The position numbers were made by a program, and so were the translations under genes. Source: Sulfurovum sp. (GTDB lineage Bacteria > Campylobacterota > Campylobacteria > Campylobacterales > Sulfurovaceae). From it: a stretch of 64,000 nucleotides of DNA. The notes under the pieces are model-generated. The model did not search any database and was not told the origin of the DNA. It saw nothing but the letters and a program-made list of their open reading frames with translations. Shown one piece after another: positions 1 to 64,000 of the stretch (its first letter is position 1; every line of letters starts with the position of its first letter). The DNA lies in contig JAIZOF010000001.1 of the NCBI GenBank assembly GCA_020525365.1, forward strand, positions 526,381 through 590,380, in the 5' to 3' direction.

Positions 1-1
1 T

Positions 2-433
2 GGACACAGTGAGCGACGTGAGTATATGCTTGAAAACCAGAAGAGAGTGGCTGAAAAATATCACTTCTTTATGGAGCAGGGTTTTGAAATTATCTACTGT
101 ATTGGCGAACCTCTCGAGGTACGTGAGTTAGGCGAAGAGGCTGTAACAAAGTATCTGCTTGCACAATTTGAAGGAATTGACCTCTCCTATAAAAAGACTA
201 TTGTCGCCTATGAGCCAATTTGGGCAATTGGTACAGGTCGTTCAGCTACAACAGAAGAGATTGCTTCTACCCATGCAATACTTAAAACTAATATGAATAG
301 GCCACTGCTTTATGGTGGTTCCGTAAAGCCTTCCAACATTAAAGAGATTATTACACTAGAGGGTGTAGATGGTGTTTTGGTAGGGAGTGCATCACTAGAT
401 ACAAAAAGCTTTTCTGAAATCATTTTTTCCTAG
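2..433 (+). CDS. tpiA: Triosephosphate isomerase, C-terminal part (5' end outside window)
   Basis: Interconverts dihydroxyacetone phosphate and glyceraldehyde 3-phosphate in glycolysis and gluconeogenesis. The frame is open from base 2 and begins GHSERREY, which holds the catalytic histidine of the family, so the gene starts before the window and roughly its first 90 residues are missing. The second signature, AYEPIWAIGTG with the catalytic glutamate, is intact, as is the phosphate-binding LLYGGSVK segment near the C terminus. The stop TAG is followed in frame by two TAA codons. It converges on nusA with a gap of about 57 bp. Only the family assignment is secure; the start cannot be seen. Confidence 0.95.
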   Translation, partial: GHSERREYMLENQKRVAEKYHFFMEQGFEIIYCIGEPLEVRELGEEAVTKYLLAQFEGIDLSYKKTIVAYEPIWAIGTGRSATTEEIASTHAILKTNMNRPLLYGGSVKPSNIKEIITLEGVDGVLVGSASLDTKSFSEIIFS

Positions 434-490
434 TAATAAACAGGAATAAAGCTTTTATTTAGAGTGTATCTAAAACTATTTTATCTACAA

Positions 491-1624
491 TTACCTAAAG
501 AGATTCTCTAGTGCAGAAGTATCTGTTGTTTTGGTTGTCTCTGGTGTATCAGATGAACTATCTGCTTGTCTTTCTGTAACCCCTTCTATCTCATTGAGTT
601 GAATATCATAACCTGTTAACATAGAGGCTAGACGGATATTGATACCACTTTTCCCAATTGCTTTAGCTTTTTGATCTCCAGTAATATCGATAATGGCTTT
701 TTTCTCTTCTTGATCTATTTTGACACTTTGTGTAATTGCAGGAGAAAGTGCTCTTGTAATGAAAATTTCGGGAATTGGTGAGTATTCAATACAGTCAATA
801 TTTTCACCATTAAGTTCTGCACTGACAGCATTGATACGCACACCTTTCACTCCAACAGCTGCACCAATGGGATCAATGTTCATTTGATCTGTTTTAAGTG
901 TAATTTTTGCTCTCTCACCAGGAATACGTGCTGCGGCAACAATCTCAACTGCACCATCAGAAATTTCTGGTACTTCGCTTGCCATTAATGCTTCAAGAAA
1001 CTTTGGTGATGTGCGTGTCAATTCAAGAAAGAGACCATATTGTGGATCGACACTGACATACCGTAGTAGCGTTCTGATGGTATCTCCCCGCTTAAAACTC
1101 TCCCCTTTAATACGATTTCTTCGAGTTAGGATCCCCTTGAGTTCACCAATTTCTATATGCGTATTGTCATCAGTATCAATACGATTAACAGTTCCAAGCA
1201 TGACTGTTCCAACCTTTTCTCTGTACTTCTCAAAAAGGTCTTGTTCAACTCGCCGTTGAACATGATATTCAAGCTCTTTAAAGAGATTTGCTGATGCAGT
1301 ACGACCATGATCTTCAAGTATGAACTCTTCCTTGAGTTGATCACCAACCTCAATGGAATTATCAAACCCTTTGGCTTCACTCAAAGAGATATATGCATCA
1401 GGCTCCTCTTCAAGTTTTTCATCATTATCTAGAACAACAGTGATAACCTTGTTTATATTATATGTCTTAATATCATTATCAATTATAATTTCAAATGCAC
1501 TTGAAGGGGTTGTTAATTTTTTTGCTGTATTTATAAGAGCATCTTTAAATGCTTCGAGTGTATTCTCTCTGGAGATATTTTTTTCATGTGCAATTGCTTC
1601 GATAATATCTAATATTTTTTCCAT
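491..1624 (-). CDS. nusA: Transcription termination/antitermination factor NusA
   Basis: Binds RNA polymerase and nascent RNA to control pausing, termination and antitermination. The 377-residue product shows the expected order: N-terminal polymerase-binding domain (about 1-130), S1 domain (about 135-200, GTVNRID...), then two KH domains with GVKG and AIGKSG loops (about 230-350). It lacks the acidic repeats that make the E. coli protein about 495 residues, which is usual outside gammaproteobacteria. The last 30 residues are Ser/Thr-rich and low complexity. The ATG is preceded by AAGGAAA at a suitable distance. It stands alone between convergent tpiA and a divergent small gene. Confidence 0.96.
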   Translation of the reverse strand: MEKILDIIEAIAHEKNISRENTLEAFKDALINTAKKLTTPSSAFEIIIDNDIKTYNINKVITVVLDNDEKLEEEPDAYISLSEAKGFDNSIEVGDQLKEEFILEDHGRTASANLFKELEYHVQRRVEQDLFEKYREKVGTVMLGTVNRIDTDDNTHIEIGELKGILTRRNRIKGESFKRGDTIRTLLRYVSVDPQYGLFLELTRTSPKFLEALMASEVPEISDGAVEIVAAARIPGERAKITLKTDQMNIDPIGAAVGVKGVRINAVSAELNGENIDCIEYSPIPEIFITRALSPAITQSVKIDQEEKKAIIDITGDQKAKAIGKSGINIRLASMLTGYDIQLNEIEGVTERQADSSSDTPETTKTTDTSALENLFR

Positions 1625-1814
1625 ATGTAGTTTCCTTACTATTAAAATGAATTTACCGCTACAAGAGGTAACATAACAGTGTTAAGAACGTCTAGGAGGG
1701 CTTGTTTTTTGAAGTGGAAGATTATATCTAATCAAACCTTTACTGAAAATGAAGTATAATCAAACCAACTAGTAAGAGTACCCAAGACAGTGGGCAAATT
1801 CAAAGGAAGAAGAG

Positions 1815-2054
1815 ATGAAATTGAAATTGGCTAGAACCACTTTAAAAGCAAAACCAAAGACCATAGAGCTAAAAAAATTGGAAGAGGAGCTAGCAAACAG
1901 GTCTATTTTTTATTTTGATAAAGATAATTCTCATAAAGAGCTTAAAGTATTAATTGAATATTTTGAAGAGAAGGGTTGCTCTGTTTATATGAGGGAAGTG
2001 AAATATGGTCTAGATGATAATGAGTATATCTACGAAGTACACATCATTGTCTAG
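1815..2054 (+). CDS. HP0268-family small protein (putative Smr-like nuclease)
   Basis: A 79-residue protein that resembles Helicobacter pylori HP0268 by recall, notably the central SIFYFDKDNSHKE segment and the C-terminal YGLDDNEYIYE segment. HP0268 has been reported as a small nicking endonuclease/RNase with an Smr-like fold; that activity is family knowledge and is not proven here. The position directly before miaB matches the HP0268-HP0269 order in H. pylori, which supports orthology. The ATG follows GGAAGAAGAG. There are no membrane segments or signal peptide, so a cytoplasmic location is inferred. Confidence 0.75.
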   Translation: MKLKLARTTLKAKPKTIELKKLEEELANRSIFYFDKDNSHKELKVLIEYFEEKGCSVYMREVKYGLDDNEYIYEVHIIV

Positions 2055-2151
2055 TCTGAAGATTGCTTGCACTGATATGTAGTACTGCTTCCCCCTCCAT
2101 TATTCTGTATATCTCTTTCTTAAATCTATAACTATAAAATGAGTCAAAAAT

Positions 2152-3456
2152 ATGAGTAAAAAATTATTTATTGAAACACTTGGATGTGCGATGAACGTAC
2201 GCGATACTGAACATATGATTGCAGAATTGAGCACCAAGGAACAGTATAAATTAACTCAAGAAGTTTCTGAAGCAGATTTAATTATTATCAATACCTGCTC
2301 TGTGCGCGAAAAACCTGTAGCTAAACTCTTTTCTGAAATAGGGGTTTTTAATAAAAAGAAAAAAGAGGGGGCAAAGATTGGTGTTGCTGGATGTACAGCA
2401 AGTCATCTGGGTAAAGAGATTATTAAACGAGCCCCTGTGGTTGACTTTGTTCTTGGGGCAAGAAATGTTTCTAAGATTACGCAGGTGGTAAATCAAAAGC
2501 ATACAGTAGAGATAAACACAGATTATGATGAAAGTACCTATGCGTTTAGTGAATATCGAACCAATCGCTTTAAGGCAATGGTTAATATTTCAATTGGTTG
2601 TGATAAATCATGTACGTTTTGTATTGTGCCTGCTACACGAGGTGATGAAATTAGTATTCCTAGCAATCTTCTTATGCAGGAGATTACCAAAGCAGTCAAT
2701 GGTGGTGCCAAAGAGGTGATGTTGTTGGGGCAGAATGTTAATAATTATGGTAGATATTTTGGTAGTAGTAAGGAGCAAATTAACTTTACTGGACTTTTAC
2801 AGAAAATTTCTACTATAAGGGGGTTGGAACGTATACGTTTCACCTCACCTCACCCACTTCATATGGATGATACCTTTTTAGAAGAGTTTGCTTCCAATCC
2901 AAAGATATGTAAACAGATACACGTACCGTTACAGAGTGGATCAACCAAACTACTGAAAAAAATGAAACGTGGCTATACTAAGGAGTGGTTTCTAAATCGT
3001 TGTGAAAGGATACGTACACTCTGTCCTGAGGCAACTATCTCAACTGATATTATTGTTGGGTTTCCTGGAGAGAGTAAAGCAGATTTTGAAGATACAATGG
3101 ATGTACTTGAACAGGTATGTTTTGAGCAGCTTTTCTCTTTTAAATACTCTCCAAGACCTCACACAGAAGCAGCAGGGTATCCAGATCAAGTAGATGATAA
3201 GATAGCAGGAGAACGCTTAACGTACCTGCAGGCGTGCCATACGAAGATCCTTGATAAGGTAATGGATGCACAGGTAGGAAAAGTACACAGTGTTTACTTT
3301 GATGAGCTTAAACCCAATAATTATATTGCTGGACGCAGTGATGATGGCAAGCTTGTCTTTAGTGAGGGTAGTGAAGAGTTGCTTGGTAAGATTATTGATG
3401 TGAAGATTACCAAGGCTTCACGTGGTGCACTTGATGGAGTAGTTTTATCAGTATGA
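2152..3456 (+). CDS. miaB: tRNA-2-methylthio-N6-dimethylallyladenosine synthase MiaB
   Basis: Radical-SAM methylthiotransferase that converts i6A37 to ms2i6A37 in tRNAs reading UNN codons. The 434-residue protein has the N-terminal UPF0004 domain with cluster cysteines C12, C49 and C81, the radical SAM triad C150, C154 and C157 ([11 protein letters not shown]), and a C-terminal TRAM domain. This is the MiaB subfamily rather than RimO because of the ETLGCAMN start and overall layout; the true RimO is at 5917-7233. Its stop overlaps the start of the next gene in an ATGA, which suggests translational coupling. Confidence 0.95.
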
Positions 3457-4073
3457 AATTTTTTTTTAGGGCTTTAGGAAAATATTTGTTGCCTCTATTT
3501 GGTTATGGTTTAATGCGTTTTTACTGGTATACATGTAAAAAGCGTTTTCATATTGAAGGTGAAATGACACAAACACAACATATTGTTATTTGTTGGCATG
3601 GTGAACTATTGATGTCGCCACAGGTATATAGACTTTACCATAAAAATCAGGGAGCATCAGGAATTGTCTCAAAACACTTTGATGGAGAGATTGTAGCTCG
3701 TACCTTTCAGATATTTGGTATTAAGCCACTTAGAGGTTCAAGTAGTTATGGAGCCAAGCAGGTTTTACTTAAAGCTTTTCGGAAACTGAAAAAAAAGGAT
3801 GATCTATTGATTACCCCTGATGGCCCACGTGGTCCAAGGCATATCATGAGTAATGGTGCCATAGCACTGGCACATAAAGCCAAGGTTCCAGTGATGACAA
3901 TAAATTATCTTCCAAAATCTTATTGGAAACTTAATAGTTGGGATCATTTTGTAATACCAAAACCTTTTACAACAATTGATTTTTATCTAAAAATTATTTC
4001 AATAGATAAAATGGAAATTGAAGAGGCACGAGAATACCTACGTAGAAGAATGATGGAGCATACGGTCATTTAA
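3453..4073 (+). CDS. Lysophospholipid acyltransferase-like protein (DUF374)
   Basis: A 206-residue protein of the DUF374 / LPLAT type. It has a short hydrophobic N terminus, an [11 protein letters not shown] segment in place of the HxxxxD acyltransferase motif, and the glycine-rich [10 protein letters not shown] segment typical of DUF374. Members are presumed inner-membrane acyltransferases acting on lipid A or phospholipid; the substrate is not known here. It overlaps miaB by four bases, and its TAA overlaps the ATG of the following recombinase by one base, so the three genes are probably one transcript. Confidence 0.8.
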
Positions 4074-4927
4074 TGAATGAGGCACTCAATCAATATATTA
4101 CATCCTTTTTTGATTATCTTCTTAATATACGCGGCTATTCTGAAGCAACTGTAGAGACCTATGAGATTGCACTTCGACAGATGGTAAAAGTAAGTTATCT
4201 TTATAGGGAAGATGAGGTTTGGGTGCTTGATATTACACCTTTTCGCTTCAAAATTATTAAGAATAGTAAAAAAACTATAGTTAAAAAACTCTCTGCCATT
4301 CATTCGATGATAAAGTACCTTGAAGAGCAGTGTCATTTAAAAATTAAAGTAATCTCCGATGAGTCTATTAAGGTTCCCCAAAGTCTTCCAAAGCCGATCG
4401 AAGAGCAGTATATTGATGAGGTATTAGAAAAATCAACAATTGAAGAGAAGCTATTGATTTCCATGCTTTATGGGCTTGGATTGCGTATCTCTGAACTGAG
4501 TGGACTAAAACTCAATGATATACGCGGAGAATGGATTGAAATACACGGCAAAGGAAACAAGATGCGGCAACTCCCGCTATTAGATTCATTGCAAGAGTTG
4601 CTACAAACCTATTTCATGTACACTAAGCCAAAAAAATATCTTTTTGAGAAGGGTGATATCCCAATGAGTAGCGCACAACTACGCTATAAATTAACTAAAC
4701 TTTTTAAAGCGTCTGGCATTAAAGCTACTCCACATCAACTGCGTCACTCTTTTGCTACCCATTTGCTTAATCATGGTGCACGTATTGCTGATGTGAGTGA
4801 GTTGCTTGGGCATGAGACAATGGCAACCACACAAGTATATACTAAGTTAGGAAGTGTAAAGAAGATGCAAGAGTACATGAAAGCACACCCACTAGCACAT
4901 ATTAAGTATTTATCAAACAATAAATAA
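4073..4927 (+). CDS. Xer-family tyrosine recombinase (XerD/XerH type)
   Basis: Site-specific recombinase of the type that resolves chromosome dimers at dif-like sites. The 284 residues include an N-terminal SAM-like core-binding domain (about 1-95) and a complete catalytic set: R138 (LGLRIS), K160 (HGKGNK), H221 and R224 (HQLRHSF), H247 (LLGHE) and nucleophile Y256. The length fits ordinary XerC/XerD better than the longer XerH of Helicobacter (about 360), so the exact orthology is left open. It is embedded in a housekeeping operon with no mobile-element features beside it, which favours a chromosomal Xer role over an integrase. No dif site was identified. Confidence 0.88.
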   Translation: MNEALNQYITSFFDYLLNIRGYSEATVETYEIALRQMVKVSYLYREDEVWVLDITPFRFKIIKNSKKTIVKKLSAIHSMIKYLEEQCHLKIKVISDESIKVPQSLPKPIEEQYIDEVLEKSTIEEKLLISMLYGLGLRISELSGLKLNDIRGEWIEIHGKGNKMRQLPLLDSLQELLQTYFMYTKPKKYLFEKGDIPMSSAQLRYKLTKLFKASGIKATPHQLRHSFATHLLNHGARIADVSELLGHETMATTQVYTKLGSVKKMQEYMKAHPLAHIKYLSNNK

Positions 4928-4939
4928 AAAAGTTACTGC

Positions 4940-5920
4940 CTATAAGTTATCCATATTAATTTTTTCATAGTAGAGATAGGGTCGAATTTTTACAGGTATT
5001 TTTTTGATCCTACACATCTCTTTAAATACTTTAGGCATATTTTTCTTTAGATAGGGAGCAATATAAAGAAGATTATCTGCTAGCTCAATTACCCACTTCC
5101 CTCCAATAACTAAACTTTTTTCTCTTTCAATTTCTCTACGTTGGGAAGATGAAAGTACATAGCCAAGCTGTTTAAGTGTGATATCAGCTACCTTGCTTTT
5201 AAATTGTAGATTATATACCTTGAGTATTCGTAACTCTTTGGCTTGGTAGATTGTCTCAAAATTTTTTTCAAGTAGTACCTTGTCCTTCTTGAGGTAATTA
5301 AAACTACGCTTGATACCTTCGGCATATTGTGATATGAGTGGATCAGAAAAGTGTTTTCTAAAATAGTTACGTTCATACTGCTCGTTCATATTGCTTTCAT
5401 CAGTAAAGTAAGGGTATCTATTTGATTCAAGATAGGCAATAAGTTCTGTCTTTGTGTAGGAAAGAAGTGGATGAATAAGAGTATAACCTTCTCTTTGGCT
5501 CACTGCTTCAAGTCCAACCAGCTCAGAAAGCCCTGCACCTTTTGTTAGCCGCATCAACATCCATTCAAGATGGTCATTGAGTTGATGGGCAGTTAACAGG
5601 TTATCGTAGTGATATTTGGCAATGAGCTTCTCAAAAAAATGATAGCGAAACTTACGGGCATTGAACTCAAAATGGCTTTGAAATAGAGGTGCCTTTATGG
5701 TATGACAGGTGAGGTTGTATTTGTCTGCTAAGGTTTTAGCATGCATGATCTCCTCCTTGCTTTGTGTTCGTATACCGTAATCAACAATGGCAATATCGAA
5801 GCAGATACTATTTTTTAGAAGTAGAAAAAAGAGTGCAGAAGAGTCGATACCAGCAGAAAAAGCCAATAAGTTTCGTTTTTGTGAGCAATAAGTAGTTATT
5901 GTTGGACAATTAAGTGTCAT
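4940..5920 (-). CDS. tilS: tRNA(Ile)-lysidine synthase TilS
   Basis: Modifies C34 of the CAU-anticodon tRNA-Ile to lysidine so that it reads AUA. The PP-loop is present as SAGIDSS at about residues 22-28 (SGGxDS in most homologues, here Gly to Ala at the second position). A TAHQLNDHLEW segment with the family's HxxxDxxE-like residues follows. Length (326) suits the short Campylobacterota TilS, which lacks the full C-terminal domains of E. coli. Its ATG overlaps the TGA of rimO by four bases, so the two tRNA/ribosome modification genes are probably coupled. Confidence 0.92.
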   Translation of the reverse strand: MTLNCPTITTYCSQKRNLLAFSAGIDSSALFFLLLKNSICFDIAIVDYGIRTQSKEEIMHAKTLADKYNLTCHTIKAPLFQSHFEFNARKFRYHFFEKLIAKYHYDNLLTAHQLNDHLEWMLMRLTKGAGLSELVGLEAVSQREGYTLIHPLLSYTKTELIAYLESNRYPYFTDESNMNEQYERNYFRKHFSDPLISQYAEGIKRSFNYLKKDKVLLEKNFETIYQAKELRILKVYNLQFKSKVADITLKQLGYVLSSSQRREIEREKSLVIGGKWVIELADNLLYIAPYLKKNMPKVFKEMCRIKKIPVKIRPYLYYEKINMDNL

Positions 5921-7233
5921 GGTAATCTTGTTTTGAGTGTTGCTATCAGTTGCATTCCAACACGCTCTGTTACTTTTGCCTTATAAACCCTTCCATACTC
6001 TACTTTTAAGTCATTTGTATCATTGATAAGAATTTCACCATCAATGTCAACAGCCCAAAGAAGAGGTCTAGCAGACAGAAGAAACTCATGCTCATCACTC
6101 TTTCCATCAATAACCAGTTCAATTTCTTTCCCTATCATCTTTTCAAGAGATTGAATGGTAGACATTTGTGCAATCTCTCCAAGAGTAGTGGTACGTTCTT
6201 CGGCAAGCTCTTTTGGGATCTGTTCCATCTTATAGGCAATAGTAGATGATTCATTGGAGTAGGTAAAAGTATTAAATCGATCAAAATTAAAATTTTCTAT
6301 AAAATTACAAAGTTTTTGAAAACTTTCCTGACTTTCTCCAGGGTGTCCAGTAATGATTGAGGTTCTTAAAAAAGCACCAGACTTACTTTTCATATAGTTG
6401 AGCAGGGCAATGGTTTTTTCCTCTCCAAAACCACGCTTCATGGTTTTAAGTACATGCTCATCAATATGCTGAATAGGCATATCATAGTAGGTTTGGAAGA
6501 CCTTTGAATTAGCAATATCATCAATGAGCTCAAAAGTAGTCGTAGAAGGGTAGAGGTAGAGAATACGTGCACTACGCACCTCTTCTATCTCTTCTACTGC
6601 TTTTATAAGGCTTCTTAGTCCATCTTTAAAGCCTATATCGCGTCCGTAGCTTGAGCTGTCTTGTGAGATAAAAGAGAAGTCGTAGAAACCCTTTTTGGCA
6701 AGCACATGCACCTCTTTAATGATAGACTCTAAAGAACGGGAATGAAGTTTTCCTTTGAAGCTTGGAATAGCACAGAATGAGCACTGCTGATTACACCCTT
6801 CGGAAATTTTGATATATGCGTGGTAGTTAGAGCCTGTGATAACCCTACCACTCTCTTCTGTTGCCAGATAGACTTCTGGGCTAAAGGTACTTTGTTTTTT
6901 GGCAATAAGTGTATCAATATTTTCATAGTCGCCCACACCAGTAAAGATATCAATCTCGGGGAGTTCTTGCATAAGTTCTTTTTTATAACGCTCGGAAAGA
7001 CAGCCTGCCATGACCAGTATAGAATCTTTTTTTCGCTGCTTATGTAGATTAAGAATGGTGTTAATACTCTCTTCTTTTGCTGCATCAATGAAACCACAAG
7101 TGTTAACAATAATTACATCAGCATTAGTATTGTCATGAGTAATATCATACTCTTTAAGGCGTCCAAGCATAACTTCTGAGTCAACAAGGTTTTTGGTACA
7201 ACCAAGACTGACAAGGTGTAATTTTTTTGACAT
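5917..7233 (-). CDS. rimO: Ribosomal protein S12 methylthiotransferase RimO
   Basis: Radical-SAM enzyme that adds a methylthio group to the conserved aspartate of ribosomal protein S12. The 438-residue protein has N-terminal cysteines C12, C46 and C78, the radical SAM triad C147, C151 and C154 (SEGCNQQCSFC), and a C-terminal TRAM domain. The VSLGCTKNLVDSE opening is characteristic of RimO as opposed to MiaB. First gene of a two-gene minus-strand unit with tilS. Confidence 0.95.
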   Translation of the reverse strand: MSKKLHLVSLGCTKNLVDSEVMLGRLKEYDITHDNTNADVIIVNTCGFIDAAKEESINTILNLHKQRKKDSILVMAGCLSERYKKELMQELPEIDIFTGVGDYENIDTLIAKKQSTFSPEVYLATEESGRVITGSNYHAYIKISEGCNQQCSFCAIPSFKGKLHSRSLESIIKEVHVLAKKGFYDFSFISQDSSSYGRDIGFKDGLRSLIKAVEEIEEVRSARILYLYPSTTTFELIDDIANSKVFQTYYDMPIQHIDEHVLKTMKRGFGEEKTIALLNYMKSKSGAFLRTSIITGHPGESQESFQKLCNFIENFNFDRFNTFTYSNESSTIAYKMEQIPKELAEERTTTLGEIAQMSTIQSLEKMIGKEIELVIDGKSDEHEFLLSARPLLWAVDIDGEILINDTNDLKVEYGRVYKAKVTERVGMQLIATLKTRLP

Positions 7234-7320
7234 AGCTACCCGCTGTTGTAATGAAATACTTTAATGAGTGAAAGTATAACACAATCATTAAAAAAAAGGA
7301 GGTAAAAAGAGTATAAGAGC

Positions 7321-7352
7321 GACACCACTTCTCATAAGGAAAAAGTGGTGTT
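7321..7352 (-). terminator. Possible terminator hairpin after the porin gene
   Basis: GACACCACTT and AAGTGGTGTT can form a 9-10 bp stem with a 12-base loop just beyond the porin stop codon. On the minus strand the stem is followed by pyrimidine-rich sequence but not by an immediate uninterrupted T-run, so intrinsic termination is an inference. Confidence 0.45.
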
Positions 7353-7363
7353 GAGGTTAAGAT

Positions 7364-8899
7364 TTACTTTGTATCAAATTTGTAGTCAAGCATTGCCCAT
7401 ATTTTAGTTGTTTTGGTAATTTTAGGGTCAAAAAATTCATCATTTTTAGTAAATAAAGAAGCCTTTACCATACCAGAAAGACCTTTGATGACAGGAATTT
7501 TGTTTTTATAAATCATATCTATTTCCGTACCATAATTTTCACCTGCCATATTGGAGGAGAAGGTGTGGTAAATAACTTTTGCAAGACCAAACTCGTTAGA
7601 TTTGTATCCAATCATTCCATTCATATCTACAAGACCATCATCTGGTGTAGCCAAAAATATATCAGCCCATCCATTATGTGCATGCAGTGTTGCCAATGGT
7701 GTTTTAAAAGGAGCAGACATTCCTTCTTTATCTTCTTCAAGTACTTCATGCTGTACACCAATAAGAAAACCATGATTTATATTAAGATTAGCTTGAATAT
7801 TGTGATAATTTGTATTTATTACATCAGTAGTAATCTTATCAGGGGTGGTAAGGGTTGGATTAGTCTGATGTGCATATTCTAAGCGGTAGTTTAGTTTTAT
7901 AGGACCTTCATTGATATTCCCTGTTACGGCAATACCGTAAGTATCTGTAATATCTTTAATGAGATAATCATAAGCTGTTAGTGTCAATGTTGGAGTAAGG
8001 CGGTATGCTGCATGAAGTATAACAGATGCGGTACTAAAACCTGATTTTACTGGTTTGACACTCTCTTTGTCAAAAATAGTATTAACCTTCCCTACATATG
8101 CAGCCAAAAGATTAAGATTTTTAATAGAGTTATCAATGACTGCTACTGCATCATAGGTTTGTGGCATCTGTCTCCAGTTAACTGTACCAACAAATCTTTG
8201 GTTGTCAATATTGACACCTTGACGACCTGCTCTAATTAATGTTTTACCAAATGCGTAGTCAATATATGCCTGTGTTATACGAGTTTGAGCAGGGTCAGCT
8301 ACCACTTGATAGAACTGCATTTCATCCCTTGTACTAGTGGAGAGATCCCAATAGTTTCCTAAACCAGAAACATTGGTTCCTTCGAAATAGGTTGATAGAC
8401 CTTTTATTTGAGGTAAATCAATCTGGACACCAAGTTGTAATCTATTAGTAGATGCACCAGCCTTCTCTTTTCCATTATTGGGCACATCAACAGATTCATA
8501 TCTTGGACGAATCTCACCTTTTGTAGTGAGCACAAACATAACATCACCATTTTCTGTTACTTTTTTAATTGTTTTTTGGCTAATGACTGGAACCATTCTC
8601 TCGTGAGACATTGGATTGTCTGTTGATCTCTTGACCATTCTCTCGTGAGACATTGGATTGTCTGTTGATCTCTTGACCATTCTCTCGTGAGACATTGGAT
8701 TGTCTGTTGATCTCTTGACCATTCTCTCGTGAGAGACTGGATTACCTGTTGATCTCTTAACCATTTTCTTGTGAACTACTAGGTTATTTGCTGGTTCTTT
8801 GACCGCTCCTTCATGAATTACTGTAATCACTGGGTCAATATCTCCACCTGCTATCAGTGCAACTAACATTGCTACCAAAAGTAAAAGTATTTTTTTCAT
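7364..8899 (-). CDS. Outer-membrane porin with an N-terminal 14-residue tandem repeat
   Basis: A 511-residue exported protein. A signal peptide (about residues 1-18, MKKILLLLVAMLVALIAGG) is followed by about 70 residues of tandem repeats (residues 32-101) and then by a long beta-strand-rich region typical of Opr-type porins of Campylobacterota: alternating aromatic/polar strands and phrases such as IRAGRQGVN and LTAYDYL. The predicted role is a trimeric or monomeric diffusion channel in the outer membrane; the substrate is unknown. The repeat module lies between export signal and barrel, where it would face the periplasm or form a plug-like extension. Monocistronic, with a candidate terminator downstream. 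The barrel assignment is confident and the repeat function unknown. Confidence 0.8.
   Translation of the reverse strand: MKKILLLLVAMLVALIAGGDIDPVITVIHEGAVKEPANNLVVHKKMVKRSTGNPVSHERMVKRSTDNPMSHERMVKRSTDNPMSHERMVKRSTDNPMSHERMVPVISQKTIKKVTENGDVMFVLTTKGEIRPRYESVDVPNNGKEKAGASTNRLQLGVQIDLPQIKGLSTYFEGTNVSGLGNYWDLSTSTRDEMQFYQVVADPAQTRITQAYIDYAFGKTLIRAGRQGVNIDNQRFVGTVNWRQMPQTYDAVAVIDNSIKNLNLLAAYVGKVNTIFDKESVKPVKSGFSTASVILHAAYRLTPTLTLTAYDYLIKDITDTYGIAVTGNINEGPIKLNYRLEYAHQTNPTLTTPDKITTDVINTNYHNIQANLNINHGFLIGVQHEVLEEDKEGMSAPFKTPLATLHAHNGWADIFLATPDDGLVDMNGMIGYKSNEFGLAKVIYHTFSSNMAGENYGTEIDMIYKNKIPVIKGLSGMVKASLFTKNDEFFDPKITKTTKIWAMLDYKFDTK
8593..8802 (-). repeat. 42-bp in-frame tandem repeat in the porin gene
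   Basis: Five consecutive 42-bp units. Units at 8593-8634, 8635-8676 and 8677-8718 look identical; 8719-8760 differs at several positions and 8761-8802 is clearly degenerate, with a still weaker sixth unit beyond. Each encodes 14 residues of the form MVKRSTDNPMSHER. The gradient from degenerate (signal-peptide side) to identical (barrel side) suggests recent expansion at one edge. Confidence 0.95.
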
Positions 8900-9056
8900 T
8901 TAATTCCTCCTTATGAAAATAATAAATACATCATAACAGAAAATATTTGATAATGTCAATAGAAGATGAAACATTAATAAGCTATCTATTTTTTGTTTTG
9001 TATAGATTAAAGTCTAGATTTTATTTTAGTAGAAAAAGTAATATTGGAGTAAAAGG

Positions 9057-9132
9057 TGGTGGCGCCGGACGGAATCGAACCGCCGACACATGGATTTTCA
9101 ATCCATTGCTCTACCGACTGAGCTACGGAGCC
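9057..9132 (-). tRNA. tRNA-Phe (GAA)
   Basis: A complete 76-nt cloverleaf with encoded CCA. D-loop (AGCTCAGTCGGTAGAGC), anticodon stem ATGGA/TCCAT enclosing the GAA anticodon, and T-loop GGTTCGATTCC are all present. The acceptor stem is GGCTCCG against CGGCGCC, which leaves a U4-C69 mismatch in an otherwise paired 7-bp stem. It lies alone between the porin and murD. Confidence 0.95.
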
Positions 9133-9211
9133 ATTAACTATAAATATCGTAAAGTGGATGAAATTATAGCTACGTAATCTTAAAAATAATTTATATCTCT
9201 TTTTGAAGGGA

Positions 9212-10441
9212 CTATTTTGACAGTGCTTGAACCAATGACATGAATATTGTGCCTCTTTGCTTATAGGAGTCGAACTGATCAAAGCTTGCTGCAGCAGGGG
9301 AGAGGAGTGCAACACTCTCTTTGGTATGTAATTTGTCTACCTGAGCTATAGCATTTTTAAGTACACCCGCCTCTTGAAGGGTAACGCAGAATTTTTCTGC
9401 TAGTACTTTAATTTTTTTACTGTTAGCACCAATGCTATATACAGTGACATTCATGGTATGCAGTAGTTCAAAGAGTGGAGTAAGATTAATACCTTTATCA
9501 TCTCCACCAAGGATAAGATGGATATATTTATCGCCATAACCCTTGACTGCCTGAATGGTTGCATCAAGATTAGTGGCCTTGGAGTCATTGACCCAAAGAC
9601 GACCTTTTTTATCAGTAAACTCCTCTTGACGATGGGCATCACGGGTGAAGGTGTTTAGTAGATCATAGTTGACTTCATCAAAAAGAACTTTTGTAATTGC
9701 CAATGAGAGCAATGCATCTTGAAGGAAGGCACCTCTATAGTGAAGCTTGAAAGCATTAAGATCAAAATAGTTACAAAGGAATTCGTTACTGTCATATTCA
9801 ACAACAAATGCATCTGTTTGAGGAAGATTGAGCCCTTTGGGGACAAGGGCAAGCTCACCCTCACCCATTGTTAGGAGTGGTCGTAATTTATCTGCCTCAT
9901 ATGCCTTAGGGGTACCGTGCCAGTCGAGATGGTCTGGAGTGATGGGCAGTAATAGGTAGATATTTGGTGAAGCAGTTTTGGTATGATGTAGTGTAAAAGA
10001 GCTTGTTTCTAGTATCCAAATAGGTGCATCTTTATTTAGGTTAGCAAGCGGGATGCCAATATTTCCACCACTAATTGCACCCCGTTTAGACAGAAGATGT
10101 GTAAGCATTTGGGTTGTAGTGGTTTTACCATTGGTGCCAGAAATCCAGATTGTAAAAGGATGACAAGTAGAGGATATGTTTTCATGCTTACCAAGAAAAT
10201 AGTCATACTCACTCATGAGATATTTGGCTTTCTGAATAAGGGGGTGTTTGGGTGGAAGGCTTGGGGTGGTAACCTGAAACTTGCTGTCATCAGGACTGAA
10301 TGTTATGGAAGGTCTAATAATATTACCCATTTCATCTGTATACACCTCCTTGCAGTTATCATCATAGAAGGTGCAACCACCACCAAGATTTTTTGCAATG
10401 GCTTTAGTGGTTAGACCATAGCCAAAAAGTATTGGTTTCAT
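9212..10441 (-). CDS. murD: UDP-N-acetylmuramoylalanine--D-glutamate ligase MurD
   Basis: Cytoplasmic Mur ligase that adds D-glutamate to UDP-MurNAc-L-Ala. The ATP-binding motif GTNGKTTTTQML is intact, and the central domain has the Mur ligase DHLDWH and HRQEEF signatures. About 409 residues, close to the short Campylobacterota MurD. The frame extends to an ATG at 10453, but that start has no visible ribosome site. The ATG at 10441 gives the expected MKPILFGYG N terminus and follows GGGG at six bases, so it is preferred. It lies 74 bp downstream of mraY on the same strand. Confidence 0.93.
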   Translation of the reverse strand: MKPILFGYGLTTKAIAKNLGGGCTFYDDNCKEVYTDEMGNIIRPSITFSPDDSKFQVTTPSLPPKHPLIQKAKYLMSEYDYFLGKHENISSTCHPFTIWISGTNGKTTTTQMLTHLLSKRGAISGGNIGIPLANLNKDAPIWILETSSFTLHHTKTASPNIYLLLPITPDHLDWHGTPKAYEADKLRPLLTMGEGELALVPKGLNLPQTDAFVVEYDSNEFLCNYFDLNAFKLHYRGAFLQDALLSLAITKVLFDEVNYDLLNTFTRDAHRQEEFTDKKGRLWVNDSKATNLDATIQAVKGYGDKYIHLILGGDDKGINLTPLFELLHTMNVTVYSIGANSKKIKVLAEKFCVTLQEAGVLKNAIAQVDKLHTKESVALLSPAAASFDQFDSYKQRGTIFMSLVQALSK

Positions 10442-10527
10442 AACAAACCCCATTTTCTAGATAAGTAACCAAAACAAGAGTCACAATACATGTATTCTAC
10501 CCTTTTAATTACTTAATTTATCCATTG

Positions 10528-11586
10528 TTATCGGAATTTAAATGAGATGAGTGCCAAAATATTAGTGATAAATGCAATCATCCAAAAGCGGATAATAATT
10601 TTATTCTCTGGCCATCCTTTGAGTTCAAAATGGTGATGGATGGGTGCCATACGGAAGATACGTTTTTGTCGTAGTTTGAAACTTCCCACTTGTAAGATAA
10701 CTGAAATAGTTTCAATAACAAAAATAAACCCAATAAGTATAAGCAATAATTCACTTTTACCAAGAATAGCAAGATAAGCGATGAAGCCACCAATGGCAAG
10801 CGAGCCAGTATCGCCCATGAAAACCTCAGCAGGGTAAGAATTATACCACAGAAACCCCATGAGACCACCAGCAAGTGCCGAAGCAAGGATGATTGTTTCT
10901 CCAACTCCTTTGATATTGGGAATAAGTAAATAGTTGGAAAAAATGGCATGACCAGTAACGTAGACAATGACACCAAGTGTAAAGAGTGCAATGACAGATG
11001 GAACGGTTGCCAAACCATCTAAACCATCTGTGAGATTGACTGCATTGGTGGTGGCAAGAAAGATAAGTATCCAAAAAAAGAGAGAAAACCAGCCCATGTC
11101 AAAGAGTGGTGTTTTGAGAAATGGAACATAAAAATCAGTTGGAAACCCAGAGACAAGCAGAAGTCCTGTGGCAATTATCGCAATGATTGAAAGGAGTACC
11201 ATTTTTCCTCCAGCACTGAGCCCTTCAAGATTATCGCCTGAGAGAACCTTCCTAATATCATCTTTCATGCCAACTGCACCAAATCCAACCAGTGTGATGA
11301 TGCCACCCCAAATATAAAGATTGGAAAGGTCAACAGTCAGTATTGCCGCTATGAGCGCACCAAATATAAAAATAGCACCACCCATAGTTGGAGTTTTGCC
11401 TTTATTTTCATGTGCGGTGACAAATTTACTGATAGGCTGGTTAGCATTACGTGTTTTTGCCCAATAGATATATTTTGGCATAATAAGTAGTGTAAAAAGA
11501 AATGCCAGCATAAAAGCAAACCCAGCACGTACAGAGATGTAGCCGAAAAGATTAATATCAAAGAGCTGTGAGATGGTATACAACAT
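10528..11586 (-). CDS. mraY: Phospho-N-acetylmuramoyl-pentapeptide transferase MraY
   Basis: Integral membrane enzyme that makes lipid I by transferring phospho-MurNAc-pentapeptide to undecaprenyl phosphate. The 352-residue protein is polytopic (about ten helices) and has the signature blocks: [11 protein letters not shown] near the N terminus, the [10 protein letters not shown] motif with catalytic aspartates, FMGDTGSLA, and the C-terminal [13 protein letters not shown]. Its partner murD follows, giving the mraY-murD order of many Campylobacterota. Confidence 0.97.
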
Positions 11587-11667
11587 AAGATGATTGCTTT
11601 CTAGTCTATTTAGATTTTAAAAAGGTTATTCTACTATGATTTTACTAAAAAAGTTGAAGAGCATACT

Positions 11668-13152
11668 ATGATAGATGTACAAAAAACAATTCTTATCATC
11701 ACTGATGGTATAGGTCACAAGCCAAATAGTGCCTGTAATGCGTTTACAGATGCGATAAAACCAACTTATGATGCACTAGAAAATGCACCTAAGGCACTCA
11801 TCTCTACCCACGGGTTGAGTGTTGGTCTTCCTGAAGGGCAGATGGGGAATTCTGAAGTGGGACATATGACAATTGGTGCAGGGCGTATACTTTATCAGGA
11901 CCTTGTCAAGATATCTTTAGCACTAGAGGATGGTAGCATTGAAAACAATGAATCACTTAATGTGGCATTGGAAACCAGTGATCGTATTCATCTTGTAGGG
12001 TTACTTAGTGATGGTGGAGTACATTCACATATTGAGCATACTGTTGGCTTAGCTACATTAGTAAAACATAGAGGCAAGAGGGTTTTTTTGCATCTCATTA
12101 CTGATGGGCGTGATGTAAGTCCAACCTCTGCTAAAAGCTATATTGAGCAGATTGAGGCAGTTTGTGGTGAAGGTATTGTTATTGCAACACTAGGTGGTCG
12201 TTTCTATACAATGGATAGGGATAACCGATGGGAACGTATTGAGAAAGGATATCGTGCCATTGCAGAAGCAGTCCCCAAAACCAATCTTTTACCAAAAGAG
12301 TATATTGATGCAAGCTATACTAAAGGAGAGACAGACGAGTTTATTGAGCCAGTTTCTTTCGCAGAATATAATGGCATAGAAGAGGGTGATTTGGTCATTA
12401 TGACTAATTTCCGTGCTGATAGGATGAGAGAAATTACCACAGTACTAGGTGATCCTAGTTTTGATATATTTGAACGCAAGTTTGTTTCGTTGTATATTGC
12501 TACAATGACACAATATGATGCCTCTTTTTCTTACCCAATTCTTTTTCCTAAAAAAGCCCCCAAAAATACACTTGCAGAGGTAATTAGTCATGCGGGTTTA
12601 CGTCAAATGCATACAGCAGAAACAGAGAAATATGCTCATGTAACCTTCTTTTTAAATGGTGGCATTGAGGATCCAATGATGGGTGAGAGTCGTGTACTCA
12701 TTCCTAGTCCTGATGTCAAGACCTATGATATGAAGCCCGATATGAGTGCACCTGAAGTAGGCGAGGTGGTACGTAAAGCAATGGATGAAGCATATGATTT
12801 TATTGTGGTTAACTTTGCTAATGGTGATATGGTAGGCCATACAGGAAATTATGAAGCAGCAAAAAAAGCAGTACAAGCAGTTGACGTGGAACTTGGAAAG
12901 ATTATCACCAAAGCCAAAGAAGATGGGTATGCCATTGTGCTCACTTCTGACCATGGTAACTGTGAAGAGATGTGTGATGGTGAGGGACATGTACTTACCA
13001 ATCATACGGTGGGAGATGTCTGGTGTTATATTTTGGCCAATGGTGTTAAACAGGTTAGAGAGGGTGGTGGGCTCAATCATATTGCACCAACGGTGCTAAA
13101 GCTGATGGGACTAGAGATACCCGAAGAGATGGATGACACACTTATTGATTAA
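11668..13152 (+). CDS. gpmI: 2,3-bisphosphoglycerate-independent phosphoglycerate mutase
   Basis: Interconverts 3- and 2-phosphoglycerate using two Mn ions. At 494 residues it is full length. The metal-binding and phosphoserine segments are visible: TDGIGHK near the N terminus, MGNSEVGHM with the nucleophilic serine, DGRDVSPTS, NFRADRMRE, and the C-terminal TSDHGNCE and LTNHTVGDVW. It is divergent from mraY and upstream of fabG by 59 bp. Confidence 0.96.
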   Translation: MIDVQKTILIITDGIGHKPNSACNAFTDAIKPTYDALENAPKALISTHGLSVGLPEGQMGNSEVGHMTIGAGRILYQDLVKISLALEDGSIENNESLNVALETSDRIHLVGLLSDGGVHSHIEHTVGLATLVKHRGKRVFLHLITDGRDVSPTSAKSYIEQIEAVCGEGIVIATLGGRFYTMDRDNRWERIEKGYRAIAEAVPKTNLLPKEYIDASYTKGETDEFIEPVSFAEYNGIEEGDLVIMTNFRADRMREITTVLGDPSFDIFERKFVSLYIATMTQYDASFSYPILFPKKAPKNTLAEVISHAGLRQMHTAETEKYAHVTFFLNGGIEDPMMGESRVLIPSPDVKTYDMKPDMSAPEVGEVVRKAMDEAYDFIVVNFANGDMVGHTGNYEAAKKAVQAVDVELGKIITKAKEDGYAIVLTSDHGNCEEMCDGEGHVLTNHTVGDVWCYILANGVKQVREGGGLNHIAPTVLKLMGLEIPEEMDDTLID

Positions 13153-13211
13153 GTCATGTTAAAATTTGATACAATGATAATATTTATTTAAAATTCTTAA
13201 AAAGGAAACAG

Positions 13212-13955
13212 ATGAAATTTACAGGCAATAATGTATTGGTTACAGGAGCAAGTCGAGGGATTGGTTCGCAGATTGCAAAAACATTGGCTCAGATGGGACT
13301 AAAAGTATGGGTAAATTACCGTAGTGGTGAAGCAGAGGCAAGTGTAGTCAAAGCAGAGATAGAAGCAACAGGTGGAAAAGCAGAGACAATTGGGTTTGAT
13401 GTGAGTGATGAGGTAGCATTCGTTGCTGCTATTAAGAGTATTATTGAGGCAGATGGTGAGCTAGGGTATCTGGTTAATAATGCTGGTATTACCAAAGATG
13501 GATTGGCAATGCGCATGAAGACTGAGCAGTTTATGGATGTCATTAATGCCAATCTTACTTCAACGTTTATTGGATGTCGTGAAGCATTGAAGGTAATGCG
13601 TAAAAAGCGTTTTGGATCAGTTGTAAATATTGCTTCTATTGTTGGTGAGGCAGGCAATGGTGGACAAACAAACTACTCAGCATCTAAAGGTGGAACTATT
13701 GCTATGACCAAAAGTTTTGCCATTGAGGCAGCAACTTCAGGTATTCGTTACAATACTGTTACGCCAGGCTTTATTGCCACAGAGATGACTGATATACTCA
13801 AAGATGAAGTTAAGGAGTCATTCACTGCAAAGATTCCCATGGGGCGTTTTGGTGAACCAAGTGAGGTGGCCGAAGCAGTGGCTTTTCTGCTCTCTGATCA
13901 TGCATCATTTATTACGGGTGAAACCTTGAAGGTAAATGGTGGAATGTATATGTAA
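13212..13955 (+). CDS. fabG: 3-oxoacyl-ACP reductase FabG
   Basis: NADPH-dependent reductase of the fatty acid elongation cycle, short-chain dehydrogenase fold. The 247-residue protein has the TGASRGIG nucleotide-binding motif, NNAG, and the catalytic Ser-Tyr-Lys set (NIASIVGE, then NYSASKGG), and it ends VNGGMYM as most FabG do. It follows AAAGGAAACAG. The other fatty-acid genes acpP-fabF-accA are about 6 kb away, so fabG is separated from them by the metal-uptake locus. Confidence 0.94.
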   Translation: MKFTGNNVLVTGASRGIGSQIAKTLAQMGLKVWVNYRSGEAEASVVKAEIEATGGKAETIGFDVSDEVAFVAAIKSIIEADGELGYLVNNAGITKDGLAMRMKTEQFMDVINANLTSTFIGCREALKVMRKKRFGSVVNIASIVGEAGNGGQTNYSASKGGTIAMTKSFAIEAATSGIRYNTVTPGFIATEMTDILKDEVKESFTAKIPMGRFGEPSEVAEAVAFLLSDHASFITGETLKVNGGMYM

Positions 13956-14145
13956 AACTGCTTATGGTTTGGTCATTTTGTACTAAGCGGTACCTCTAAT
14001 TTTTTTCTTTAAAGGGGTTTTTCTTCCTTGGTGGATCAAAAATAGCTTATGCTGCTACCTTCTATGAAATATAAAACCAGATGAGTTGGTTTATGGTATG
14101 TTAATATAATTGATGTGAGTATATATAAAATAAAAAAGTAATTAA

Positions 14146-14802
14146 ATGATGAAAATATTACTCCTAGAAGATGACAAACTTTTCAATGAGACTCTCGAAG
14201 ATTTTCTTGAAGAGGAGGGATTTGATGTTGATGTGGTAATGGATCCTTATAGTGCAATTGACTTGATCTATGAGAGAAAATATGATCTTTATCTGTTTGA
14301 TGTCAATCTTCCCTATGAAAGTGGTTTTGACCTACTTCGAAAACTCAGGGAGAGTGGAGATGCGACACCAACACTTTTCTTAACATCAAGAGAGGACAAG
14401 CCTTCCATGATACAAGGGTTTTCTGTTGGTGCGGATGACTATATGCGTAAGCCAATCGATATGGACGAACTGCTGTTACGCATACAGGCAATATTGCGAC
14501 GGCAGGTGCGTAAGGAAAGGCTAACTTTTGGAGACTATATGGTTGATATGGTCTCCAAAGTACTCTATAAAGATGGCAAAGAGCTTGAGATTACACAAAA
14601 GGCAGTCAATCTGCTGGTATTGCTAATTGAGTTTAAAGGAGAGGTGGTTACTTTTGAGATGATAAAGGACCGCCTATGGGCAGCAGGACAGAGTGCTAGT
14701 GATGGCTCAATGAGAGTTTACATTACCCAACTGAAAAAGTATTTTCCTAATGAAATTATCAATATTTGGGGTATTGGTTATAGGTGGGAGTGTGGGTTGT
14801 AA
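14146..14802 (+). CDS. OmpR-family response regulator
   Basis: A 218-residue DNA-binding response regulator. The receiver domain (about 1-118) has the acidic pair ED at 9-10, phosphoacceptor D52 (LFDVNLP) and the conserved lysine in MRKPID. A winged-helix effector domain (about 128-218) ends with the typical GIGYRWE. Two ATGs are adjacent (14146 and 14149) and either may be used. Its stop is followed at once by the ATG of the histidine kinase, and exbB, exbD, tonB and a TonB receptor follow. Control of that uptake system is therefore inferred. Confidence 0.92.
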   Translation: MMKILLLEDDKLFNETLEDFLEEEGFDVDVVMDPYSAIDLIYERKYDLYLFDVNLPYESGFDLLRKLRESGDATPTLFLTSREDKPSMIQGFSVGADDYMRKPIDMDELLLRIQAILRRQVRKERLTFGDYMVDMVSKVLYKDGKELEITQKAVNLLVLLIEFKGEVVTFEMIKDRLWAAGQSASDGSMRVYITQLKKYFPNEIINIWGIGYRWECGL

Positions 14803-15648
14803 ATGCGTAAAGAGACCTGGTTAGCAACCCTTAGCTACCTTTCTAGTATACTGCTCCTACTAAGTTTTCTCTACTGGTTTCTTAAAAATGAGGGTTTTAA
14901 TGAAACTACCTTTCTTTTTGGAGGTATGTTTACGTTGTTATTGGCAGTTGGTTGGGGATACATTATTGCTTCACACCTCATACTTCCTCGAAAAAAGACA
15001 CAGGAATACCTACTTGATCTTACTAAAAATATTATCCATGAACTCAATATCCCCCTTGCTACCATACAGGCCAATAGCAGTATGGTAGCACGAAAACTAG
15101 AAGATGAAAAGTTGCAAAAGCGCCTTAAGCGTATTGAAGATGCCACATCTCGATTGAGGCGTCTTTATGAAGAACTTGTCTATGTCATTAAAAAAGAGGT
15201 ACATGAGATTAAAAAAGAGGTATTTGATCTAAAATATTTGATAGAAGAGCGAACAGAGATATTTAAAGAACAGCAACGTAATCCAATTATATTGACACTA
15301 GAAAGTTTTTATGTACTGACAGATAAAATTGGATTTGAACAGATGTTTGATAATCTTCTTGTCAATGCAATGAAATACTCTTCCAAAGAAATGCCTATAG
15401 AAATTAGACTTACCAATGATACACTAAAGATTATTGATAGAGGGATTGGAATGGATGAGACACAAATTGTCAAAGTTTTTGAGCACTATTACCAAGGAGA
15501 CATCAGGCAGAAAGGGGAGGGTATCGGATTGGCACTTGTTAAGGCTTTTTGTGATGGCGAGAAGATAACCATAACAATTAATTCACAAAAAGATAAAGGC
15601 ACAGAAGTGATACTAGATCTTACGAAAATCATCCATACCTTGTTGTAA
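14803..15648 (+). CDS. Sensor histidine kinase with a very short periplasmic loop
   Basis: A 281-residue membrane kinase. Two transmembrane helices (about 8-28 and 37-58) enclose only about 8-10 periplasmic residues, so ligand sensing by a dedicated periplasmic domain is not possible; intramembrane or partner-mediated sensing is inferred. H79 in IIHELNIPLA is the phosphoacceptor. The N box (NLLVNAMKY) and the G box (GEGIGLALVKAF) are present. It starts directly at the stop of the response regulator and is followed by exbB 48 bp later. Confidence 0.9.
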   Translation: MRKETWLATLSYLSSILLLLSFLYWFLKNEGFNETTFLFGGMFTLLLAVGWGYIIASHLILPRKKTQEYLLDLTKNIIHELNIPLATIQANSSMVARKLEDEKLQKRLKRIEDATSRLRRLYEELVYVIKKEVHEIKKEVFDLKYLIEERTEIFKEQQRNPIILTLESFYVLTDKIGFEQMFDNLLVNAMKYSSKEMPIEIRLTNDTLKIIDRGIGMDETQIVKVFEHYYQGDIRQKGEGIGLALVKAFCDGEKITITINSQKDKGTEVILDLTKIIHTLL

Positions 15649-15696
15649 CAAAAGTTTCAATATAATCTACCTTAACATTTCATACAAAGAGGTTCA

Positions 15697-16152
15697 ATGC
15701 CAGTAGAACAAATTAAAGATATTGTTGACTATGGAATTATTGGATTCTTACTCTTTTTGAGTTTTCTTACTTTTGCTTTTGCCATTGAGCGGATACTCTA
15801 TTTTGGGAGTATAAAACTTGAAGAATATACCCATGAAAAGCAATTAGAGCTTGACTTGGGAAAGCATCTTTCTCTTATTGCCTCCATTGGTGTTAATGCA
15901 CCGTATATTGGATTGCTTGGGACAGTGATTGCAATTATTTTAACTTTTTATATTATTGGTGAAAATCAGGCAGATATCAACCCTGGTGAAATTATGCAAC
16001 ATCTCGCACTTGCACTCAAAGCAACCGCAGCAGGATTAGTGGTAGCAATCCCTGCTACGGTAATCTATAATGCACTATTATCAAAGGTTGACAGACTCCT
16101 TTCTCAGTGGGAAATACTACATGATGAGGGCAAGCTCAACCATGAGACGTGA
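15697..16152 (+). CDS. exbB: ExbB/TolQ-family proton channel subunit
   Basis: Inner-membrane proton channel that energises TonB. The 151-residue form is short and matches Helicobacter-type ExbB. It has three membrane segments: an N-terminal helix (about 12-32) and a helical pair in the C-terminal half with the conserved APYIGLLGTV and KATAAGLVVAIPATV blocks. It overlaps exbD by 11 bases and heads exbB-exbD-tonB downstream of a two-component system. Confidence 0.92.
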   Translation: MPVEQIKDIVDYGIIGFLLFLSFLTFAFAIERILYFGSIKLEEYTHEKQLELDLGKHLSLIASIGVNAPYIGLLGTVIAIILTFYIIGENQADINPGEIMQHLALALKATAAGLVVAIPATVIYNALLSKVDRLLSQWEILHDEGKLNHET

Positions 16153-16519
16153 ACGTTTTGATAAGATGAATGTTGTACCATTTATTGATATTGTGCTGGT
16201 ACTGCTAGTCATTGTACTTGCTACGGCAACTTTTGTACAGAATAAGTCCATCAAAATAGACCTTCCTAGCGCCAGCAGCAAGAAGAGTGAGAAGAAACAG
16301 AGTATTGTTGTCTCCATTGACAAAGAAGGGAAATATTTTTATAATAAGAAATACCTCTCCTTTGATGCACTAAAGGTAAAGCTAAAGGCACTAAACCCCA
16401 AGAAAGATATTGTCTCTTTGTATACAGATAAGTTGACACCATTTGATTACTTTGTCAAGGTGGTTGATGTAATGAAAGCAAAAGGGTTTGAGAATATTGC
16501 CATCGTAACAAAGCAGTAA
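16142..16519 (+). CDS. exbD: ExbD/TolR-family proton channel subunit
   Basis: Single-pass inner-membrane partner of ExbB. The start at 16142 gives MRRERFDKMNVVPFIDIVLV, the expected short cytoplasmic tail before the single helix with the proton-carrying aspartate (FIDIVLVLLVIV). The open frame extends further upstream inside exbB, but those residues do not look like ExbD. The product is about 125 residues with a periplasmic domain of about 85. It lies 7 bp before tonB. Confidence 0.92.
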   Translation: MRRERFDKMNVVPFIDIVLVLLVIVLATATFVQNKSIKIDLPSASSKKSEKKQSIVVSIDKEGKYFYNKKYLSFDALKVKLKALNPKKDIVSLYTDKLTPFDYFVKVVDVMKAKGFENIAIVTKQ

Positions 16520-16526
16520 GGTACAG

Positions 16527-17246
16527 GTGAAAAAACATCGCTATAAAATCTCCTTTTTGGTGACAGCACTTATCTATGTTGGATTTTTTTTACTCCTGTT
16601 TGATATAGATAAAAAACATCTTATACTTTTTCCCTCTTCTACAAAAGATACTATTAGCCTCTCCTTTTCTCAATTTGTTTCTAAAACAACATTACCATCT
16701 ACCAATATCGCTCCAATTCAGAAAGAGCAGTTGGTTGAGGAAAAACCCCAACCCAAACCAGAAAAAAAAGAGCAGTTGGTTGAGGAAAAACTCCAACCCA
16801 AACCAGAAAAAATAGAAAAAAAAGAGTTACTTGTGACAAAGAAGGATCTTAGGGATAAAGCTTTTATTAAGAAAAAGATACCTAGGTCTCACAAAAAGAC
16901 TATTAAAAAAAGTAAGCCCTCTAGAAAAAGACAGCTTAGTGGTGGAGGATCACCCCACTATAGCAGTAGAAGTCGTAATGATTTCCTTGCACACATTCGA
17001 GCAAAGATAGAACATGCAAAGTCCTACCCACGTATTGCATATCGGCGCGGAATACAAGGAATGGTTAAAGTACGTTTTACTATCTTACCTAATGGTCAAG
17101 TGGGACACATTATGCTCTCTGGCTCAAAAGTCTTCTATGCATCAGTACGTAAAGCAGTTAAAGGTGCTTTTCCTGTTGATGCTAAGAAAGCACCACTTGA
17201 ATTACCAACTACTGTTAATCTATTATTACGCTATAGACTCCATTAG
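16527..17246 (+). CDS. tonB: Energy transducer TonB
   Basis: Spans the periplasm and passes proton-motive energy from ExbBD to outer-membrane receptors. It begins with GTG. One N-terminal helix (about 8-26) is followed by a Lys/Glu/Pro-rich linker (about 65-140) and a C-terminal TonB domain (about 150-239, with the YPRIAYRRGIQGMVKVRF segment). The linker holds a direct duplication of a 15-residue unit. Placed directly before a TonB-dependent receptor, so a dedicated transducer is likely. Confidence 0.92.
   Translation: MKKHRYKISFLVTALIYVGFFLLLFDIDKKHLILFPSSTKDTISLSFSQFVSKTTLPSTNIAPIQKEQLVEEKPQPKPEKKEQLVEEKLQPKPEKIEKKELLVTKKDLRDKAFIKKKIPRSHKKTIKKSKPSRKRQLSGGGSPHYSSRSRNDFLAHIRAKIEHAKSYPRIAYRRGIQGMVKVRFTILPNGQVGHIMLSGSKVFYASVRKAVKGAFPVDAKKAPLELPTTVNLLLRYRLH
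16722..16811 (+). repeat. Two-copy 45-bp tandem repeat in the tonB linker
   Basis: Units at 16722-16766 and 16767-16811 are nearly identical (one visible C-to-T difference) and encode KEQLVEEKPQPKPEK and KEQLVEEKLQPKPEK. The repeat lengthens the periplasm-spanning linker by 15 residues. Confidence 0.9.
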
Positions 17247-17283
17247 TTAAATATAAACTATTTAATTTTTATAAAGATAATCA

Positions 17284-17304
17284 AAAATTAACACAAAATT
17301 AACA
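17284..17304 (+). promoter_or_regulatory. Tandem AAAATTAACA repeats, candidate response-regulator site
   Basis: AAAATTAACA occurs at 17284-17293 and again at 17295-17304, an 11-bp period, about 56 bp before the GTG of the TonB-dependent receptor. OmpR-family regulators commonly bind direct repeats with this spacing, and such a regulator is encoded in the same locus. Binding is an inference; no matching site elsewhere was established. Confidence 0.4.
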
Positions 17305-17359
17305 TAAGATTGTCATACTTCTCCTGTCTATGTATATACATTTTTAGGGGGGGATCATT

Positions 17360-19408
17360 GTGGTCAAAAAATATACTATAGCATTTTTATTGATTTGTGT
17401 TACATCGCTATTTGCCAATGAAGTACAAATGCAAACAATTGATGTAAATGCAAGCATTGATACAGAAGTGGTTGAAAATATCCATGGAGAAGATGTTAAA
17501 TCTGCTGACCTTGCAGAAGCACTCTTTAAGCAGTCACCAAGTATTTCCATTGTCAGACGTTCAGGTATTGCCAATGATATTATTGTTAGAGGGCAAAAGA
17601 AGGATAATATTAATATTACCATAGATGGTGTCAAATTATATGGTGCTTGTCCTAACCGTATGGATCCACCAATATCACATGTGCTTACAAATAATATTGA
17701 TTATATTAAGATTAATGAAGGACCCTACAATGTAGAGGATTCTGGAGTACTCTCTGCAGATGTGAAGATTCATACCCTTAAGCCTAAAAAAGAGTTTCAT
17801 GGTGATACCAATATTGGTCTTGGAGGTTGGGGGTACCAGAAGGAAGCAGCCTTGCTAACAGGGGGAACCGATAGGGTACGTTTTCTTATTAGTGGCTCTG
17901 TAGAAGCAAGCAAACAGTATAAGGATGGCAATGGCAATGATTTTGCTGAACAGATACAAAGAGAGATTGATGCCAGAAGGGTCATATCATCAGTGCAGTA
18001 TCAGAATAAATACAAAAACCTCAGTACTTACAATAAAAAGACTCTGATGACAAAACTTTTTTGGGATATTGCAAATAATCAGGAGTTAAGACTTTCCCAT
18101 ACTCAGAATAGAAGTGATGATGTACTTTACCCCTCATCAAAAATGGATGCCCTTTACGATAATTCTGATATTTACAATATTGAGTACAAGGCCAAAGGTC
18201 TTGGTCCATACTCCAAAGAGCTCTATTTTCAGCTTTATCGTTCTAGTGTTGAGCATCCCATGTCAACCAAGTATCGTAAAATGGCAATCATAAAGGGAGA
18301 GATAACCCATAAGTTAAATACCCAAGTAGATGGTATAAAGTTAAAACATACACTTGAAGTTGGTAAACATACAATTACTGTAGGTGCTAACCATACATTG
18401 CGTAATTGGGATGGAGGATACTATAAGAATGGTAACCCGTTTCCTTCTGGAAAATTCCACAGTATTTGGGATACTAATACCAAGAATATTGGTCTATTTG
18501 TTTCAGATACGATAAACCTTAATAAACTTATTTTAGATTTTGGCTTGAGATATGATGATACATTAGTTACGTCAGAAAATCTATATCAACAACATAATAA
18601 CTATAATGAGGTAAATGGATATATTAATGGTACCTATCATATTGATGATACACTTAAAGTATTTGCTGGGCTTGGTAAATCTTCCAGAGTTCCTGATGCC
18701 AAAGAGCTCTACTGGTATGGAAGTAAAGGAAATGAGATTGGTACGCCAACCCTTAATAATGTAGTCAATTATGAGTTTGACTTGGCAGTTGAAAAGCAGT
18801 GGGATAGCAGTATTATGAAACTCAAGGCTTTCTACTCTAAGCTTAATAATTTTATTGCCTATAATGATAATAGTCTCAATGGAATGAACTTACCTTATCA
18901 TGCTTATGAAAATACTGATGCGGTTATTTATGGTTTTGAATTAAGTGGTACCCATGTAGCTTCTGAGACCCTCTACGTTGACTATGGATTAGCATATCAA
19001 AGAGGAAAGAAAAAGAATCCTCTTTTTGGACAAAGTGGTACCAATATGCCAGAGATTTCACCACTAAAATTTAATGCAACAACCCATTATGATTGGGATG
19101 ATACCTTTAGTTTTGAAACAGAGCTTATTGTGTCTGCACCATGGAATAAGTATGATGAAGAGAATGGGGAGCAGAAGTTGCTAAGCTATAGTATTATCAA
19201 CATTAAAGCTATTAAAATACTTACAAACTTTGAATTGACAATTGGTATAGATAATATATTGGACACAACCTATGCTGTATCCAATACCTATAAAGATATG
19301 ATATTACTTCCAACGGTTGCACCAAATAATACGATTATGTTAATGAATGAGCCAGGACGTTATATCTACACCAATTTAAAAATTCCCATTTTAGGTCTTT
19401 TTCCATAG
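17360..19408 (+). CDS. TonB-dependent outer-membrane receptor, OprC/NosA-like (copper type)
   Basis: A 682-residue receptor with signal peptide (about 1-19, ending LFAN), plug domain (about 40-145, with DIIVRGQKKDNINITIDG) and 22-strand-type barrel. The plug contains GACPNRMDPP: C97 and M101 form a CxxxM, and H299-P-M301 in the barrel region forms an HxM. This pair matches the copper-binding CxxxM...HxM set known from Pseudomonas OprC; NosA is a related protein. Starts with GTG after a strong AGGGGGGA site. It has its own exbB-exbD-tonB and a two-component pair upstream. The last residues (KIPILGLFP) are unlike the usual aromatic barrel end and overlap a truncated convergent gene. Copper as substrate is inferred. 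Confidence 0.85.
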   Translation: MVKKYTIAFLLICVTSLFANEVQMQTIDVNASIDTEVVENIHGEDVKSADLAEALFKQSPSISIVRRSGIANDIIVRGQKKDNINITIDGVKLYGACPNRMDPPISHVLTNNIDYIKINEGPYNVEDSGVLSADVKIHTLKPKKEFHGDTNIGLGGWGYQKEAALLTGGTDRVRFLISGSVEASKQYKDGNGNDFAEQIQREIDARRVISSVQYQNKYKNLSTYNKKTLMTKLFWDIANNQELRLSHTQNRSDDVLYPSSKMDALYDNSDIYNIEYKAKGLGPYSKELYFQLYRSSVEHPMSTKYRKMAIIKGEITHKLNTQVDGIKLKHTLEVGKHTITVGANHTLRNWDGGYYKNGNPFPSGKFHSIWDTNTKNIGLFVSDTINLNKLILDFGLRYDDTLVTSENLYQQHNNYNEVNGYINGTYHIDDTLKVFAGLGKSSRVPDAKELYWYGSKGNEIGTPTLNNVVNYEFDLAVEKQWDSSIMKLKAFYSKLNNFIAYNDNSLNGMNLPYHAYENTDAVIYGFELSGTHVASETLYVDYGLAYQRGKKKNPLFGQSGTNMPEISPLKFNATTHYDWDDTFSFETELIVSAPWNKYDEENGEQKLLSYSIINIKAIKILTNFELTIGIDNILDTTYAVSNTYKDMILLPTVAPNNTIMLMNEPGRYIYTNLKIPILGLFP

Positions 19409-19645
19409 TTTAAAGACAACTTTATTTGCTATGGAAGCTAAAGCACCAGACTCCATCATCCTAAATACAGGATGTGAAACATTTGCCATCGGTCCTGCAA
19501 TGATAATTTTGTCTAATTTACCATTGTTTAGGGTAGAGGTTTTTTCAAATGTCTCTACTTCCATATTAATGCCTTTGAGGACAGTGAGTTTGAGTGTTAT
19601 ACCTATGGTAAGTAAAATAGTTAAGGTAATAAGTAGTTTTTTCAT
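19391..19645 (-). pseudogene. Truncated exported protein, possibly the N terminus of an ABC substrate-binding protein
   Basis: An 84-codon frame with a good start (AAAGG before ATG) and a hydrophobic N terminus, then KLDKIIIAGPMANVSHPVF, a style seen at the start of nitrate/sulfonate-type periplasmic binding proteins. It stops after LWKKT, where such proteins normally continue for another 250 or so residues. Its 3' end overlaps the last 18 bases of the receptor gene. I read this as a recombination scar with a truncated gene; a genuine short protein cannot be excluded. The family guess is by recall only. Confidence 0.5.
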
Positions 19646-19738
19646 AGTCGCTAGCCTTTATTTTTTTTGTATTGTATTATTTTAATACGGATTTTGCTAT
19701 ACTTATCGTTGTATTTTAACATATTTAAGGAGTAATCA

Positions 19739-19972
19739 ATGGCATTATTTGATGATGTGAAAGAAGTAGTTGTTGAACAACTAAATGTGAGCCCAGATGA
19801 GGTAAAAGAAGAGTCTAAATTTGTAGAGGATCTTGGGGCTGACAGTCTTGATGTCGTTGAATTGGTAATGGCACTTGAAGAGAAGTTTGATATTGAGATT
19901 CCTGATGATCAAGCAGAGGCAATTGCAACAGTTTCAGATGCTATTAAATTTATTGAGAATACTAAGGCATAA
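19739..19972 (+). CDS. acpP: Acyl carrier protein
   Basis: Carries growing acyl chains on a phosphopantetheine arm. The 77-residue acidic protein has the attachment serine in [18 protein letters not shown] and the usual four-helix layout. It is preceded by AAGGAG at the right distance. First gene of acpP-fabF-accA-dedA. Confidence 0.97.
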
Positions 19973-20073
19973 GTTTTTTCCCTTCCCTTGGAAGGTGAAA
20001 GGACACTAAGAGATAGATGAGTATTTGATAAATATTTATCTATATCTTATTGAACAAATAGATAGGAGTAGTA

Positions 20074-21291
20074 GTGAAAAGAGTAGTGGTAACAGGCTTG
20101 GGAATGATCAACTCTTTGGGGTTGGAGAAAGAGAGTGCATTTTCTGCTATTGTGGAGGGAAAATGTGGGATTAAGTTGATTGAATCATTTGATACAGAAA
20201 AACATACTGTGAAAATTGCAGGTGAAATTACTAACTTTGATCCAGCAACTGTGATGGATGCTAAGGAGATTAAGAAGGCTGATAGGTTTATTCAACTTGG
20301 TCTAGTTGCTGCTAAAGAAGCAATAATAGATGCAAAATTACCCGATAATGTAGATCGTGAACGTTTTGGTGTTGCTTCGGCTTCTGGGATTGGGGGATTG
20401 ATTAATATTGAAAAGAACTCTGTCATTGCAGAGACTAGAGGACCAAGAAGAATCTCCCCATTCTTTATTCCTTCTTCATTGGTCAATATGCTTGGTGGAT
20501 TTATATCTATCTATGAAAATCTCAAAGGACCAAACCTCTCTTCTGTAACTGCATGTGCCGCAGGAACACATGCTATTGGAGAAGCAGCAAAGTCTATTAT
20601 GGTTGGAACAGCGGACAAGATGCTTGTTGTCGGTGCTGAAGCAACAATTTGTTCTGCGGGTATTGGTGGATTTGCTGCAATGAAAGCACTCTCTACACAA
20701 AACGATAGTCCTCAGTCTGCTTCTAGACCATTTGATAAGGATCGTGATGGATTTGTTATGGGCGAAGGGGCAGCAGCACTTGTACTAGAGACTTATGAGG
20801 ATGCTGTAGCTCGTGGTGCATATATTTACGGTGAGATTATTGGTTTTGGGGAGAGTGGTGATGCCAACCATATTACAACACCAACAATGGATGGACCACT
20901 TCGTGCAATGAAGATGGCATACAAGATGGCCGGAAACCCAAAAGTTGATTATGTTAATGCGCATGGTACTTCTACAGCAATTAATGATAAGAATGAATCA
21001 GCGGCACTCAAAGAGCTTTTTGGCAGCAAAGAAAACTGTCCTCCTGTTAGTTCAATTAAAGGCCAGATAGGGCATTGTCTTGGTGCGGCCGGTACTACTG
21101 AAGCAGTTGTTTCTCTCATGGCAATTAGAGATAGTGTGCTACCACCGACTATCAATTATACTACACCAGATGAGAGTTGTGATCTTGACTACATACCAAA
21201 TCAAGCACGCAAAGCTGATGTTAATGTTGTTATGAGTAACTCTTTTGGATTTGGCGGTACCAATGGTGTCGTGATTTTCAAAAAAGTATGA
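20074..21291 (+). CDS. fabF: 3-oxoacyl-ACP synthase II (FabF)
   Basis: Condensing enzyme of fatty acid elongation. At 405 residues it is full length. The catalytic Cys-His-His set is visible in [19 protein letters not shown] and [12 protein letters not shown], and it ends [13 protein letters not shown]. Start codon is GTG, preceded by TAGGAG. It lies about 100 bp after acpP and 13 bp before accA. Confidence 0.96.
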
Positions 21292-21304
21292 GCAAGGATC
21301 CCTT

Positions 21305-22240
21305 ATGGCAACCTATCTAGATTTTGAGAGCAAGATAGAGACAATACAGGAAGAGATTATATCTGCCCATGCTGTTGCCAATATGGAACAGGTAGAAAAG
21401 CTTCAAAAAGATTTACAAAAAGAGATTGAGAAGACCTTTGGATCACTAAGCGACTACCAAAAACTACAATTGGCAAGACACCCTGATAGACCCTATGCGC
21501 TTGATTACATCAGAATGATTCTTGATAATGCCTATGAGATTCATGGTGACCGTGCATTCCGTGATGATCCAGCAATACTTTGCTATATTGGTTGGATAAA
21601 TGGACAGAAAACAATGGTTATTGGTGAACAAAAAGGGCGTGGTGTTAAGAATAAAATTAAGCGCAACTTTGGTATGCCTAATCCTGAAGGGTATAGAAAG
21701 GCACTACGTGCTGTAAGATTGGCAGAGAGGTTTAATATTCCTGTATTGATGCTCATTGACACTCCTGGTGCTTATCCTGGACTTGGGGCAGAAGAGCGTG
21801 GACAGAGTGAAGCAATTGCCCGTAATCTTTTTGAGTTTGCTGCAATGAAAGTACCAATGGTTTCTGTAGTCATTGGTGAAGGTGGTTCTGGTGGTGCCCT
21901 TGCTATTGGTGTAGGTGATAAACTGGCAATGATGCGTTATTCTGTTTTTGCTGTTATCTCTCCTGAAGGGTGTTCTGCCATTCTTTGGAATGATGCGAGT
22001 AAAGTAGAAACTGCAACCAAGGCACTTAAGATTACACCAAGTGATCTTAAGGAGCATGGTCTTATCGATGATATACTCGATGAGCCACTTATCGGTGCAC
22101 ACCGTGATAAAACTACAGCTGCAGAAGTTCTAAAAACCTACTTCCTTGAGCAAGTTAAGCAACTTAGAGAACTTTCTATTGATGATCTCCTTGATCAGCG
22201 CTATAAGCACTTGACCACCGTCGGTGCTTTTAGCGAATAG
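21305..22240 (+). CDS. accA: Acetyl-CoA carboxylase carboxyltransferase subunit alpha
   Basis: Transfers carboxyl from biotin carboxyl carrier protein to acetyl-CoA to make malonyl-CoA, together with AccD (not in the window). The 311-residue protein shows the family blocks [37 protein letters not shown] and [11 protein letters not shown]. The ATG follows AAGGATCCCTT shortly after fabF. Confidence 0.96.
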
Positions 22241-22243
22241 TCT

Positions 22244-22864
22244 ATGCTACTAGAAATTGTAACCTTTCTTATCAATACAATTGGCAGTATGGGTTACTGG
22301 GGTATCTTTTTTTTAATGTTTCTTGAGAGTACTTTTTTCCCTTTTCCTAGTGAAGTGGTAATGATACCTTCAGGCTATCTTGTCTACAAGGGTGAAATGA
22401 ACTTTTACCTTGTGGTATTTGTGGGAATTTTAGGTTCAGTTTCAGGTGCACTTTTTAATTACTATTTTGCTATGCGTTTTGGGAGAGGGTTTCTACTTAA
22501 GTATGGTAAATATTTTTTTGTTAAACCAGAAATACTTGAAAAGCTTGAAATATTTTTTCAGAAGCATGGAGAGTTTTCAACTTTTAATGGCAGACTTATT
22601 CCTGGTATTCGTCAGCTTATCTCTCTTCCTGCTGGATTGGCAAGGATGAATCTTACTTATTTTTTACTCTATTCGGCACTAGGTGCTGCTATTTGGGTTA
22701 TTATTCTTGTAGTATTAGGTTATTCTCTTGGCTCCAATGAAGAGATGATTACTAGGTATCTTCATACTATAATTTGGATTATATTAATTTTTGTGGTATT
22801 TATTACAGTGCTATATACTGTTTATCAAAAGAGGAAAAGAAGTGGGGAAAATAACCCACTATAG
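22244..22864 (+). CDS. DedA-family membrane protein
   Basis: A 206-residue polytopic inner-membrane protein of the DedA (SNARE-associated/VTT) superfamily, members of which are implicated in undecaprenyl-phosphate or phospholipid flipping. Family marks are FLESTFFPFPSEVVMIPSG, the GxxxG-like GSVSGALFNYYFAMRFGRG, and FNGRLIPGIRQLISLPAGLA. It begins three bases after accA and probably shares its transcript. Confidence 0.9.
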   Translation: MLLEIVTFLINTIGSMGYWGIFFLMFLESTFFPFPSEVVMIPSGYLVYKGEMNFYLVVFVGILGSVSGALFNYYFAMRFGRGFLLKYGKYFFVKPEILEKLEIFFQKHGEFSTFNGRLIPGIRQLISLPAGLARMNLTYFLLYSALGAAIWVIILVVLGYSLGSNEEMITRYLHTIIWIILIFVVFITVLYTVYQKRKRSGENNPL

Positions 22865-22875
22865 TAAGCTTGGTT

Positions 22876-23097
22876 CTATTTATTTTTTCTATACTCTAGA
22901 ATCATTTTATAGACTTTATCTTTGAGTAGAAGCTTCTCTTTTTTAAGGGTTTCAATCTCCATATCTGTCATAGGAATATCACCATTTTCTGCTTTAGAAA
23001 TTTTATCATCAAGCGTATTGTGTTTTTCAAACATCTTTGAAAAATGTGCATCCTTTTGCTTAAGGTCATGAATTTCATCTCTATATTCGTGTAGCAT
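22876..23097 (-). CDS. YdcH-family small coiled-coil protein (DUF465)
   Basis: About 73 residues, almost entirely helical and charged, with the MLHEYRDEIHDLK opening of the YdcH/DUF465 family. Function unknown in the family. The frame extends to a GTG at 23103, but that GTG lies inside the GGAG ribosome site. The ATG at 23097, seven bases after GGAG, is the likely start. Convergent with dedA. Confidence 0.85.
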   Translation of the reverse strand: MLHEYRDEIHDLKQKDAHFSKMFEKHNTLDDKISKAENGDIPMTDMEIETLKKEKLLLKDKVYKMILEYRKNK

Positions 23098-23205
23098 AGG
23101 CACTCCTGTATATATTTTCCATATTATAGCTCTTTTGTAATTAGAGATGTATTGTGTTTATATCACTTATTTTTTTGTACTGTTTTTCAAGAGATATAAA
23201 AAGGA

Positions 23206-24402
23206 TTAAGTTCGATACTCTGCATTAATTTTAACGTATTCATAGCTCAAATCACACCCATATGCCGTATAGCTTCCATCTCCAAGACCAAGATTGCAAG
23301 TGATAGTAAAATGTGTCTGTTTCATAATATTGTATGCTTGCTTTTCACGTACTGTATCAAGTTCACGGCATGTATCTGAGTAGACAAGAAGGTCATCGTA
23401 ATGAATGGTGAGGGTAGTATCATTGCAGGCAATACCACTAGCTCCAATAGTAGAAGCAATGCGTCCCCAATTAGGATCTTCACCAAAAAGGGCAGTCTTT
23501 ACCAGTAAAGAATTGCTTAGTGCCATTGCCCCAATACGTGCCTCTTTATTGTTTTTGGCACCTTTAACTTTGAAAGTAACTATCTTATTTGCCCCTTCAC
23601 CATCTTTAAGAACCATCATTGCAAGCTCAAGCATTAATCTATGGAGTACTTCGGAAAAGGCAGCCTTATCGTAGGCATTGCTTTGTTTATTGGCAAGCAG
23701 CATTACAGTGTCATTGGTTGAAGTATCTCCATCAACAGAGATACGGTTGAAAGAGTATTCTGTACTTTTATGCAATAATATATCCATATCAACTTTTGGA
23801 ATGTTGGCATCAGTGACAATAAAACAGAGCATGGTTGCCATTGCTGGATTAATCATTCCTGCACCTTTACAGATGGCAGCAATATTGAAGTGAGTACCGT
23901 CTGCCAACTCCACACGATAAGCAAGTTCCTTTTTAAAACTGTCAGTGGTCATGATGGCACATGCTGTATCATCAGAATGACATGCATGAAAGTCAAGTGT
24001 ATCAAATGCAGTAATAATTTTATCAACAGGAAGGCGGTAGCCAATAACTCCTGTAGAGCTCATAACAGGGTTTGTTACAGAAATTTTTGTCTGCAGTGCT
24101 GATAAAATGGTATCAATATCTTCAATACCTTTTTCTCCTGTCATTGCATTGGCATTCTTGGCATTGATAAGTATAAAATCAGTCTGAAAGTTTTTTCTAT
24201 AACGCTGAAAGTGTTTAATAGGCGCTGCCTGAAACTGGTTAGAAGTAAAGACTGCAGCAATATCACACGGCACCTTTGATCGGATAAATGCTACATCTCC
24301 TTGGGCTACATCGGGACGCATTCCAACATTGACTGCATCACAGTAGAAACCCTGTACATTAGTAAGTCCATTTTCTAGTGTTACAATCGTATGATTTGTC
24401 AT
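23206..24402 (-). CDS. argJ: Glutamate N-acetyltransferase / amino-acid acetyltransferase ArgJ
   Basis: Recycles the acetyl group between N-acetylornithine and glutamate in arginine synthesis. About 398 residues. The self-cleavage site with the nucleophilic threonine is visible in VDGDTSTNDTVMLLAN, and the C terminus ends in the typical short NAEYRT. ATG at 24402 follows AGAGAGG; a TTG one codon upstream is less likely. Supports an acetyl-cycling arginine pathway; argG is at 52.6 kb. Confidence 0.95.
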   Translation of the reverse strand: MTNHTIVTLENGLTNVQGFYCDAVNVGMRPDVAQGDVAFIRSKVPCDIAAVFTSNQFQAAPIKHFQRYRKNFQTDFILINAKNANAMTGEKGIEDIDTILSALQTKISVTNPVMSSTGVIGYRLPVDKIITAFDTLDFHACHSDDTACAIMTTDSFKKELAYRVELADGTHFNIAAICKGAGMINPAMATMLCFIVTDANIPKVDMDILLHKSTEYSFNRISVDGDTSTNDTVMLLANKQSNAYDKAAFSEVLHRLMLELAMMVLKDGEGANKIVTFKVKGAKNNKEARIGAMALSNSLLVKTALFGEDPNWGRIASTIGASGIACNDTTLTIHYDDLLVYSDTCRELDTVREKQAYNIMKQTHFTITCNLGLGDGSYTAYGCDLSYEYVKINAEYRT

Positions 24403-24432
24403 CAATGACCTCTCTTTGAGATAAAATTTTAA

Positions 24433-25563
24433 CTAAATATATTTGAGTTCTTCTGGTTTCTCTTTTTTTCTAATAATCTTTTTTGCTTTTCTTATTCCTT
24501 CTCCAGTACCAATTAAGAGTAACTTGGATTCAGGCATAATGATGGTATCCCCTCTAGGCATAGGAATAAACTTTCCATCTTTTTGACGTATACCGATGAT
24601 AGTTACATTGGCAATATCTCTAAAGCGTGCTACCTTGATTTGCTTGAGTGTTAGCCAAGAGGCTTTGGAGACCTTTGCTTCTTCCATATCGAGTGGTGTA
24701 TCCTTTTTATAGAGAAACTCTTGTAGTAAGTTCTCCATATCTGGACGCGCGGCCATAGCATTAATGCGTTGTGCCATCAGTTTTGTTGCAGTGACTACTT
24801 TGTCTGCACCAAGTTTAAGAAGTTTTGTCTCATCTTCATGGCTTTTTGCATTGGCAATAATGAGGTATTTCCGTGAGCGTCCTATCTCTCTCTCATAGAG
24901 TCGTGCAGAAGCAATCGTAGCAATATTGTCTGCAACATTATTTGCCAATGTAATCATCCCTTTAGCAGAAGAGAGATGGGATTTGAGTATACCCTCTTCG
25001 GTATGGGCTTCTGCAGTTACAAAGTAGGGGTAATGATACTTTTTGGCAATCTCTTCAAGATCTTCCCTTGGATCAACAATAACAAACGGGATATGATTGG
25101 CACGAAGTTGTCTAGTTACTTGAATGGTGAATTCATTATGATAGCAGACAACAAAATGGTGCTTAAGTCTAGCGATCTCGTATAGCATTTTTCTCTCCTT
25201 AGCAGTTTTTTGAAACTCTCCCTTTTTAACTACTTCAGCAATAATTCCTACCGCAATAGAGAAAACAACAAAGCCAAATATAATCAGTGTGATGGTAAAT
25301 ATACGACCCAAATTAGAGATAGGCTGCACCTCTCCAAAGCCTACTGTTGTGAAGGTGATACCGGTTTGATAGATAGCATCCATTAGTGGAAATTTATCAA
25401 TGACCATATAGCCAATCGTTCCGATTAGCATAATCAATACGGTAAGAATAAGGGGAAGTCTAAAAGGACCTAAATGACCGTAGTATTCATCGTTAAGTGT
25501 GATGTGTGGTCTGGGTGCGCTTCTCCAACCGAGAAACTTTTTAAACTTTTCAAATGAAGTCAT
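24433..25563 (-). CDS. Potassium channel with RCK (TrkA-N/TrkA-C) domains
   Basis: A 376-residue ion channel subunit. Two membrane helices (about 33-53 and 85-110) flank a pore loop with the selectivity filter TTVGFGE. A cytoplasmic RCK domain with a Rossmann-type core (about 128-260) and a TrkA-C domain (about 285-370) follow. Layout and the location next to rpmB match HP0490 (HpKchA), the K+ channel of H. pylori. The filter has Phe in place of Tyr, as in several bacterial K+ channels. Confidence 0.9.
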   Translation of the reverse strand: MTSFEKFKKFLGWRSAPRPHITLNDEYYGHLGPFRLPLILTVLIMLIGTIGYMVIDKFPLMDAIYQTGITFTTVGFGEVQPISNLGRIFTITLIIFGFVVFSIAVGIIAEVVKKGEFQKTAKERKMLYEIARLKHHFVVCYHNEFTIQVTRQLRANHIPFVIVDPREDLEEIAKKYHYPYFVTAEAHTEEGILKSHLSSAKGMITLANNVADNIATIASARLYEREIGRSRKYLIIANAKSHEDETKLLKLGADKVVTATKLMAQRINAMAARPDMENLLQEFLYKKDTPLDMEEAKVSKASWLTLKQIKVARFRDIANVTIIGIRQKDGKFIPMPRGDTIIMPESKLLLIGTGEGIRKAKKIIRKKEKPEELKYI

Positions 25564-25596
25564 GATAAGAGAGTATACCCTCTCCTATCTAAAAAA

Positions 25597-25806
25597 TTAG
25601 TTAGTTTCAGTAGCTTGCGCAGCTTTTTTCTTCATTGTTCTCAGCGTAGAGGCAGCAACCTTAATTCGTTTTGTTGTTCCGTCTTCAAGTGTAATTTTTA
25701 CAGATCTTAAGTTTGGAAGTTGTCTTCTTTTTGTTTTGTTGTTAGCATGAGATACGTTATTTCCTACCAGTGGACCTTTCCCACTTACTGAACATTTTCT
25801 TGCCAT
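25597..25806 (-). CDS. rpmB: 50S ribosomal protein L28
   Basis: A 69-residue basic protein starting [28 protein letters not shown], a textbook L28 N terminus. The two N-terminal cysteine positions of zinc-binding L28 forms are not both kept. It is upstream of the K+ channel gene and divergent from rpe. Confidence 0.96.
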
Positions 25807-25980
25807 AATGATAACCTTTTATAAATGTAGATAGCATATTTAAGTATGTATGTGATCCCAAAATGCTTTAGTCGCGAATTATACAAGAAAAAACATAAAT
25901 ATCGCTTAAGATGACTAAAAGGCAAAGTAGCTTTTTGATATAATTTTTATTAATCTTTAAATTAAAAAAGGAAAAATAGA

Positions 25981-26643
25981 ATGTTAGTTGCCCCTAGTAT
26001 TCTTTCTGCAGACTTTGGAAAATTATCTGAAGATGTCAAAACTGTTTGTGAAGGTGGATGTGATTTTATTCATGTTGATGTGATGGATGGTCATTTTGTT
26101 CCTAATCTTACCATTGGTCCAGTTGTAGTTGAAACAGTAGCTAAAGTAGCAACCAAGCCACTCGATATTCATTTAATGGTGGAGAATAATCCTTTCTTTG
26201 TAGAGCTCTTTGCTTCTTTGAAACCTAGATATATCTCCTTCCATATAGAAGAGGAGAAAAATCCTCATAGGCTTATCCAGCGTATTAGGGAATTAGGGAT
26301 TAAGCCAGCAGTTGTACTTAATCCTCATACGCCACCAGAAGCAGTTGAGTTTCTTATAGAAAATCTCGATATGATCCTACTGATGAGTGTTAATCCTGGT
26401 TTTGGTGGACAGAAGTTTATTCCTTCTATCATAGATAAGGCAAAACGCTTGAAGATATTAATTGAAAAATATAATCCAAATTGTCTAATTGAAGTCGATG
26501 GTGGTGTGAACGATGTCAATGTTAAAGAGCTTGCTGCTGCTGGTGTAGATATAGTGGTTGCAGGTTCATTTATCTATAAACACCCAGAGGGTGCTAGTAC
26601 TGCTATTGCGGCATTGAAGGGAAGAGTAAATGATGTATCGTAA
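25981..26643 (+). CDS. rpe: Ribulose-phosphate 3-epimerase
   Basis: Pentose phosphate or Calvin-cycle epimerase, TIM barrel. The 220-residue protein has the SILSADF N terminus, the metal-binding HVDVMDGHFVPN, the DIHLMV block, the VNPGFGGQKF phosphate segment and EVDGGVN. Its 3' end overlaps a short coupled frame. Order rpmB-rpe-dnaQ resembles Campylobacter. Confidence 0.96.
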   Translation: MLVAPSILSADFGKLSEDVKTVCEGGCDFIHVDVMDGHFVPNLTIGPVVVETVAKVATKPLDIHLMVENNPFFVELFASLKPRYISFHIEEEKNPHRLIQRIRELGIKPAVVLNPHTPPEAVEFLIENLDMILLMSVNPGFGGQKFIPSIIDKAKRLKILIEKYNPNCLIEVDGGVNDVNVKELAAAGVDIVVAGSFIYKHPEGASTAIAALKGRVNDVS

Positions 26644-26725
26644 ACACTGTAAGTATTTTAAAAAATGGCTTACACAAGAAGATAAACCAACACCATTTTT
26701 ACTCCCGAAAAAGGATATTTTGTGA
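26630..26725 (+). CDS. 31-codon ORF coupled between rpe and trpF
   Basis: ATG ATG at 26630/26633 opens a frame encoding MMYRKHCKYFKKWL... ending LLPKKDIL, 31 residues with 11 Lys/Arg. AAGGGA at 26617-26622 lies seven bases upstream, inside rpe. The frame starts before the rpe stop and its TGA overlaps the GTG of trpF (GTGA), so it fills the whole gap between the two genes with no spare bases. That architecture is typical of a translated, coupled small gene. No known family was recognised, and a chance frame is possible. Confidence 0.5.
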   Translation: MMYRKHCKYFKKWLTQEDKPTPFLLPKKDIL

Positions 26726-27312
26726 GAGTAAAAATTTGTGGTATTACTAATCTTCGAGATGCATTACATGCAGTAGAATGTGGTGCTGATGCACTAGGAT
26801 TTGTATTTTATAATCAATCTCCACGTTACATTACACCTAAAAATGCTAAACATATCATTGATCTTTTGCCACCGTTTGTGGAACGAGTAGGATTATTTGT
26901 TCATGAGGGAGTTGAGACCATCGATACAATTTGTCGATATACCGGTATCTCTTTGGCGCAGATACACTTTGATGTCGATGAGGAATCTCTTGATATGGTT
27001 GAACCAAAGACATTACCAGTTGTACGTGCAAAGTCTCCCGAGGATATACATTGTTTTTCTAATCGTTATCGTCTTGTTGATGCCTACTGTGAGACGTATG
27101 GTGGTAGTGGAAAACGTTTGAATCTTGAATGGTTTAAGGGAGTGGATTGCTCAAAGATTATTCTTGCAGGTGGATTAACACCTGAAAATATAGTAGATAT
27201 AAAAGGATATGGTTTCTATGGAGTGGATGTCAGCTCTGGAGTAGAGTCAGTCAAAGGAAAAAAAGATCTTCATAAAGTAAAGCAGTTTATTGCATATGCG
27301 AAAAGTCTTTGA
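26722..27312 (+). CDS. trpF: Phosphoribosylanthranilate isomerase TrpF
   Basis: Third committed step of tryptophan synthesis. The 196-residue TIM barrel has the catalytic cysteine in VKICGIT, the GADALGFVF and SPRYI segments, and the C-terminal GGLTPENI...GVDVSSGVES phosphate-binding blocks with the conserved aspartate. GTG start, six bases after AAGGA. It overlaps the following exonuclease gene by 17 bases. Confidence 0.94.
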   Translation: MRVKICGITNLRDALHAVECGADALGFVFYNQSPRYITPKNAKHIIDLLPPFVERVGLFVHEGVETIDTICRYTGISLAQIHFDVDEESLDMVEPKTLPVVRAKSPEDIHCFSNRYRLVDAYCETYGGSGKRLNLEWFKGVDCSKIILAGGLTPENIVDIKGYGFYGVDVSSGVESVKGKKDLHKVKQFIAYAKSL

Positions 27313-28081
27313 AGGGTTAACTACCACTTTTTACAAACATAATGGTGTATTGACACAAGAGCAGTTCTCATATATTGTGATGAAGCATACTACTCTACTT
27401 GAAGAGAGTGATACCATCTTTATATTACTTCAGGCATCAGGATATCCCATAGAAAAAAAGAGTGGTTTTTATCGACTTAAAACCTTTTTTACACCCTATA
27501 CTGAACAGAGATATTGTGTTATAGATATAGAGACCAATGGCAGTAAGCCAGGTACATCGCAAGTGATTGAGATAGGGGCAGTAATGATACAGCATGGTAA
27601 GGTTATTGACTGTTATGAAACTTTTGTTGAGTGCGCCTATTTGCCCGAATACATTACCAAGATTACTGGTATCGAGCCAGAAGATCTAAAGGAAGCACCT
27701 ACAAGACGTGAAGCGCTTGTTGCACTACGAAAATTTATGGATGATGCAGTATTTGTTGCACATAATGCCAGTTTTGATTACACTTTTCTTTCTGCCTCTT
27801 TTGAGCGTTTTGGGCTTGGAAATATAGGAAATCCAATACTTTGTACGATTAATCTTGCTAAGCGAACATTTGAAAGTGAACGCTATGGACTTGCCTATTT
27901 GATTGAATCACTTGAGATGGAAACTGCTTGCCATCATCGTGCCTACTCTGATGCACTCTGTGCCTCTAAGGTTATGCTCAAAAGTTTTGAAACACTACCT
28001 GGGTATGTAAAGACAACCAGTGATCTCTTACAGTTTGCAGAATCAAGCAAAAAAACAAGACAAAATAAGACAAAACAGTAG
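27296..28081 (+). CDS. dnaQ: DnaQ-like 3'-5' exonuclease (DNA polymerase III epsilon type)
   Basis: DEDDh exonuclease with motif I DIETNG at about residue 80, motif II HNASFDYTFL and motif III HRAYSDA, so all four acidic residues and the histidine are present. An N-terminal extension of about 70 residues precedes the exonuclease domain, as in Campylobacter homologues. ATG at 27296 is preferred over a TTG at 27290. The C-terminal tail is Lys-rich. Predicted to proofread for DNA polymerase III, although other DEDDh exonucleases look alike. Confidence 0.87.
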   Translation: MRKVFEGLTTTFYKHNGVLTQEQFSYIVMKHTTLLEESDTIFILLQASGYPIEKKSGFYRLKTFFTPYTEQRYCVIDIETNGSKPGTSQVIEIGAVMIQHGKVIDCYETFVECAYLPEYITKITGIEPEDLKEAPTRREALVALRKFMDDAVFVAHNASFDYTFLSASFERFGLGNIGNPILCTINLAKRTFESERYGLAYLIESLEMETACHHRAYSDALCASKVMLKSFETLPGYVKTTSDLLQFAESSKKTRQNKTKQ

Positions 28082-28106
28082 CTAAGAAAATTTGTATAGC
28101 TTCTTG

Positions 28107-28757
28107 CTATTTATTTTCCTTGTCTATAATTGTATGTAAAAAAATAATCTCTGCAAATACTGGGGTAAAAATATTCAATATAGGAATATAGTTAAATATT
28201 GCGGCAACCATAGCAAGAACAGTTGCATTTTTAACCTCTATCTTCTGCTCCTGTGGCACAAAAAGTGATTGAATATCATAGATACTGGAGTCCTTGATGG
28301 GTATTGACCAAAGCCAAAGCATCCATATGGCCCCTATAAGGGGGATAAACATTAGCGGCAGTAGAAAAAGGAAGAGAAAAAAGAAGGATAGACCACTACG
28401 AATACTTAAGATGGTAGATTTCATAACAGAAGATGAATTTACTACCTTTGCATATGGATAGTGTTTTTGTGCAAGCATAATAAGTAGTGGTTCTATCATG
28501 AATGAAGTAACGACAGAGAGTGTTAAGATAAAGAGCATATAGCCTACTGCTACTATGGCAATAGATGCCCCAGTTGTTTGTGCCCACTCCCATGGTATCC
28601 ATCCAAGATAATTGATAATGAATCCTTTTAATATATCTCCAAGTAGCCAAATGAGACCCCATGTGATTACGGTAGAAATCATACCAACTTTAAAGATAAA
28701 AAGCAGTACAGCAGAAGAGAAGATGTCTTTGAAACTTTTGATAATAATTGTATTCAT
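28107..28757 (-). CDS. EI24/CysZ-like integral membrane protein
   Basis: A 216-residue membrane protein with about four to five hydrophobic segments and the broad EI24 (CysZ-like) layout. In enterobacteria CysZ is a sulfate channel, but Campylobacterota EI24 proteins are uncharacterised, so no substrate is assigned. It lies three bases after the gamma-carbonic anhydrase-like gene in a ppk1-gammaCA-EI24 minus-strand run. Confidence 0.7.
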   Translation of the reverse strand: MNTIIIKSFKDIFSSAVLLFIFKVGMISTVITWGLIWLLGDILKGFIINYLGWIPWEWAQTTGASIAIVAVGYMLFILTLSVVTSFMIEPLLIMLAQKHYPYAKVVNSSSVMKSTILSIRSGLSFFFLFLFLLPLMFIPLIGAIWMLWLWSIPIKDSSIYDIQSLFVPQEQKIEVKNATVLAMVAAIFNYIPILNIFTPVFAEIIFLHTIIDKENK

Positions 28758-28760
28758 TTT

Positions 28761-29297
28761 TTATACCTCTTTCAGTAGGTATTCATTCTTAAATTTTACA
28801 TACCGTTCTGCTGATGCATAGAGCTCTGTAACCTCTTTATCTGTCAGCACTCTAATCACTTTTGCAGGACTACCCATAATGAGGCTTCGTGGTGGAAACC
28901 TTTTGTTCTTAGTCACAAGGCTTCCTGCACCTACGATAGACTCTTTGCCGATTACCGCACCATCAAGTATGGTGGCACTCATGCCAATAAGGCAGGCATC
29001 TTCAATGGTGCAACCATGCAACATAACACGATGTCCAACGGTGACATCATTGCCAATAATAGTGGGATTGCCATCACTCATATCCTCTTTTTTATGGTGG
29101 GTAACATGAATCATACTTAAGTCTTGAATGTTGGTACGATCACCAATTTTAACATAGTGCACATCTGCACGCACTACGCAACCAAACCATACTGCACTGT
29201 CATCTCCTATCTGGGTACGCCCAATGACTGAAGCCCCTTCAGCAATCCATGCATGCTTTCCTAGTTTTGGAACCCACTCTTTAAACTGTAAAATCAT
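28761..29297 (-). CDS. Gamma-carbonic anhydrase family protein (left-handed beta helix)
   Basis: A 178-residue hexapeptide-repeat protein. Zinc-ligand histidines of the family appear in MIHVTHHKK and VGHRVMLHG, and the repeats (for example IGDDSAVWFGCVVRADVHY) follow the trimeric Cam/YrdA pattern. Many relatives have no proven carbonic anhydrase activity, so enzymatic function is left open. Separated from ppk1 by one base. Confidence 0.9.
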   Translation of the reverse strand: MILQFKEWVPKLGKHAWIAEGASVIGRTQIGDDSAVWFGCVVRADVHYVKIGDRTNIQDLSMIHVTHHKKEDMSDGNPTIIGNDVTVGHRVMLHGCTIEDACLIGMSATILDGAVIGKESIVGAGSLVTKNKRFPPRSLIMGSPAKVIRVLTDKEVTELYASAERYVKFKNEYLLKEV

Positions 29298-29298
29298 T

Positions 29299-31383
29299 TT
29301 ATCCCTCTTTGATGATACGATTTGTTAAACGATGTACATAGTCTGGTATCTCTTTTTTGGTTTTATTGTATAGTTTATTGATATACCGCTCAAGTATTTC
29401 ATGATTATTAATATTTTTACCAAGTGTTGGTACCTTGATGTATTCGCCACTCTTTTGTAATTTCCAGTGTAGTTGGTTATCTGTTGTCTGTAGTATAAGA
29501 ATTTGTTCAATCTTTTGCGAGAGAGCTTTTTCGAGTATGGGTGTCATCAGTTCTACGCGACGCACAAGGTTTCGTGGCATCAGGTCAGCACTAGAGATAT
29601 AGCACTGTACTTGATGGTGTTTAAAGTAATAGATACGCGGATGCTCCAAATATTTACCAATAATAGAAGAGACTGTAATATTCTCGCTTACGCCATTGAC
29701 TCCTGGCTTAAGGCAGCAAATCCCACGAATAATAAGATTGATTTTGCATCCTTTTTGAGATGCCCTATAGAGTGTTTTGATAATATCAGTGTCGACCAAT
29801 GAATTGGCCTTAAGAATAATATGTCCTTGTTTGCCGTGCTGACTCTCTTTTTCAATAAGATCTACGAGTTTGGGTTTAATTTGTGTTGGTGATACAAGGA
29901 GTGTATCTAGTTTTGTATGGGCTGAAAACCCTGTTAGAAAATGAAAGAAGTGAGTTGCATCGGTTGAAATAGTCTCTTTGGTAGTAAAATAAGAGATATC
30001 AGTGTATATCTTGGCAGTAGTTGGGTTGTAGTTTCCTGTAGCAAGATGAATATAGCTTTGTAATTTACGCCCTTTTCGTTTAATAATCTGTGTGATCTTT
30101 GCATGCACCTTGAGTCCAGGAATACCGTAGACCACATGCGCACCAGCATCTTCGAGTGCCTTGGCCCATCGTAGGTTATTTTCCTCATCAAAGCGTGCCT
30201 TAAGTTCGACAAGTACTGTCACCTGCTTGCCTTCACGTGTTGCATCAATGAGTGCTTTAATAATGTGGGACTTCTGTCCAGCACGGTAAAGTGTCATACG
30301 AATAGCAATGGTTTCAGGATCAGTGGCAGCCTGTTTAATGAATTGTATGACCGGTTCAAAGCTATCAAAAGGATGATAGAGCAATATATCCTGCTTCTCT
30401 ATTGCTTCGAAGATATTTCCTGTATCAAATGGTGGTAAGATTTTTGGGGTAAAGGGTGGTAGCACTAGATGTGACAGTTGGCTATCTTCTACAATTTGCC
30501 AAAGTGCACCAAGGTTGAGAGGTAGGCTCTTGTAGGAGTAGATATCATTCTCATCAAGATTGAGATGTGTTAGCAGAAACTGTAACAGATTTGTATCGAC
30601 CCCTTCAAGTATCTCAAGACGTATAAGTAAACCCTTGTTTCGCGAACGTAGCCCTTCTTGTAGTATTTCAAGAAAGTCATCTGCCTCCTCCTCTTCTATT
30701 TCAATATCAGCATTTCTGGTAACACGAAATGGGGTTGATGCAAGTGGGGTAAACCCTGGAAAAAGCTCTATTGTAAAATGTTCCACTATACTTTCAATGG
30801 GAATAAAGGTTTTTCCTATCTGAATAAAACGTGGCAGTATACGTGGAATACGAATGAGTCCATGTTTAATATTTTTTGACTCATCTTGAAGGGTAATTGC
30901 AAGTGCAAAACTGAGATTGTTTAGATGTGGGAAAGGGTGTGTTGCATCGATAGCAATAGGAATAATAACTGGATATATCTCATCAAAAAATATTTTTCTA
31001 ATCTCAGCCTGCTCTTCTTGGGTTAGTACTTCATAGTTCTTAATGTGTACATCATGTGTATGTAATTCAGAGATAATGGAAGTATAGCAGACCTCAAGTA
31101 CATGATGCTCTTTGTGTAAATAGGTATGTATCTGTTTAAGTTGCTCTATCGGTGCTAGCTTGTCTGCACCAGTCTCTTGTATGTGTGCTTTAAAGAGTGT
31201 CTTAAGCCCTGCGACACGAATCATATAAAATTCATCAAGGTTGGTACCGTAGATGGCAAGAAACTTTAGCCGTTCTAGTGGTGGTAGTTTTTCATCAAGT
31301 GCTTGTGCTAATACCCGTGAATTAAACTGTAACCAGCTTAATTCACGATTGAAGTAGAGCTGGGAAGAGTTAAGATCAATCAT
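29299..31383 (-). CDS. ppk: Polyphosphate kinase 1
   Basis: Makes inorganic polyphosphate from ATP, reversibly. About 694 residues with the N domain opening LYFNRELSWLQFNSRVLAQA, a head domain, and two C-terminal phospholipase-D-like domains. The autophosphorylated histidine lies in LKVHAKI, followed by HLATGNYN. The frame reaches a GTG at 31389, but the ATG at 31383, seven bases after GAGG, is the better start. First gene of a three-gene minus-strand run. Confidence 0.95.
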   Translation of the reverse strand: MIDLNSSQLYFNRELSWLQFNSRVLAQALDEKLPPLERLKFLAIYGTNLDEFYMIRVAGLKTLFKAHIQETGADKLAPIEQLKQIHTYLHKEHHVLEVCYTSIISELHTHDVHIKNYEVLTQEEQAEIRKIFFDEIYPVIIPIAIDATHPFPHLNNLSFALAITLQDESKNIKHGLIRIPRILPRFIQIGKTFIPIESIVEHFTIELFPGFTPLASTPFRVTRNADIEIEEEEADDFLEILQEGLRSRNKGLLIRLEILEGVDTNLLQFLLTHLNLDENDIYSYKSLPLNLGALWQIVEDSQLSHLVLPPFTPKILPPFDTGNIFEAIEKQDILLYHPFDSFEPVIQFIKQAATDPETIAIRMTLYRAGQKSHIIKALIDATREGKQVTVLVELKARFDEENNLRWAKALEDAGAHVVYGIPGLKVHAKITQIIKRKGRKLQSYIHLATGNYNPTTAKIYTDISYFTTKETISTDATHFFHFLTGFSAHTKLDTLLVSPTQIKPKLVDLIEKESQHGKQGHIILKANSLVDTDIIKTLYRASQKGCKINLIIRGICCLKPGVNGVSENITVSSIIGKYLEHPRIYYFKHHQVQCYISSADLMPRNLVRRVELMTPILEKALSQKIEQILILQTTDNQLHWKLQKSGEYIKVPTLGKNINNHEILERYINKLYNKTKKEIPDYVHRLTNRIIKEG

Positions 31384-31494
31384 TGACACACCTCTATTGT
31401 TTGTAATTTCATAGAGAATTACCCCATATTACATAAAAACTTTTTTAAGAGAAAAGCATACCATAACTATCTACTATTCACTATTAAAGGGATC

Positions 31495-33468
31495 TCAAAG
31501 TTTCTTTATCTTTGCAATTTCATCACGTAGTCTTGCTGCTTCTTCAAACTCTAGATTTTTGGCTGCCGCAAGCATCTTAGCTTTAATTTCTTTAATAAGT
31601 TTTTGGCGTTCACCTTTGGGCATACGATCAAGTTTATCACGTTTATTGTAAAGCTCTCCAGCATCTTCAACCTTGAGATTGGTATCAAGCTCTCTAATGG
31701 TGGTTTTGGGTGTGATGTTATATTTTTTGTTATAAGCAACTTGTTTTTCTCTACGCTTTTGGGTAATTTCGATAGTTGTTTTCATTGAGTCAGTCATCTT
31801 TTTGGCATACATCAGAACCTTCCCATTGGCATTACGGGCAGCACGTCCGGCAGTCTGTATAAGGGAAGTTTTAGAACGAAGAAAACCCTCTTTGTCTGCA
31901 TCAAGAATGGCAACCAGTGAGACTTCAGGTAGGTCGAGTCCTTCTCTGAGCAAGTTGATTCCTACTAGAATATCAAACTCTCCTAGACGCAAGGAGCGAA
32001 TAATCTGATTTCGTTCGATTGCATCAAGATCGGAGTGCATATATTTACACCTAAGCCCAAGATCGTTGTAATAGCTTGTCAGTTCCTCTGCCATTTTTTT
32101 TGTTAATACAGTAATGAGTACTCGTTCATCCTGCTCAATGACTGGTTTCATGCGGTCATGTAGATTTTCAACTTGATAGGTACTATCAATGACTTCTATT
32201 TCGGGATCAAGTAACCCAGTAGGTCTGACAACCTGTTCGGCAATGGTACTAGAGAGTTCTAATTCCAGATCAGAAGGGGTGGCAGAAACAAAAAGGTAGT
32301 GAGGTGCCTTGTTGATATACTCCTCAAAACGTAGTGGACGATTGTCAAGTGCAGAAGGAAGGCGAAAACCATGATCTACTAGTACCTCCTTACGGCTACG
32401 GTCTCCAGCATACATGCCACGAAACTGTGGTAGAGAGACATGTGATTCATCAACGATAACCAGGTAATCCTCATGCATTATTTCAAAGTAGTCCATCATT
32501 GAGTAAGGAGTTTCTCCAGGTTTTTTACCAGTTAAGTGACGTGAGTAGTTCTCGATACCTTTGCAGATACCAGTGGCTTCTAGCATTTCAAGGTCAAATT
32601 CAGTACGTTGTTTAAGGCGACTATATTCTGCCATACGCTCTTCTCTTTGAAAATACACCAATCGTTCACTCAGTTCCTCTTCGATGGTTTTGATAGCATG
32701 TGTAAGCTTCTCTTTGCCAACAATAAATTGATTGGCAGAGTAGATAGTTGCCTCCTTCATTGATGCCTCTTTCTCTCCTGTAAGAGAGTTGAAGGTGTAG
32801 ATATCTTCTATTTCGTCTGTAAAAAATTCCACACGGATAGCATATTCATCAGAGTAGGCAGGGTAGATATCAATTACCTCACCACTGACACGAAAGTTTC
32901 CAATATCGAAGAATTCATCGTTACGTTTATAGCCCATGTCAACCAAGCGTAATAGAAGCTCTTTTTGATTGTATGTTTCGCCCACACAGAGTTTTTGGAC
33001 AATAGATCGGTAGTCTTCAGGTGATCCAAGCCCATAGTTTGCTGAGACTGAAGCAATAACAATGACATCGTCATGACTTAGCAAAGAAGCAGTAGTACTT
33101 AGTCTTAAACGTTCTAACTCCTGATTGATTGAACTATCTTTTTCGATGAAGAGATCTTGTCTTGGCAGGTAGGCTTCAGGCTGATAGTAGTCATAATAAG
33201 AGATAAAATACTCTACATGATTGTTAGGAAAAAAAGCTTTAAATTCTGAGTAAAGTTGTGCTGCTAGTGTCTTGTTATGTGTCATAATGAGTGTAGGTTT
33301 TTTGGTCTTTTCGATGATCTTTGCCATTGTATAGGTTTTACCAGAACCAGTTACACCCAATAAGGTTTGATAGCGGTTGCCTTTTTCAATAGATTGGGAC
33401 AATGTATCGATAGCTTGAGGTTGATCTCCAGAAGGCTTGTAGGGGCTCTTAACGGTAAAGTTTGGCAA
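31495..33468 (-). CDS. uvrB: Excinuclease ABC subunit B
   Basis: Damage-verifying helicase of nucleotide excision repair. Walker [11 protein letters not shown], the beta-hairpin ([12 protein letters not shown]), helicase motifs through QTAGRAARN, and the C-terminal UVR motif ([13 protein letters not shown]) are all present. The open frame runs to 33519, but that would add 17 unusual residues and overlap the upstream nudix gene. A TTG at 33468, five bases after AAGGAG, gives the expected [15 protein letters not shown] opening and removes the overlap, so it is chosen; the protein is then 657 residues. Confidence 0.94.
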
Positions 33469-33494
33469 GTAAGCTCCTTTTGGTATATTCAGTT

Positions 33495-34061
33495 TTATGT
33501 ATATTTCTGTTTCCACCACATAAAGGCAAACATTAGCCCAGGTGTTTTGGCAACAGATTCATTATAGATCAAGGTTTCCATTTCGTCAACAGGTACTTCA
33601 AGTACCTCAATCAGTTCATCATCGATTCCACCACCATTGGAGACTTGCATTTTGCTATCTACTTCAGCATAGTACAATGTCTGTTTACTTCCTGCAAAAC
33701 CAACAGATGTATGAAATGCGGTTACACGCTCTATGGTATTTAGAGGTACACGGTAACCACACTCTTCTTCTATCTCTTCAATGGCAATCTGTATAAGGGA
33801 AAGGTCCTTATCAACAATGCCTGCACAAAGTTCTACCGTATTTCCATCCTCATTGTTCAAGTAGACAGCAGGACGAAACTGTTTAACGAGAATAAAGGTC
33901 TTTTTTTCTAGATGGTAAAGTAGTATTGCCACACTATCGTGTGCCTCAACAACCTCCCAGTTTTTAGTAATACCGCACTGTTCATAGCATGCCAGTGCTG
34001 TCTGTATAAAGTGTGACTTCTTTAAAGGTTCAAGCCTGAAGTTTGTGATTTTGCTCTTCAT
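33495..34061 (-). CDS. Nudix hydrolase, UDP-sugar diphosphatase (NUDT14) type
   Basis: A 188-residue nudix protein. The box reads [20 protein letters not shown] followed by CGY. The first Glu and the Arg of the generic pattern are replaced, but the metal-binding EExxEE core is intact, and the GxVDxxLSL form is what NUDT14-like nucleotide-sugar diphosphatases show. The substrate is therefore likely a nucleoside diphosphate sugar; this is inference. The start lies inside the 3' end of the M23 peptidase gene (32-base overlap). Confidence 0.85.
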
Positions 34062-35292
34062 TCTCTACAACCTCTACAACTTCTGTATCTCGTAGTTTTC
34101 TAGAAAACCACTCTTGTCCCCAGATATAGGATGGAGTATTATTTGCAAGGTATACATTAAGTTTTTCCTTACTCTTTTCTATATCTGTTATTGCAAATTT
34201 TTTTAGTACTGCATTTCCAATTGATTTTTTTCTTAATACTCTCATTGGGTTAATCCAGTGCCCATATCTTGTTAAGCCAAAATGGAGGTGTGGACCAGTA
34301 CTTCGTCCAGAGTTTCCTGAATATCCGATAATTTGCCCTTTTCTGACACGTTGCCCCCGTTTAACTCTAATGCGGCTTTGATGGGCATAAAGCGAGACAT
34401 ACCCCCCTGCATGCCTAATCTTAACAACACGTCCGTAGCCACCCATCCATCCGGAAAATATGATTCTTCCATCATTGACAGCACGCAAAGGTGTACCTTT
34501 GCGTGCTCTAAAATCAGTTCCTTGATGAGGGCGATATCGATGTAAAAGGGGGTGCCAACGTCGATATGAAAACCCTGATGTAATTTGTGTATGCCTTAGC
34601 GGCATACCAAATCTACCTCTTTTTGACGTACGACTACGACGACCATAGACAACCTTTTTGTTGCCTGATTTTTTTCTTTTTACCTCTTTGTATCCATACC
34701 CATCTCCATCGGTATAGACATATTGCTCTTTTTTTCTTGTACTGATTTTTATGAGTTGGATTTTTGGCATGGCATAAAGCTCTCCAAGCCGTGTTTTTTG
34801 CATATAGATAAATGCAATTTCATCACCTTTTTGCAGACTTTGGGTATCAATATCACTACTATCAAGAGCCAAGGAAAGACGTTTTGCAAGTTGAGGAGAT
34901 TGAATACTGCTTAGTGCATCACTGTAGGGGTTACGCTCTACTGTTATTTTCCCAAAGTACTCTTTATTTTGATAGGTAACCGAGATGATATCAAACCCAT
35001 ATTCATCCAAATGGGGCTTTTTGAAAAGATGTATCTGCATCTCTTCATTGATGGGAATAAGCACTTGGTAGAGTATCCCATTTTTATCTTTTAATTCACA
35101 GTATTTGCTATTGCTACGTATCTCAAGAAGAAATTTTTTATCCTCGTCTGAGATCGATTGGAGTAGGCTTTTTGAAATATGATTTGTGCCAAGATAGTCT
35201 GAAAAAGTTTGATTCTTTTTCCATTGTTTATAGTCCACTTTCATACTGAGCACTAAAGTAGTCCAGAGTAGACACAAAATGATTATTTTCAT
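34030..35292 (-). CDS. M23 peptidoglycan peptidase (Csd3/Pgp3-like)
   Basis: About 420 residues. A signal peptide (about 1-17) leads to an N-terminal region of about 220 residues and a C-terminal LytM domain with zinc ligands in HQGTDF and GPHLHFG. Between them is a strongly basic stretch (KEVKRKKSGNKKVVYGRRSR). The architecture matches the Helicobacter Csd3 and Campylobacter Pgp3 enzymes, which trim and cleave peptidoglycan and set cell shape; the orthology is inferred. ATG at 35292; a TTG just upstream is less likely. Confidence 0.88.
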   Translation of the reverse strand: MKIIILCLLWTTLVLSMKVDYKQWKKNQTFSDYLGTNHISKSLLQSISDEDKKFLLEIRSNSKYCELKDKNGILYQVLIPINEEMQIHLFKKPHLDEYGFDIISVTYQNKEYFGKITVERNPYSDALSSIQSPQLAKRLSLALDSSDIDTQSLQKGDEIAFIYMQKTRLGELYAMPKIQLIKISTRKKEQYVYTDGDGYGYKEVKRKKSGNKKVVYGRRSRTSKRGRFGMPLRHTQITSGFSYRRWHPLLHRYRPHQGTDFRARKGTPLRAVNDGRIIFSGWMGGYGRVVKIRHAGGYVSLYAHQSRIRVKRGQRVRKGQIIGYSGNSGRSTGPHLHFGLTRYGHWINPMRVLRKKSIGNAVLKKFAITDIEKSKEKLNVYLANNTPSYIWGQEWFSRKLRDTEVVEVVENEEQNHKLQA

Positions 35293-35336
35293 CAATATTA
35301 ATCTACTCCCAAATTTTGAGCATTATTATAGCCGAA

Positions 35337-36011
35337 TTAGATTAAATTGGTTGTGTAGTCGTGATGTTCAAGGTAATTAAGCGGATACGTTTTAACCTCT
35401 CCTTCTTCAATAAACCAAAGTTTTGTTGCCAATTTTTTTGCTTCAGCTATATCGTGGCTTACCATTAGTGTGGTCATATTAAAACGCATATGAAGTTCTT
35501 TGATATGTATTGAGAGTTTATGTCGCATACGTGGATCAAGACTGCTTAGGGGCTCATCGAGTAGTAGTAGTTTTGGACGACGCATCAGTGCGCGTGCCAA
35601 TGCAACTCGTTGTTTTTGTCCACTGCTAAGATATTGTACATTTTGGTTATCTAATCCCGTTATTTCCATTGTCTCCAGTAGCTCATCTGCCAGTTTGTTG
35701 TCAGTACTGACAAACATGAGATTTTCTTTAACAGACATATTGTCAAAAAGTGCAAAGTCTTGAAAGACAAAACCAACATTTCGTTGCTGTATAGATAGTG
35801 TACTTGTTTTGTTTTGCCATACTTCACCATCAACAACTATATCTCCGTTAGCACTTTCAAGTCCAGCAAGTATTCGTAGTAGAGTACTCTTTCCTGCACC
35901 ACTCTCTCCCATAATAACAATAAAGTCTCCCTTGTTGACAGATTGTTTTACAAAGAGTGTCATCATGCCTTGACTGCCATATAACTCTTTTTGTAGTGTC
36001 ATATTGATCAT
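35337..36011 (-). CDS. modC: Molybdate ABC transporter ATP-binding protein
   Basis: A 224-residue ABC ATPase with Walker A GESGAGKST, Q-loop VFQDFALF, signature LSSGQKQR and Walker B LLLLDEP. It is shorter than E. coli ModC and lacks the C-terminal molybdate-sensing TOBE domain. Four-base overlap with modB and the order modA-modB-modC support the assignment. Tungstate as substrate cannot be excluded. Confidence 0.88.
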   Translation of the reverse strand: MINMTLQKELYGSQGMMTLFVKQSVNKGDFIVIMGESGAGKSTLLRILAGLESANGDIVVDGEVWQNKTSTLSIQQRNVGFVFQDFALFDNMSVKENLMFVSTDNKLADELLETMEITGLDNQNVQYLSSGQKQRVALARALMRRPKLLLLDEPLSSLDPRMRHKLSIHIKELHMRFNMTTLMVSHDIAEAKKLATKLWFIEEGEVKTYPLNYLEHHDYTTNLI

Positions 36012-36670
36012 GGTACTACCTTTAAAAGGTTTTTACGACGACGATGGTTATAAACATAGACACCCAATAACACCAAAAAACTTAAACCAAGTAATATTGC
36101 TGCATAGATATGTGCTGTGTCATATGCCATAATCTCAACCAGTTCATAGATTGCTACAGAGGCTACTTTGGTTTCACCAGGAATGGAGCCACCCACCATT
36201 AGTACTACCCCAAATTCACCAACTGTATGGGCAAAAGTCATGATGAGTGCTGTGATCAGAAAGGGTTTAATGTTAGGAAGCGCTACATAACGCAATGTCT
36301 TCCAGTGACTTTTTCCTGCCAAATAGCTCGCTTCTATCATGTGTTGGTTGAGTGATTCAAAACCATTTTGAAGTGGTTGTACCATAAATGGCAGCGAATA
36401 AAAACAGCTTGCCACAACCAGTCCAGTAAAGGTAAATACTAGCTTTTCCCCCAAAAGTGACTCAATAAAACTACCCACAGGTGAGTTGGGTGAAAATATC
36501 ACAAGTAGATAGAATCCCAATACTGAGGGAGGAAGTACAATTGGAAGTGCTGTTAAGGCTTCAAGAAAAGGCTTATATCTAGCATGAGTCCGAGAGAGCC
36601 ACCATGCAAATGGAAGTGCAACCATAAAAAGAATTAGTGTGGTTAAAAATGCCAGTTTAAGAGAGTACAA
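36008..36670 (-). CDS. modB: Molybdate ABC transporter permease
   Basis: A 220-residue inner-membrane permease with five to six helices. The LPIVLPPSVLGFYLLV segment and the EAA-loop region (EASYLAGKSHWKTLRYVALP) are typical of ModB, as is the GEFGVVLMVGGSIPGET block. It lies 15 bases after modA and overlaps modC by four bases. Confidence 0.92.
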   Translation of the reverse strand: MYSLKLAFLTTLILFMVALPFAWWLSRTHARYKPFLEALTALPIVLPPSVLGFYLLVIFSPNSPVGSFIESLLGEKLVFTFTGLVVASCFYSLPFMVQPLQNGFESLNQHMIEASYLAGKSHWKTLRYVALPNIKPFLITALIMTFAHTVGEFGVVLMVGGSIPGETKVASVAIYELVEIMAYDTAHIYAAILLGLSFLVLLGVYVYNHRRRKNLLKVVP

Positions 36671-36685
36671 AAGGGGTCATGTCTA

Positions 36686-37432
36686 TCATAGTACGTGGTA
36701 TCCATATTGGGTGAGTATCTTTTTAGCATCGGTACTTTGCATAAATGTAAAAAATAGCTTTGCTTGACTGTGATTGGTTGCACGTTTTAGTAAAACCATG
36801 CCTTGTGAAATGGGTGTATGGAGCTTGGTTGGCACATCAATCCAGTTAACTCCCTCTTTAAAGTGTTTCATTTGAGGAGAAAAAAGTGATGACTTTGCTA
36901 CAATTCCTACATCGGCACCATGAAGTACATAAGTAAGTGTTTGAGCAATAGATTCACCATAGACAAGTTTTGAATATAATGTATCATAGAGCTTGGTATT
37001 TTTTAATGCTTCTACTGCTGCAACACCGTAGGGCGCTGTTTTGGGGTTGGCAATAGCAATGTGACTGACTGATGGGGAGGTCAATAGTTGTAGATTTTTC
37101 TTCATCTCTTTGGGTTTAATGGAAAACAGTACCAGTGTACCTTGTGCATAGACTATGGGTACTCCTACTGTGTGACCCTCTTCATAGAGCTTTTTGGGGT
37201 AGTCCATATTGGCAGAGAGAAATAGATCAAATGGTGCACCATTGGCAATCTGTGTTGCTAGTTTTCCACTTCCTCCTATGGTGTATTTGACATGAATTTG
37301 TGGGTATTGTTGTTCAAACTTTGTCACCAGTGCTTTGATCGCCTCACCCATATTGGCAGCTAGTGCAATGTAGATTGTTTCTCCATATGTGACAGAGAGA
37401 AGTAGCCATGAGACTAAAATTAGTTTATACAT
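36686..37432 (-). CDS. modA: Molybdate-binding periplasmic protein
   Basis: Periplasmic oxyanion-binding protein. From the ATG at 37432 (AGGG upstream) it begins MYKLILVSWLLLSVTYG, a signal peptide; the frame extends 17 codons further without one, so the internal start is preferred. ModA marks are AANMGEAIKAL, GGSGKLATQI, APFDLFLSANMDYP and the TAPYGVAA block. About 248 residues. First gene of modABC; supports molybdenum enzymes in the organism. Confidence 0.92.
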   Translation of the reverse strand: MYKLILVSWLLLSVTYGETIYIALAANMGEAIKALVTKFEQQYPQIHVKYTIGGSGKLATQIANGAPFDLFLSANMDYPKKLYEEGHTVGVPIVYAQGTLVLFSIKPKEMKKNLQLLTSPSVSHIAIANPKTAPYGVAAVEALKNTKLYDTLYSKLVYGESIAQTLTYVLHGADVGIVAKSSLFSPQMKHFKEGVNWIDVPTKLHTPISQGMVLLKRATNHSQAKLFFTFMQSTDAKKILTQYGYHVL

Positions 37433-37640
37433 GTTAAGCCCTATTTCCCTACCGTCATATTTTATGCTAATGTCTGTCACCATGGCTTCTATTTAATAAA
37501 TGGTGATTTAGGCAAGATGCTCTGGAAAATGTGTATGTTTCCTTTTTGGGATCTTGACAGATTTTTCAGTCGTTTTCCATAGATTGCATGAAAGAATATA
37601 ACAAAAATATTACCACTATATACCTTAATACATAACGCGC

Positions 37641-37669
37641 TTGACAAAGTTGTTTGAAAGTGTTATTAT
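37641..37669 (+). promoter_or_regulatory. Sigma-70-type promoter of ssrA
   Basis: TTGACA at 37641-37646 and TATTAT at 37664-37669 are separated by exactly 17 bases. The -10 box ends 15 bases before the predicted 5' end of tmRNA. This is the clearest housekeeping promoter in the window. Confidence 0.8.
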
Positions 37670-37684
37670 CCTGCTCTACACTAT

Positions 37685-38045
37685 GGGGGTGACTTGGTTT
37701 CGACTGGAGTAGTCGGGCTATGTGCATGTCGGACTGGGCAATTCCGTTACGCGGCCCAATGCGAATAAACGCAAACAATACAGATTATCGTCCAGCACGC
37801 AGTAACGTAAGTTACAACCGCTTATGCGGAGGACTGCCCTGCCGGCAGGTGTCGCAACGGACTTTTGGGTATCATTCTGATGACTATGCACCAAGGAAGC
37901 TATGTCTTGGGTGTGAGAATTTTAGCTGGTCTAGCAAGTTTTGGGTGTAGTACAAAGCCAGTTGAGGATATAACAACTAGACTAAGCATGTAGGAGTCAT
38001 GGTTCTGGCTGTTTTAGGACGAGGGGTTCAATTCCCTCACCTCCA
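37685..38045 (+). ncRNA. ssrA: Transfer-messenger RNA (tmRNA), tag frame apparently shifted
   Basis: Rescues stalled ribosomes. The tRNA-like ends are intact: GGGGGTG at the 5' end pairs with CACCTCC near the 3' end, the GACTTGGTTTCGAC opening and the T-arm GGGGTTCAATTCCCT are present, and A73 follows; CCA is not encoded. The tag begins at 37771 with codons for ANNTDYRPA, close to the Helicobacter tag VNNTDYAPAYAKAA. After the PA codons no stop follows in frame until 37948, giving a 59-residue tag. Adding two bases (TA, making a TAC codon) after 37797 would restore RPAYAV-T-stop. The lesion may be real decay or a sequence error. Confidence 0.9.
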
Positions 38046-38480
38046 CAAAACACTAGTATATCTCAAGAAAAATCATATATCAACTTTTATTATTTACTAT
38101 GGAGTATTAATAAAATTTGACACTAACGCTTTTTTATTTTCGTGTAGGGTGGGACATCACTACAGGGGAAGAACTTATGATACCACTGCTTTGCTGTAAG
38201 GAATTAGTGATAGTCAGAAAGATTAAAGTTGTCATTGTCACTAGACCTCTGGTTTCCTCATGGATTTAGACCATGTCCTCCACTATACGAAAGGCGGTTT
38301 TAGCTCAGAAGTCATCGGGGTATGGTTAGCCCTGAGTAGGCACTAGAGTATCTCAGGCTTTGGGCTCAGTATTAGATCAGAGGAAAGAGCTTGTACAGTG
38401 GTGGGGTGGTGGCTGGATGAGCAAACTAAAGATGTATCTTTATAAGATTACAGTTTAATTCTTGTCTTAATATTCTCTTT
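38046..38480. other. Stretch without recognisable genes after ssrA
   Basis: No frame with a credible start or family resemblance was found on either strand. Fragments of coding-like sequence of 40 or so codons can be read on the plus strand (for example around 38150-38260) but are interrupted by stops. This is the near edge of the decayed region. Confidence 0.5.
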
Positions 38481-38489
38481 AGGAATATC

Positions 38490-40260
38490 TAAAAATAGTT
38501 GATTCCTTCTAGTGCATCTATCATTGTTTCAAATTTGAGAATGGTAATTGCATTTAATTTTTTCATTATAGATATAAAACATTCACCTTTTTATGTAGTA
38601 TATGTTTCATTACCTGACGCGTATCCTCCAACTCTTGTTTTGTTTCATTATTTAATGTTAATGGTAAGATATGACCAAATACAGACTTCTTTAATTCTTT
38701 TCAAAATAGTCTAATCTTATGTATTTAATTCTGTTGATTCAGCGAATTTTTCACCTGTTGCAAATCACTACCTTTTAATTCTGTAAGTACAATATCTTTA
38801 ATATCACTTTCACTCTTCACGTAAAAATACAAATATCAGGTCAGTATTTTTATCTTTATCTTTAGATCCAAAATTTTATTATTATATCACTATAGCATAG
38901 TTGTAATCATAAATCTTTCATCAAATAACCATAATTATTATTTTTATATAACTTATCACTATCATTACTTGCATTTTCGTTTGCATAATCTTATTTAACA
39001 GATTATGGTTTCATTTGATTTTTAGTTAACATTTTCGAGATCTGCTTTTAATATCATTAATAATTTTTTTCTCAAGTCAGAAAATATATTCAGCCAACTC
39101 TGTGATTGCTGACATAAGCCTTTCTTCATAATCAGGTTTATTTTATTTTTATATTTCAATATACTCTTTGTCATATTAAATCTCTCTTTTGCCTCTTTAA
39201 TAATCTCTGCACTATTAGCTTTATTAGTACTTTTTTAATATAAGATGTAGATATGGAGCTGATCTTATAAACTTTTAGATTGATTTTCTTTAACTTTTGC
39301 ATCTATGTCGATACCATACTTTTTACAAACACTATCTATTGTTACAAAAGTTTCTATTAATTATTCTCCCAATCAAGTCCATCACTGAAGATTAATATTT
39401 TTATCTTTGATAATAAAGCTATTTGACTATCATCTACATGTTTATCAAAGTATTTAGAACTGACAAAATACAATATTCCTTTATCTTTTGCCGTGATAAG
39501 TTTCAATCTAATGTATCTGCCTTTTACTTCTTTTATCTGCACAATGGCCTTTAATTGAAGAGCACTTTTGCTTATGAAACAGTAAATTTTCGTCATTTCT
39601 CCCACTACCTTGATAGTAAATATTTCCATCCTCAAAACCCTTACCATGTTCTTTTTGCTTCTATTGTCGAGACTAATTTATTGTCAATATATGATCTAAT
39701 CATCACATTTTGTATCATCTACCATGAATTTAAAGGTTTGAGAAAATGCCCAATAATTTCTTTTCTTCCCCTTTAAATCAATATCGTCCTCTTTTACATT
39801 GATAAAATCTACTTTGTTTTTTGAATAAGTGGTTCATTAGGTAATCGTATAGGTTTTAATTATCTCTCTCTATCTATATCGAAATCAAATTCAATGTTTC
39901 CTGTTATTGTAGCTTTAGATTAACTTTCTCACAGTTGTCAAATAGGTAAATCTCTATACCTTTTTGCATCCCAAAGTTTCTTTGTAATCGACAGATAATG
40001 ATTAAAAAGAATCTATATTTTCATTGGTAAACCCATCTCCATTATATAGTACTAAATTTTTTTACTTTTCTTGTTTCTTTTTATAAGATCAACAGGTAAA
40101 AGTTTCAAATATATTTCAATTTCTGTGCATTTGCTTATACTAATGAAAGTTACTTAGCTACTGTAATACTGTTAACTTAATTTTAGATAATCTTTATATT
40201 TGTTTTGTTGTGACTAACTCCTTCCCCTAATCAAATTCATCTTGATTTCTCAAAATTACT
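38490..40260 (-). pseudogene. Decayed GHKL (HSP90/histidine-kinase-like) ATPase gene
   Basis: Read right to left, shifting frames recover pieces in the right order. First come an N-box-like region (around 40150-40190, ending in TEIEIYL), then YNGDGFTNENIDSF and DYKETLGCK (around 39985-40050), which match the ATP-lid region of GHKL proteins, then FDNCEKVNL and FDFDIDRE. A 96-codon open segment lies at 39357-39647, followed by KKYGIDIDAKVKENQ and, near 38640-38820, ESDIKDIVLTELKGSDLQQ. Many stops and frameshifts mean no functional product. The original was perhaps 550-600 residues. The specific subfamily is unknown; some such ATPases are island- or defence-associated, but nothing here proves that. 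Confidence 0.5.
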
Positions 40261-40339
40261 GAAATTTATTAAATATGAGTCCTCTATTCACCTTAAATTT
40301 AAATAAATTAGACCAATTTAGCACAAATCCGCACCCCAA

Positions 40340-40690
40340 AAAAGAAGGCCAAAAATAGAAAACTGAATTTAATGCAACGACAGCATACCTCACCTCCTGC
40401 CAGCTGTTCCTCTACTTGCTCTGGGATTCTTTGAGACCAGATCGGTTTATATCTCTCTTGGCGGTGGCTATCGAGGTTTTGGGTATGAGATGTATTTTCT
40501 GGTACTTAGATCCGCCCTCAAAGACCATCAACTCCAGCATCAAGTGGTTGTGAGTACTTGGTTTGACAGTGTTTAATGAATACGCTCACTATCCTGAAAT
40601 TGACTTTCTGTAGCTCTGTTTATCATGTCAGTATCTTGAGACTGTCCACTCTGTTGCTCTCTAAATTTTGTTATACACAAACTTTTGCTA
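40340..40690. other. Unassigned coding-like remnant
   Basis: A plus-strand frame around 40430-40563 reads FETRSVYISLGGGYRGFGYE and continues to WFDSV before a stop. It is coding-like but short, without a start or a recognised family. Probably another gene fragment. Confidence 0.3.
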
Positions 40691-41780
40691 CAAGTAAAAA
40701 CTGTAGTTTATTTCATTCATTAGGATTAAAGCAAGTAAGATACTTCATCATTCTTATTAACAGCATAACTTTAGGAGGCTGTCAAGTAGCTTATTACAAA
40801 GGGTACAAGTGTACCACAAAACAATCACAATCCAATTAGCCCCATGATTGTATCAGTCTAGGTTGAAAACGAGCATAGATGTTGGTGGGTAAAAAACAAA
40901 TTCTGGACGCATTGCGATACAAAAATCACATGATGATGGCATCAACGTGCCAGCTATTTTTAAAGAACGTGGGTTTGGTCATGTCAGAATACGCCTATCA
41001 GAAAATATTTTAGATAACTCCTGCCGATATTACCGGCAAAGCACTTATGCAGGAGTTGATTGATGTGGTTGATGATTGTGTTGAAGCTGGTTTAATCCCT
41101 ATTATTGCCTATCAGGCAAGATTTTAAACTAAATCCAGCGATGATAATACTCTATCTGATGTTATCGAATGGTGGGCTACAGTAGCTGAACGCTTTAAAA
41201 CTATCCTTACGTTGTAGCTTATGACCTCATTATTGAAACGACTGAAGAGATTAAAAATCATAACGACAGGCTCAGTTTGCTATATCAGAGGCAACCCAAA
41301 AGAATACATCAGAATTGATACAGAAGAATTGTAATTGTGCACCCAATAATATCTCAGAATTGCTTTACAAGTTAAAGACCTAATTGTACCACAACCAGCG
41401 TTATGATGGTTGAATAGCATTTTTATGCAGCAGGACCGTAAAGAACCAACCCCAAAAAACTTTGGACAATCGGTACAGAGGCAGAAAAAGAGACATTTCA
41501 AACATCATAACAGCAAAAATGGTCTGATGACAGTACAATACCGGTTTGGTAGGAGCATGGAGAGCCAGCCGTTACACCAAAAATAGTACTGAAACTCTTT
41601 TATGATGGTGCTCACGGTGGTGAGTAGATACAATGTTACAGAACATAGAGTTGAAATAGCAGACCACATCAGCAAGCACTTCTAATCTCAGAACATTCCA
41701 TATGCAGTTAACTCAGATACCAAATTTTTCAACAGAGACACCAATAGGTGGTAATGCATCCAATGAACAATGTTGGACGC
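40690..41780 (+). pseudogene. Decayed glycoside hydrolase family 5 (cellulase-like) gene
   Basis: Frame-shifting translation gives a co-linear series: a lipoprotein-like N terminus with LGGC (around 40765-40795), HDDGINVPAIFKERGFGHVR (around 40933-40992), DVVDDCVEAGLIPIIAYQA (around 41062-41119), SDVIEWWATVAERFK, YVVAYDLIIETTEEIKN with a candidate acid/base glutamate, WHFYAAGP-like sequence near 41420, KLWTIGTEAEKETFQTS, and YAVNSD near 41700. This order is that of GH5 endoglucanases. At least five frame changes or stops are visible, so it is non-functional. Confidence 0.6.
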
Positions 41781-41789
41781 AATGCTGCA

Positions 41790-42850
41790 ACGTAATCACA
41801 AGCCTATCTCTGCTGCTCGTATGTTTCCCTCTTGTGGAACTTATCATTTACTTCTTTGTCTACACACTATATACACACAAAATCAGTATATTCAAGAAAA
41901 ACTAGAAAGGATAAGATGAAACACCATATCTATTTTTGGTGAAACAGTAGAGGTATGATATACCGTACTTAATACGAACATGAGCAAGAGCAGGTAGAGG
42001 ATCCTGCACCTGCTACATTTTCATTTTTAAATGCCTATTTGACCCATGATTTTTTCTTTACAAAAAATATTTATTACATTTTTATATTGGAATTTTTTAT
42101 GCTGGATATAAACCCAAAAGTATGCACCTACGCTTATATTGGGTAAGGTTTTTTGTGAAAATCAGATTCCTGCCAAGTATGTAGGTGCCCCACAAAAAGA
42201 TTTGCATAGCTCATTAGGTTTGTACTTTCTGTTAATGATATTTTTATTATTGTGTTTTGAGATTATGACCCACCTATTAAGGTATTACGCCTTACATGCA
42301 TAGCATTACTTTTAATTAAACAGCTTTTGGCATCTGTCTAGGGTGGTGTCTCATTTACCATAAGGTATATTACAAAGTCCAAGTATTGTCTGGCAATGCA
42401 TGTGAAATACAAAAGCATGACATACAACAGATATCAAAAAGTCAATGGATAATTATTGTGTTATTTTTGATAGGGTAGCCACTATATGGCTTTTATTAGA
42501 TAAAATTGACCATAACCACTCAAAATACTATGAAATTAATGCTCTGCTGAAATGCAGGAGTAGTATGTTAAGGTAAAAGTATGGTTGATTGCATCAGCCA
42601 TCTAACCTTGCCTCTATACCTCTTACGCCTTCTTAATTTAAGCCTGGTTGGGTGGTTGTGGGTGAATTAGGATGACAATAGTTTTATCTCCCTATGATGC
42701 CAGAGAGAACAACAGCCTCCCCACTCCTTTATTTTGTAGCTTACGGCTAAATGCCCAGTAGTGGTCATGTACACCTTGACATAAAAATGTTAAAACAGTA
42801 GAAATATCATCAGGCTATGAGGCGTCTTTACTTTTTCTATGTTTCATTTA
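41790..42850. other. Gene-poor stretch with unreadable remnants
   Basis: No credible gene on either strand. Hydrophobic coding-like pieces occur on the plus strand around 42030-42480 (for example near 42220-42300), interrupted by many stops. Nothing assignable. Confidence 0.5.
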
Positions 42851-43323
42851 AATCATCAATCTTGGTAACTTCTACCATACATCCTACTTATGTGCAGCAA
42901 TTTCGAAACTGAACCTCTTAAAATCAGTGAATTGCGGGTTTGAATGGAAGGAATATCATAGTTCCAGCAGGCCTTATCTTCGATGGATACATTGGCATGA
43001 TCAAATGACAATTTATCATTATTTAAAATATTTCTTAAACAAGGCGCTTGAATGGTCACAGATATTAATTACTCTGATTTGCTTGGCGTTGTTAAGCTCT
43101 TTTGTGCCATGCTGGTTGTAGAGTCCATTGTAAATATCATAGATGGCTGCTCTTCATCCATTGTACAGAACAATGGCCACATCCAGAGCTCTTGGCCGAT
43201 GTCTGGAGCTTTCAGAGGTAGTGGCTCAATTGCCTTTTTATTTTATCTGGTATTCCTGATGTTCACCAGCAAACATGAGAGAGCAGTTGCTAGAAGTATA
43301 AATGTTATAGTTTGTTTTTTCAT
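42850..43323 (-). pseudogene. Decayed gene for an exported protein
   Basis: On the minus strand AAGGAT is followed by ATG at 43323 and a good signal peptide (MKKQTITFILLATALSCLLV). An in-frame stop comes soon after. Coding-like sequence resumes and includes an open stretch at 42856-43059. No family recognised. Confidence 0.4.
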
Positions 43324-43520
43324 TATAGAAATCCTTATTTTAATACCATATCTTATAATTTATTTTTAAATAGGATACTAGAATTTCCTTTAAACTAAAA
43401 TAAATTTACCTTTTATCTAAACTATTATTATAAATTCAGTTTAATTTTATGAATTGTTGTGCTATACTTTGAGTAGACTGACTATTGGGTCGGTACTAAA
43501 ATTTTTAATAGGGGTTAATT

Positions 43521-44015
43521 ATGACTAATAATATGAGACGTGGATTTACAATGATTGAACTGGTTTTTGTTATTGTAATTATTGGTATTTTAGCAGCGGT
43601 AGCTATTCCAAAACTAGCACAAAACAGAGATGATGCTGCAGCATCGGTGTGTGTATCAGATGTTGGAAATATTATCTCAGGTGCTACAGTGAGATATACA
43701 AAAGAGGGCTTTGCAGGCTTCCGTACTGTACAAATTCAAGATATATTCAATGGGAATATGGCTGTACAAAATAACACTAGTGGTGTGGTAGAACTTGCAA
43801 CAGACCCAGTGAGAGCTGGCATTACCTATAATTGTGAAGGTGGACAGGCAGTCGCTATTACTTTTGCACAAGATGCAAATAATCCAGAGATTTACCAGAT
43901 GACTCTTAGTACAGCAGGTGCAAGTACAACAATTCCAACTGCCATTAAAGCAGCTAGGTTGATAGCAAAAGCAAATGGTTTTGAAGGACAGACTTCAAAA
44001 ACAATTGATATGTAA
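43521..44015 (+). CDS. Type IV pilin-like (prepilin-type) protein
   Basis: A 164-residue prepilin with leader MTNNMRRG, cleavage before FTMIELVFVIVIIGILAAVA, and E5 of the mature protein present. After the N-terminal helix comes a globular domain of about 110 residues with two cysteines (C39 and C104) that could form a disulfide. Start follows AGGGG at six bases. It is intact although it sits in a decayed region. A likely substrate of the MSHA-type machinery at 60-64 kb, inferred. Confidence 0.88.
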   Translation: MTNNMRRGFTMIELVFVIVIIGILAAVAIPKLAQNRDDAAASVCVSDVGNIISGATVRYTKEGFAGFRTVQIQDIFNGNMAVQNNTSGVVELATDPVRAGITYNCEGGQAVAITFAQDANNPEIYQMTLSTAGASTTIPTAIKAARLIAKANGFEGQTSKTIDM

Positions 44016-44039
44016 TTTTACAACAGATTGATTGAAGCA

Positions 44040-44068
44040 GATAAACTAGGGTTTATTCCCGGTTTATC
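44040..44068 (+). terminator. Hairpin between the two pilin-like genes
   Basis: GATAAAC and GTTTATC form a 7-bp stem with an inner GGG/CCC pairing around TTTATT. It lies 25 bases after the first pilin stop. No immediate T-run, so it may reduce read-through or stabilise the upstream mRNA. Confidence 0.4.
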
Positions 44069-44197
44069 AATGATGTGAAGCGTGGTTATTTTTTTGATTG
44101 TTCAAATGAAAAATAAGAAGAGTAACCAACATGTTGCATAGAGATTATTGTTTATGTGTGAAGAGTAAGGTGTGGTAAATTATTAAGGGGTAGATTG

Positions 44198-44695
44198 ATG
44201 AAATTAAGAGATGCATTTACAGCATTGGAGTTAGTGTTTATTATTGTGATTATCGGCATACTCGCATCTGTTGCAATTCCAAAGTTTTCTGGTACACGCA
44301 ATGATGCAGTGATAAGTAAAGCAAAAGGTACTATTGGATCTGTCAGAAGTGCTGTTGCAATGGAGAGGCAAAAGCGTATTTTGAAGGGAAATTTTACTAC
44401 AATAAAGAGATTAAGTTCTTCATCGAGCTATGGTAGTCCAATATTTGATGCATTTGATGGTAATACATCAAAGCCAGTACTTGCCTATCCTCCAATATCT
44501 TGTGCAAATAGCACTTCACAAGAGTGCTGGAAAGAGACTCGTGTGGGACAAGGTACCAGCAGTGATCCAAGTACCTATACTTTCTATATGCCTGTATCGG
44601 GAGTGGGTGTTGTTTTTGCACTGGAAAATAATAGATTTGATTGTGATGAACTCAATAGTACATATGGGAATGACTGTAAAAAATTAACACACTAG
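44198..44695 (+). CDS. Type IV pilin-like protein with Ala before the cleavage site
   Basis: A 165-residue prepilin. Leader MKLRDA is cut before FTALELVFIIVIIGILASVA; the residue at -1 is Ala rather than the usual Gly, which some prepilin peptidases accept. Mature E5 is kept. The globular part has four cysteines (near residues 109, 116, 151 and 160), likely two disulfides. Start ATG at 44198 follows AAGGGG. Paired with the preceding pilin gene but separated by a hairpin. Confidence 0.85.
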   Translation: MKLRDAFTALELVFIIVIIGILASVAIPKFSGTRNDAVISKAKGTIGSVRSAVAMERQKRILKGNFTTIKRLSSSSSYGSPIFDAFDGNTSKPVLAYPPISCANSTSQECWKETRVGQGTSSDPSTYTFYMPVSGVGVVFALENNRFDCDELNSTYGNDCKKLTH

Positions 44696-44734
44696 GTTTT
44701 TCTTATTTCCCTATCAATATAAATAAGTTAAAAA

Positions 44735-45650
44735 GATAGCTTGGCATACTTTGGCATCATCTCATCTTTAGCATGTGTGCCTCTGGGTCCGGCGGACTCA
44801 ATAGCGTGTGCGCCAGCATAATGGTTCCACCTGGTGTTTCTTAACATGCGCTCATACCTACCATGATTCTCCAGCAATATCAATACGTCCTATTCCATGT
44901 TTTTTTTACTTAAAATTGTATTGCAAGTGTTTCAAGAATAGTTGCTGGACTCAGCTCTTTACCATTAATTGCCTAGGATCACCATGTTTAGTAACGGTAA
45001 TATACTCTGGTTTTATCTGTTGCCTCTTCGGAAACAGACCAAAGCCACATATCCTCTTCAAGGTTCATTGTATGGATTCTCTAGCCCTCTCACCCTCATG
45101 AGATGTGCAGAAGATTTGCATCATTTGAATAAGGCTTTGGTTTACCGCGTAGTATCAATACCATGGTTTTAGCATACTCAAGTAACTTAGTGCGAGAATT
45201 AAGATCCCACTCTCTCATGGTGCAATAACTGCTATGTCTGGGTCAAGTTACAGAATTATCCAAGTTCAAAGCTGTGCCTGATCGTTCCCTTTTCCTGTTG
45301 CCCCAAGAGCAGCATCTGCACCTGTCTGTATTTTAATTTCAATCTGCTTCTTGGCATGAGTGGGCGTGCGATAGAGGTGCCAAGCAGGTACTCTCCTTCA
45401 TGGTGCGTTGGCTCAGAAACATTGGAGAAAAACAAAGTCTTTAACAAACTCTTCCTGTGGATGAGACAAGGCTGTTCTTAGAAACTGTACCCATGTAAGT
45501 GCTTTCTGGCGTGCAGGCTCTACCTCTTCGCTGCTTATTAGGGTCTGCAGTGTACCACTTGCATGAGCTGTTGTCCTGTAGCCACTTGAGAATAATACTG
45601 GTATCAAGCCCACCAAGGGCAGCCAATACCATGTCTCTCTTTGCCATCAT
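44735..45650 (-). pseudogene. Decayed partial copy of argG (inverted)
   Basis: Reading the minus strand from ATG at 45650 gives MMAKRD, then [15 protein letters not shown], and further on [10 protein letters not shown], all matching the intact argG at 52624. Lineup continues with many small insertions and deletions to 44735, corresponding to about base 53580. The last 290 or so bases of argG are absent. The pyrophosphatase motif SGGLDTS has become LGGLDTS and the frame is repeatedly lost, so no enzyme can be made. Confidence 0.9.
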
Positions 45651-45789
45651 TACAGTATTAAAATAATATTGTTGCGATTTTATCACAATCTTGGTTAATG
45701 CTTACACGCCCTCAAGAGAGTCTAGCAATATATCATATCACCAAAGCGGGTTTTAATCTTTTTTGTGTAAATCAAAGGATACTTTATTT

Positions 45790-46065
45790 TAAAGGGATTT
45801 TGTGCAGGAATAAGGAGCAGTCATTTTTCAGCACTACCTCTTTGCAAGATTTTTCCTCAACGAGTACACAGCTGTGTGCCTCTGCCTCGTCAAAACGGTA
45901 CAGACATCAAATTAAAAGGTCATTCCTGTATGGTATGAGTGAGTGGCTGTGATTCATCATTATGGCAATGATCTTAAAGGCCATTGCGGTATTACCCAAA
46001 TTCTTGAGTGGCGAACCAAACTGGTGGCCGAGGTTGTTCCGCATGAAAAACTTCCTACCATTAAG
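45790..46065 (+). pseudogene. Decayed 5' fragment of the pgbA-like gene (inverted copy)
   Basis: The plus strand here matches the minus-strand 5' part of the gene at 51775-52464. LPLCKIFPQ-like sequence is followed by HHYGNDLK-type bases (GATTCATCATTATGGCAATG) and ends at CTTCCTACCATTAAG (46051-46065), equal to bases 52186-52200 reversed. The start codon region is scrambled. It is one continuous inverted block with the argG copy. Confidence 0.85.
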
Positions 46066-46433
46066 TGATACAGACAGCTGACCCATCGCAGTTTGAGCCT
46101 TACTTAGATAACTATGAGGCATTTTTAAAAGATGAGATGCTCTTTTTGGAGATTGCCCAGTATCCACCTTTCTTTTCATTGGCACGTATTCTCATTGCCA
46201 ATAAGGATGAGAGCAGGGCAGGGAAAATAACACTTGATACTGTCACAAGGCTTGAACAGTTTGATGGCATAGAGATTGTTGGGCATGGCAAGGCACCCAT
46301 AGAACGAATTGCCAACAAGTATCGGTTTCAGATATTGTTGCGGGCAAAAAATCGTACACCTCTGCTTCAGGCACTACATTCGGTTAATTGTCGTGAAATA
46401 GAAATTGATATGGACCCAGTTGAATTTTTGTAA
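46065..46433 (+). pseudogene. C-terminal stump of primosomal helicase PriA
   Basis: An open frame of about 122 codons reads VIQTADPSQFEPYL, AQYPPFFSLARILIANK, GHGKAPIERIANKYRFQILL and ends EIDMDPVEFL, the recognisable C-terminal domain of PriA (about 600-700 residues when complete). The match begins exactly where the inverted argG/pgbA-like copy ends, so the 5' three quarters were lost or moved at that junction. The stump itself has no frameshift. Whether a complete priA exists elsewhere cannot be seen. Confidence 0.85.
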
Positions 46434-46537
46434 GAGTATTGAGTATGACTATAAGCGATTGCCCTGTGGGTTAATGGTTTTTTAGATAGAATGAGACATA
46501 ATAAATATATGGGAATATTCACCTTATAGGGATGATT

Positions 46538-47599
46538 ATGAAAGAACGCTACCCCACTAAAAAAATCTATGTCGGAGATGTTGCTGTTGGTGGTGATGCC
46601 CCTATCTCTGTGCAGTCGATGACCTATTCCGATACGTATAATGTAACCAAAACAGTTGAACAGATTAATCGGTTACATTTTGCAGGAGCGGATATGGTGC
46701 GTGTAGCGGTACCAGAGATGAAAGATGCATTGGCACTTAAGGTGATTAAAGAGCAGGTATCATTACCTCTAATTGCCGATATTCATTTTAACTATAAGCT
46801 TGCACTTGAAGCAGCCAAGTGGGTTGATTGCATCCGATTTAACCCAGGGAATATTGGAGAGAAAGGGCGCATTAAAGAGATTGTCAAGGCATGTCAAGAG
46901 CGCAACCTTCCTATTCGTATAGGGGTTAATGCTGGAAGTCTTGAGAAAGAGTTTGAAGAACGTTATGGTGCAACGGCAGAAGGTATGGTTGCTTCTGCAG
47001 AGTATAATATTAAGTTTCTTGAAGATCTTGGGTTTACTGATATTAAAGTTTCACTCAAAGCATCTGATGTAGACAGAACAGTTAAAGCCTACCGTATGCT
47101 TAGACCAAAAAATAACTACCCTTTTCATCTTGGTGTAACTGAAGCGGGAACAATCTTTCATGCAACAATTAAATCTTCTATTGGGTTAGGTACACTGTTA
47201 CTTGATGGTATTGGCGATACATTGCGTGTTTCTATGACGGGGGAACTTGAAGAGGAGATTAAAGTTGGCAAAGCAATTCTCAAAGATAGTGGCCGCATAC
47301 AAGAGGGAATTAACATTATCTCCTGCCCTACCTGTGGACGTATTGAAGCAGATTTGGTATCTGCTGTAGCAGAGGTAGAAGAGCGTACTGCACATATTAA
47401 AACACCCATGGATGTTTCGGTTATGGGTTGCGTAGTTAATGCTATTGGTGAAGCCAAACATGCTGATGTTGCCATTGCTTACGGTAAGGGAGCTGGGCTT
47501 GTGATGGTTCAAGGAGAAGTGATAGCAAGACTACCAGAGAGTAGGTTAGTAGATAGGTTTGTAGAAGAAGTTGAGAAGTTTGCCAAGGAGAATGCATAG
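46538..47599 (+). CDS. ispG: 4-hydroxy-3-methylbut-2-en-1-yl diphosphate synthase IspG
   Basis: Fe-S enzyme of the MEP isoprenoid pathway. About 353 residues. The TIM-barrel part begins [20 protein letters not shown], and the cluster cysteines are seen in ISCPTCGR and SVMGCVVN with the conserved glutamate in [13 protein letters not shown] at 46538, six bases after AGGG, is preferred to the ATG at 46532. It is adjacent to dnaB with no intergenic space. Confidence 0.95.
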
Positions 47600-49054
47600 A
47601 TGGAGAATATGTACAACCTTAATATCGAACGTGCTGTTCTTTCAGCCATTATTTTTGATCCTGAGGCTTACGAAGAGATTGCCTCTAAGCTCAACTCACA
47701 TGACTTCTATTTCCCATTTCATCAGTATATTTTTATGGCAATGGAAGAGCTCTCAAGAGAAGAGAAGCCTATAGATGAAGAGTTTCTTAAGTCAAAACTT
47801 CAAAATATGGGTAAGTTTGATGAGGTCGCAATGCTCGATTTACTCTCAGCAAACCCTATTTCTAATACTATGGCATATATTACTGAGATCAAAGCCAAAT
47901 CTACTAAACGTGCATTAGCAACATTGGCAACAGAGATCAAAAAGGTAACCATTGAAGATAATCTTCCTGCTGAGGAAGTCATGAACCTTGTAGAGAAAAA
48001 ACTCTATGAGATTACACAAAACAATACCAATGAGGATTTTAGGGAGTCCAAAGAGATTGCCATTGCAATGATGGAGGATATTAATCGTCTCAAGGCATTA
48101 GGGAACTCCAAGCTCATTGGTACTGACACTGGGTTTAAGAGTCTTAATGATAAGACATCAGGTTTTGGAAAAGGAGACCTTGTTATTATTGCAGCAAGAC
48201 CGGCAATGGGAAAAACTGCCTTAGTGCTTAATATGGCACTTAAAGCCATAGAGCGTAATGAAGGAGTGGCACTCTTCTCTTTAGAAATGCCTGCAGAGCA
48301 ACTGATGCTTAGGCTACTTTCGGTAAAAACCTCTATCCCATTACAGCAACTACGTGTGGGTGATCTTAATGATGATCAATGGTCACAGCTCTCTGCAGCA
48401 ACCAATGAACTTTCTCAAAAGAAGCTCTTTGTTGATGATGGTGGGTATGCGACTATCCATCATGTACGTTCTAAACTTAGAAAACTCAAAACACAACATC
48501 CTGAGATTTCACTGGCAATTATTGATTACCTTCAGTTGATGAGTGGAGAGGGTCGTGAAGGCAGACAGCAGGAGATCTCTGAAATCTCTCGTGGACTCAA
48601 GCAACTTGCTAGAGAGCTTCAGATACCAATATTGGCACTTTCACAACTCAACCGAGGACTTGAGAGTCGTGACAATAAGCGTCCAATGCTCTCAGACCTT
48701 AGAGAATCAGGAGCCATCGAGCAGGATGCAGATATTATCCTCTTTGTTTATCGTAGTATTGTTTACAAAATTAATGAAATGAAAGAGAAACTAGAGAAGG
48801 CAAAAACAGATGGTAATGCTGAAAAGATCAATGAGCACCAAAGAAAGTACGATGAACTACTTCGCAATAATGAAGAGGAGACAGAACTCATTATTGGAAA
48901 ACAGCGTAATGGCCCAACGGGTACAGTTGACTTGGTTTTCCAAAAGCGCTATACCCGCTTTGTTGACGCTTCGCATTCCCCTGCAGTTGAAATAGTCTAT
49001 GAAGATGCAGATATTCCCGCTCATACTGGAAACATTGAATTGCCACCAATATAA
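47600..49054 (+). CDS. dnaB: Replicative DNA helicase DnaB
   Basis: Hexameric fork helicase. The 484-residue protein has the N-terminal helical domain (about 1-105), linker, and RecA-like domain with Walker A ARPAMGKTALVLNMA, Walker B LAIIDYLQLM and arginine-finger region. No intein or insertion is seen. The start directly follows the ispG stop; AAGGAG lies inside the ispG 3' end. Confidence 0.96.
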   Translation: MENMYNLNIERAVLSAIIFDPEAYEEIASKLNSHDFYFPFHQYIFMAMEELSREEKPIDEEFLKSKLQNMGKFDEVAMLDLLSANPISNTMAYITEIKAKSTKRALATLATEIKKVTIEDNLPAEEVMNLVEKKLYEITQNNTNEDFRESKEIAIAMMEDINRLKALGNSKLIGTDTGFKSLNDKTSGFGKGDLVIIAARPAMGKTALVLNMALKAIERNEGVALFSLEMPAEQLMLRLLSVKTSIPLQQLRVGDLNDDQWSQLSAATNELSQKKLFVDDGGYATIHHVRSKLRKLKTQHPEISLAIIDYLQLMSGEGREGRQQEISEISRGLKQLARELQIPILALSQLNRGLESRDNKRPMLSDLRESGAIEQDADIILFVYRSIVYKINEMKEKLEKAKTDGNAEKINEHQRKYDELLRNNEEETELIIGKQRNGPTGTVDLVFQKRYTRFVDASHSPAVEIVYEDADIPAHTGNIELPPI

Positions 49055-49080
49055 TATATAAAAAATAGTAGGCAGTAACT

Positions 49081-50364
49081 TTGGAAAAACCAAAACTTTT
49101 TGAAGAGAAAAAAGAGTTTTTCTGGACAATTTTTATTCTTTTTTTGATACTTCTGGTACGGCTTGGATGGGAATACCGCACATATCAAGAGTTTATCTCC
49201 AAACCCTTCTATTTTACAGAAGCAACGGTACTTAATGCTTATGAGAAACATAAAGAGAAGTACCGCTATCAGGTATTGAAACTTCACGACAATACTGGTC
49301 ATACTTTCTATACAACAACACATCGTAAAGATAATCTCTTTAAGAAAACAGTAAGAGTACAGCTATTTCCTGATATGCGTATTACATTTTGGGATTATCT
49401 GGGTACTTTTTATGTCAAGAGTCGGATAAAATATGTTCAAAAACAGCCTACAAGTTTGGCAGGCATCTTGCATGAGAAAGTTGCATCACAACATACCCTC
49501 AAATCTATGCAGGTATTCTATAGTGCAATCTTTTTTGCCACACCACTTTCTGGTGTGCTCAGAGAGAAAGTTTCCCTGCTGGGGATTAGTCACCTTATCG
49601 CACTTAGTGGGTTTCATCTTGGTATTTTGTGGGCAATTGTGTATGGCTTGTTGTTAATACCTTATCGCCCTTTGCAGCAATACTGCTTTCCTTACCGTTT
49701 TGCTCTTATTGATATAGGCATTGTATCGCTACTACTTATTGGTTTATATGTTTGGTTTGTTGGTGCACCACCCTCACTACTTCGTGCTTATGTAATGCTT
49801 TTGATAGGGTGGGTTATGCTGGTATTAGGGCTAGAGTTACTAAGTTTTAAGTTTCTTTTCTTTGTGCTATTTTTACTGGTTATGCTCGTACCTTCTCTGC
49901 TTGTTTCATTGGGGTTTTGGTTTTCAATTATAGGTGTTTTTTATATCTACTTACTTCTGTATTATGCCAAAGGGTGGTCAAGGTGGCACATTATGCTTTG
50001 GATCATCCCTCTGGGCATTTTTATATTGATGTTACCCATTGTACATACATTTTTCTCAGCGACAAACCCATGGCAACTTATCTCTCCATTGCTCTCTTTG
50101 CTCTTTATTCCTTTTTACCCAATAACAATACTACTACACTTGTTTGGATATGGAGATATATTTGATAATGCATTGCAATGGCTCTTTGCTTTACCACAGG
50201 GGAGTAGACCTGCATTGCTTTCTGTATGGAAAGCCATCATTTATATAGGACTCTCACTTGTTGCCATCAAAAGCCATAAGGTGTTTTATGTATTGTTTGT
50301 TTTGGCTTTGTCTTATGCGTTATATCTTTTTGTAGGGTTTGATATTGCATATATACCCATGTAG
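49081..50364 (+). CDS. ComEC/Rec2-family competence channel protein
   Basis: A 427-residue polytopic membrane protein with the Competence domain signature GISHLIALSGFHLGIL and GAPPSLLRAYVML. It has an N-terminal soluble region (about 45-125) but lacks the C-terminal metallo-beta-lactamase domain of longer ComEC, as other Campylobacterota versions do. Predicted to conduct single-stranded DNA across the inner membrane during natural transformation. TTG start, 26 bases after dnaB. Confidence 0.85.
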   Translation: MEKPKLFEEKKEFFWTIFILFLILLVRLGWEYRTYQEFISKPFYFTEATVLNAYEKHKEKYRYQVLKLHDNTGHTFYTTTHRKDNLFKKTVRVQLFPDMRITFWDYLGTFYVKSRIKYVQKQPTSLAGILHEKVASQHTLKSMQVFYSAIFFATPLSGVLREKVSLLGISHLIALSGFHLGILWAIVYGLLLIPYRPLQQYCFPYRFALIDIGIVSLLLIGLYVWFVGAPPSLLRAYVMLLIGWVMLVLGLELLSFKFLFFVLFLLVMLVPSLLVSLGFWFSIIGVFYIYLLLYYAKGWSRWHIMLWIIPLGIFILMLPIVHTFFSATNPWQLISPLLSLLFIPFYPITILLHLFGYGDIFDNALQWLFALPQGSRPALLSVWKAIIYIGLSLVAIKSHKVFYVLFVLALSYALYLFVGFDIAYIPM

Positions 50365-50386
50365 GTTTCATGGTGCTTGATTTATG

Positions 50387-51775
50387 CTATTGGGGGAGTC
50401 CCATTTTCCCTGGATTGAGAATATTATTAGGATCAAATGCTTTTTTAATATCTCTAAAGAGCTGTAGTTCTATTTCATTGAAGGCAATGTTCATAAATGG
50501 TGCCTTAGAGGTACCAATGCCATGTTCTCCACTGAGTGTGCCACCCATCTCCACAACAAGCTCAAAAATCTCTTCAATCGCTTTATGCCCTTTTTCAAGT
50601 TGGTTTTCATCTGATCCATCAACCATCACATTGACATGGATATTGCCATCGCCCGCATGTCCAAAACAGGGGACCTTGAACCCATGCTTTTCACCTATTT
50701 CATAGATCTTATTGAGTGCTTCAGGTAGCATACTGCGTGGTACAGAGATATCCTCATTGAGCTTTTTGCTACCAAAAATAGTAATAGAAGGAGAAGCATT
50801 TCGTCTAGCATACCAGAGTTTATCTCGCTCTTCATCGGTGTGAGCAACTGTAAAATCTTGTGCACCATTTCTTTTGAAAGATTTTTCAAGAATTTCAAGT
50901 TGAAAATTAACCTCTTCGATAACATTGCCATCCACATCACCAATAAGTAGCGCACCAGCACTCTTGGGAAGATTAATACTAAGCTTCTCCTTGAGTGCCT
51001 GTACAACAAGTGCATCCATAAACTCCATTGCAACTGGATTGGCACCACTTGCAAGAGATTTAAAAACAGCTTTCATTGCATCTTCAACTGAAGAGAATAC
51101 TCCCATGTAGGCCTTTCGAAACTTTGGCTTAGGTAAAAGTTTGACAGTAATTTCGGTAATGACTGCAAGTGTTCCCTCTGAACCAATGAGAATACCAGAA
51201 ATATTGTAGCCTGCTACATCCTTGATAGTACGTTTCCCTGCACGGATAATGTCACCATTGGTGCGTACCGCACGTAGTGCCATGACATAGTCTTTCGTAA
51301 TGCCATATTTGGCTGCACGCATTCCCCCTGCATTTTCACTTACATTTCCACCAATAGTGGAGTACTCCTCACTCGCTGGATCAGGTGGATAGAATAGCCC
51401 TATCTTTTCGACAGCATTCTGTAGATCCATATTGATAACACCAGGCTGTACTACGGCAACCATGTTTTCTATGTCAATTTCAAGAATCTTATTCATATGC
51501 TTTTCCATTGCAAGGGTGATTCCACCATTGATAGGCAATGCCCCGCCAGTAAATCCACTTCCTGCACCTCGTGGTGTAATGACAATATGGTGATGATTGC
51601 AGTAGGATAAAATATGGCTAATATCTTTTTCATTGCGTGGGAAAATGACTGCATCAGGCTCAAAACGAGTACGGGTTGCATCATAGCTATAAGCAATCAT
51701 ATGTGCTTTGTCGCTATAAACATTCTCTTTGCCAACAAGCTCTTGAAGGGCCTTTATATGTTGAGGGTCAAGCAT
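50387..51775 (-). CDS. glcD: FAD-linked oxidase, glycolate/D-lactate oxidase GlcD type
   Basis: A 462-residue flavoprotein with an FAD-binding PCMH domain (TPRGAGSGFTGGALPINGG at about 65-83) and a C-terminal FAD-oxidase domain ending GEHGIGTSKAPFM...NPGKMGLP. Substrate is probably glycolate or D-lactate. Its start overlaps the stop of the pgbA-like gene (TAATG). The pair matches the HP0508-HP0509 order in H. pylori. Confidence 0.88.
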   Translation of the reverse strand: MLDPQHIKALQELVGKENVYSDKAHMIAYSYDATRTRFEPDAVIFPRNEKDISHILSYCNHHHIVITPRGAGSGFTGGALPINGGITLAMEKHMNKILEIDIENMVAVVQPGVINMDLQNAVEKIGLFYPPDPASEEYSTIGGNVSENAGGMRAAKYGITKDYVMALRAVRTNGDIIRAGKRTIKDVAGYNISGILIGSEGTLAVITEITVKLLPKPKFRKAYMGVFSSVEDAMKAVFKSLASGANPVAMEFMDALVVQALKEKLSINLPKSAGALLIGDVDGNVIEEVNFQLEILEKSFKRNGAQDFTVAHTDEERDKLWYARRNASPSITIFGSKKLNEDISVPRSMLPEALNKIYEIGEKHGFKVPCFGHAGDGNIHVNVMVDGSDENQLEKGHKAIEEIFELVVEMGGTLSGEHGIGTSKAPFMNIAFNEIELQLFRDIKKAFDPNNILNPGKMGLPQ

Positions 51776-52464
51776 TAAAATTGCTCCATAGTCTTATAAT
51801 AGTCTTTAGAGGTACTGTTAGAAAACCATCCACTTTGGATCTCATCAAAATGCATAAAAAATGGAAACTGTGTTTTTTGAGACGTATTGTGGAAAGCCTT
51901 TTTGCCAACAATTTTTCCAGAGATGGGGTCAAGCAGTACAGCACTATTTTTCTTGATAATATAAATAAGCCCAACCTGATATTGTTTGGCAAAAAGTGCA
52001 AGATTGGCTTTGGTAGGATAGCCCTCTCCTAACTCTGAAAGAAATGCAGCAAAGAGATCAGGATGAATCCATTTTTTAGATACTGCCTTGGTGATTTTTG
52101 TATAGGTATTTGCATTAGGGGCTAAAAGTAGTATATTGTTATAAAGGTATCCACCAATGATTTCATCACCTTTTGAGATAGATGTCTTAATGGTAGGAAG
52201 TTTTTCATGGTGAATAATCTCTTTGGCTACCAGTTTACCTATGCCACTCGAAGAGACTTGGGTAATATACCCAGTAATTGCCTTAAGATCATTGCCATAA
52301 TGATGAATCACAATACCACTCATGCCATTAATAGGGAATGGCCTATTTAATTTTATATCTGTACCATTTGATAAGACAGAGGCAACAGTTGTATGTACTG
52401 TTGGAGGAAAAAATCTTGCAAAAAGAGGTAGTGCCAAAAGCATGATCAAAATGATCTTTTGCAT
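51775..52464 (-). CDS. Exported protein with PgbA N-terminal-like domain
   Basis: A 229-residue protein with signal peptide (about 1-16, ending LFAR) and a region resembling the N-terminal domain of H. pylori plasminogen-binding protein PgbA. It lacks the Lys-rich C terminus that binds plasminogen in H. pylori, so that activity is not implied. Overlaps glcD by one base. Its 5' half, plus the shared upstream region, is duplicated and decayed at 45.8-46.07 kb. Confidence 0.7.
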   Translation of the reverse strand: MQKIILIMLLALPLFARFFPPTVHTTVASVLSNGTDIKLNRPFPINGMSGIVIHHYGNDLKAITGYITQVSSSGIGKLVAKEIIHHEKLPTIKTSISKGDEIIGGYLYNNILLLAPNANTYTKITKAVSKKWIHPDLFAAFLSELGEGYPTKANLALFAKQYQVGLIYIIKKNSAVLLDPISGKIVGKKAFHNTSQKTQFPFFMHFDEIQSGWFSNSTSKDYYKTMEQF

Positions 52465-53580
52465 AGCAATCCTTTAAAATAAAGTATCTTTTGGATTATA
52501 CAGCCAAAAGATTAAAAAAACCCGCTTTGCGATATAGATATATTATAGGCTTCTTGGGGGGCATGTGAGCATTAACCAAGATTGTGATAAAATCGCAAAA
52601 TATTATTTTAATACAAGGCTGCAATGATGGCAAAGAGAGAGATTAAAAAAGTGGTATTGGCTTATTCTGGTGGGCTTGATACCAGTATTATTCTCAAGTG
52701 GCTACAGGATGAATATGGTTGTGAAGTGGTAACTTTTACTGCAGATCTTGGACAAGGCGAAGAGGTAGAGCCTGCACGCCAGAAAGCACTTGATATGGGT
52801 ATTAAGCCTAAGAATATCTTTATTCTTGATCTAAGAGAAGAGTTTGTTAAAGACTTTGTTTTTCCAATGTTTCGAGCCAACGCAATCTATGAAGGAGAGT
52901 ACCTGCTTGGCACCTCTATCGCACGCCCACTTATTGCCAAGAAGCAGATTGAAATTGCACATGAGACAGGTGCAGATGCTGTTTCTCATGGGGCAACAGG
53001 AAAAGGGAACGATCAGGTACGTTTTGAACTTGGATACCTTGCACTTGACCCAGACATAGCAGTTATTGCACCATGGAGAGAGTGGGATCTTAATTCTCGC
53101 ACTAAGTTACTTGAGTATGCTAAAAACCATGGTATTGATATTGACGGCAAGGGTAAACCAAAGCCTTATTCAATGGATGCAAATCTTCTGCACATCTCTT
53201 ATGAGGGTGAGTGGCTAGAGAATCCATACAATGAACCTGAAGAGGATATGTGGCTTTGGTCTGTTTCCCCCGAAGAGGCACCAGATAAACCAGAGTATAT
53301 TACCGTTACTTACAAACATGGTGATCCTGTAGCAATTAATGGTAAAGAGCTGAGTCCAGCAACTATTCTTGAAACACTTAATACACTTGGTAAAAAACAT
53401 GGAATAGGACGTATTGATATTGTTGAGAACCGTATGGTAGGCATGAAAGCACGCGGATGTTACGAAACACCAGGTGGAACCATTATGCTTAAGGCACATC
53501 GTGCTATTGAGTCCATTACGCTTGATCGTGAAGAGGCACATGCTAAAGATGAGATGATGCCAAAGTATGCCAAGCTTATC
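52186..53580. repeat. Source segment of the inverted duplication
   Basis: This block, covering the 5' half of the pgbA-like gene, the divergent promoter region and about three quarters of argG, has a diverged inverted copy at 44735-46065. The copy is about 1331 bp against about 1395 bp here, so it has net deletions. Separation is about 6 kb. Confidence 0.88.
52486..52512 (-). promoter_or_regulatory. Hairpin with TATAAT in its loop upstream of the pgbA-like gene
   Basis: ATCTTTTGG (52486-52494) and CCAAAAGAT (52504-52512) form a perfect 9-bp inverted repeat. On the minus strand its loop contains TATAAT about 32-37 bases before the pgbA-like start, so it may be the -10 region with an operator-like repeat. 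The decayed copy has lost the symmetry. Function inferred. Confidence 0.35.
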
Positions 53581-53874
53581 TATAATGGTTTGTGGTGGTC
53601 TCCTGAGCGTAAAATGATGCAAGCAGCCATTGATGCAACACAGGAGCAAGTTAATGGAGAAGTGCGTCTTAAGCTCTATAAAGGAAATGTGGTAATTGTT
53701 GGTCGCAAATCTGAGAATTCACTCTATTCTGAAGAGCACTCTACTTTTGAGGCTGATGATGTTTATAACCAAAAGGATGCTGAAGGGTTCATTCGGCTCA
53801 ATGCACTACGGTTTATTATTGAAGGAAAAAAACAGCCTGAGCGTATTGCTTCATTGGTTAAAAAAATATCATAA
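52624..53874 (+). CDS. argG: Argininosuccinate synthase
   Basis: Condenses citrulline and aspartate in arginine synthesis. The 416-residue protein is intact, with the N-type pyrophosphatase motif YSGGLDTSI at about 14-22, the [10 protein letters not shown] segment, [13 protein letters not shown] and the citrulline-binding [14 protein letters not shown]. Two ATGs (52624 and 52627) follow AAGG. Divergent from the pgbA-like gene. It is the live paralogue of the decayed copy at 44.7-45.65 kb. Confidence 0.97.
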
Positions 53875-53927
53875 AGAGAGAAGCATAAATACCCAAATGG
53901 GTTATGCTGTAGTTTAAAAGCAATATA

Positions 53928-54443
53928 TTATGTCAAGAGTTTTTTCATTGCCTCAAAAGTATAAGATGGTTTAAATACTGAAAGAGGTTCCCGATAGAAA
54001 AGGCTTGGAACTATTTCTAAAAAGAGATATGTAATAAAGAGCATAGGATAGAAAAGATAATATTCGTATTGAAACATCTTGAAAGTGTAGTATTTTTTGA
54101 ACCATTTTCGAGCACTTTCTAGCCCATAATAAAACAGAAGCAGTTCCATAGAAAAAACAAAACTCCATACCACATAACCAAACATAAAAAGTAGTAAAGC
54201 TACTTCTGTACCGTAAAGAGCCATAATTGAAGCGATGATAATGGCACCATAGATAGCAAAAGAACGAAAACCAATTGTAGCAAAAACAATTAATACAGAG
54301 AAGATAAATAGGATAGATCCACCAAAATAAAATAGTTCAAGAAAGTTTTTTTGTTCCTCAAAGGTTGGAGAGAAGATTGCACCAATAAAAACAATTCCAA
54401 AAAGGGCAACAATAGTTAATAATAGGTAGACATACTCTTTCAC
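53928..54443 (-). CDS. Integral membrane protein of unknown function
   Basis: 171 residues with about four to five hydrophobic helices (about 5-25, 38-60, 62-80, 80-105 and 128-148) and a basic loop near 110-118. No family recognised. It follows the M3 peptidase gene on the same strand after 12 bases and may be co-transcribed with it. Confidence 0.7.
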   Translation of the reverse strand: MKEYVYLLLTIVALFGIVFIGAIFSPTFEEQKNFLELFYFGGSILFIFSVLIVFATIGFRSFAIYGAIIIASIMALYGTEVALLLFMFGYVVWSFVFSMELLLFYYGLESARKWFKKYYTFKMFQYEYYLFYPMLFITYLFLEIVPSLFYREPLSVFKPSYTFEAMKKLLT

Positions 54444-54455
54444 TTCTTTCTCTTT

Positions 54456-56405
54456 TTATGTCATTTCATAGAGTTTGATAAGACTTTCTATTTGTGGTTT
54501 TCGTCCAAGCCATTCAGTGTAAAGTTCACCCATTTCTTTAATACCCCCACTATTGAGGATATATCTTTTGTATCCTTTTGCTTTCTCTTCATCAAAGCCT
54601 TTTGTCTTACCAAGGCAAGCAAAGAAGGCATCAGCACTGAGTACCTCTGCCCATTTGTAAGCGTAATAACCTGCAGCATAACCACCAGCAAAAATATGAG
54701 AGAAACTATGCTGGAATTTGTTGTAGCTTGGTGGCTTAAGTAAAGTAGTTTTTTCTCTAATGTTATTAAGTAATACCTGTATCTCATCGCCTTGGTAGAG
54801 TGCTTGGTGTAATTTAAAGTCAAAAAGAGAGAACTCCACTTGCCGTAGAATACTTAATGCGGCTTGAAAGTTTTTAGTCTCTTTTATTTTAGAAACAAGA
54901 TCATTGGGGATAGGTGCCCCTGTTTTATAGTGGAAGCCTAAACGTTTGATAATAGTAGGTTCGTAAGCAAAATTCTCTAAAAATTGTGAAGGGAACTCTA
55001 CTACATCCCATGCTACACCATTGATGCCTGAGATGGAACGCTCTTTACATTTTCCAAATAGATGATGGATAGCATGTCCCATCTCATGGAAAAGAGTAAC
55101 CACATCATTGTGTCGCAATAATGAAGGAGTATCTTTTGTTGCGGGAGTATAATTACAGACAACAAAGGCAGAGGCAAGGTGTGTTTTGTTTTTTGTATCA
55201 ACAAAGTGGGTTTCCCAGTCATTCATCCATGCACCACCACTCTTCTCTTGGCGTGCTTCAAGATCGAAATATATACGTCCTGAGAGTTTCTCATTTTCAA
55301 ATATATCGTAGGTTTTAACACAGTTGTGCCATGTGGGCACATTGGTGTATTTAAAGGTAACACCAAAGAGTTCAGAGATAATTGTAAGTAGCCCATCAAG
55401 GACACGCTGTTGTTCGAAATAAGGCTTCGTCATTGCATCATCGTAGTCAAACCTCTCTTTTTTAAGTTTTTCAGAATAGTAAGCAACGTCGTAGCTAGAA
55501 AGGCTATTAATGTTATCTATCTTTTTGGCAAACTCTTTGAGTGATTTAAACTCCTCTCTTGCTTGAGGCAAGGCAGAACTAGTAAGATGATCAAGAAACC
55601 CTAGAACCTCTTCCTCACTAGAGGCATCACGTGTTTGAAGTGCATAGAGAGCATAGTTCTCAAAACCAAGTATTTTTGCTTTCTCTTGCCTGAGTGAGAG
55701 TATGTGGTCTATTACCTCTGCATTTTGGGGAGCACGGGTGCTGTAGGCTTTGTAGAGTTTTTCTCTGTAGGATCTGTTGGAGCCATAGGTCATATAGGCA
55801 AGATAGCTTGGGATTTGTAGAGTGAACTTATAGACAATTTTGCCCTCTATCTCTGTTTCGGATGCATCAATATCTGTCTGTGGCATTCCTGCCACATCTT
55901 TCTTGTCTTCAATGATAAGCTCATAGGCATTGGTAGCATCAAGAAGGTTCTGTGAAAAGGCATTAGAGAGTTTAGAGAGTTCGAGATTGATCTCCTCTAA
56001 ACGTTTTTTCTCTGCCTTAGGTAGGTTGATACCTGAAAGCCTAAAGTCACGAATATTGTTTTCAATGACTTTTTGTTGCTCACTGTTGCCACTGTTAAGT
56101 TTCTCTATCTTTTTGAAAAGTGGTACATTCTGTGCCATCTCTGAGTCGAACTTTGAGAGTATTGGCAGGGAGGCTTCATAGGCTTTTTGTGTCTCTTTTG
56201 AGTTCATTACTGCATTAAGATGGGAAAGTGGGGAAAAGAAGAGATTTAGTTCCTCATCAAGGTCCTGTAATGGCTTGAGTACCTTTTCATAGTCTATGTC
56301 ACTGTCTTGAGTAATTGCTTTAATCTTCTTGCGTTGTTGTTGAAGTAGCACTTCAAGTGATTTAGGAAAATAATTTAAATTCTCTATCTGAAAAGTTTGA
56401 AACAT
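54456..56405 (-). CDS. M3-family zinc oligopeptidase (oligopeptidase A-like)
   Basis: Cytoplasmic metallopeptidase that degrades short peptides. About 649 residues from the ATG at 56405 (MFQTFQIENL); the frame extends 18 codons more but those look non-coding. The zinc site FHEMGHAIHHLFGK (HExxH) and the downstream glutamate region (FPSQFLENFAYEP) are intact, as is the C-terminal GGYAAGYYAYKWAE. Confidence 0.92.
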   Translation of the reverse strand: MFQTFQIENLNYFPKSLEVLLQQQRKKIKAITQDSDIDYEKVLKPLQDLDEELNLFFSPLSHLNAVMNSKETQKAYEASLPILSKFDSEMAQNVPLFKKIEKLNSGNSEQQKVIENNIRDFRLSGINLPKAEKKRLEEINLELSKLSNAFSQNLLDATNAYELIIEDKKDVAGMPQTDIDASETEIEGKIVYKFTLQIPSYLAYMTYGSNRSYREKLYKAYSTRAPQNAEVIDHILSLRQEKAKILGFENYALYALQTRDASSEEEVLGFLDHLTSSALPQAREEFKSLKEFAKKIDNINSLSSYDVAYYSEKLKKERFDYDDAMTKPYFEQQRVLDGLLTIISELFGVTFKYTNVPTWHNCVKTYDIFENEKLSGRIYFDLEARQEKSGGAWMNDWETHFVDTKNKTHLASAFVVCNYTPATKDTPSLLRHNDVVTLFHEMGHAIHHLFGKCKERSISGINGVAWDVVEFPSQFLENFAYEPTIIKRLGFHYKTGAPIPNDLVSKIKETKNFQAALSILRQVEFSLFDFKLHQALYQGDEIQVLLNNIREKTTLLKPPSYNKFQHSFSHIFAGGYAAGYYAYKWAEVLSADAFFACLGKTKGFDEEKAKGYKRYILNSGGIKEMGELYTEWLGRKPQIESLIKLYEMT

Positions 56406-56505
56406 TATGGTGTGCCTACTGAAATTAAATTTTTGTGATTGTATCATACACATTAGCATATTTAGGATAAAATAATATCTAATTATTTAGTACAAGGAAA
56501 ATTTG

Positions 56506-56949
56506 ATGAAAGTATTGTTGATCAAAGATGTTAAAACACTAGGAAAAGCTGGTGAGATTAAAGAGGTCAAAGATGGTTATGGTCAAAATTTTCTTATCAA
56601 TAAAGGGTTGGCAAAATTGGCAACTTCTGAAGTAGTAGAGAGCTGGAAAGTGGAGCAAGCACGGATAAAGCAAGAGGCTGAAGAGGAGCTTGCACGTCTA
56701 GAGAAAGAGAAAAAAGTACTTGAGAAGACAACAATTCGTATTGAAAAGAAGATAGCACCTGTAGGCATTAAGGGTTCTGTGGGAAATACTGATATTGCTA
56801 TTGCTATTGAGAAACAGCTTGGTATTATACTTGACAAGAAACATATTAATCTTCAAAAAGCACTTAAGTCCACAGGTATTCATGAAGTTGATGCCAAACT
56901 AGGTCATGGTATACACGCGATCTTGAAAGTGGAAGTGGTGGGCGTCTAA
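56506..56949 (+). CDS. rplI: 50S ribosomal protein L9
   Basis: 147 residues. The N-terminal rRNA-binding domain opens [20 protein letters not shown], followed by a long charged helix and the C-terminal domain ending ILKVEVV. ATG at 56506 lies seven bases after AAGGA; a TTG one codon earlier is less likely. Its stop overlaps the hslV start (TAATG). Confidence 0.95.
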
Positions 56950-57479
56950 TGTTTGAAGCAACTACCATACTTGGCTATAAGGGTGAAGGAAAAGCAGTCA
57001 TTGGTGGTGATGGGCAGGTAACTTTTGGTGATACGGTACTGAAGAGTAATGCCACTAAAATACGAACTCTTTATGAGGGAAAAATACTTGCAGGCTTTGC
57101 TGGAAGTACTGCAGATGCCTTCAATCTTTTTGATATGTTTGAGGGATTTTTAAATGAAAAACGTGGCGATCTTTTTAAATCAGTGATTGCTTTCTCTAAA
57201 GCATGGCGTAAAGATAAGCACCTACGCCAGCTTGAAGCAATGATGATTGTACTTAATAAGGAGCATATTTTCATTCTTTCAGGAACAGGTGATGTGGTTG
57301 AACCTCAAGACAGTAGGATTGCAGCTATTGGTAGTGGGGGAAACTATGCTATCTCGGCAGCACGTGCACTAGATAAGCATGCATCATTAGAGCCGGTCAA
57401 TCTGGTGAAGGAGTCATTGCAGATTGCAGGAGAGCTTTGTGTCTATACAAATACCAATATTAAAATATTAGAACTATAA
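56949..57479 (+). CDS. hslV: HslV peptidase subunit (ClpQ)
   Basis: Proteasome-like threonine peptidase of the HslUV protease. In the 176-residue protein the catalytic threonine is probably one of the two in [11 protein letters not shown] after N-terminal processing, so the propeptide is four or five residues instead of one. [14 protein letters not shown] and the [14 protein letters not shown] segment are typical. Next to hslU. Confidence 0.95.
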
Positions 57480-57518
57480 GATTAGGTTTATCGCCCTATA
57501 TAAGAAGGAAAGAAAAAA

Positions 57519-58847
57519 GTGGACAATTTAACACCAAAAGAGATTGTGACATACCTTGATAGATATGTCATTGGACAAAATAGTGCCAAAAGGACAATTG
57601 CCGTTGCACTACGTAATCGCTACAGACGGATGCAGTTAAGTGAAGAGATGCAGCAAGATGTAATACCAAAGAATATTTTGATGATTGGAAGTACTGGTGT
57701 TGGGAAGACTGAGATTGCTCGTCGCTTGGCAAAGATGATGCAACTACCATTTATTAAAGTAGAGGCAAGCAAATATACTGAAGTGGGATTTGTTGGGCGT
57801 GATGTAGAGTCAATGATACGTGATCTTGCTATAATGGCAATGGGAATTGTTCGTGAGACAGAAAATATAAAGCATAAAGAGAAAATTGCTAACTATATTG
57901 AGAATAAGATTATTGAAAAGTTGTTACCACCACTGCCTGTAGGTGCAAGCGAGCAGAAGCAAGCAGAATATGATGCTTCATTTTTACGCATGCAGGAAAA
58001 GTTTGCCAAAGGGGAGCTTGATCATCTGATGGTAAAAGTTAATATGCCACGTAAGGCTGATCTTCCAGAAGACGGTTTGCCACCACAGATGATACAGGTG
58101 CAGGAGTCTATTGTTAAGGTATTGGGTGGCTACGACAAGAAAGGCCCCGAAAAAGAGATAATGGTTTCTGAGGCAAAGAAGATACTAGAACATGAGGCAA
58201 GTGAGGAGCTGCTTGATGAAGAGAAGCTTAAAGAGCTGGCACGAGAGAAGGTAGAAAAGGGTGGTATTGTTTTTCTTGATGAGGTAGATAAAATTGCTGT
58301 TTCATCAACATCTCAAAGCAGACAAGATCCAAGTAAAGAGGGAGTGCAAAGAGACCTGTTACCCATTGTAGAGGGCTCTACTGTCAATACCAAACTTGGT
58401 TCAATTAAGACAGATCATATACTTTTTATTGCTGCAGGAGCATTCCACTTAAGTAAGCCGAGTGATCTTATTCCTGAATTGCAGGGACGTTTTCCACTAC
58501 GTGTGGAACTAGAGAGCCTCAATGAAGAAGCACTTTACCGTATTTTAACTGAGCCTAAAAGTTCATTAATTAGACAATACCAAGCATTATTGGCAGTTGA
58601 AGAGGTTAAGCTTATTTTTGAAGAAGAGGCAATCAGGGCTATTGCACACTATTCACTGCTTGCCAATGAAAAGACTGAAGATATTGGTGCTAGACGATTG
58701 CATACTGTGATGGAGAAAATTGTTGAGGAGATTAGTTTTGAGGCAGATGCTCGTAAAGGTGAAACCTATACTGTAACAAAAATATTGGTTGAAGAGAAGG
58801 TTGGTAGTGTGGTAGAAGATCAGGATATGACAAGATATATTTTGTAA
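57519..58847 (+). CDS. hslU: HslU unfoldase ATPase (ClpY)
   Basis: AAA+ partner of HslV. 442 residues with Walker A GSTGVGKTEIAR, the pore loop (KYTEVGFVGRDVE), a coiled I-domain (about 105-230), Walker B IVFLDEVDKIA and the C-terminal ending MTRYIL, which docks into HslV. GTG start. Confidence 0.96.
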   Translation: MDNLTPKEIVTYLDRYVIGQNSAKRTIAVALRNRYRRMQLSEEMQQDVIPKNILMIGSTGVGKTEIARRLAKMMQLPFIKVEASKYTEVGFVGRDVESMIRDLAIMAMGIVRETENIKHKEKIANYIENKIIEKLLPPLPVGASEQKQAEYDASFLRMQEKFAKGELDHLMVKVNMPRKADLPEDGLPPQMIQVQESIVKVLGGYDKKGPEKEIMVSEAKKILEHEASEELLDEEKLKELAREKVEKGGIVFLDEVDKIAVSSTSQSRQDPSKEGVQRDLLPIVEGSTVNTKLGSIKTDHILFIAAGAFHLSKPSDLIPELQGRFPLRVELESLNEEALYRILTEPKSSLIRQYQALLAVEEVKLIFEEEAIRAIAHYSLLANEKTEDIGARRLHTVMEKIVEEISFEADARKGETYTVTKILVEEKVGSVVEDQDMTRYIL

Positions 58848-58905
58848 AATAGTAGTACTATGCACATAGATAAAAGTGGTAAATTGATAAAAAAATAGGG
58901 AAATA

Positions 58906-59808
58906 ATGTTTGGTTCAAAAAACAAAGAAACCAAAGCAGGCTTTGTAGCAGTTGTGGGAAGACCCAATGCAGGAAAGAGTACACTACTTAACCATCTTGC
59001 TGGTGAAAAATTGGCAATGGTCTCTAAAAAAGCACAGGCAACACGTAAGCGTATGAATATTATTGTGATGCATGAGAGTGCACAGATTATTTTTATTGAT
59101 ACACCAGGTATCCATAAGAAAGAGCGTTTACTCAATCAGTTTATGCTTGATGAGGCACTCAAGGCGATGGGTGACAGTGACCTTATTATTTTTCTGATAC
59201 CAGTAACAGACAAGCTAGATGAATATAAAAAATTTTTAATACTTAATGAGTCTAAAAGAACTAAACATATTATAGTCCTTACTAAAATTGATTATACCAA
59301 ACAGGGGGAGATTCTCAAAAAACTTAGTGAGTACCAGAGGTACCAAGATAAATTTGAAGCAATCATTCCTTTTTCTGTCAATAAGAATATTGGTAAAGAG
59401 CAGTTACTTAATGAAATCACAAAATATCTACCTGGATCACCATGGCTTTTTGATTCAGAGATATTAACTACAGACAATGTACGAGATATCTATAAAGAGT
59501 TTATTCGTGAATCAATTTTTGAGAATATGAGTGATGAGATTCCCTATGAGAGTGATGTGCTTATTGAAAAAATCTATGAAGAAGACCATATTGATCGTGT
59601 GCACGCAACCATTATTGTCGAGAAAGAGACCCAGAAGGGAATGATTGTTGGACAAAAGGGTATAGGGATTAAACGTATTGGCAAGCATGCTAGAGAAGTG
59701 ATGGAGAAGTTTTCAAGAAAAAAGATCTTCCTTGATCTGTATGTCTCAGTGAAAAAAGGATGGAGTAAAAGCAGAAAGAGCCTTGAAGAGTTTGGATATA
59801 TTGTTTAA
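58906..59808 (+). CDS. era: GTPase Era
   Basis: Ribosome assembly GTPase acting on 16S rRNA. 300 residues: G1 GRPNAGKST, G3 DTPGIH, G4 LTKIDY, and a C-terminal KH domain with GQKGIGIKRIGKHAR. Start after TAGGGA. Followed by a candidate terminator, so it probably closes the rplI-hslV-hslU-era run. Confidence 0.95.
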   Translation: MFGSKNKETKAGFVAVVGRPNAGKSTLLNHLAGEKLAMVSKKAQATRKRMNIIVMHESAQIIFIDTPGIHKKERLLNQFMLDEALKAMGDSDLIIFLIPVTDKLDEYKKFLILNESKRTKHIIVLTKIDYTKQGEILKKLSEYQRYQDKFEAIIPFSVNKNIGKEQLLNEITKYLPGSPWLFDSEILTTDNVRDIYKEFIRESIFENMSDEIPYESDVLIEKIYEEDHIDRVHATIIVEKETQKGMIVGQKGIGIKRIGKHAREVMEKFSRKKIFLDLYVSVKKGWSKSRKSLEEFGYIV

Positions 59809-59811
59809 TGT

Positions 59812-59838
59812 CCCATATATTCCTATTTAAATAATGGG
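59812..59838 (+). terminator. Candidate terminator after era
   Basis: CCCAT and ATGGG with inner TATT/AATA pairing (one bulge) form a stem directly after the era stop, followed by TTTTAGTTTAATTTT. Weak but well placed. Confidence 0.45.
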
Positions 59839-59954
59839 TTTTAGTTTAATTTTAAGTTAAGAAAATTATTTTTTTAATCTTTTATCTCTCTTCCCAAGAT
59901 ACTTTTAATATTATTATATATATAATCAACCAACGACTTTAAGAAAGCTGAGAT

Positions 59955-61499
59955 ATGTTTTTTAAAAAAAATAAACCACAAGAACCACAATCTGACATAA
60001 AGAATATTGCTACAATAAATGCATATACTGATCAGAACTATATCTATGCAGAAGGTACTTTTAGACCTTTAAAAAAATTAACCTTCAATAAAACAAACCT
60101 TATCATTTCATATTTAAGTAATAAAGATTTTATCACATCCCTTGCACGGGTTAGCAAGAGTGTACCAGATGAAGATTTAGATGATGTACTTGAAATTAAG
60201 GTATTTGAGGAACTTGGGCTTAGTCTAGAAGGTGATTATGTTGTCACTTCATATGAGACAAAAGATACTGAAAAAGAGAGGGCTTTTCATTTTTTTGTCT
60301 CTGAAACAGAAAAGCTTGAAAGTCTCTATTTTCCTATCAAGAAAGAGACAAAATATATTGATTTAATTACCCCTGCACCACTGCTCTTTAGGGCACTCTA
60401 TCAAAAAGAGATATTGGATTGTGAATCGTGCACACACTGCTTTGTCTATTTGACTCGTAATGATGCATTCGTGACACTCTATGCCAATGGTGAGTATATC
60501 TATTCAAAGTCTATAGATTTTTCTTTGGAGCAAATTTATGATAAATTTTGCGAAATTGAAGGTGAGCAGGTAGACAAGAACCACTTTTTTTCAATATTGA
60601 AGAGAGAGGGTTTGGCAACAGAAGATACCATATATCAACAAAATTTTATAAAAATATTTGAAGAGATGTTTGTCATTATTAATGATATTATTATCTACAC
60701 TAAGCGGGCGTTTGAGCTTGATTCTATTGACTGTGTTTATATTGGAAGTGCTAAAGGACCAATTGTTGGCTTGAGTGAACATGGTCACAACTGCTTGAGA
60801 CTTCCTTCTGAAGATCTTAATTTTGACTATCAGGTCAATAGTGATGAACAATATGTTGATCAGCTACAATCTCTGATGCTACTAACGGCAATGATACATC
60901 TAGAGGGCGAGCATAAGGTTTTAAAGATACCTATGTATGCTAGGCTTCCAGCATTTACTAATCGTGCAAGTGGTCAGTTTATTATTGCCACATCTGCAGC
61001 AGTACTCATTGGGCTTTCTTGGCCACTCTATAATCTTATGGCCACTTATATCAATGATGTTAAAACTGATGTACTCATAAACCAAAATAAAATATTGCAA
61101 AAGCAAGTTTCTAAGTATAAAAATATATTAAATCAAAAGAGAGCAGAGCTAGAAAAACTCGACAAAAAGTTGAATTATTTATCGACATTTTATAATAAAA
61201 AAACAAAGACACTTAAAGCAATTTATCATAAAAAAGTAGACTATCGTCTTAAGTCTGATTCCTTTTATGTATTGGCAAATGAATTACATAAATTTGGACT
61301 TTACGTTGATAAGATAAGAACCAAAGAGAATATCGTAAAACTCTTTTTATCTGGTTCAAATGATAGAAAACTAACAGAGTTAATTAAATATATCTCAGAA
61401 ATACATGTTAATGACATTAAAGGGATTAGTATTAAATTAATTGAGAGAGACCCTAGGAGTGGGTACTATCGAGGCATATTGAAGATGGAGTTTAAATGA
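59955..61499 (+). CDS. MSHA-type pilus assembly protein, PilM-PilN-like (MshI region)
   Basis: A 514-residue protein. The N-terminal about 330 residues look like a PilM/actin-like domain. A single transmembrane helix (about 340-358, FIIATSAAVLIGLSWPLYNL) is followed by a long coiled coil (about 370-420) and a PilN-like ferredoxin domain. This is the inner-membrane platform component that connects the assembly ATPase to the periplasmic alignment complex. It overlaps the next gene by four bases. Assigned by layout and context rather than by strong motifs. Confidence 0.6.
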   Translation: MFFKKNKPQEPQSDIKNIATINAYTDQNYIYAEGTFRPLKKLTFNKTNLIISYLSNKDFITSLARVSKSVPDEDLDDVLEIKVFEELGLSLEGDYVVTSYETKDTEKERAFHFFVSETEKLESLYFPIKKETKYIDLITPAPLLFRALYQKEILDCESCTHCFVYLTRNDAFVTLYANGEYIYSKSIDFSLEQIYDKFCEIEGEQVDKNHFFSILKREGLATEDTIYQQNFIKIFEEMFVIINDIIIYTKRAFELDSIDCVYIGSAKGPIVGLSEHGHNCLRLPSEDLNFDYQVNSDEQYVDQLQSLMLLTAMIHLEGEHKVLKIPMYARLPAFTNRASGQFIIATSAAVLIGLSWPLYNLMATYINDVKTDVLINQNKILQKQVSKYKNILNQKRAELEKLDKKLNYLSTFYNKKTKTLKAIYHKKVDYRLKSDSFYVLANELHKFGLYVDKIRTKENIVKLFLSGSNDRKLTELIKYISEIHVNDIKGISIKLIERDPRSGYYRGILKMEFK

Positions 61500-62149
61500 A
61501 AATTTTAGAAGATAAGCTAGAAGCCATGGATACCTATTTTTCGTCTAAGAAAGAGAGTGAAAAATGGGTAATTATCTTGGGGGTTGCCATCATTATTGTC
61601 TATCTTGTATATAATCAGATTTTCCCCTACACGGAACAACTTTATAAAAATAGCAAAATAGCAAAAAAAACAGTACAAAAAAGTATTCAGGATAATACAG
61701 CATACCTCAATAGTATTACCATTAACGGTGATCGTGATTTTTATGTTAAAAAATATATTGTAGATATTGCTAAAAAGAAAAAATATATAGTCAAAAAAGA
61801 GCAAGACCTTAAATCTATCGATATTAACCTTCAAAAATTATCAGATATGCTGTTTAACCAAAAAAGTTGGTCAATTTTCTTAAATTCTATTACCAAAAAG
61901 GCTGAAATACGTAATATAAATTTGAAATATATCCACAACCAGTATGTAGACAATAATGGAAGTTTTGGGCATGTATTGGAGGTGAGCATAGGGTGTGAAG
62001 GCAGTTATAAAAATATTGTAATGTTTCTAAATGATATGGAACAAAATGTACTTGTAACCGATGTGTATGGTACTGATATTAGGATGGATATCAATTCATC
62101 TTTGGTGATTGCTGATATCAATATTTCAGTATGGGGGATTAATCATTAA
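61496..62149 (+). CDS. MshJ/PilO-like pilus assembly protein
   Basis: 217 residues with one N-terminal transmembrane helix (about 25-42, WVIILGVAIIIVYLVYNQIF), a coiled coil and a C-terminal domain with GHVLEVSIGCEGSYKNIVMF, typical of PilO/MshJ. It would pair with the preceding PilN-like protein in the periplasm. ATGA overlap upstream and one-base overlap downstream indicate one operon. Confidence 0.65.
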   Translation: MKILEDKLEAMDTYFSSKKESEKWVIILGVAIIIVYLVYNQIFPYTEQLYKNSKIAKKTVQKSIQDNTAYLNSITINGDRDFYVKKYIVDIAKKKKYIVKKEQDLKSIDINLQKLSDMLFNQKSWSIFLNSITKKAEIRNINLKYIHNQYVDNNGSFGHVLEVSIGCEGSYKNIVMFLNDMEQNVLVTDVYGTDIRMDINSSLVIADINISVWGINH

Positions 62150-62565
62150 TGAAAAAACTAATTATGACTATACTTGGGAGTGTAGGTTTGCTTCATGCTG
62201 AATTGAGTATTAAGCAAATAGAGCAGATGGTCGAACAAATACATTTAAAACGTAAAGGTCGTGAAGGTATTGATATTGAGACCTTGAAGCACACAAAAGA
62301 ACCGTTTATGTTTGGTAAAAATAGGCAAGACTCAATGACTATCAATTCATCTAAAAAAGAAGAATCCAGAATAGTACTGCATGCAATTATGTCTAACAGG
62401 GCATACATTAATGATGGGTGGAAAAAGGTTGATGATAAAGTACTTGAATATACAGTAAAGTATATTGGAAAACATGGTGCTGTACTAAGAAATGGTGACT
62501 CAATCAAGAAGTTATTTTTTCGCAAACCGAAAGATAATTTTATCACGATAAAAGAGAGAAAATAG
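62149..62565 (+). CDS. MshK/PilP-like periplasmic protein
   Basis: 138 residues with signal peptide (about 1-17, ending LLHA) and a small C-terminal beta domain (VLHAIMSNRAYINDGWKKVDD...NGDSIKKLFF) resembling the MshK/PilP domain that contacts the secretin. The pattern of position between a PilO-like gene and a secretin gene is the strongest evidence. Confidence 0.6.
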   Translation: MKKLIMTILGSVGLLHAELSIKQIEQMVEQIHLKRKGREGIDIETLKHTKEPFMFGKNRQDSMTINSSKKEESRIVLHAIMSNRAYINDGWKKVDDKVLEYTVKYIGKHGAVLRNGDSIKKLFFRKPKDNFITIKERK

Positions 62566-62566
62566 A

Positions 62567-64000
62567 ATGAAAAATATAAAATTTAAAGAAATAAGATTTG
62601 CCATAATATAATATTTTTATATTAGGTTTTATGAATGTGGCATCAGCTAGCAGTTGCTCCAATAAACTTTTTTCAGTCACTATTGATAGTCAACTAACAA
62701 TAGAAGATGTGATTGAAAATTTGGCAGATACTTGTGCATTAACGGTTATCATCAAAGATGAAGCAACACAACAACGTATGAAAAAAAATTTTTATTACGT
62801 CAAACTAAAAAATAGTACATTAAAAGGATTTCTCAATACAGTTTTAGAGGACAATGATCTTCACTATACACTAATTGGAAACAAGCTGAAAATCTCATAC
62901 TTAATTACAAGAACATTTAAGATGCACTATATTTCTGGTCAGAGGATAGGAAAGAGTACGGCAAATGTAACAATTGCTAATTCTCAAAATTCTAGTTCAT
63001 CACAGGGAGGTTCTGGTGGAAAAGGTGGTGGCAGCAAAGATGGTGAGAATCTTTCTAAAACAGGAATTACTATTGAGAGCAATGACAAGTTTCAATTTTG
63101 GAAAACGGTTGAGAAGGAGGTGCAGAGAGTCTTGGTGGGGGCAGCTGATGAAAGCATGCACTATACCCGCAGCGGGGATGAATGGAAAGGTTCGGATGGT
63201 AAGGTATGGGAGTACAATCCACTTGCACCTATTGTTAATCCTGAAGCAGGTATGATCACTGTTACAGGTACGCAGAGACAAATTGATAGGGTTGCAAAAT
63301 ATATTCATACACTCAGTAAACAGATTAAGCAACAGGTTCTTATTGATGTTAGGATTCTTTCTGTAATACTTGATGATAGTCGTAAAACCGGTATTGACTG
63401 GTCACAATTGCACTCATTGCAGAATTTTACAGCAAACTCTCTGGGTATGGTACAAAACAATATTGCATCCTATGCATTTGATGCAGTTCAAGGAATTACT
63501 GATACCGAATTTGTGGCAAATACTGGGACAAATATTAATCCATTTGGGGAAAGTATCACTCCACCTAATGCAGGTGTTATAAGTATTACCGGACATGCTC
63601 AAGTACAAGAAGTAATAAAGTTTCTTGGTACACAAGGAGATGTAAAATCTATCTCTAGCCCAAGAGTCATGACCTTAAACAATCAGCCAGCAATGATAAG
63701 TGTGGGACGAGAATTATTTTACAAGATTCAATCTTCTAGTACTTGGTACACAAGGAGATGTAAAATCTATCTCTAGCCCAAGAGTCATGACCTTAAACAA
63801 TCAGCCAGCAATGATAAGTGTGGGACGAGAATTATTTTACAAGATTCAATCTTCTAGTACGGCATCAGGAAGTGGTGGTGCAGTTTCAGCACAAGGCGAG
63901 CTTGTAGATTCTGTTTTTGCAGGTATCCTGCTTGATATTACTCCAGAAATTGATACAGATGGGATGATTACTTTAAAAATTAACCCCTCCATATCTGAAA
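62567..64000 (+). pseudogene. MshL-type outer-membrane secretin gene, disrupted (runs off window)
   Basis: The main frame (62607-63776) encodes the periplasmic N domains and the start of the secretin domain (QVLIDVRILSVILDD..., SPRVMTLNNQPAMISVG) that forms the pilus exit channel. Two lesions are seen. A signal-peptide-like start, MKNIKFKEIRFAII at 62567 (one base after the TAG of the preceding gene), is one base out of frame with IFILGFMNVASA at 62613. A 118-bp perfect tandem duplication then shifts the frame so that the product ends at 63776, after which the original frame resumes and stays open to the window end. From the ATG at 62631 alone there is no signal peptide. Confidence 0.8.
63624..63859 (+). 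repeat. 118-bp perfect tandem duplication in the secretin gene
   Basis: 63624-63741 and 63742-63859 are identical as read. Each begins CTTGGTACACAAGG and ends TCTTCTAGTA. Because 118 is not a multiple of three, the duplication shifts the reading frame. Removing one copy restores a continuous secretin reading frame. Confidence 0.97.

Follow-up and report, generated by a model that had tools for sequence, protein, structure and literature searches.

The pilus operon and the 118-bp doubling in its secretin gene

The window, by which we mean the whole 64,000-nucleotide stretch of DNA analysed here (G000:C1:526381-590380), belongs to the assembly G000, which comprises 1,466,071 bp in two contigs, has a completeness of 99.86% and an estimated contamination of 0.09%, and has Sulfurovum MAGs and isolates as its closest named relatives. 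The last part of the window carries a pilus operon on the forward strand: a PilM/N-like gene (59955-61499), a PilO-like gene (61496-62149) and a PilP-like gene (62149-62565), whose roles are assigned from their position, are accompanied by an mshL-like secretin gene, and MshM-, MshN-, MshE- and MshG-like genes lie downstream of it. All operon genes other than mshL are intact, and those named here are of full length when compared with their relatives. Both halves of the broken mshL gene, which are split by a frameshift, have the MSHA-type pilus secretin MshL (TIGR02519) as their best match, and the gene lies in an MSHA-type operon of msh-like order together with the MshM-, MshE- and MshG-like genes. 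The difference from MshL is that each half alone (125.3 and 182.6 bits) stays below the curated 250.2-bit cut-off. A second secretin gene, a 678-codon frame with pilin-like genes nearby, lies apparently intact at G000:C1:885018-885512.

The mshL-like gene contains a 118-bp unit twice, head to tail, at 63624-63741 and 63742-63859 on the forward strand. TRF reports 63624-63860 with a period of 118, 2.0 copies, 100% matches and zero indels, and a comparison by script found the two 118-mers identical. The identical run is in fact 119 bp long, since the C at 63860 also matches, which leaves a microhomology of 1 bp at the junction and no wider homology; an exact match of this length within 64 kb is not attributable to chance. 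Neither a run of N nor error-laden filler is present at the 63741/63742 junction. A dispersed repeat or a mobile element was rejected as the origin of the doubling, as a 501-bp query spanning it matches only its own site in the genome. Thus the perfect tandem duplication described by the sequence-only reading was borne out, and so was its claim that the doubling shifts the frame while the secretin frame stays intact beyond it. Because 118 leaves a remainder of one when divided by three, the second copy is offset by one base and the upstream frame, whose first ATG is at 62631, runs for 381 codons and terminates at 63776 (62631-63776; best NCBIfam match to TIGR02519 at residues 201-371; no signal peptide). 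Within the second copy the secretin frame opens again, and its open part (63700-64000; TIGR02519 at residues 14-186; PF00263) extends past the end of the window to L018:2698.

The same reading overlooked a second frame break in the deposited gene, which may be real or itself an assembly error. The true start and the signal peptide lie at 62567-62630, in a frame that differs by a single base, near 62610, from that of the mature protein: read from the ATG at 62567, the signal-peptide frame meets a stop near 62609. In relatives the N-terminal signal peptide is in frame. The stretch 62563-62845 occurs once more in the assembly, at G000:C1:1304049-1304330, as a 283-bp piece that is 99.6% identical with one gap; it differs by one base, and the signal peptide is in frame there. 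Next to the piece, a neighbouring 2.1-kb segment is repeated in inverted and error-laden form (G000:C1:1301956-1304330; L049:7957-10331). An origin of the 283-bp piece as a short contig left by a k-mer bubble was considered but is not supported, since its sole difference is not central in the piece. With the signal-peptide frame also broken, the deposited gene could not be turned on by a change of repeat copy number on its own, and removing or adding one 118-bp unit does not by itself restore it. Therefore, the earlier statement that the duplication shuts off the secretin gene is not supported for the deposited sequence, in which the duplication is not the sole lesion.

The protein is encoded in 56 of 60 related genomes. 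Among same-genus relatives, 30 have a frame of essentially full length (500-553 aa); in each of these the unit is present once and the frame is uninterrupted, and no same-genus relative has a second match to the residues that the unit encodes. The secretin frame keeps the codon-position bias that is typical of purifying selection; the ratio of changes at positions 1 and 2 to those at position 3 is 0.57-0.61 in comparisons with G000 and 0.21-0.51 among the relatives.

Doublings and fold-back copies across the assembly

We surveyed 1.16 Mb (79%) of the 1.466-Mb assembly, read in stretches, and took 360 kb of G016, a relative assembled in one contig, as the control. Perfect abutting doublings of 126 bp were found in nrdA (G000:C1:84871-85122; L052:9871-10122) and, 1.2 kb from it, at the 3' end of purB (G000:C1:86066-86317; L052:11066-11317), and a doubling of 127 bp plus one base lies at G000:C1:1190023-1190277. 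Between the two copies of a 124-bp repeat (G000:C1:1209638-1210247) lies an inverted, gap-rich duplicate, 90% identical, of sequence found about 3 kb away, and judging from this arrangement the repeat looks like a pair of overlapping contig ends that were bridged by raw filler rather than merged. Doublings of a near-constant, k-like length (124, 126, 126 and 127 bp) thus recur in unrelated genes of this assembly. Further perfect doublings measure 279, 321, 438 and 1334 bp, several of them within regions rich in other repeats. The control contained no perfect doubling with a period of at least 100 bp.

Other repeats of G000 were recorded alongside these. A 2.5-kb segment is doubled head to tail with 93% identity and 82 gaps (L122:12593-17547; G000:C1:217593-222547), and a tRNA gene is perfectly duplicated in tandem with a period of 102 bp (L051:9501-9687; G000:C1:9501-9687), which may be genuine. 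The window also holds shorter tandem repeats with units of 42 bp (8592-8774) and 45 bp (16722-16816) and lengths divisible by three.

The doubling in nrdA serves as a control. It repeats 42 residues around the LLSKFGGGIGW motif, and the NrdA matches of relatives split at the doubling point and lack the second unit. This gene encodes the only ribonucleotide reductase detected in G000: PF02867 identified no other large subunit, and no enzyme of the NRDD family (PF13597) was found in the assembly. An assembly error is a far more likely explanation than a living cell with such a doubling in its sole ribonucleotide reductase. Since the nrdA doubling is implausible in vivo, exact doublings of similar size in this assembly should not be taken at face value.

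Large inverted copies are also present in several stretches. Long palindromes with one error-laden arm span 11.5 kb at G000:C1:700001-711509 (L059:1-11509) and lie at G000:C1:968921-976046 (L098:8921-16046), and more large inverted copies are found in L049, L052, L054 and L094. The window has one of its own: 44734-46065, on the reverse strand, is an error-laden copy of the argG region at 52186-53581, from which it differs by 93 indel events and 74 substitutions. Indel events exceed substitutions in the other copies as well (102 vs 60 in L049, 273 vs 210 in L059 and 231 vs 175 in L098), and only one of the two arms retains open frames. Decaying pseudogenes gain far more substitutions than indels. 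Given the excess of indels and the frames confined to one arm, the inverted copies have the appearance of unpolished long-read sequence that includes fold-back reads, and the palindromes are probably fold-back long reads that were built into the assembly. The number of inverted copies would also suggest a genome-wide duplication biology in a decaying symbiont; this was rejected, as indels outnumber substitutions at all copy sizes and frames remain only in one arm. No gap-rich inverted copy was present in the 360 kb of G016. Runs of N occur in G000, some of which may be masking. Elsewhere in the window, 37484-43051 is a stretch of 5.5 kb without an ORF of at least 100 aa, in which Rfam finds only a tmRNA (37685-38048).

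Origin of the mshL doubling

The sequence-only reading had left three options, namely a recent event, an assembly artefact or a reversible switch. Of these, the second is best supported by the condition of the remaining assembly, and the mshL doubling is most likely not a real genomic feature. We put at roughly 0.75 the probability that it is an unmerged contig-end overlap: two contigs sharing a true overlap of about 118 bp within mshL would have been set end to end without merging, so that the overlap is shown twice. The assembly looks as if it was produced from short-read contigs that were scaffolded, with gaps closed by long reads that were left unpolished and were in many cases fold-back reads. 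The contigs would probably come from a de Bruijn assembler with k of about 127, a value suggested, on general knowledge of assemblers, by the lengths of 124-127 bp. Neither a source paper nor a description of the G000 assembly method was found in the literature examined (PMC7174374, PMC8722025, PMC9526052). The doubling itself, faults of its class elsewhere in the assembly and the error-laden fold-back copies are seen directly in the sequence; the assembler type, the k value and a shared cause of the mshL doubling and the other faults are inferred. The living organism would probably have an mshL gene with one copy of the unit, as its relatives do.

The artefact is favoured by doublings of a similar class, the 124-bp case, nrdA, the fold-back copies, the runs of N, the clean control and the intact rest of the operon. 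Against it stand the doublings of 279, 321, 438 and 1334 bp, which do not fit any single overlap length, and the length of the mshL unit itself, which at 118 rather than 126-127 requires the assumption that 8-9 bases were trimmed. This length and the junction without filler are the reasons why the probability was set no higher. The case is strong but circumstantial.

A rival reading is that the duplication is real and very recent, that it arose by illegitimate recombination at the 1-bp microhomology and that, by inactivating mshL, it marks a step of gene loss. The identity of the copies, the broken frame and the additional break in the signal peptide agree with such an event, as do the small size of G000 (1.47 Mb, compared with 1.8-2.6 Mb in many relatives) at nearly full completeness and the somewhat raised proportion of changes at positions 1 and 2. 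However, every other gene of the operon is intact, the secretin frame retains the codon-position bias of purifying selection, and the assembly contains many false-looking doublings of similar size. We regard a real, recent duplication as plausible, though much less likely than the artefact. A seam between two co-existing strains that differ in mshL, pieces of which were joined, could account for the 283-bp piece with its one-base difference next to an error-laden fold-back segment. Against such a mixture, the two 118-bp copies show no allelic difference and the estimated contamination is 0.09%; we consider it very improbable.

A reversible on/off switch, in which the second copy is gained and lost and pilus export becomes phase-variable, would be compatible with the intact rest of the operon, and a perfect 118-bp direct repeat can indeed be lost via recombination or slippage. 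The way back is the difficulty: apart from the 1 bp, no repeat flanks the single-copy state, and frequent return of the second copy would not be expected. Moreover, the break in the signal-peptide frame would leave the gene silent with one copy or two, copy number does not vary among the relatives, and similar doublings lie at the end of purB and in nrdA, the sole gene of its kind and one for which an off state is implausible. The proposal of phase-variable pilus export thus found no support, and we consider such a switch very improbable. Equally improbable is a real duplication that is polymorphic among the cells of the population, in which case one-copy cells with the signal peptide in frame would build the pilus and the others could not.

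If the doubling is an unmerged overlap, a near-complete species-level reference (99.86%, two contigs) contains numerous false duplications as well as fold-back copies laden with errors, and claims of gene loss, pseudogenes or phase variation based on G000 would be wrong. If the duplication were real, it would be a loss-of-function mutation of an ordinary kind, affecting a pilus gene.

Comparison with known systems

The mshL doubling shares with the repeat-mediated phase variation of surface structures a frame-shifting tandem repeat inside a gene for such a structure. Known phase-variation loci are usually built from several copies of a short, readily slipping unit, whereas here one long unit is present in two copies and is absent as a repeat from relatives. 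Chimeric long reads of the fold-back type (template plus complement), used as gap filler, resemble the inverted, adjacent and gap-rich copies of G000, one of which lies in the window; the 118-bp doubling is direct and free of errors and hence is not a fold-back copy. The mshL doubling also resembles the duplication of k-mer overlaps at unmerged contig ends of de Bruijn assemblies: the repeat is perfect and head to tail, has exactly two copies, is accompanied by repeats of near-k length elsewhere in the assembly and is independent of gene function. It differs from this pattern in its length of 118 and in a junction with neither gap nor filler.
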